From a virus, in the IMG/VR virus record IMGVR_UViG_3300022602_000338, positions 1 through 27,258 of that record: a stretch of DNA of 27,258 nucleotides. One strand, given 5' to 3'. Every line of letters starts with the position of its first letter. The first letter of the stretch is position 1. Of the stretch, positions 1 through 27,258 are shown in pieces. A model generated the notes under the pieces. It worked only from the letters and a program-made list of their open reading frames with translations. It ran no database searches and was not told the origin of the DNA. The position numbers were made by a program, and so were the translations under genes.

Positions 1-184
1 CAATATTTTCTGCCACATACGCTTGTGTGTATGCTTCTGTTGCCAATGGAGAACCACCAGGTGTATACCCGTCATGTACAGTTAGTGTTTTATTTGTCTT
101 ATCAACAATCAACTCACCATCTAAACCTGTTATGGTACCTAAAGCTGTATTGGCGTATCTTCTAAACTGTAGTTGTTTTGTCAT
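1..184 (-). CDS. Partial tail fibre protein with Mtd-N-like head domain (C-terminus outside window)
   Basis: Only the first 61 codons lie in the window. The ATG is at 184-182 and overlaps the stop of the gp15-like gene as ATGA, so the two are translationally coupled. The protein starts MTKQLQFRRYANTALG and continues with GELIVDK and TLTVHDG, then a Gly-Gly and PLATEA. This pattern (Q-x-RR near the start, GEL-x-VD, VHDG, GG, LAT) resembles the N-terminal beta domain of the Bordetella phage major tropism determinant (Mtd-N), which in many phages heads tail fibre or receptor-binding proteins. It is related to the 188-residue protein at 8702-9268, which starts the same way. T4 has gene 16 (small terminase) after gene 15, so a fibre gene here is a departure from T4 order. 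Family placement is from memory of the motif; the product's length and tip domain are unknown. Confidence 0.7.
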   Translation of the reverse strand, partial: MTKQLQFRRYANTALGTITGLDGELIVDKTNKTLTVHDGYTPGGSPLATEAYTQAYVAENI

Positions 185-1263
185 TGCATTAGGTCGTAAT
201 CGTTGAATGTGTATGGTGCTGGTGGAGGTGGTGCGTAAACAATTTCATTGTTTGCATTACCAGTAACAACAACTGGTGCACCTTCACCTTCTTGTATTGA
301 AGTGGTAAATGTATATAGATTGTTTGCCAAAGCGGTATTTGGATTAGGCGTAGTAACAATTTGTACGATTTCTTGTGGTGTAGTACCAAGATTACTATAT
401 GAAGCAAAGTTATAATTTGCAGCCGAATTGACACCAACAATTGGTGAACCTGTTACAAAATTACCTATCATATTGGTCAAGTATAGACTACCGTTTGCCC
501 AATTTGAAACTGTACCTGTTGCAACTGCCGTACCTAATGAATAACCTTGGTACACCAATTCACCTAGTTGATAATTCCCAATACCTGGTTGTGACATATT
601 GAATATAACAGTATCTCTAGGTTCAATATTCGTAATGATATTTGATATAACAGTTTCAATAAGTGATGTATTTTCTTGGGGCGCAATATACAAATAACCT
701 TTGACTGTAAAGTTTAGAGTCCAAACAATAGTTCTGGTTTCTGATTTGTAATCACCTTCATATCCTGTATCATAAATTGTACCAGTCAATACGATAGGTA
801 CTTCTTTGATAATATTTGCGGATGGTAATACGTTTACTTTGATTGTGTAATCTGGTGTAAAGAACGGTAGAATACGTTCAATGATTTGTACACCGTCTTC
901 TTCATTTCTAGTATATACATACAATTGAAAATCAAAGTTATATGGTACAGGATTATAATATGACTGTACACCATTACTATTGGATGCAAAATTCTTTATA
1001 TTAGTATTTTGTTTTCTTGATGCATCATAATTTACACCAGTCATTTCAAATGACATTGCTGGTAATGTAATCTGTACACTACGATCTAAATTAGGATCAC
1101 CTTGCAAACGAGATAAGTATTTTTCTTTGTTTGAATATTGAATAGGCACCAAAAACCTATTGTTTTCGGTACCATCATCGTTTGATCTTACGATTTGGAT
1201 TCTATTGAATAGATTACCAAATCCAAGTGTGATTGATCTGATTGAACTTGTAAATGCTGCCAT
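181..1263 (-). CDS. gp15: Tail sheath stabiliser and tail terminator, T4 gp15-like, with C-terminal extension
   Basis: In T4, gp15 caps the tail tube and sheath and forms the ring that docks with the gp13/gp14 neck. Shared features with T4 gp15 are an N-terminal GNLFNRIQIVR stretch (residues 16-26), VPIQYSNKEKYL (39-50), an SYYNPVPYNFDFQLYVYTR block (101-119), an IIERILPFFTPDY block (127-139) and IVWTLNFTVKGYLY (179-192). T4 gp15 is about 272 residues; this protein has 360. The excess lies after residue 200 and includes a module at 234-290 (starting GELVYQG) that also occurs in the gp14-like and gp8-like proteins, then a Pro-rich end (APPPPAP, 344-350). The start codon at 1263 shares one base with the stop of the gp14-like gene (TAATG), and the stop overlaps the next gene as ATGA. 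The gp13-gp14-gp15 order is that of T4, which strengthens the call. Confidence 0.86.
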   Translation of the reverse strand: MAAFTSSIRSITLGFGNLFNRIQIVRSNDDGTENNRFLVPIQYSNKEKYLSRLQGDPNLDRSVQITLPAMSFEMTGVNYDASRKQNTNIKNFASNSNGVQSYYNPVPYNFDFQLYVYTRNEEDGVQIIERILPFFTPDYTIKVNVLPSANIIKEVPIVLTGTIYDTGYEGDYKSETRTIVWTLNFTVKGYLYIAPQENTSLIETVISNIITNIEPRDTVIFNMSQPGIGNYQLGELVYQGYSLGTAVATGTVSNWANGSLYLTNMIGNFVTGSPIVGVNSAANYNFASYSNLGTTPQEIVQIVTTPNPNTALANNLYTFTTSIQEGEGAPVVVTGNANNEIVYAPPPPAPYTFNDYDLMQ

Positions 1264-2162
1264 TATATGTTACCTATACTTCCAAATGGATTTGATTCTG
1301 ATAGATCAACTACAGTATTGGCAGAATCTTCAATATACTTGTTGTCATATGGCATATAGTTATCAGAGATATTGATTGGGTCGTATGACATTAGACTCCA
1401 AGTTGCACCACTTGTTTGACCATAGACTGTTTGACCATCAAGGAAATCTCCTGTAACTGTAACAATTGTCAATGTAGAAGATGGCAAGTCCCAAATCGTA
1501 ACGATACCTGTTGCTGTTGCATTTGCGTATGTTCCATCTGGACTTTGATATACAACTTCACGGTAGATATAGTCTCCGTTTGCAGTTGATGCATCCATTT
1601 GTAATGCAATATTGTATGCTGATTGTGCCACGTTGTCGATTTCTGGTACTCCAGTATCCACCATTTCTTGTGAGTACTTGAATATTTCTAAATGTAATTC
1701 GTAGAAGTATGGGTTCTTTCTACCCAATACAAACATATCTTTGTTTGCCTGTACGAATTTGATTTCATACAGTTCACCTTTACCAGAAGAACCAGTAAAT
1801 GGAATATAAATCAAGTCACCTTCTTGTGGTCTTGACAATAAATTCTGTGGTATTCTTTGTGCAAATGTTCTCTTTGGTAACATTACAGAAAGAGAATTAC
1901 GAATCTCTAAACCAAACTTAGAAAAGAATTCTTGTTCGCCATCAAAACCAGTTGCATTAGAAAGATATAATTCTACTGCATAGGCTGAAGTAAATATTTT
2001 TAGTGGATCATCACCGTATAATAAGTCACGTGCTTGTTCATTCTCATTATACAAATAGTATCCGTTGAAGCCGAATTGTTGTACGGCTTCAAGCATTAGA
2101 TCCTCAACTAGACGTTGTTCGGCTCTGTTATTATATAAATTGAAATATTGATTGGTCGCCAT
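1263..2162 (-). CDS. gp14: Neck protein, T4 gp14-like, with inserted C-terminal module
   Basis: gp14 forms the neck with gp13 and joins the finished head to the tail. The N-terminus shows the family pattern: QYFNLYNNRAEQRLVEDLM (5-23), YYLYN (35-39), DLLYGDDPLKIF (46-57), VELYLSNATGFDGE (63-76) and PKRTFAQR near 97-103, followed by RPQEGDLIYIPF (111-122), a loop common to T4-like gp14. T4 gp14 is about 256 residues and this one is 299. The extra length fits a module at about 199-261 that begins REVVYQSPDGTYANA and ends near SGATWSLMSY; its closest match in the window is in the gp8-like protein, even at DNA level. The start at 2162 lies one base after the gp13 stop (TAAGATG) and has only a weak Shine-Dalgarno, so translation probably depends on coupling to gp13. 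Confidence 0.85.
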   Translation of the reverse strand: MATNQYFNLYNNRAEQRLVEDLMLEAVQQFGFNGYYLYNENEQARDLLYGDDPLKIFTSAYAVELYLSNATGFDGEQEFFSKFGLEIRNSLSVMLPKRTFAQRIPQNLLSRPQEGDLIYIPFTGSSGKGELYEIKFVQANKDMFVLGRKNPYFYELHLEIFKYSQEMVDTGVPEIDNVAQSAYNIALQMDASTANGDYIYREVVYQSPDGTYANATATGIVTIWDLPSSTLTIVTVTGDFLDGQTVYGQTSGATWSLMSYDPINISDNYMPYDNKYIEDSANTVVDLSESNPFGSIGNI

Positions 2163-2163
2163 C

Positions 2164-2937
2164 TTAGTTCATAAACCACTCTAAAGGCGCCCCGTAATTC
2201 ATTTCCATTTCTCTTTCTAGACGTTCAATTTCGGTACACGCTTCATCATATGTTTCTTTACCGTTCAACATAACTCCGCCTGGTAGTTGAATACCACCAA
2301 ATTTCTTCATGTTGGAACCCCAACTTCTTTTGATAAGAGCAGTGGTATATTCTTTCAACCAACGGTCATTCCAAACGTGTGTGTATGCATCTGGATTGAT
2401 AGATGCATAACATTCTGATACAACAACATCACCAATACTTACAGAATCTTTCCATGCCCAATCAATATACAATCTTTGCATCAAACGGTTATAACGAATA
2501 GGAACTTCACCAGTAAACATAAGTTCTAGTGAACGTAAGTGTTGTTGTGTTAGTGTGTAGTTGATGTATGATGCAGATGTGAAGTCATACAATTCATTCA
2601 GACGTAGTTGATATCTCAAGTCAAACATGTTGACTGAGGCTTGGGAGTCTGATATTGGAAATATTCGAGATATACCAAGAATGTAAACAGAATTGTTATC
2701 ACTATCTACAGCTGTAGTAGCATCCAAATACATATTGTTTACGTCAGTTTGACTAATGGTATGAACCCAATATACCTTTTGTGTACCATCAAAGTGATAG
2801 TCTTGCCAGTATTGGATTGCATCATCAATACGGTCTTCTACCTGGTCATCATCAACGTTGATTTGAATGGTAGGAAAACCCAGTCTGCGTAAGCAATATG
2901 TTTTGAAATCGTTTCTATTTGTAATTGTACCAGCCAT
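2164..2937 (-). CDS. gp13: Neck (head completion) protein, T4 gp13-like
   Basis: The 257-residue protein begins with a helical region carrying YCLRRLGFP (14-22) and VDDDQVEDRIDDAIQYW (28-44), followed by DYHFDG. An N-terminal LRRLG, an acidic D-Q-x-x-DRI-D-DA-I-x-YW helix and DYHFDG are what I recall for proteins called neck protein gp13 in T4-like phages of marine bacteria. The C-terminal half carries WAWKD (165-169), ALIKRSWG and KKFGGIQLPGGV, and ends in a Glu/Met-rich helix before EWFMN. gp13 and gp14 form the collar that seals the portal after DNA packaging. Position directly before gp14 and gp15 supports the assignment. The start at 2937 has a good Shine-Dalgarno (AAAGGGG, five bases upstream). 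The gap before it (2938-2974) has an AATAAATA box, one base off the T4 late promoter. Similarity to T4 gp13 itself is less clear to me than for gp14 or gp15. Confidence 0.75.
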   Translation of the reverse strand: MAGTITNRNDFKTYCLRRLGFPTIQINVDDDQVEDRIDDAIQYWQDYHFDGTQKVYWVHTISQTDVNNMYLDATTAVDSDNNSVYILGISRIFPISDSQASVNMFDLRYQLRLNELYDFTSASYINYTLTQQHLRSLELMFTGEVPIRYNRLMQRLYIDWAWKDSVSIGDVVVSECYASINPDAYTHVWNDRWLKEYTTALIKRSWGSNMKKFGGIQLPGGVMLNGKETYDEACTEIERLEREMEMNYGAPLEWFMN

Positions 2938-2955
2938 CTTTTCCCCTTTACTTCT

Positions 2956-2963
2956 ATTTATTT
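2956..2963 (-). promoter_or_regulatory. Possible late promoter box, one mismatch, upstream of gp13-like gene
   Basis: AATAAATA on the minus strand, one base off the T4 late box TATAAATA. It lies in the 37-base gap between the C1q-like fibre gene and gp13, about 19 bases before the ATG, with a Shine-Dalgarno (AAAGGGG) between. The spacing would give a short normal leader. AT-rich 8-mers occur by chance, so this is tentative. Confidence 0.3.
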
Positions 2964-2974
2964 GGGTTACCAGA

Positions 2975-3628
2975 TTATGCCGGTCTTAGGAAACATCCAT
3001 TAAAATAATTTCCGTTAGGAAATCCAGCACTTAATGAGAATGTAGTAGATGTAACAGAATAAAATTGTAAATTCAAATAATCTGAAATACCATTCATATA
3101 AACAACTGTGGATAATTGTGTAAAATAGGCCGCAGAAGATGCTTGTGTTGCAATTACAAAACATTGAGCTGCAATTGAATTATTTTTGAACAAATAAACC
3201 CAGTTGTTTATACTTGAAGTGGTAGACGAGAGTGTAACACCCGCATTAATCTGATAGTAACCTGGTATATTTGGTGCAAAAGAATATCCAGGAACCCAAA
3301 TACCATTTAAGTAAACTGGGTTTGGATTAGCATTATAACAACTATTAGAGTCGAAGTTGATTTGAGTGTAATTCAAAGTATAGTATGTTGAAGTACTACT
3401 AAATGAAAATGTTCCTGGTGCTGGATTCGATGCTTGTTGTACACTAAAAACCGGCAAATTAGTATTTGCTTTTGGATAGTTAAATGTACCAGTTACAGTC
3501 AGGTTGTTTGTAATAGTATTTGCACCAACAAATAAACTGTTGGCAACACTAACACCACCACCTGTTGTAAGGAGCTGAGTGCCACCGACACTCAGTCCAT
3601 CAGGTTCTAAAAAGACCTTGTTCAACAT
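2975..3628 (-). CDS. Tail fibre protein with probable C1q-like C-terminal domain
   Basis: I place the start at the ATG at 3628, giving 217 residues (MLNKVFLEPDGLSVGG...). An in-frame ATG seven codons upstream at 3649 lies inside the previous gene. The 3628 ATG shares a base with that gene's stop (TAATG) and has AGAGG ten bases upstream; the same TAATG junction occurs at 14135 and 1263. The N-terminus (LNKVFLEPDGLSVGG) resembles the 210-residue protein at 6778 (NKNFLVRNGISVG). A repetitive beta region (VANSLFVGANTITNNLTVTGTF) follows. The C-terminal 140 residues have the layout of a C1q/TNF-like jelly roll: FSV near the start, YTQINFDS, a Gly-Tyr-Tyr-x-Ile-Asn strand, V-x-MNG-x-DYL and a closing GNYFNGCFLRPA. 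Such trimeric tips are common on phage fibres and bind host surface sugars or proteins. Fold assignment is by pattern only. Confidence 0.7.
   Translation of the reverse strand: MLNKVFLEPDGLSVGGTQLLTTGGGVSVANSLFVGANTITNNLTVTGTFNYPKANTNLPVFSVQQASNPAPGTFSFSSTSTYYTLNYTQINFDSNSCYNANPNPVYLNGIWVPGYSFAPNIPGYYQINAGVTLSSTTSSINNWVYLFKNNSIAAQCFVIATQASSAAYFTQLSTVVYMNGISDYLNLQFYSVTSTTFSLSAGFPNGNYFNGCFLRPA
3575..3595. repeat. Perfect 7-base inverted repeat inside the C1q-like fibre gene
   Basis: CTGAGTG (3575-3581) and CACTCAG (3589-3595) are perfectly complementary around a 7-base loop, starting 33 bases inside the gene (read from its 3628 start). There is no T-run after it, so it is not an intrinsic terminator. 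It encodes part of DGLSVGGTQLL. It may fold in the mRNA near the 5' end of the gene, or be chance. Confidence 0.4.
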
Positions 3629-6600
3629 TATGCTTGTGCCTCTGTCCAAGATATACGTGATGCAACGTTAGCAGGTAATGTACCCTGATTCTGTGCAACG
3701 ATTGTGATAACGTCTGGACCATCTGGGTAGAAGTTAACTGCTGTATTAGAACCAATACCGCCACCTAGAATAGAATTACCAATATCTCGAATCTTTGTCA
3801 AGTCAGCAGTAATAACTGAGAAGTTAGTATTACCAGCAGAGTTTACAGCATAGAAACCGTAAATAGTTTCACCACCAGTTATTGCAACGTTACCAGTATG
3901 GTCTGCAACTTGTGCAAGAGATGAAGTGCCGTTTGCTAATTTACCCCATGTACCTAATGTACCACCGTTTGCAGACAATTGACCGTTTAGAACAACTGTA
4001 ATCAAGAATGAACCGTTAGCAACTACCTCAGCAGTCTGTGGAACTAACTGCATACGGTTGATAACTTCACGTGCACCTAAGTTACCTGTAATACCAGAGT
4101 CAACTGATGGAGATACACGAATTGATTGTAATGCAACTGATGCACCAGGGAAAACAGTTTGTTGTGATTCACCGTTAACGAACTGTAATGACAAGTCAGA
4201 TTGGAAACCACCGTCCATAACAACTGAAGTACCCCAATGTGATACTTGCGGTGCAAACTGAGGTGCATGTAAGTAAACTGGAATAACTGTGTTAGCAGAA
4301 CTCAATGTATGTGCAGAAGCAGTTCCTGCCATCTGTACGAAACCTAATGCGTTTGCAGTAATAGTTGATGTTGGTGCTTGTGACAACTGAATAACGTTGT
4401 TACCAGAACCGTTGAAGTTTGGATATACAGCGTAAACATATGTACCAATTGCAATTGATCCTGCACCAGCTGCAAAGGTAGTGTTATACACTTGCATACC
4501 AGGTTGAATAGCTGAAACAGATGATGATGTATAAATGTTTGCAGTTGTTGGGAAACCTGTACATGTCAATGTTGTAGTTGCTTGTCCACGTGTAATACCG
4601 TTGAAAGTACTATTTGCACCAGAGAAACTTGTATAGTTGATATATTCGTAACCGCCAACTGGATCAGCAATCAACAATGTTCCTGATGGTGGGAAGTTAG
4701 ACATATTGTATGTCAAGTTATTTGCAACACCAATTGATGTTTGTGCAGATGTTACTGAACCGTTCAATGTTAGAACTGGTGACAATGTGTTGGTTTCATA
4801 ACGTGCTGGTAAGTTACCAGAACGCATCCAAGCCAAATAGTTTTGGTTGTTGTTAACTGTTTTGTGGCAGTATTGAATACGACCGTCAGCAGCTCTCATA
4901 CCGTAACGAATTGCACCTGCACCGTACCATGAATAGTCGATGTAGAACATTTGGTCTTTTGTCAAGTCTAGAATTGTGCCTGTTGGACCTGTACCGTCTA
5001 ACTTATCAATGTTCCATTGGTTTTGTGGAATTCTTTGGTCGATTGTCTTAGAGATAATAACTGGACCGCCTGGTGTTGCACCACGATATGGAGGAGATAT
5101 TGTCATCTGGTTATCAGATAAGATATCCATAACACGGTAAGACATACCACGAATAACAATGAAGTCGCCTGGAGTCAACTGTTTAGACAACTTAGGATAT
5201 GTAAAGTTGTTGATTGAACCACCAGTTACAGTAGATGAGTTGTTAGTTACTGTGAATACACCAGAGATTTGTGTTGTAGAGTAACGGCGAACTGCCCATA
5301 ATGTTTGTCCATCAAATTCAAAGAACACACCGTTCTGTGAATCAAACATACCCATACGATTTTTAGAACCATACCAAGATTGTGCAACGATTGCAACTAC
5401 GTTAGATGCAGGTGATGCAGCTTGTGTTGCGGTTGGTTGTGGTACTGAGTTTGCTTGATATGTAAATTGAACTGGGTTGATAACTGAAGTAACTGGGAAT
5501 GTACCGTTATATGCAGCTTGGTCAGCACCAGCAACTGTAACTGGTAGACCTGTTGTTACATAGTGTGGGAACTTAGTTGTTACAGTAATAAGTTGAGCAC
5601 CACCACCGTTAACGTTAGCAGAAACGTCTTCAACGAAGAATTGTGGTTTCAAAATTGTACCAGAAGACATTTGTATACCCTTACCAGATTGGTAACGGAA
5701 GTATCTACGTGTCTGACGAATTGTTTGTAAGTTGTGTGCTTGGTTACCAGATACGAATTGAACACCACCATCAAATGCACGGTGTACAACTTGACCGTCT
5801 GGACGAGCATACACAGAAGCGTTTGTTAGAGTACCAATTGATGTTGAGTTACCAGTAACAATAACAGAGAATGTGTTGGAGTTAGCAACTGTAGCAACTT
5901 GGAATGATGTGTTAGGTGCATTTTGACCAGATGCAATTGTGTTTGCAAGGATGATGCCATCACCAACTTGTAGACCGTGTGGTTCTGTTGTACCGATTGT
6001 AATTACGTTACCAGAAACTGTTGGTTGTGCGGTCAAGTTGAACGCAGAGTTAGAATAGAACTGACCGTTGAACGCCAATGTCAAAGATGGGTTATAAATT
6101 TGTTGGTTAGTTGAATTCAATAGTGGGTAACGTGCAGTATACTGGAATGTAAATGCACCAGTATTGTTAGCTTCAACTAAGAATGGACCGTTTGCACCAA
6201 AGAACAATGTATCTTGCATCTGAACTGGAGTACCAGTTGCTGGAGGTGCAGATGGTGCTGTGTTAACTGTAACAGTCTGTGAAGTAATTGTTACGTTAGA
6301 TACTGCCAAGTTATTTGCTGGCAAGTAGAAGAATGTTGGACGATTGTTAGTTAGTAACAATGTTTCCCACTTAGTTGGTTGTAAACCGTATTCAAAGTCA
6401 GTATCAATTAAAGACTGTGGTGTTGATACACGCATCTTACCAACTGGGTCATTGTATGACTCATCAGGTTGGAATACTTCGTATGCTTCATCGATAGTAA
6501 TTTGCAACTGATCCGTTGCGTTCATTGTTGTAGTGTTATAGTTTAGAACAATAACAGTAGCTGCAGGAACGTTATTAGTTGCCTGAACATATGAGAAGCT

Positions 6601-6762
6601 AGTTGTAGTTAAAGTTGGATCACTAAAGTTGAAAATAACTTTATTAGAAGTTACGTTCGTAATCAACATTAGACGTTCTTTAGGAATAATTCTAGGAACT
6701 ATAATTGTCTTTGTTGATGGATTGAACGTATATTGTGTGTCTAGTATGACTCTACGTGCCAT
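3628..6762 (-). CDS. Large virion structural protein (1044 residues) at the whisker-gene position
   Basis: I recognise this as a type annotated virion structural protein in T4-like phages of marine bacteria, but its exact place in the particle is not known to me. It sits just upstream of the neck genes where T4 has wac (fibritin), though without fibritin's long coiled coil. Residues 1-100 form an N-terminal domain related to the 159-residue protein at 8167 (ITNVTSN, NTTTMNATDQLQI). Two beta modules of the PHGLQVGD / FPHYVTTGLPVTV type (near 259 and 392) follow the pattern of a hydrophobic loop, NTSF or YNGTF, then FSV or FTY. Conserved blocks are TRRYFRYQSGKG (about 350), YSWYGAGAIRYGM (about 608) and MRSGNLPARYE (about 645). 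Asn codons are often AAC, as in the 218-residue gene, suggesting strong expression. The start has AAAGGA eight bases upstream; the stop overlaps the next start as TAATG. Confidence 0.7.
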   Translation of the reverse strand: MARRVILDTQYTFNPSTKTIIVPRIIPKERLMLITNVTSNKVIFNFSDPTLTTTSFSYVQATNNVPAATVIVLNYNTTTMNATDQLQITIDEAYEVFQPDESYNDPVGKMRVSTPQSLIDTDFEYGLQPTKWETLLLTNNRPTFFYLPANNLAVSNVTITSQTVTVNTAPSAPPATGTPVQMQDTLFFGANGPFLVEANNTGAFTFQYTARYPLLNSTNQQIYNPSLTLAFNGQFYSNSAFNLTAQPTVSGNVITIGTTEPHGLQVGDGIILANTIASGQNAPNTSFQVATVANSNTFSVIVTGNSTSIGTLTNASVYARPDGQVVHRAFDGGVQFVSGNQAHNLQTIRQTRRYFRYQSGKGIQMSSGTILKPQFFVEDVSANVNGGGAQLITVTTKFPHYVTTGLPVTVAGADQAAYNGTFPVTSVINPVQFTYQANSVPQPTATQAASPASNVVAIVAQSWYGSKNRMGMFDSQNGVFFEFDGQTLWAVRRYSTTQISGVFTVTNNSSTVTGGSINNFTYPKLSKQLTPGDFIVIRGMSYRVMDILSDNQMTISPPYRGATPGGPVIISKTIDQRIPQNQWNIDKLDGTGPTGTILDLTKDQMFYIDYSWYGAGAIRYGMRAADGRIQYCHKTVNNNQNYLAWMRSGNLPARYETNTLSPVLTLNGSVTSAQTSIGVANNLTYNMSNFPPSGTLLIADPVGGYEYINYTSFSGANSTFNGITRGQATTTLTCTGFPTTANIYTSSSVSAIQPGMQVYNTTFAAGAGSIAIGTYVYAVYPNFNGSGNNVIQLSQAPTSTITANALGFVQMAGTASAHTLSSANTVIPVYLHAPQFAPQVSHWGTSVVMDGGFQSDLSLQFVNGESQQTVFPGASVALQSIRVSPSVDSGITGNLGAREVINRMQLVPQTAEVVANGSFLITVVLNGQLSANGGTLGTWGKLANGTSSLAQVADHTGNVAITGGETIYGFYAVNSAGNTNFSVITADLTKIRDIGNSILGGGIGSNTAVNFYPDGPDVITIVAQNQGTLPANVASRISWTEAQA

Positions 6763-6777
6763 GGTTTTTCCTTTATA

Positions 6778-7410
6778 TTAATAACTGAACATCATATTTA
6801 GTGGTTTGAATGGAGCATATTGTGAAACAAATGCCGGTAATTTATCGTTGTTAGTTCTCATCGTACCAAAGAATTGCATACCTGGTTGTGGAGGACTAGA
6901 AAACGTAATAGTGTTTGCGCTGATAGTATAACCTGTAAACAATGCTTTGGCTGCAGGACCAAAGTTTACATCGAAGTTGGTTAGATTGAAATAATCTGTT
7001 GCACCGTATAACAATGGAGTTAGATGTATACCACCGATTACAATAGTTAATTGTAATACATTGTTTGGTGTTAGAGGTGTGCCGTTTGAACTTAGGTTGA
7101 ACGTGGTATCTGTACCATTGAAATCGCCTGAGATATCATCTAAGTTATAGACGTAACCTGGTCCTGAACCGTCAGCGTAAGAATATGAGTTCGCTACCGC
7201 ATTACCAAAGGAATTAGCAGTAACTATATTGGCATTGATATTGCCGTAGTAATTACCTGTGATTGTGTTGGCCGTGAACGTGACTGCATTTAGAGTCGGT
7301 ATAGCCGTTAGTACAGTAAGAGTATTGGCGTTTAGATTACCCTGTTCGTTTACTAGGTTCCAAGAACCAACAGAGATACCATTTCTTACTAGAAAATTCT
7401 TATTTGACAA
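6778..7410 (-). CDS. Small tail fibre / virion structural protein, probable TTG start
   Basis: The reading frame opens with TTG at 7410-7408 (read as Met-Ser-Asn-Lys-Asn-Phe). AGAGGA lies about ten bases upstream. The nearby ATG at 7417 is out of frame and stops after five codons. The first residues (SNKNFLVRNGISVG) match a widespread phage fibre start, which supports the TTG. Residues 20-75 are repetitive beta (ANTLTVL, TANTITGNYYGNINANIVTANSF), followed by a YNLDDISGDFNGTDTTFNL segment. The remainder looks like the knob module also seen in the fibres at 14135 and 15100: a strand with an NG- or GG-type turn, a Tyr-Phe loop, a Thr-Ile-x-Phe strand and a closing strand before MRTNND. The gene lies directly after the intrinsic terminator at 7436-7470, so it needs read-through or its own promoter; I see no TATAAATA box in the gap. 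Confidence 0.65.
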   Translation of the reverse strand: MSNKNFLVRNGISVGSWNLVNEQGNLNANTLTVLTAIPTLNAVTFTANTITGNYYGNINANIVTANSFGNAVANSYSYADGSGPGYVYNLDDISGDFNGTDTTFNLSSNGTPLTPNNVLQLTIVIGGIHLTPLLYGATDYFNLTNFDVNFGPAAKALFTGYTISANTITFSSPPQPGMQFFGTMRTNNDKLPAFVSQYAPFKPLNMMFSY

Positions 7411-7435
7411 GATTCATTTTCCTCTTGTTTAGGTG

Positions 7436-7470
7436 AAAAAAAAGCAGAGAAGGTTTTCACCAACTCTGCC
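7436..7470 (-). terminator. Strong intrinsic (Rho-independent) terminator
   Basis: On the minus strand the sequence reads GCAGAG, TT, GGT, GAAA, ACC, TT, CTCTGC, then eight T. It is a 6-base outer stem and a 3-base inner stem separated by a symmetric TT/TT mismatch, capped by a GNRA-type GAAA loop and followed by a T8 run (7443-7436). It starts 22 bases after the stop of the 218-residue gene and would end transcription from the 8646 side. It is the only clear intrinsic terminator I found in the window. Confidence 0.9.
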
Positions 7471-7491
7471 TTTATTTAGTCTAGTTTAGTA

Positions 7492-8148
7492 TTAGACTGG
7501 TACTTCTTCCCATGCGAAAGAACCGAAGAAACCGTTGGTGTTAGCAACTGTTGATAGGTAGAAACATGCGAAACCAGATGGTGGCAACACGATTGAACCT
7601 TCCAAGTCGATCATACCTGGAGTTTGTTGACCTTCACCAGTAGCGGCCTGAGTACCAACGAAACCTAATGTGTGAGAAGGTAATGTTGATGATGTACCAG
7701 CTGAAGCGAAAGTAACTGCTGAGTATAACTGACCAACTGGAGCAGGACCTGTAACGTAGTTGTTACGTGGTGTGATTGCTGTTGTTACAGTTGTTGGTGG
7801 GGAAATTGCTGTACCTGTACCGATAGAAACAACTGTTGCAGCTGCTGGAGCGATAGGTAGTGTGTAGTTTACTTTCTGTAGAACCAAGTTTACTGGAGAT
7901 GAAACTGGATTCCATAGTAATAGACCAACGTATGCAGAACCACCGATGTTACCTAATGCAGTAGCTGTTACGCCAGTTGCAGAAGAAATAGCACCAGAGA
8001 ACATGTTACGGCGGAATGTTTGCTCGTAGTAACGACCATGTAGTTCAGATACGATTACGTCACCAAACTGTCCTAAACGAACTGGTGGTGTTGTGCCTGG
8101 CTGAACGGATTGTGTTGAGGTTGGTCCAACTTGTCCTTGAATTAACAT
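7492..8148 (-). CDS. Virion structural protein (218 residues), probably highly expressed
   Basis: I recognise a family common in environmental phage genomes, with an N-terminal GQVGPTSTQSV / RLGQFGDVIVSELHGRYYEQ region (5-45), a Gly/Ala/Thr/Val-rich beta middle, and a C-terminal DLEGSIVLPPSG (about 181-192) ending SFAWEEVPV. Its location in the particle is not known to me; a surface or decoration protein or a tail protein is possible. Three features suggest high expression. The Shine-Dalgarno is near-perfect (AAGGAG, 8157-8162, eight bases before the ATG). By my reading eight of nine Asn codons are AAC and Arg is always CGN, unlike most neighbours. A strong terminator follows the gene. It forms a two-gene unit with the 159-residue protein upstream (18-base gap), and that unit starts at TATAAATA boxes. 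Confidence 0.65.
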   Translation of the reverse strand: MLIQGQVGPTSTQSVQPGTTPPVRLGQFGDVIVSELHGRYYEQTFRRNMFSGAISSATGVTATALGNIGGSAYVGLLLWNPVSSPVNLVLQKVNYTLPIAPAAATVVSIGTGTAISPPTTVTTAITPRNNYVTGPAPVGQLYSAVTFASAGTSSTLPSHTLGFVGTQAATGEGQQTPGMIDLEGSIVLPPSGFACFYLSTVANTNGFFGSFAWEEVPV

Positions 8149-8166
8149 TTGTAAAACTCCTTAGTT

Positions 8167-8646
8167 TTAGTAGGTTGAATATTGATTGTCTGTTTTATTG
8201 ATGTCATCTCTATAAGATTGTACATCGTCCCCGGTCATATTTAGTGTTAGACCCTGTGCCAACAGTTGCGAATGAACCTTGAGTTCGACCAATATTTGGT
8301 TGATCGCCTCTTGCATCATTTGCATTTGTCCGCCCATTTCAGCTGCCTGGTTACTGGACCCGTCTGGTGCCCATTGGCCTGGAGTAGCTTCGTAAAAAAC
8401 TTCTAATTTATCTGTTGATAAGAATGTGCTAGTGTTAGCACTCAACAAAATAACTGAGGAGTTATTTCCGAAACCTGCGAAACCGTATTGTGGTGCACCT
8501 GGAATATAAAGAGGACTATTTGAAGTTACGTCAATAACTGCATATAGTTTACTCAATGTAAAACCAGGATACGCTGAAAAGTCTAACGTTCCCAACCCTG
8601 CGTTACCAGGAGTAAATACGGGAGTAAAGCTGATTAGTTGTTTCAT
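8167..8646 (-). CDS. Small virion structural protein, beta domain plus C-terminal coiled coil
   Basis: This 159-residue protein has two parts. Residues 1-95 are a beta domain (LISFTPVFTPG, TLDFSAYPGFTLSKLYAVIDVTSN, NTSTFLSTDKLEVFYEA) related in layout to the first 100 residues of the 1044-residue protein at 3628. Residues about 100-137 are a Met/Gln/Leu-rich helix (AAEMGGQMQMMQEAINQIL onward) with heptad-like spacing, then a short acidic tail (DDVQSYRDDINKTDNQYSTY). The architecture fits a trimeric connector between fibre or baseplate parts; this is inference. The ATG at 8646 is preceded by a TATAAATA box ending only four bases upstream, and a second copy lies 36 bases further up. The best Shine-Dalgarno (GAGG) is about 14 bases from the ATG, longer than usual. 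It pairs with the 218-residue gene in one unit. Confidence 0.65.
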   Translation of the reverse strand: MKQLISFTPVFTPGNAGLGTLDFSAYPGFTLSKLYAVIDVTSNSPLYIPGAPQYGFAGFGNNSSVILLSANTSTFLSTDKLEVFYEATPGQWAPDGSSNQAAEMGGQMQMMQEAINQILVELKVHSQLLAQGLTLNMTGDDVQSYRDDINKTDNQYSTY

Positions 8647-8650
8647 GTTT

Positions 8651-8658
8651 TATTTATA
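8651..8658 (-). promoter_or_regulatory. Exact T4-type late promoter box adjoining a start codon
   Basis: TATAAATA on the minus strand matches the T4 late promoter (gp55/gp33 with sliding clamp). It ends four bases before the ATG at 8646, so transcription from it would start at or inside the start codon. Either it is not used as a promoter, or it makes a nearly leaderless message. The second copy at 8687-8694 gives a more normal leader. Confidence 0.45.
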
Positions 8659-8686
8659 AACCTCGTTGTTGCAGGATTTATTTACT

Positions 8687-8694
8687 TATTTATA
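8687..8694 (-). promoter_or_regulatory. Exact T4-type late promoter box (TATAAATA)
   Basis: Second exact TATAAATA in the 55-base gap between the Mtd-N-like gene (stop at 8702) and the 159-residue gene (ATG at 8646). The expected start of transcription is near 8680, giving a leader of roughly 30 bases that contains GAGG. This is the best-placed late promoter in the window and would drive the 159- and 218-residue genes up to the terminator at 7436. Confidence 0.65.
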
Positions 8695-8701
8695 AAGTTA
8701 T

Positions 8702-9268
8702 TTATCCTAAGATGAGACTGTATAGTATTGCTTGTGTTTGTGTGATTACAGGTGCATTATTGATTGTAATACCTGTAGTTGCATTTAAAGTTATTGCATT
8801 TACTGTATTTGCTATTACTGCCGATGTATATACGTTACCAGAAATACCAGCACCACCTTGTACAATCAACGCACCAGAAGATACGTTTACACTTGCAATA
8901 CCACTATTAGCAGTTAACTGACCAGCAACTACTTCGTTTGTATTGATAGTTTCTTGGTTAACAGTAATTGATGTACCTAGAACTGTTAAGTTACCGGAAA
9001 TGATTACATTAGAAGTTGCAAGAACTGTATTGTTTGCAGTAATTAATGTTAATGGAGAAGTGTTTTGTAGAGAACCTGTTGTGTTGGCTAATATAAAACT
9101 GTTTGGTGTGTAACCATAAGCAGTTGCCATTGCCCAACCACCAGCATTTGCACCGTCTTGTACAACGACTTGGTTGATATCCGTGTTGATATACAATTCA
9201 CCAGAAGCACCAGTAAACGCTGCTGTTTGTGCTGTATTGCCTCTACGGTGTTGTAAGATTGTTGCCAT
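8702..9268 (-). CDS. Tail fibre protein with Mtd-N-like N-terminal domain
   Basis: The first 50 residues follow the Mtd-N pattern: ILQHRRGNTAQTAAFTGA (4-21), GELYINTD, VVVQDGANAGG and an AMATAYG turn. In Bordetella phage this domain anchors a receptor-binding protein; elsewhere it opens many fibres. The rest is a repeating triple-beta shaft: ILANTTGSL, TVLATSNVIISGNLTVLGTSI, QETINTNEVVAGQL, SGALIVQGGAGISGNVY (a typical T4-like fibre shaft phrase), NTVNAITLNATTGITI. It ends at a short hydrophobic ILYSLILG with no distinct tip domain, so it may be a shaft or connector completed by another protein. There is no C-type lectin variable domain, hence no sign of a diversity-generating retroelement target. 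The start has AAAGGAAA about seven bases upstream, and a GATAAATA box (9291-9298) lies in the gap before it. Confidence 0.72.
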   Translation of the reverse strand: MATILQHRRGNTAQTAAFTGASGELYINTDINQVVVQDGANAGGWAMATAYGYTPNSFILANTTGSLQNTSPLTLITANNTVLATSNVIISGNLTVLGTSITVNQETINTNEVVAGQLTANSGIASVNVSSGALIVQGGAGISGNVYTSAVIANTVNAITLNATTGITINNAPVITQTQAILYSLILG

Positions 9269-9296
9269 CTTTTGTTTCCTTTTATTCTACTATTTA

Positions 9297-12200
9297 TCAA
9301 AAGTTCAAATCTATCAATGGATTTACTAGAGTATTCAGATCGATTGTTGATAGTGTTGTAGTATTCAAATCGTAAGACTGTCCTAGTATCAAGGCTGAAC
9401 TTATTCCTGTATTTGCCATCGCCACTCTAGTCATAGTAATAAAAGTATTACCATAAGTTGGAGTGAAGTTCAAATTGATAATACCGTTGACCACATTTGC
9501 AGAGAATGTACCAGTTGGTTGGTAAGAATAGATTGAACCGAATTCTGTTACAAAGGCATCTACTTCTAATTGTAGAACCATAATCTTGGAGAACTGGTAA
9601 CCTGCGCCATCCACTAACTGTACGTCATAGATTGCACTTCTGTATGCGGAACCTGCCCATGAATCAACCTTGTTCGCCTGGTTGACTGTATTTGCCCATG
9701 TCTGTATGTTAGAGATACTAGACTGTGGTAAGGTAACTGTACCAACTGATATTGCACTATTTACGGTTACGTTACCGTTGATTGTACCGCCATTATTGAT
9801 GAAACTATTAGCAGTATTAGCTGCAATGTAAGCTGCATTAGCGGTTGTAATTGCTAGGTTTGCAGTATTAGATGCGGTAGATGCGGTAGTAAATGCAAGA
9901 TTTGCTTCTATAAAAGCTGCGTTCGCCTGTGCAAAAGCTGCATTTGCATAACCACCAGAAGAAGTATTAGCGGCCGCAAAAGCTGCATTTGCAATATTGG
10001 CTGCAAGATTTGCCTGTGCGTATGCTAAGTTTGCAGTATTACTTGCAAAAGTTATACTTGTATTTTGTGTTATGTTGATTGCATTTTGCGTATTGCTGGT
10101 ATTATTTGCAAACGCAAAAGCTGCATTAGCAATGTTGGATGCAATGTTTGCGACCAAGAAGGCAGAGTTTGCATAACCAGAAACAACAATAATATTGTTT
10201 GCATCTGTATTAGCTGCTAAATTGTAAGCAGCATTTGCCTGTGCAAAAGCTGCGTTTGCCTGAATGAAAGCGGCAGTAACGTTTGCATTTGAACCAGCCG
10301 CATTGGCAGCTGCAAAGGCCGCATTTGCTTGAGTGAAGGCCGCATTTGCTTCGATAAATGCAGAGTTAGCATATGAACCAGCTGCAAGTATACTTGCATT
10401 TTGAGTTGCATTGATTGCAATTGATATAGTGTTTAGGGTATTCGCATAGGCATAAGCTGCATTAGCAACTAAGAATCCTGAATTTGCATATGAACCGGCA
10501 GAGTTTGCAACAGAGAACACTAAGTTTGCTTCATTGAAAGCCGCATTTGCCTGTATAAAGGCACCATTTGCATATATTCCAGCTGCATTAGCAGTTGCGA
10601 AAGCCGCATTTGCATATACACCGGTTGTATTCTGTGCACCAAAAGCCGCATTGGCTTCGATAAACGCACCGTTAGCATATATGCCAGCCGCATTGGCAGT
10701 AGCATATGCTGATGTTGAGTATACTAATAGGTCTGTACCATTAATGTTTGCACGACCTGCTTCGATGACACCAACTTTTAGAGTATCGTAAGAAGTATTG
10801 GCATCAAATAAAACTGTTGAAGTTGGTTCTGTTACAACGTTAGAGAATAGTTTCCACTTCTTATCGTTGAAGTCACGAACCAAACCTGTGTGTTGGTAGT
10901 GTGAGTAACCTGTGTTACCTGTACCAATAAAGTGACCAATAAAACCAATATCTACTGCATCGGCTGAATTGTTTGCAGCCAAATAAATCATTGGATCTGT
11001 TACTGATACTGTATTTGAACTGTATGTATTGATTGATCCAGAGATATTGACATTACCAGTAATAGTAATATCACCGCCAAAGATTGCGGGACCTGATGTG
11101 TTAAGTGATAGTGCTGTACCTGTAGCAATATTCAAGGCACCAGTCATGGTATCACCAGACTTACTTACCTTTGTATTTGCCTGTGTAAATGCACCGTTTG
11201 CGTATACGCCAGCAGAGTTAGCGGCACCAAATGCACCGTTAGCGTAGATACTTGCTGAGTTAGCAACCGCAAATGCACCATTTGCCTGTGTAAAAGCGGA
11301 GTTTGCATAACCACCAGATGTATTCTGAGACTGATAAGCTGCATTGGCTTGTATGAAAGCCGCATTTGCCTGTATAAAACCAGCATTTGCAGTTATAAAG
11401 GCCGCATTAGATTGTACAAATGCACCGTTTGCATATATGGCTGCTGAGTTTGCAGTAGTATATGCTGAGTTTGCATATGAACCAACAGTTGTTATTGCAG
11501 TATTTTGGTATGCATTGACTGCACTAACAGTTGTATTGACTGAGTTAGCAAATGCATATGCAGAGTTCGCTACAAGGAAGGCACCGTTTGCATAGATTGA
11601 TGCAGAGTTTGCCACACCAAATGCAGAGTTTGCATATGAACCAGCAGAAGTTTCACCTGAGAAGGCTGCATTAGCAACCGCAAAGGCTGCATTGGCATAA
11701 TTGCCAGCTGATATTGCACTTGATAGTGCTGTGTTTGCTTGTGTGTATGCAGAGTTGGCATAACCACCTGCCGTTACTGCCTGAGATGAAGCAGTATTAG
11801 CTGCCGTAAAAGCAGAGTTAGCATAACCACCAGTTGTATTTTGTGATTGATATGCGGCATTAGCTTGTATGAAAGCCGCATTAGCCTCAATGAAGGCACC
11901 GTTGGCGTATATACCAGCGGAAGTAATTGTACTTAGTGCACTATTTGCAGCATTGTATGCACCGTTTGCCTTTGCAAAAGCACCATTCGCCTGAACAAAA
12001 GCACCATTCGCATAGATTCCACCTTCTTGTGCAATTGGTAATACGTAACTATTTACGTAATTGTTTGCAGTAATTATACTTGCGTAGTTGGTGTTTGCTT
12101 GGTTATAGGCTGCGTTTGCTTGGTTGTATGCAAGATTTGCAGATACAACCGCAGAGTTTGCAGATACAACCGCAGAGTTTGCGGTACTGTAAACACTATT

Positions 12201-12359
12201 TGCAAAGTTGTAGGCAGTCTGTGCTGTGTTAGCCGCAGTATTAGCAACATTATAAATGTTCTGTACTTCGGTATTTACATCGGTAGAACCAGTAAAAACA
12301 ACCGAACTATTGATTCTGGTCTTGTTTACACCGTTTCTGTTATTATAGTTATTTGCCAT
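9297..12359 (-). CDS. Long tail fibre of Ala/Asn heptad repeats (1020 residues)
   Basis: Most of this protein is built of seven-residue repeats of the type ANAAFxQ / YANGAFxxAN, in two blocks at about residues 38-395 and 545-875. Seven-residue spacing with Ala and aromatic residues at fixed places fits a long trimeric alpha-helical coiled coil; similar repeats are frequent in fibres of T4-like marine phages. Between the blocks is a globular shaft domain (about 398-540): SGDTMTGALNI, DPMIYLAANN, DIGFIGHF, GLVRDFNDKKWKLFSN, a familiar insert of such fibres. The C-terminus (about 890-1020) is a beta tip domain: YRSAIYDVQLVDGAGYQFSK, VTEFGSIYSY, GTFSANV, INLNFTPTYG. It is probably a host-recognition fibre or whisker. 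The start codon has only a weak Shine-Dalgarno. The underlying DNA is a degenerate 21-base repeat array, so alleles of different length are plausible. Confidence 0.78.
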   Translation of the reverse strand: MANNYNNRNGVNKTRINSSVVFTGSTDVNTEVQNIYNVANTAANTAQTAYNFANSVYSTANSAVVSANSAVVSANLAYNQANAAYNQANTNYASIITANNYVNSYVLPIAQEGGIYANGAFVQANGAFAKANGAYNAANSALSTITSAGIYANGAFIEANAAFIQANAAYQSQNTTGGYANSAFTAANTASSQAVTAGGYANSAYTQANTALSSAISAGNYANAAFAVANAAFSGETSAGSYANSAFGVANSASIYANGAFLVANSAYAFANSVNTTVSAVNAYQNTAITTVGSYANSAYTTANSAAIYANGAFVQSNAAFITANAGFIQANAAFIQANAAYQSQNTSGGYANSAFTQANGAFAVANSASIYANGAFGAANSAGVYANGAFTQANTKVSKSGDTMTGALNIATGTALSLNTSGPAIFGGDITITGNVNISGSINTYSSNTVSVTDPMIYLAANNSADAVDIGFIGHFIGTGNTGYSHYQHTGLVRDFNDKKWKLFSNVVTEPTSTVLFDANTSYDTLKVGVIEAGRANINGTDLLVYSTSAYATANAAGIYANGAFIEANAAFGAQNTTGVYANAAFATANAAGIYANGAFIQANAAFNEANLVFSVANSAGSYANSGFLVANAAYAYANTLNTISIAINATQNASILAAGSYANSAFIEANAAFTQANAAFAAANAAGSNANVTAAFIQANAAFAQANAAYNLAANTDANNIIVVSGYANSAFLVANIASNIANAAFAFANNTSNTQNAINITQNTSITFASNTANLAYAQANLAANIANAAFAAANTSSGGYANAAFAQANAAFIEANLAFTTASTASNTANLAITTANAAYIAANTANSFINNGGTINGNVTVNSAISVGTVTLPQSSISNIQTWANTVNQANKVDSWAGSAYRSAIYDVQLVDGAGYQFSKIMVLQLEVDAFVTEFGSIYSYQPTGTFSANVVNGIINLNFTPTYGNTFITMTRVAMANTGISSALILGQSYDLNTTTLSTIDLNTLVNPLIDLNF
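9790..10720 (-). repeat. Degenerate 21-base repeat array encoding fibre heptads (distal block)
   Basis: Repeated units on the plus strand resemble gcatttgcctgtgcaaaagct and variants, each encoding one ANAAFAQ-type heptad on the minus strand. Units differ mainly at third codon positions. The array codes for about residues 545-857 of the 1020-residue fibre. Confidence 0.75.
11170..12240 (-). repeat. Degenerate 21-base repeat array encoding fibre heptads (proximal block)
   Basis: Same 21-base period as the distal block, coding for about residues 40-395 of the fibre. It contains a perfect tandem pair of 21-base units and a near-identical 60-base pair (11305-11364 and 11821-11880, 53 of 60 bases the same by hand alignment), showing unequal exchange or duplication inside the gene. 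Confidence 0.75.
12139..12180 (-). repeat. Perfect tandem duplication of a 21-base unit
   Basis: Bases 12139-12159 and 12160-12180 are identical 21-base copies, encoding the heptad NSAVVSA twice. Being identical also at silent sites, this looks like a recent duplication. Confidence 0.85.
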
Positions 12360-12367
12360 GTTTTACT

Positions 12368-12724
12368 TTATGATGTGAGATTTATACCGGTTACGCCTGG
12401 AGAAACATAGATGTTTCCTTCCAAAACACGACTCTTTAGACCGTTAGCATCAGTAACTATCACATCATAAATCAGCTTCTGTTGAGCTGACACATTAGCA
12501 GTTGTTGCAGAGTTTGCAGACAATTGAATTATACCATTGATTGGGTCATACACCGTAGAGACAAATATAAATGCCGTATTAGGATTGTAGTATGAGGTTT
12601 TTGCAGCTGAAGATACAGAAAACCCAACCAAATTGTAAGCGTGACCATTTGCATCGTCTAACGCTATTTGGTTATTGTAATCTGTTCCTTGATCGATAAA
12701 AAGGTCTAAGTATGATGCTGCCAT
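12368..12724 (-). CDS. Small Ig-like/beta virion structural protein
   Basis: This 118-residue protein follows a pattern I recall from small structural proteins of T4-like cyanophages: DLFIDQGTDYNNQIALDDANG (positions 7-27), NLVGFSVSSAAKTSY with alternating hydrophobic strands, INGIIQLSANSATTANV, LIYDVIVTDANG, and VLEGNIYVSPGVT near the end. The repeated strand pattern and closing SPGVT suggest a small beta-sandwich, resembling the upper-baseplate or fibre head domains that fasten receptor-binding proteins. Its exact partner is unknown; the collar-domain protein is next upstream (21-base gap) and the heptad fibre next downstream (8-base gap). An exact TATAAATA box ends five bases before the ATG, and I see no Shine-Dalgarno, so translation may be leaderless or rely on coupling. 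Confidence 0.65.
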   Translation of the reverse strand: MAASYLDLFIDQGTDYNNQIALDDANGHAYNLVGFSVSSAAKTSYYNPNTAFIFVSTVYDPINGIIQLSANSATTANVSAQQKLIYDVIVTDANGLKSRVLEGNIYVSPGVTGINLTS

Positions 12725-12729
12725 AATGG

Positions 12730-12737
12730 TATTTATA
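12730..12737 (-). promoter_or_regulatory. Exact T4-type late promoter box next to a start codon
   Basis: TATAAATA on the minus strand, ending five bases before the ATG at 12724. It fills the 21-base gap after the collar-domain gene. As with the box at 8651, transcription would begin about at the start codon. It could drive the 118- and 1020-residue genes. Confidence 0.5.
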
Positions 12738-12745
12738 AACTAAAA

Positions 12746-13273
12746 TTATAGGTATCGGATGATAAAATAGATTCCAAGATAGGGTGGCATATTTGCACCT
12801 AGACCAGAAACACCAGCGGTATTTGCAGTAATACCAGTTGAAGCACCATTTGTATTATAAGTTACAGGATTTGCTCTACTTGAATATGTATTCGTTGGTA
12901 TTGCAGGATCAGTCTCTGCATTATAATAACCTTGTCCGATTGGGTATACGTGACTATGACCTGGGTCATTCATACCATGTGTATGACTTACTACAACCGC
13001 ATTATTACTACCACCAGTATTCGCCAAGGCATACAAATTACCAGCACCAACTGGCATAGTATCTGTATAATTTGGAAGTAAAAATGAACTACCCGAACCA
13101 CCAAATGTATAACCTATTACATTGAATAGATTTGCATATGTTGTAGTTGATACTGATTGTCCATTACATATCAAATGTCCAGCCGGTGGTGTCGAAACTG
13201 GCCACATATGCAAAGAACCAACTAGGCCTCCAACAATATTTCCATAACTAGCAATATTTCTAGCGTTTGACAT
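12746..13273 (-). CDS. Phage tail collar domain protein (short fibre / adhesin)
   Basis: The 175-residue protein has an N-terminal MSNARN tag, then a tail collar domain (Pfam PF07484 type): GLVGSLHMWPVSTPPAGHLI (16-35), CNGQ, YANLFNVIGYTFGG, FLLPNYTD (64-71). In T4 this fold occurs in the short tail fibre gp12; it also occurs in microcystin-dependent-protein-like adhesins. SHTH (96-99) and GHSH (105-108) resemble the His-x-His pairs that hold metal ions on the fibre axis in T4 gp12, suggesting a metal-bound trimer. The C-terminus (GLGANMPPYLGIYFIIRYL) is the usual family ending. It is much shorter than T4 gp12 (527 residues), so it is the collar and tip without a shaft. It lies where T4 has gene 12. 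AAGG lies ten bases before the ATG; a 3-base gap separates it from the 97-residue gene upstream. Confidence 0.8.
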   Translation of the reverse strand: MSNARNIASYGNIVGGLVGSLHMWPVSTPPAGHLICNGQSVSTTTYANLFNVIGYTFGGSGSSFLLPNYTDTMPVGAGNLYALANTGGSNNAVVVSHTHGMNDPGHSHVYPIGQGYYNAETDPAIPTNTYSSRANPVTYNTNGASTGITANTAGVSGLGANMPPYLGIYFIIRYL

Positions 13274-13276
13274 GTT

Positions 13277-13570
13277 TTAAACCTTGGGATATTTTAACTT
13301 TACCGCCTTGCAAGCATCAATGTATGCTTGTATTTGTGCCTGGTCACCTTTTACAACTCCATCCAAATAGTCTAAAATGTTTGGATATTCTGATTTTCTT
13401 TTTTCTTGGTAAGATAAAGAATTAAATAAGTTTTGTGTATTCGTTTGTATCTGTGCTTCTGCTTCTTGACTGGTAACTTGTGTCATTCCTTTAGGCCAAG
13501 AATCTAGAGACAAGGCTTTGCCATCCATATCATCATGTATCTGACCGTTTGTATCTTTCCATAATGCCAT
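13277..13570 (-). CDS. Small tail-fibre-associated protein (97 residues), possible assembly factor
   Basis: The N-terminal half reads LWKDTNGQIHDDMDGKAL and DSWPKGMTQVTSQEAEAQ, a small beta/turn region. The C-terminal half is helical and ends with EYPNILDYLDGV, KGDQAQIQAYIDACKAVKLKYPKV. The YP-x-I-x-D-x-LD ... K ... A-I-x-AVK-x-KYPK pattern recurs in small proteins next to fibre genes in many phages, and in the C-terminal part of some fibre assembly chaperones. It is charged and soluble, unlike its Asn/Thr-rich neighbours, fitting a chaperone or a small adaptor. It sits between two genes that both begin MSNARN, the 175-residue fibre at 13608 and the collar protein at 12746. The Shine-Dalgarno AGAGGA lies seven bases before the ATG. 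Exact function is not established. Confidence 0.6.
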   Translation of the reverse strand: MALWKDTNGQIHDDMDGKALSLDSWPKGMTQVTSQEAEAQIQTNTQNLFNSLSYQEKRKSEYPNILDYLDGVVKGDQAQIQAYIDACKAVKLKYPKV

Positions 13571-13607
13571 TTTAATTCCTCTTTAATCTGTTTATTATAA
13601 ATTTAGT

Positions 13608-14135
13608 TTAGGAAAGTTCTGCCCACCAATATATACCCGGGTAAGGGTTACTACCACTAGCGGTATATGTGACAACATAGCTTTGGCCAGGTGGAACAAT
13701 ACTAAACAAAGTTGTTGTAGCGTTGTCGTTGTAGGTTCCAATTTGCGATACTGTATTACCATTTACTATAATATAAAAATACCCTTGAAGTTGGCCGGTA
13801 TAACAATAAACAGCAAGAGCTAATGGTTTTGATCCTGTATTATAATATGTTGTACCCGCTGACCGTGTTGGAAATGACCAATTTTGACCAGCACCAAAAC
13901 CAGGAACAGCTGCAGTATTTTGTGTTGTCGCATCTCCAAAGGTAATAGTGTTACCAGAAATAGTAATTGCATTTGCAAAGTTAATCGTATTATTGGAAAT
14001 AGAAATTCCATTTGGAGCACTCAACGCTATCGCAGTCAAATTACCTACAATTTGAGTGTTTGCAATATTACTTGTTAAAACACCCGATGAATTAATATTC
14101 AATGCATGTTCAGCTAAATTTCTTGCGTTGGACAT
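13608..14135 (-). CDS. Small tail fibre / adhesin with MSNARN start
   Basis: This 175-residue protein starts MSNARNLAEHALNINSSG, like the collar protein at 12746. Residues 20-80 are triple-beta-type repeats (VLTSNIANTQIVGNLTAIAL, NGISISNNTINFANAITISG, NTITFGDATTQNTAA). After FGAGQNW comes a C-terminal domain of about 90 residues: TTYYNTGSKPLALAVYCYTG, GYFYIIVNGNTVSQIG, SIVPPGQSYVV and a closing YWWAEL. The layout (YTNT-type start, internal VNG strand, IVPPG-x-YVV turn, W near the end) recurs at the tips of phage fibres and is probably a small beta-sandwich receptor-binding head. Its start codon at 14135 shares a base with the stop of the S74 fibre upstream (TAATG), so it may be made in proportion to that fibre and assemble with it; this is inference. 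Confidence 0.68.
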   Translation of the reverse strand: MSNARNLAEHALNINSSGVLTSNIANTQIVGNLTAIALSAPNGISISNNTINFANAITISGNTITFGDATTQNTAAVPGFGAGQNWSFPTRSAGTTYYNTGSKPLALAVYCYTGQLQGYFYIIVNGNTVSQIGTYNDNATTTLFSIVPPGQSYVVTYTASGSNPYPGIYWWAELS

Positions 14136-15103
14136 TATTTACTGCCTTTTAGTGCATCTATTTCTGCTTTTAGTTCGATGATTGCTTGAAATGCTAGTGC
14201 ACTTAGTTTTGCATAATCGACCACTTTGATTCCACTTGGACGAGTTCTGACTGCCGTTGGGAATACTACCTCAACATCTTGTGCAATAACACCAAAGTCA
14301 TGTTTCACACTAAAGAATCCGTCTTCACCACCACGTTGCTCAACAATTTCATTCTTCCAATCAAATGTTTTACCACCAATCGCTTCAACAATACTCAAAG
14401 CATTTGCAATCGGGTGTACATTTTCTTTCAAAGTAATATCAGAAGAATAGAAGGCAGTAATATCATTTATTGCACGAATTTCACCTGATGTACCTGATGG
14501 AGCAGTACCAACACCAAGTGAGTTTACTTGGATGTTTGCCGTTGTTGTTATATTACCAGCAATAATTGCAGTCTGTGCTGACCAATATGGTGCACCTGCA
14601 CCTGAACTTGTCAGGATTTGACCTAAGGTACCTACAGCTGTATTACTTGTAGTGTTTGCAGCAGATTGATAGATCACAGTACCTGGTGCACCACCGTTGA
14701 TATTGGATACTGATGCAACTGTATATGCAAACACATCGATAGTTTCATTACCAGTTGTATTAGTGGTAAGAATAATTGTATTGCCAGTTGATGCAGTATA
14801 ATCGGTAGGTTCTAATAGAACACCGTTCATGAATAATTGTATATAACCTGGTGTGTATGTTAGTGTTGAACTAAATGTACCTGAATTGATAGTATTTGTA
14901 CTACCAGATATAGTGGCAGTATAACGATTGAATGATGTTGTACCAGAACCGCCTGCACCACCGCCACCGATTGTTGTAGTAGTTGCATTAGTAACACGAC
15001 CATCAACACCAACGGTAATGATAGGTAATTGTGTTGAAGAACCATAAGTTCCTGCAACAACAGCTGTTGATGCTATCGTGGATGTAGCGACTTTTGTTGT
15101 CAT
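14135..15103 (-). CDS. Tail fibre with S74 (endosialidase-type) intramolecular chaperone, second copy
   Basis: The 322-residue protein opens with a fibre motif, VVAGTYGSSTQLPIITVGVDGRVT (16-38), then a Gly-rich hinge (GGGGAGG, 46-52), a knob module with LFMNGVLLEPTDYTASTGN (from residue 90), and a shaft with SGAGAPYWSAQTAII and NITTTANIQVNSLGVGT. From about residue 219 comes a chaperone domain: SDITLKENV (221-229), with Ser221 and Lys226 placed like the Ser-Lys dyad that cuts the S74 domain off after folding, then FDWK, HDFGVIAQDVEVVFP and VDYAKLSALAFQAIIELKAE. The S74 domain helps the fibre trimerise and then releases itself. It overlaps the larger S74 fibre by ATGA. It differs in sequence from that fibre's S74 domain, so it is not a recent copy. 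Confidence 0.82.
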   Translation of the reverse strand: MTTKVATSTIASTAVVAGTYGSSTQLPIITVGVDGRVTNATTTTIGGGGAGGSGTTSFNRYTATISGSTNTINSGTFSSTLTYTPGYIQLFMNGVLLEPTDYTASTGNTIILTTNTTGNETIDVFAYTVASVSNINGGAPGTVIYQSAANTTSNTAVGTLGQILTSSGAGAPYWSAQTAIIAGNITTTANIQVNSLGVGTAPSGTSGEIRAINDITAFYSSDITLKENVHPIANALSIVEAIGGKTFDWKNEIVEQRGGEDGFFSVKHDFGVIAQDVEVVFPTAVRTRPSGIKVVDYAKLSALAFQAIIELKAEIDALKGSK

Positions 15104-16992
15104 TTGATTAGACCTCTAATTTCATTTACTTCGGACTTTAGTTCTTTGATTGCCTCAATCAATAGAGGTATCATTTTTTCATATTGAACTGTTAGATATT
15201 TGTCATCGATAGGTGCAGGTACAACTACTTCAGGTAGTATTGATTGTACTTCTTGTGCAGATACACCAACTTGACGGTGTTTTTCATATCCCAAAGATTC
15301 TGCAAGTGGACTTTCTTCGTAATAGAAACCATTCAATGATAATAATTTATCCAATGCACCGTCAATATTACCCAAACGAATCTTCAAACGATCATCTGAG
15401 TAGTATGCGGTGATATTATTGATTGCACGAATAGAACCAGTATTTGCAGAATCTGCGGCAGTACCAACACCAATAGATGCGAACTGTACGTTACTTGTAT
15501 TTGCAATTGATTGTGGTAATGATAATACAACATTACCTGTTGCAGCGTTTGCAGAAATTTGATTTGTTGTACCTGTTAGAGTAGTAACTACACTAGATGC
15601 AATTGTATTTGCAAAGTTATATGCCGCATTTGCTTGTGTGTAAGCCGCATTTGCTTTTGCAAAGGCTGCATTAGCAGTATTAGATGTTGGTGCAATTTGT
15701 GGTGCAACATTATTAGCAGCTGCAAAGGCTGCATTAGCATAATTCTGAACAGCTGCGGTAAATCCTAATGCACCATCAATCGCTAATTGTACTGTGTTTT
15801 GTGCATAAGACAAATAGGTTGTATTTGCGGTGTATGATGTATTGTTTGCAAAGAAAGCGGATGTGAAAGCATCAACTTCGGCCATAATCAAATCACCGGA
15901 CGTTGCCGCATTAGTCAATGTGAATGTTGTATTTGAAGATTCTGTGACATCTGAATTGTATTGTCTTACACCGTTGATATAAACACGAAGTTGTCCTGCT
16001 CCAGTTGTATAAGCAGGAACACCAGTAAATACAGTTTGACCACCTGTGGCAGTATAGAAGATTCGATTTGTTGTAAGTGTATTTCCACCTGCACCGCCAC
16101 CTCCGCCACCACCTACACCCCAATAGAATTGTCCAGCACCTGTAGTTGATAGAACATAACCAGAAACTTGACCAGATTGTGGTAATAAATTATTCAATGC
16201 ACCAATTGCAGTATTTGCACCAGTACCGCCTTGAGAAATTGAAAGTGGAGCCGTTAGATTCAATGATGCAAATCTTGGTGTTGCAGTATTTGAAACATCT
16301 TGTTGTGTATTGATGAATATAATATCACCTGTACCAACAATAGAAACACCATTATTACTTCTCATTACGATATTGCCGTTCAATGGGTTTGCAACACCAC
16401 TTGTACAGTTGAATGAGTTAGCCGCACCAGCAGAAGTAGAAGATACTAAACTGTATAGTGCATTTACTGTATTAGATGTTGCAAGAGTTGTCGTAGATGT
16501 AGACATCAAAGACGAACTTACTAAATTTGCGGTAAGTATTTGTGAGTATGCGGTAGATTGATTAGAATCATTTACATCTAATATATCCCAATACTTGTTG
16601 GTTTCATTCCAACGTATACTTGCGCTCTGACCGTAAGGTCTGAACACATTATAAGAACCGTTTACATTATAGATTGAACCTGAATTGGTAAAGAAACTAT
16701 TACTTTGGTATACTGTTGCACCAGAAATAGTCAAGTTACCAGTTGAAGTTAGATTTCTAACCGATGCGGTTGTGATTGTAGTTAGACCTAAAAATTCAGC
16801 GGCAGTATTTGCCTGCAACGCCATAATAGGATCGTTTAGGTAAAGTGTACCAGTATTTTTGTAAAAATTATTAGCCGCAAGGTCATTGTTCTGTTGCACC
16901 AACGAAGCAGTTGTGACTACCCAATCAAGAAAGGTATTTGCTGTTGTGAGTGGATTGAATACTTGTGCTGGATTATACGTTGGTTGAGCCAT
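15100..16992 (-). CDS. Tail fibre with S74 chaperone domain (630 residues)
   Basis: The N-terminus, ANTFLDWVVTTASLVQQNNDLA (18-39), resembles the attachment end of fibres in T4-like marine phages. A triple-beta shaft follows, with the QGGTGANTAIGALNNLLP fibre phrase (about 255-272) and a long Gly hinge (WGVGGGGGGGAGG, about 288-300). A knob module carries TGGQTVF, VYINGVRQY and AEVDAF. A short heptad segment (about 424-470; NTANAAFAKANAAYTQANAA) resembles the 1020-residue fibre. The S74 chaperone begins near 530: SDDRLK (532-537, with Ser and Lys at the dyad positions), LLSLNGFYYEE, QVGVSAQEVQSILPEVV and LTVQYEKMIPLLIEAIKELK. This is a full-length candidate host-recognition fibre. Its ATG overlaps the coiled-coil mini-gene by 20 bases and has AGAAGG seven bases upstream. 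Confidence 0.83.
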   Translation of the reverse strand: MAQPTYNPAQVFNPLTTANTFLDWVVTTASLVQQNNDLAANNFYKNTGTLYLNDPIMALQANTAAEFLGLTTITTASVRNLTSTGNLTISGATVYQSNSFFTNSGSIYNVNGSYNVFRPYGQSASIRWNETNKYWDILDVNDSNQSTAYSQILTANLVSSSLMSTSTTTLATSNTVNALYSLVSSTSAGAANSFNCTSGVANPLNGNIVMRSNNGVSIVGTGDIIFINTQQDVSNTATPRFASLNLTAPLSISQGGTGANTAIGALNNLLPQSGQVSGYVLSTTGAGQFYWGVGGGGGGGAGGNTLTTNRIFYTATGGQTVFTGVPAYTTGAGQLRVYINGVRQYNSDVTESSNTTFTLTNAATSGDLIMAEVDAFTSAFFANNTSYTANTTYLSYAQNTVQLAIDGALGFTAAVQNYANAAFAAANNVAPQIAPTSNTANAAFAKANAAYTQANAAYNFANTIASSVVTTLTGTTNQISANAATGNVVLSLPQSIANTSNVQFASIGVGTAADSANTGSIRAINNITAYYSDDRLKIRLGNIDGALDKLLSLNGFYYEESPLAESLGYEKHRQVGVSAQEVQSILPEVVVPAPIDDKYLTVQYEKMIPLLIEAIKELKSEVNEIRGLIK

Positions 16993-17209
16993 TTGAACCT
17001 TCTAATAGTTTATGGAGCAACTGTTTGATTTCAGTTACGTCATCTTTTATGTTTTGTACTTCCGTCTTTACGGTATTTATCTCTTGCTTTTGCAGTTTTA
17101 TTTGTTGTACTCTATTCAAATAATCATTTTTGGCATTATTATCTGTATTCAATAATGCCTTAGACTGAACATCCCTAACAAAAGGAGTACCTGTAACTTT
17201 CACTTGCAT
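16973..17209 (-). CDS. Coiled-coil mini-protein (78 residues)
   Basis: I place the start at the ATG at 17209 (MQVKVTGTPFVRDVQSKALL), two bases after the stop of the 752-residue gene (TAATATG). An upstream in-frame ATG at 17245 lies inside that gene. AGGAACAGG lies just before the chosen start, and the short form begins with a motif (V-x-GTPFVRD ... LLNTD) I recall from small proteins at this position in T4-like phages. After LLNTDNNA the sequence is one long charged helix with heptad spacing (YLNRVQQIKLQKQEINTVKT, EVQNIKDDVTEIKQLLHKLL). It is probably an oligomeric connector or assembly factor between the baseplate proteins upstream and the S74 fibre downstream; that role is inference. Its end overlaps the fibre start by 20 bases. 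Confidence 0.68.
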   Translation of the reverse strand: MQVKVTGTPFVRDVQSKALLNTDNNAKNDYLNRVQQIKLQKQEINTVKTEVQNIKDDVTEIKQLLHKLLEGSNGSTNV

Positions 17210-17210
17210 A

Positions 17211-19469
17211 TTAGATACCTGTTCCTGCTGGTAATGCCAAAGCACGAATATCTGTCAAGAATGGTGGGTTTGTATTGTCATTTGTTGCCATTACAACCTT
17301 GATTGCAAACTGAATGAAGTTTGTGAATGAAGTGCCGTTTGTATTAGTGTATGATATTTGATTATTTGCATAACCATTTGCAGGTAACCAAGTACCTGGT
17401 GCACATTCAAATTCAATTAGATTAGATTGGTCGGTAGAGTACGCAGATACACCAATTTGAGTCATCAATTGCCATGAACCATCATCAAATTTCTGAGTAT
17501 CACTTGAACTTAGAATCTTATAGTACACATACACTTGAGAACCTTGTGGTTTGTAAGCAGTATAATATACACGCAAGTCACCAGAATCTTGTCCTGGATT
17601 TAGAACAACTTTCTTAGTAAAGTATCTTGACCATCCGTTACCACCGTGTGGTGATGTTTCACCTGTAACAGTAGCGATTGCAGTTGAAGTATTAGTACCA
17701 GTGATTGTAACTGTTGGTGTTGTGATATAACCAGAACCTGGGTTTACTACCCATACATTTGTAATTACACCATTTGCAACGTTAGCTGCAAGAGTTGCTT
17801 GTGAACCTAATGTTGTATCTGTTGGTGCAGAAATTAGGATTGCCGCATTGGCTGATGTTGAAGTAATAATACCGTTACCATTACTTAGATAACCAGAACC
17901 ACCTTTGACCAAAGCGACCACGTTGTTACCGATAGTCATGTTGTTGATCATGTATCGTATATTATATAATGTCACTCCGTCATCGGAGATAATTGGAGAT
18001 ACGTTTGCATCTGTTGAACTCAATGTTGCAGTCATTGTGAATGAACTATTAGAGTTAGCAACGATTAGACGTTCACCTAGACCATCACCTAAGAAGATAT
18101 TAGATGGAGTTGGTGAACCATACGTACCTGGATTTACACTATATGGTCCTACAGGTTGTAAACCATTTGCAAGAGTAGAATTATACTGATAAGAAATGCC
18201 TGTTGATGTTGGTACAAAATCTGTAGTTGTTAAGTTATATGCATCAGAACGCATATGACTTTGAATTTGATAACTTCCGTTCACCGCAGCTAAACCAGAT
18301 ATACTACCCATATTACCGTAATTGTTTTGTACAGTTGATGCATCTAGTTTATGGTTGATATCATTACGTCCAAATTTTCTAAATGGCATACCTTGCAATA
18401 CATTGAATTGTACATTTGGTTGTACATTTGTATTGAATATACATTGTTCAATAGTAAACATCAAGTCTTTAGTTTGATCCGCAGTCCAAGTAATAGAGTT
18501 CTGAGATTCAAATAATGCACCAACATATGGTGTATTACCAATCTTAGTTGGGTTAGTTGGATTATTATCTGTTGGTTTTGCTTTTGCTGTAGATGGAACC
18601 GCAAGTTGATTCTGTTGTGCATAGTAAATTTGATAATCTGGAGAAGAAGCTCTTATAACAAAAGCATATAATGTACCAGATTGGATATAAACAGGCGCAC
18701 TAAATTCAAATTCTGTGTATGTTTTTGGATCTAAGTAGTGTGGTGTTGAAGAAACTTTTATATCATTCCCAGATTTAGTTACTGTAGAATAAGATAATGC
18801 ACTACCTGATGGGAAACCATTTACTGTAGGGATAATATACAATGATACTGGGAAGTTTCCTGAATTTGGTTTCTTTGCAAAGAATATTTTGACAGATTTC
18901 AAAAATACACCGTTAGGAAAACTTGATTTGTTTATCAAGAATGTTTGTGCAATTGGATCATATGGAGTATATGTGGTAATTGTACTAATCAATTGTGATG
19001 GTCCATTCATAACAGATGTAAATGTCTGAGATGATGCATCAACTGATGGTGCAAATTCTAATTTTTGAGACTGTGTAGATAGACCAGATGCAGTAAATGT
19101 TGCCTCAGCATAACATGTTGCTGAACCAGGATCAGTTGCAACAGTTCTATTGTCAACACGAAACACTCTTGAACCAGTTTGAAATTTTGCAGGTGGTACA
19201 TTGAATATACCAACAAAATTACCCGATTCGTCCGTAGTCAATGCCGGCGCACCACCTTGTGTAGTTGCCTGAGATATATTCAATGACTGACCAGTAATAC
19301 TATACGTTGAGGATATTTGGCCAAGAACAGCATTATATCCTAATGATATGTTTACTGGTTTATCTAGAACAATAGCTTTTGTTGATGGATTGTATGATAC
19401 AATATTAGCAGTTTGAGTTACTGTCTGACTCAATATTTGCGTTGGACTTGTTGTGTAATTATATGACAT
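17211..19469 (-). CDS. Large baseplate/virion protein, companion of the DUF4815 protein
   Basis: The 752-residue protein contains the phrase YDPIAQTFLINKSSFPNGVF (170-189), then KSVKIFFAKK, SLYIIPTVNGFPSG, FEFSAPVYIQSGTLYAFVIR (254-273), PYVGALFESQNSITWTADQT (314-333) and KDLMFTIEQCIF. I recall this DPxAQTF-containing block from large baseplate-associated structural proteins of T4-like phages, often in the same polypeptide as, or adjacent to, a DUF4815 domain. A module at about 520-605 (KGGSGY and VNPGSGYITTPTVTITG) repeats one in the gp8-like protein. The C-terminus (SGDLRVYYTAYKP, VYVYYKILSSSD, FIQFAIKVVM, FLTDIRALALP) is a beta domain typical of the family. The gene takes the place of T4 genes 9-11, so a peripheral baseplate role is likely. 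Shine-Dalgarno AGGAA lies before the ATG. An AATAAATA box lies at 19492-19499, inside the end of the previous gene. Confidence 0.72.
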   Translation of the reverse strand: MSYNYTTSPTQILSQTVTQTANIVSYNPSTKAIVLDKPVNISLGYNAVLGQISSTYSITGQSLNISQATTQGGAPALTTDESGNFVGIFNVPPAKFQTGSRVFRVDNRTVATDPGSATCYAEATFTASGLSTQSQKLEFAPSVDASSQTFTSVMNGPSQLISTITTYTPYDPIAQTFLINKSSFPNGVFLKSVKIFFAKKPNSGNFPVSLYIIPTVNGFPSGSALSYSTVTKSGNDIKVSSTPHYLDPKTYTEFEFSAPVYIQSGTLYAFVIRASSPDYQIYYAQQNQLAVPSTAKAKPTDNNPTNPTKIGNTPYVGALFESQNSITWTADQTKDLMFTIEQCIFNTNVQPNVQFNVLQGMPFRKFGRNDINHKLDASTVQNNYGNMGSISGLAAVNGSYQIQSHMRSDAYNLTTTDFVPTSTGISYQYNSTLANGLQPVGPYSVNPGTYGSPTPSNIFLGDGLGERLIVANSNSSFTMTATLSSTDANVSPIISDDGVTLYNIRYMINNMTIGNNVVALVKGGSGYLSNGNGIITSTSANAAILISAPTDTTLGSQATLAANVANGVITNVWVVNPGSGYITTPTVTITGTNTSTAIATVTGETSPHGGNGWSRYFTKKVVLNPGQDSGDLRVYYTAYKPQGSQVYVYYKILSSSDTQKFDDGSWQLMTQIGVSAYSTDQSNLIEFECAPGTWLPANGYANNQISYTNTNGTSFTNFIQFAIKVVMATNDNTNPPFLTDIRALALPAGTGI

Positions 19470-19486
19470 TTAAATTCCTGAATAGA

Positions 19487-22400
19487 TTAACTATTTATTG
19501 TCTGTACTTTAGGTTGTTTCTTGAACAACCCTTTCACTTTGTTTATGATTGCATTAGTACCAGATACTGCAACAACACCTACTAATAATATCGTTACTGT
19601 TCCCCAGATTGCCAAAATCTTAGCTGCTAAAGGTAACTTAGTATCACTTTGAATCTTACCAACTTTACGGCATAATGGTAGACCAAAGTCCATAATCATT
19701 CTACCTGCTGGATTAGATTTGTTATGTCCTTTAGCACGCATACGATATGCCATTTCTTCTGCCCATGGACGTGCTAACATGTCCATGTAGTAACAAACAA
19801 TATTCTGTTGAATTTTAATTCTACGGTCTTTATCTTTTACCCAGAACAATATAACTTTACGTAGAGATTCTGAACCTTGTCCGTCCATCAAATCAACTAC
19901 AGTTTGTGCCCAACGGATATAACCCAGATAAGCTAAACGATCATTTGTTTGTAGTTCACGACCAAATCTTTGATCAGCTTCGTTCATTTCTTTATCGAAA
20001 TAACCCAACTCTGAAAGTTTCTTACAGATAATTTTACCGCCACCGCCACCGCCACTTGGTGGTGGAGGTGGAACATATGTTGCAGTTTCTAATGTGTAAC
20101 TGTATGCATATGTAGATGTAATTGTAATCTGTGCACCTTGGTAATACGTTTGGGTATTTGCAGTTGCATTTTGATCTAATGCAAGTGATGTTACACCAGA
20201 GAACCATGCACCACCTTGTGGCATTACTGCTTCACCAGTTGCATTTTTATATGCTAGTGAAGGTGGATTTGTTGTTGTAAATACAATGTTACCATTTGGA
20301 TCATTTACAACTAAAGCAAAACCAGATGTGCCTGCAGGTGTTCCGTTACCACCAGTTATACTCCATGCCAACGTCAATGGTGCACCAACTTGTGCAGAGG
20401 TAACAGTAAATGATAATGGTACTGAGTGTGAAGTATAATTAGGTACTGCACCTGATAAGATAGTTGCACCGTTGGCAGTTAGACTTGTTGTACCTGTTGT
20501 AGAATAGATGTATGTATATACACCTGGAACTTGTGGAGTTACCTGGAATGATGCACTATAAGATGCAGATAAATTCAAATCTCCCCAAACACCATATTGA
20601 TTTAGGAATGTACTCCAATTACTTGTATCTTTTACCGCATATAATTGGAATGTTTGACCGTTGAATGTGTAACCACCGCCAACACCTGTTGTTACACCGT
20701 TCGTATGTATTGGAGTAACTGCTGTATTGATAGTACCAAATGCAGTATTTGCAGCGTTGCCTGTATAGTTTCCATTTATATCGTAGAAACCATTTTGAAT
20801 CTTAGTTGATGTTGAATACGGTACAGCCCCAGTAACATTAGAAACATATAGACGAACATTGTTTGTTCCTGGATATACGTATGTTCCTTCTACACGTCCT
20901 GTTGGGTAGAATACGCCAGCAGAATTTACATAGAAACCAACTACATCGCCTGGACTAAATGAACCAGATACGTTTGTCAACTCGATTGTGTTTGGCATTG
21001 TAACATATTGATTTATATTTTGACCATCAAACCATACAGAAACTGGAGCATTTACCAATAAACCTTGTGTAAAGAAACCAATTTGTTGTTGACGAATATA
21101 AGGCAACAATGAAACGTTTGTCAAGTAACCGTTACTAGAACTCAATATAGAATTTACAGACGTAGTGTTTAGTGTTGTGTTGATATTCTGTAATTGACTT
21201 GCATATGTGTTCGTAGTTGTTGCAGTATAACCAACAGATGAACCATATGGACTGTTTACGTTTGCATTACCGTGATTGACAACAGATACAGAACTTGTTG
21301 ATGAGTATGCTGTACCTGGAATAGTTGCAAAGTCACCAGCATTGGTCAAGTTTACACCAGCAGATTGCTGGAACACTTGCATATTAGGATCAGTAATCAA
21401 TAATGCAGGTGCTTGAATGTTATCTACCCAGTTGTCCATTGGTGGGAATAGATTTGCAACACCTTGATATACAGTTACACCAAATGGATTCAAACTAACT
21501 GTGTTAGATGCCAATACTTGTGTCACTAAGTTTGCAGTTGTGTATGGTAAAGTATAGATGTTTGTACCTGTACCACCAAGACTTGATACTGCAAAAGTAT
21601 TTGTGTTTTGTAATGTACCAAGAGATGCAGCAACAATAGGATTTTGTAATTGTAGGTTATCAACAAGTGCAATTGGACCTAATCTTTGATTTCTGATATT
21701 GATGTTTGCAGTAAAATCTGGATTATATGTGTCAGCAGTACCAAAAGAACTAAAGTCATCAACTAGAATACCATTTTTGAAACGGTTTAAACCATTTGAA
21801 TCTGGTACTTGTATTGACTGTGCATTTTGTTCCAATAAACTCAATGATGTATAGTACTCTAAGTTGTTTACACGAGTCTGTAAATCGGAGATGTCAGACT
21901 TAGCCCAACGGTTGTGTGATACTGGATTGATAGACAGGTTAGCTGCCTTGCCTACTGGGTTTTCACCAGGAACATATGCAGTATATGGATCAAGTGTTAG
22001 ATTAGCTAACAGTAATGAACCTGTTGGTTGTGATGGTAGTATTGGATTTAGTGATGGATTACCTTCAACGATTTGGAAGGATTTATCTTTACTCAATACT
22101 AATATATCTTTTCTTCCCAAATAATATGAATATGTACTTGCAAATAAAGACAAATCGGTTGGCATCAATGCACCAGAACCCGCAAATTCAAATGAGAGTG
22201 TTGTAGTTCCATTCAATCTAGATGGTCTAAAGTCAAGAACATCTGCCAATTTATAAGTGTTACCACTCTTGGCTAGATATGTTGGAATATTTTGTATCGT
22301 ATCTGGGTTTGATGAGTTCAGATATGAACTGATTGAGAAGTAACCGTCAGATGCAGTACCTGTACCTAAGTTTGTATTACCGTTGATGTGTGAGTAGTAA

Positions 22401-24856
22401 TTGAATATGACAAGTAAGTTACCAGCAGCTGGGTTTGCACCAGGTAATAACTGGATACTTGCATGGTCATAGAAGTTATCACGTTGACCGTTATCAAATT
22501 GGTATTGACCTGTTACGTTTGTGTATGAAGCCAAACCTGATAAAACAGGTTGTACTGATGCTGATCCTGTGTCATAGATTGCAGTAACATTTTTCAAATC
22601 GGCAACACGTAGTGATATCTTACCAGTACCTGTACCAGCATTTTGAATAATTGCTTGACCTAATTGTAAGTCAATTGCTGTGTTTACATCACCAGTAACT
22701 ACTTTGTATGAAGATAAGTTTGCACTTGTTACTTGAGTATTTGAACCTGTAACCAAGTTTTTCCATTTCAAAATAGGGAATGAATCACCATTTGAAATTG
22801 TAACAGAAGCAATTACATATACTGTCTTGTTTGCATATGTTGTATTGGTAAAAGTTAAAGTTTGTTTAAGTGAATCTAAAGATACTGATGAACCTGCAAC
22901 TGTATAATCTAAAATTTGTCCTGTTGAACTATCAATAACAGTATAGTATTGTTTGATGATACTAGGTGCTTGTACAGCACCAGCAGTACCGATAAAATTC
23001 AAATCTGTACCAGCAGTAATGTTGAATGTGCCAGAAACACCAGTAGAACCTGGAGAATATGTCTTAGTAGATTGATATGTAGAGTTTGAAATTGAAGCAA
23101 CATAAGGATTGCCAACTTGGAAAATCATTTCTGGAGAACCAGAATTTTCTAAGATCGCTGGGTTTACAACCAATCCACCAACTTTACCGAATACTGTATT
23201 GATATTTACACTTGATGCTACGGTATTATTTGCACCAGGAAGAATAAGTGATTCTACAGAACCTATAGAAGGTGAAACAGTTATAAAAGAAGTTGCATCT
23301 GGTGTAACTGTAAATGGTTTGTCAACAATAAAACTTGTTGCATTGTAATAAATGATGTTACGAATATCACCTGCACTTGTACCTGATGTAACTGTAAGTG
23401 TCATACCATAGTATGCATTAGATACAGCAGATAGTTTATTTTGTGGATCGTATAATGTGATTGTAGTTGGACTTGTTGTAAATGCAACGTTAGCACTTAT
23501 TGAATTTATATTCAAATCAGAAACGTATGCTTTATAAACCCAAGTGTTAGAAGAACCAGAATCTTGTACATATACTAAGTTACGGATATAACCTGTACCA
23601 ATCTTGGTTGCATTGTATGCATTGTTTGATGATGTAACAATACTACTTGCAGTCACACAATGTAAATCGATTGGAGGCATATTGGTTACATTGAAGAAAC
23701 CATGTACAGTATCAACATAGTAATAAGAACCAACGTCAACAAATACATCATTGTTGTTGATAGATACAGTTGACCTTGCACGGTCAGTAGTCAATGTCAA
23801 TGGTGATTGATTCTCGATTCTGTATCCATGGACGTATGCAATACCTTTACTAATGCTTAGATCATACTGTGCAGAATTATATACGTTTGCTGATGGTGTG
23901 AACGTGAATGGTGTAACTAGATAGTCACCGTTTGTTTCATAATCACGTTTTGCAAAGTAGTCATCGATGGTAGAGTAAACTGTACCATCAACTTGAGAAA
24001 CGATTTGACCAGAATTGATACGAACTAATTCAATAAAGTTAGAATCATTACCAATTGCCAATGGAAGATATGTCAATGTCAAAGTAATTTGGTATCTATC
24101 TGCACCAGGTGCTTGATAGTTAGATGCACCGATTGCAGGATCTAATAGTGAACTATCAGATGTATAATCAATAATATTTTCTGCGATTGCAAGACCAACA
24201 CGAGCAGTTGGTGTATTAGAATATTTACTTAGAACAATCGTTTGTGGGTTTACTTGTACAAAGTTACCAATAGAATAGTTTGTTCCAGCGGAAGACTTAG
24301 AGTAACCGTTTACAACGTAGAAAACACCAGAAGAAATAGATGCTACTGATGATAGACCAGTACATGTTGTACCGCCTGTTGTACCAACTGTTGTAGCCTG
24401 ATATTGTGAACTACTATCGTTTGTTTGGATGATTGATGCATCTGTAAACTGGATACCTGATAGGTAAGATACAATCAATGTTGGTGGATCTGCAAGTGTT
24501 GGTTCAATAACTGTAATAACTTTTGCAATAACTGTTCCTGTTGCTGCATCTGTAATGTAACGACCTGAACCATCCGCATTTAGGAAATTAGAAACAGAAA
24601 TAGTAGAAGTACCAAATGTTGCCACTAATTTTACATAGTAACAAGTTAGATTGGTTGTAACTTTACCTCCAGATACTGGAGTATTCTGTGAAAATATATT
24701 GTCAGCAAAATTAGAGATTTGATTTTGCAGAATTGTTTGGGATTGTGTTAGTTCACGTCCTTGAACTGCAAAACCTGGCTTGAATAAAACACGGTGGTAA
24801 TTTTTAGATGGATCAAAATCATCGTAGTACGGTGAAACATTGAAATTTTCTGACAT
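19487..24856 (-). CDS. Giant DUF4815-type baseplate/virion protein with fused helical C-terminal domain
   Basis: The 1789-residue protein begins with the DUF4815 signature: DDFDPSKNYHRVLFKPGFAV (12-31) and QGRELTQSQTILQNQI (32-47). The family's function is uncharacterised but it is carried by many T4-like phages as a large virion protein. Around residue 980-1010 is a conserved helical junction (NRWAKSDISDLQTRVNNLEY). Then come beta-rich repeats to about 1590. A PPPPPSGGGGGG linker (1596-1607) joins an unrelated-looking domain of about 180 residues: KIICKKLSELGYF, EADQRFG, YIRWAQTVVDLMDG, ARPWAEEMAYRM and NPAGRMIMDFGLPLCRKVGK. It ends with a hydrophobic span (about 1745-1764) and a basic tail. 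That last domain resembles the Cys-containing module (CFI-box type) found at C-termini of diverse phage virion proteins. The gene occupies the place of T4 genes 9/10. AAGGAA precedes the ATG. Confidence 0.75.
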   Translation of the reverse strand: MSENFNVSPYYDDFDPSKNYHRVLFKPGFAVQGRELTQSQTILQNQISNFADNIFSQNTPVSGGKVTTNLTCYYVKLVATFGTSTISVSNFLNADGSGRYITDAATGTVIAKVITVIEPTLADPPTLIVSYLSGIQFTDASIIQTNDSSSQYQATTVGTTGGTTCTGLSSVASISSGVFYVVNGYSKSSAGTNYSIGNFVQVNPQTIVLSKYSNTPTARVGLAIAENIIDYTSDSSLLDPAIGASNYQAPGADRYQITLTLTYLPLAIGNDSNFIELVRINSGQIVSQVDGTVYSTIDDYFAKRDYETNGDYLVTPFTFTPSANVYNSAQYDLSISKGIAYVHGYRIENQSPLTLTTDRARSTVSINNNDVFVDVGSYYYVDTVHGFFNVTNMPPIDLHCVTASSIVTSSNNAYNATKIGTGYIRNLVYVQDSGSSNTWVYKAYVSDLNINSISANVAFTTSPTTITLYDPQNKLSAVSNAYYGMTLTVTSGTSAGDIRNIIYYNATSFIVDKPFTVTPDATSFITVSPSIGSVESLILPGANNTVASSVNINTVFGKVGGLVVNPAILENSGSPEMIFQVGNPYVASISNSTYQSTKTYSPGSTGVSGTFNITAGTDLNFIGTAGAVQAPSIIKQYYTVIDSSTGQILDYTVAGSSVSLDSLKQTLTFTNTTYANKTVYVIASVTISNGDSFPILKWKNLVTGSNTQVTSANLSSYKVVTGDVNTAIDLQLGQAIIQNAGTGTGKISLRVADLKNVTAIYDTGSASVQPVLSGLASYTNVTGQYQFDNGQRDNFYDHASIQLLPGANPAAGNLLVIFNYYSHINGNTNLGTGTASDGYFSISSYLNSSNPDTIQNIPTYLAKSGNTYKLADVLDFRPSRLNGTTTLSFEFAGSGALMPTDLSLFASTYSYYLGRKDILVLSKDKSFQIVEGNPSLNPILPSQPTGSLLLANLTLDPYTAYVPGENPVGKAANLSINPVSHNRWAKSDISDLQTRVNNLEYYTSLSLLEQNAQSIQVPDSNGLNRFKNGILVDDFSSFGTADTYNPDFTANINIRNQRLGPIALVDNLQLQNPIVAASLGTLQNTNTFAVSSLGGTGTNIYTLPYTTANLVTQVLASNTVSLNPFGVTVYQGVANLFPPMDNWVDNIQAPALLITDPNMQVFQQSAGVNLTNAGDFATIPGTAYSSTSSVSVVNHGNANVNSPYGSSVGYTATTTNTYASQLQNINTTLNTTSVNSILSSSNGYLTNVSLLPYIRQQQIGFFTQGLLVNAPVSVWFDGQNINQYVTMPNTIELTNVSGSFSPGDVVGFYVNSAGVFYPTGRVEGTYVYPGTNNVRLYVSNVTGAVPYSTSTKIQNGFYDINGNYTGNAANTAFGTINTAVTPIHTNGVTTGVGGGYTFNGQTFQLYAVKDTSNWSTFLNQYGVWGDLNLSASYSASFQVTPQVPGVYTYIYSTTGTTSLTANGATILSGAVPNYTSHSVPLSFTVTSAQVGAPLTLAWSITGGNGTPAGTSGFALVVNDPNGNIVFTTTNPPSLAYKNATGEAVMPQGGAWFSGVTSLALDQNATANTQTYYQGAQITITSTYAYSYTLETATYVPPPPPSGGGGGGKIICKKLSELGYFDKEMNEADQRFGRELQTNDRLAYLGYIRWAQTVVDLMDGQGSESLRKVILFWVKDKDRRIKIQQNIVCYYMDMLARPWAEEMAYRMRAKGHNKSNPAGRMIMDFGLPLCRKVGKIQSDTKLPLAAKILAIWGTVTILLVGVVAVSGTNAIINKVKGLFKKQPKVQTINS

Positions 24857-24866
24857 TTTATTCCTT

Positions 24867-26285
24867 TTATGCGCTTATGACAATTTTGTATTGTTCTATG
24901 CCGTCTGGACTTCTAGTTACACCGTCCAGGTTTTGTAAGATTAGTGGGTAACCAGAGAATACATCAAAGTTTGGTTTGGTTACGGTCAATAATGTTCTAG
25001 TTGTTGTTGAAGATTGTCCAAAGACCTGTAGTCCTGGAGTTAGATCACCTGTTGTATTTATGACGTTTATAACATTGTTTCCACTATCAAAATTCAAAAC
25101 AGTACCAGTCCAACCAGAAGATACTGCGGTTGCATATGTACCATCTGTTGATTGATATACAATTTCATCAAACAAGAACTGTCCTTGTCCTTGAGATACT
25201 AATAAGTCTGTAGTTGTTTTATATATTGTATCATTTGCAGAGTATGGATAATTTTGATTTGATGTTGTACTAACAACGATACCCATTTGATAGTATTCAA
25301 TATCAGTTGGTAGATAAACAACACCATCTAAGTATTCGTTTCTATCAAACTCGGCAGAAATCATAAGACTGTGTGCACCTAGTTCTGAAATCGGATCATA
25401 CCCGTGACCGCCTGCAGGACTTACTGGAGCATATGCCGTTGCACCTGTACCAGATAATGAAGTGATTGCTACGTTGGCGTATGTATAATTCTTTCCTGGA
25501 TTTGTAACCTGAATGTCTAATATACTACCATTCTGGTCAAGACCAGTAACAGTAGCAGCCGCACCAGTTCCATCACCTGTAATAATTACATTGATAACGT
25601 TACTTGATGTGTATCCGGATCCACCATTTGATAGGTTTACAACCTCAATACCACCTGAACCCTCAGAACCAAACACAGTTATTCCAACTGGATCTACAGA
25701 ATTTGGAAAGTTGAAACCAACTGGAATAGGAATCCAATTTGTATCTAAAAATTTGATTTTAGAACCAATGTCTAAAGTATACATGAATTTCCATTTGTAA
25801 CCATCGTCACCTTGGAATATATTCAATGTATTGTATTGACCAGGTTGAAAGAATGGTTCAACTGTAGACGGTGCACCATTTGCATTACATAGACATTTGA
25901 ATATTTGGTCGAAACTATTTCTTACATAGAAATTATAAACAAAACCACCAGTTGGATCCAAGGTCAACATAGCAATACGGTCTGACCATTCTGTGTATAT
26001 TGTACCTGATGTCCAATCAACTCTAGGTAAAACTATAGAAAGGTCTGCTGAGTTCATCTTCTTGGCAACAAACATATTCTTTTGCATTTGTTTTATGCTA
26101 TACAAGTCTTGACCAGGTACTGGAGTTCCCGCTGTCCATGGATCTGCCTTGGACAAAAATGCAAACATAGTTGCAAGAGGAATTGTAGGAGCATTCAACG
26201 CAGGTAAAATAGCCGACAAAGAATAGTATACCTGAATAGCAACTTGTTGCTTTGCGTATGTAGTGATTAGTGATTGGTTTGCCAT
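24867..26285 (-). CDS. gp8: Baseplate wedge protein, T4 gp8-like, with two inserted modules
   Basis: gp8 is a dimer in each baseplate wedge and binds gp10, gp7 and gp6 in T4. Family features are an N-terminal helix (SLITTYAKQQVAIQVYYSLS, 5-24), FLSKADPW (43-50), MQKNMFVAKKM, DLSIVLPRVDW (81-91), SDRIAMLTLD, YVRNSFDQIFKCLCN (120-134), STVEPFFQPGQ and DGYKWKFMYTLDIG (161-174). T4 gp8 has 334 residues and this has 472. The excess is explained by a GGSGY-type beta-repeat module (about 212-298: NGGSGYTSSNV, GDGTGAAATVTG, VTNPGKNYTYANVAI) and a second module (about 371-435, starting FDEIVYQSTDGTYATA) shared with the gp14- and gp15-like proteins. Between them EFDRNEYLDGVVYL is normal gp8 sequence, so the first module is inserted inside the fold. 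No strong Shine-Dalgarno precedes the ATG; AATAAATA lies four bases upstream. Confidence 0.85.
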   Translation of the reverse strand: MANQSLITTYAKQQVAIQVYYSLSAILPALNAPTIPLATMFAFLSKADPWTAGTPVPGQDLYSIKQMQKNMFVAKKMNSADLSIVLPRVDWTSGTIYTEWSDRIAMLTLDPTGGFVYNFYVRNSFDQIFKCLCNANGAPSTVEPFFQPGQYNTLNIFQGDDGYKWKFMYTLDIGSKIKFLDTNWIPIPVGFNFPNSVDPVGITVFGSEGSGGIEVVNLSNGGSGYTSSNVINVIITGDGTGAAATVTGLDQNGSILDIQVTNPGKNYTYANVAITSLSGTGATAYAPVSPAGGHGYDPISELGAHSLMISAEFDRNEYLDGVVYLPTDIEYYQMGIVVSTTSNQNYPYSANDTIYKTTTDLLVSQGQGQFLFDEIVYQSTDGTYATAVSSGWTGTVLNFDSGNNVINVINTTGDLTPGLQVFGQSSTTTRTLLTVTKPNFDVFSGYPLILQNLDGVTRSPDGIEQYKIVISA

Positions 26286-26289
26286 GATT

Positions 26290-26297
26290 TATTTATT
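26290..26297 (-). promoter_or_regulatory. Possible late promoter box, one mismatch, just before gp8-like gene
   Basis: AATAAATA on the minus strand, one base off TATAAATA, ends four bases before the ATG at 26285. The close spacing matches the exact boxes at 8651 and 12730. It fills most of the 10-base gap after the partial fibre gene. Confidence 0.25.
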
Positions 26298-27258
26298 ATG
26301 CTACTCTGATGATTGCGAAATTGATTACTAAAGTATCTGCGGCATTTCCTGGTCCTGGATTATTATTACACAAACAAATATCAAAAGAACCTGATGCATT
26401 GATATTGGTTACACAGATTGAATATGTCGCTGAAGTTGCACCAGAAGCAATGTTTACAATTACTACATCTGTTGCACTAACAATATAGTTATTAGTTACT
26501 GTAAATGTAACACATGTTCCGTGGTTCAATGTAGCGTTACTTGTTGTAATCTGTCCTGTTCTACCGTTTAGAGTAACACCAGTGGATTTATTTGTAGACT
26601 GTGTAACTGTACCATTACCATTAGAAGCATTGTATTGGAATAGACCAGAATCATTTACTACAAAACTATTTGCAGACATTACATTTGTAACGGTGACATT
26701 GTTTGCAAATGTTACGTTATTACCTGCAATAGTTACAGCAGTCACTAATGCGTTTGATCCAACTGGTGTGGATGCAATTATAATGTTTGTACCTTTTTGT
26801 GTATCGGTAAAGTTTTCAGCCGCAACATAATCAATCTTAGCACCACCAACACCAACACCTGAACCGAATCCAGTTGCACCGTAACCGTTACCACCATATC
26901 GAACAATGGTATCACCAGATAACAATGCACTTGGTGTGTTTGCAAGTCCACGCATTGAACGACCATTGAACAATGCATATACACCGGCACCTGCGGCATC
27001 AACAATCAGTTTAGAGTTGACGCCATCTTTACCTGTAATCTGCAACATTGTACCATCAGCAATTGGTGCTTGTGTCTGACCACTAGATGAACCAATAATT
27101 GCAATTGCATATGAGTTTGATGCAAACGTTGAGTTTGTCATAATGAAAGAACCAGTTGTCGTGGTATTTCCATTCAAAGTTGTTTGGCCATTATTGACAG
27201 TAGTGCCGTTATTGATAAAGTTACCATTGAATACCGTTGGTCCGTTTGCAATCAAATT
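26296..27258 (-). CDS. Tail fibre-like protein, 5' end outside window
   Basis: The open frame runs off the right edge. The first possible start inside the window is a TTG at 27255, but the codon before it (Asn) is in frame and the sequence there is already mid-shaft, so I treat the gene as partial. The visible N-terminal part is a short-period beta repeat (FNGNFINNGTTVNNGQTTLNGN), typical of triple-beta fibre shafts. A middle region (IADGTMLQITGKDG, NGRSMRGLANTPSALLSGD, RYGGNGYGATGFG, DTQKGTNIIIASTPVGSN) is a fibre domain I recall from other phages. The C-terminal 100 residues (GTVTQSTNKSTGVTLNGRTG, NHGTCVTFTVTNNYI, DVVIVNIASG, TLVINFAIIRV) form a common phage C-terminal beta domain. It lies directly upstream of gp8 with a 10-base gap, where T4 has gene 7, so it is a fibre gene inserted between baseplate genes. 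Confidence 0.72.
   Translation of the reverse strand, partial: NLIANGPTVFNGNFINNGTTVNNGQTTLNGNTTTTGSFIMTNSTFASNSYAIAIIGSSSGQTQAPIADGTMLQITGKDGVNSKLIVDAAGAGVYALFNGRSMRGLANTPSALLSGDTIVRYGGNGYGATGFGSGVGVGGAKIDYVAAENFTDTQKGTNIIIASTPVGSNALVTAVTIAGNNVTFANNVTVTNVMSANSFVVNDSGLFQYNASNGNGTVTQSTNKSTGVTLNGRTGQITTSNATLNHGTCVTFTVTNNYIVSATDVVIVNIASGATSATYSICVTNINASGSFDICLCNNNPGPGNAADTLVINFAIIRVA

Follow-up and report, generated by a model that had tools for sequence, protein, structure and literature searches.

A 27,258-bp stretch of viral DNA (an IMG/VR record, called the window here) raises the question of what a small helical domain does at the end of a giant phage protein. The genes of the window form a T4-like contractile tail set with a baseplate wedge homologue (phrog_438), tail fibres, the head closure protein Hc2, the head-tail adaptor Ad2, and a tail sheath stabilizer. 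Among 50,697 phage records, there was no megablast relative over the first 25 kb of the window. The protein in question, P0001, has 1,789 residues and is encoded on the minus strand by the ORF at 19487-24856, and its C-terminal end reads ...VPPPPPSGGGGGG-KIICKK....

The initial annotation had described P0001 as about 1,590 beta-rich residues followed by a linker and a helical domain, and we recovered the linker-tethered domain as proposed. A linker of five prolines, a serine, and six glycines (PPPPPSGGGGGG; P1596 to G1607; 20036..20071, minus strand), read directly from the sequence, precedes a KIIC helical C-terminal module of 182 aa (residues 1608 to 1789; 19490..20035, minus strand), which is supported by its relatives and an AlphaFold2 model. 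The described switch in composition was also present, with Lys plus Arg rising from 3.7% in residues 1 to 1590 to 17.0% in residues 1608 to 1789, Trp from 0.6 to 2.2%, and Met from 0.6 to 4.4%. The long region before the module is not one domain, however. Residues 1 to about 1373 (20738..24856, minus strand) are a DUF4815/phrog_358 part that matched Pfam PF16075 at an E value of 3.7e-58 and phrog_358 profile positions 5 to 1268 at an E value of 5.5e-227. P0001 scored 197.7 bits against PF16075 (gathering cut-off, 30), and the module alone gave no match. Residues 1399 to 1590 (20087..20662, minus strand) form a separate beta domain with a WSTFLNQYGVW motif, which can be called PA14-like by analogy only, with PA14 matches below the Pfam cut-off nearby in two carriers of the same motif (L011 and L009).

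The AlphaFold2 model of the window module was all helical (pLDDT, 81.7; pTM, 0.70). The C-terminal core of a distant relative from Puniceispirillum phage HMO-2011, modeled alone, gave five helices in the same order (pLDDT, 89.8; pTM, 0.79). The predicted core comprises approximately 100 to 130 aa in five helices, and its start is marked by an [IV]-[IV]-C box whose Cys is invariant. Among 45 distinct module sequences, 34 positions were conserved at 95% or more. Three Cys residues had looked conserved in the single sequence; C1611 is invariant (45/45) and C1729 is Cys in 40/45, but C1688 is shared by only 2/45. With a single invariant Cys, we rejected a disulfide among the three. The PWAEEMAY block that had been picked out is conserved within the window's group, but only the Gly of NPAGRMIM is conserved superfamily-wide. 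The only superfamily-wide invariants are C4, G38-Y39, and G111, which speaks against an enzyme. We define the superfamily here by a Cys-box start, GY in helix 3, a Gly before the last core helix, and C-terminal placement; the window module carries C4, G38-Y39, and G111 and ends at the C terminus of P0001.

Searches of Pfam, NCBIfam, and the PDB gave no meaningful family match for the module, and PHROG matches were weak and scattered. We took a circular bacteriocin match (TIGR03651; E value of 0.02, below the cut-off) and PHROG matches such as that to the phrog_770 DNA transfer protein (E value of 0.017) as chance. Foldseek searches of the PDB with the window model and the HMO-2011 core model found no resembling fold (best E values, 0.84 and 6.2), and a literature search restricted to open-licence papers found none describing the module. 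We are nearly certain of the family-level facts.

The hydrophobic span near the end of the module, ILAIWGTVTILLVGVVAVSGT (residues 1747 to 1767; 19556..19618, minus strand), is real. Its mean hydropathy over 19 residues (KD19) of 2.40 was the highest of the 21 window proteins (next, 1.61), its Wimley-White octanol value was -7.2, and it is uncharged, membrane-competent, and followed by a tail with a net charge of +5. Judged by hydropathy only, the end of the module fits a tail-anchored layout, with a single hydrophobic helix near the C terminus and a short charged tail. The span was not confidently packed into a soluble core, since AlphaFold2 placed it in a separate final helix (H136-171) along which the pLDDT fell from about 70 to 47. 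A KD19 segment of at least 1.6 followed the core in 78 of 83 members of the window's group. An uncharged run of 15 to 25 residues is present in the final helix throughout the window's subgroup, whereas in a sister subgroup, the span is interrupted by Lys or Arg after at most 11 residues. HMO-2011-type and pelagiphage HTVC033P-type modules keep the Cys start and the core and have no final hydrophobic helix. A Gly-zipper-like hydrophobic segment (KD19, 1.42 to 1.77) instead stands just before the core in nine podovirus-type carriers (L214, L215, L217, L218, L220, L222, L228, L266, and L268). The membrane segment is accessory to the five-helix core because it is altered or absent in other subgroups and groups. 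Of the membrane proposal in the initial annotation, the membrane-competent helix at the C terminus holds up for the window's subgroup, and the membrane function is weakened by the HMO-2011-type and pelagiphage-type modules; as a universal function of the module, membrane anchoring was rejected, the segment being missing in two groups.

Relatives of the module occur in number far outside DUF4815 proteins, in agreement with the earlier impression of a module seen on assorted phage proteins. Scans of viral contigs, confirmed by tblastn, gave 62 viral relatives from the window sequence and 101, 80 of them listed, from the alignment. A Foldseek search of BFVD with the window model returned an uncultured DUF4815 protein, another of 616 aa (60% identity), and the 762-aa S4S2E0 (probability, 1.00; 21% identity). 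From its length and identity, the 616-aa protein is probably gp28 of SynMITS9220M01, and S4S2E0 is probably gp49 of HMO-2011, given the 762-aa length and an HMM match to the C terminus. Two further groups were reached from HMO-2011 gp49, the HMO-2011 type and the pelagiphage HTVC033P type (which includes MW202481), for a total of 168 distinct members in three sequence groups. Profile comparison joined alignments A1 and A2 at 98.4% (E value of 6e-15) and A2 and A3 at 98.8% (E value of 1e-16). The direct match between the window and pelagiphage groups (A1 and A3) was weak (probability, 20%), and their link runs via the HMO-2011 group. The C-terminal domains of HMO-2011 gp49 and Pelagibacter phage HTVC033P gp76 have a core homologous to that of the window module but lack the final hydrophobic helix and, between helices 3 and 4, have about 24 fewer residues; both carriers are unannotated and adjoin a portal-type gene.

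Members were found in only 5 of the 50,697 catalogued phage records (SynMITS9220M01, two HMO-2011 records, HTVC033P, and MW202481) yet in many environmental phages, so the module is nearly invisible to culture-based work. HMO-2011, HTVC033P, and SynMITS9220M01 are tractable cultured systems that carry it. A scan of bacterial and archaeal genomes with the window-group alignment gave a single partial match, on a 4.6-kb Desulfobacteraceae MAG contig (L144:3805-3921), which is probably phage DNA.

The proteins that carry the module are diverse, and by homology and gene position, they are predicted to be virion proteins. N-terminal clustering of the window's group gave approximately 20 carrier classes, a few being truncated duplicates, among them DUF4815 proteins, gp5-type OB hubs (L103 matched phrog_694 at an E value of 1e-30), Cys/Asn-rich small proteins, Gly-rich proteins, PA14- or laminin-G-bearing proteins, and others; Gly_rich_2 and laminin-G carriers are adhesin-like. 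The other two groups have podovirus carriers, one of which, that of MW202481, is itself a DNA-ejection protein homologue (phrog_4287; E value of 2.6e-7). Two podovirus genomes have a second copy, carried by a 427- or 458-aa protein that neighbours the phrog_4287 ejection protein in the same short gene cluster. Beside the phrog_4287 ejection gene, three podovirus records also conserve a small acetyltransferase-like ORF (L231:6800-7198, L266:3864-4301, and L268:3925-4359). Linkers rich in Gly, Pro, Cys-Asn, or Arg precede the module in homologues. About 24 small carriers (L045, L048, L050, L053, and others) have 80 to 162 aa before the module, with a Cys-Asn repeat linker (NCNCNCS) replacing Gly/Pro and a Cys/Asn-rich body, for which metal binding or disulfide cross-linking is possible. 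L006 and L064 (SynMITS9220M01 gp28) show a long poly-Pro run and then eight Arg residues immediately before the module.

Whatever the carrier, all 168 distinct members lay no more than 33 residues from the C terminus. On a quick module tree with many weak forks, the carrier class, taken from the N-terminal clustering, changed at least 27 times, and DUF4815 carriers fell in several separate places. The sequences also point to recent movement of the module between unrelated genes: L032 and L033 share 85% nucleotide identity over their last 526 bp and no other similarity between both genes, and in L056 and L041, similarity is confined to the module, at 92.5% identity. In two overlapping sets of long or cultured records, 19 of 21 and 19 of 23 had a single copy, and the remainder had two, on nearby genes in G007 and G018 and on different podovirus proteins in G023 and G025. 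One copy per record is a minimum because most records are of unknown completeness.

In the window, the module sits inside what is elsewhere a single reading frame. The downstream ORF of 752 aa (17211..19469, minus strand) is another part of the same phrog_358 protein (profile positions 1309 to 1629; E value of 7e-87), and residues 1 to 1373 of P0001 and the 752-aa ORF align to opposite ends of single intact proteins of 2,094 to 2,129 aa in L302, L303, and L306. Against the intact 2,126-aa protein of L302, the N-terminal part of P0001 was 44% identical over residues 1 to 1388, and the 752-aa ORF aligned to residues 1435 to 2122. Approximately 47 residues (1389 to 1434 of the L302 protein) are replaced in the window by the FLNQYGVW domain, the linker, the module, a stop, and a new start. 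The 752-aa ORF restarts 17 nt after the module stop codon, at a junction (TAAtctattcAGGAatttaaATG) with a Shine-Dalgarno-like AGGA. L002, L067, L068, L033, and L091 are arranged likewise, and their downstream ORF, also separate, matches the 752-aa protein; L021, L092, L093, L123, L308, and L309 show this at weaker similarity. Conversely, the genomes of L302, L303, L306, G015, G016, G019, and SynMITS9220M01 have long DUF4815 frames (2,085 to 2,544 aa) and the module on another protein, so the module is optional in the DUF4815/phrog_358 proteins, of which the window carrier is one. DUF4815 proteins lacking it, in genomes that have it on a different protein, measured 2,094 to 2,542 aa. Fusion in the long-frame genomes, instead of fission in the window-type genomes, is compatible with this distribution; either way, the module keeps a free C terminus.

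Mobility between unrelated carriers, constant C-terminal placement, and usual occurrence once per genome suggest that the module has a specific job, most probably one performed at the envelope of the host in the course of infection. Our leading but tentative reading is that it is a C-terminal docking module, optionally anchored in the membrane, that works at the host envelope while the genome is being delivered or shortly afterwards. It would be a binding or docking domain rather than an enzyme, and the phage would present it on the protein that it brings to the envelope, be this a tail-tip, baseplate, adhesin, or ejection protein. With the hydrophobic helix, the myovirus versions could enter the host membrane or rest on its surface; some podovirus versions have the Gly-zipper-like segment upstream of the core instead. 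Consistent with envelope docking, the carriers include gp5-type hub, DNA-ejection homologue, DUF4815 baseplate-cluster, and adhesin-like proteins; the neighbour of P0001 is the phrog_438 baseplate wedge homologue; and second podovirus copies lie beside the ejection protein. Strict C-terminality, the low copy number, and the two kinds of hydrophobic segment agree with it as well. Less easily accommodated are the HMO-2011-type and pelagiphage-type modules, which have no membrane segment on either side and sit on hydrophilic carriers with no assigned place in the virion; carriers that resemble outer adhesins and need not reach the inner membrane; and the sister subgroup with its broken span.

The same tail-anchor layout would suit insertion from the cytoplasm, and the module might accordingly serve morphogenesis. 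It would then hold newly made tail, baseplate, or internal proteins to an assembly partner or to the host inner membrane, on its cytoplasmic face, and would have no role in the next infection. The position of the carriers within structural gene clusters and the strict C-terminal placement fit such a tether. We nevertheless consider it rather unlikely, since an assembly tether should stay with one step, whereas the carrier varies by lineage from gp5-type hub to adhesin-like protein, and the anchor is missing in two of the three groups. That Gly_rich_2, laminin-G, and PA14-like proteins are frequent among the carriers, and that the FLNQYGVW beta domain directly precedes the module in P0001, would suit an adhesion module that binds a receptor or keeps the particle attached to the cell surface, with the hydrophobic segment as a buried helix instead of a bilayer segment. 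Host-range domains usually diversify fast, whereas this core keeps its 34 near-invariant positions across unrelated carriers, and neither the gp5-type hub carriers nor those that are ejection proteins count as adhesins; we regard adhesion as improbable.

It is still more doubtful that the module works like the S74 endosialidase chaperones, as an intramolecular domain that assists the folding or maturation of its carrier and is afterwards removed by cleavage at the Gly linker. Although it is C-terminal, linker separated, and common to carriers of different folds, it has no Pfam match of any kind (none to Peptidase_S74 in the window module or 22 members), its carriers share no common family, and a genome usually has a single copy, although a folding aid ought to recur on several fibres of the same phage. 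Least of all do we expect distant kinship with the bacterial CFI-box C-terminal domains (NF041770) and a function as a C-terminal sorting tag. The initial annotation had suggested the kinship, but only the layout is alike: hhalign comparison with 25 NF041770 domains aligned from bacterial genomes (A5) gave a probability of <1% against all four module alignments (A1 to A4), 0 of 22 members matched NF041770 at an E value of ≤1, and the window record gave no match to it. The bacterial domain spans 69 positions with C-F-x-A-T-A, FRD, YY, and SP motifs and occurs in many copies in some bacterial genomes; the A5 consensus set against A4 showed neither the CFIATAA box nor the FRD and YY-SPP motifs in the module. 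What the two have in common, a Gly-rich linker, a Cys-box start, helices, a hydrophobic helix, and a basic tail, explains why the CFI-box reading suggested itself.

Evolved VgrG and gp5 spikes offer another comparison. Evolved VgrGs carry effectors behind the hub domain, and in L095, L100, L102, and L103, the module stands at that place, where it follows a Pro/Gly linker and, before that, a gp5-type OB hub domain. Unlike that cargo, the module matches no effector or toxin family, and other lineages have it without the hub, the gp5 OB carrier being limited to these four.

Mobile domains on phage structural proteins are known, such as Ig-like, S74, and lectin-like domains. An obligately C-terminal, nearly single-copy, carrier-independent module is a sign of a common step under strong selection, as yet unnamed. 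With slightly more reserve than for envelope docking, we suggest that T4-like, jumbo, and podovirus-type phages may have in common an undescribed, carrier-agnostic infection module, kept at about one copy per genome at the free C terminus of a membrane-reaching virion protein and re-mounted by recombination dozens of times, including by interruption of a giant baseplate gene.

Two other loci of the window, both on the minus strand, deserve mention. At 9297-12359, a 1,020-aa protein consists of YANSAF/AANAAF-type repeats and has no PHROG match at an E value of ≤1e-5. At 14135-16992, two neighbouring tail-fibre-type ORFs both have an end that by eye appears S74-like (SDITLKENVHPI and DDRLKIRLGNI).
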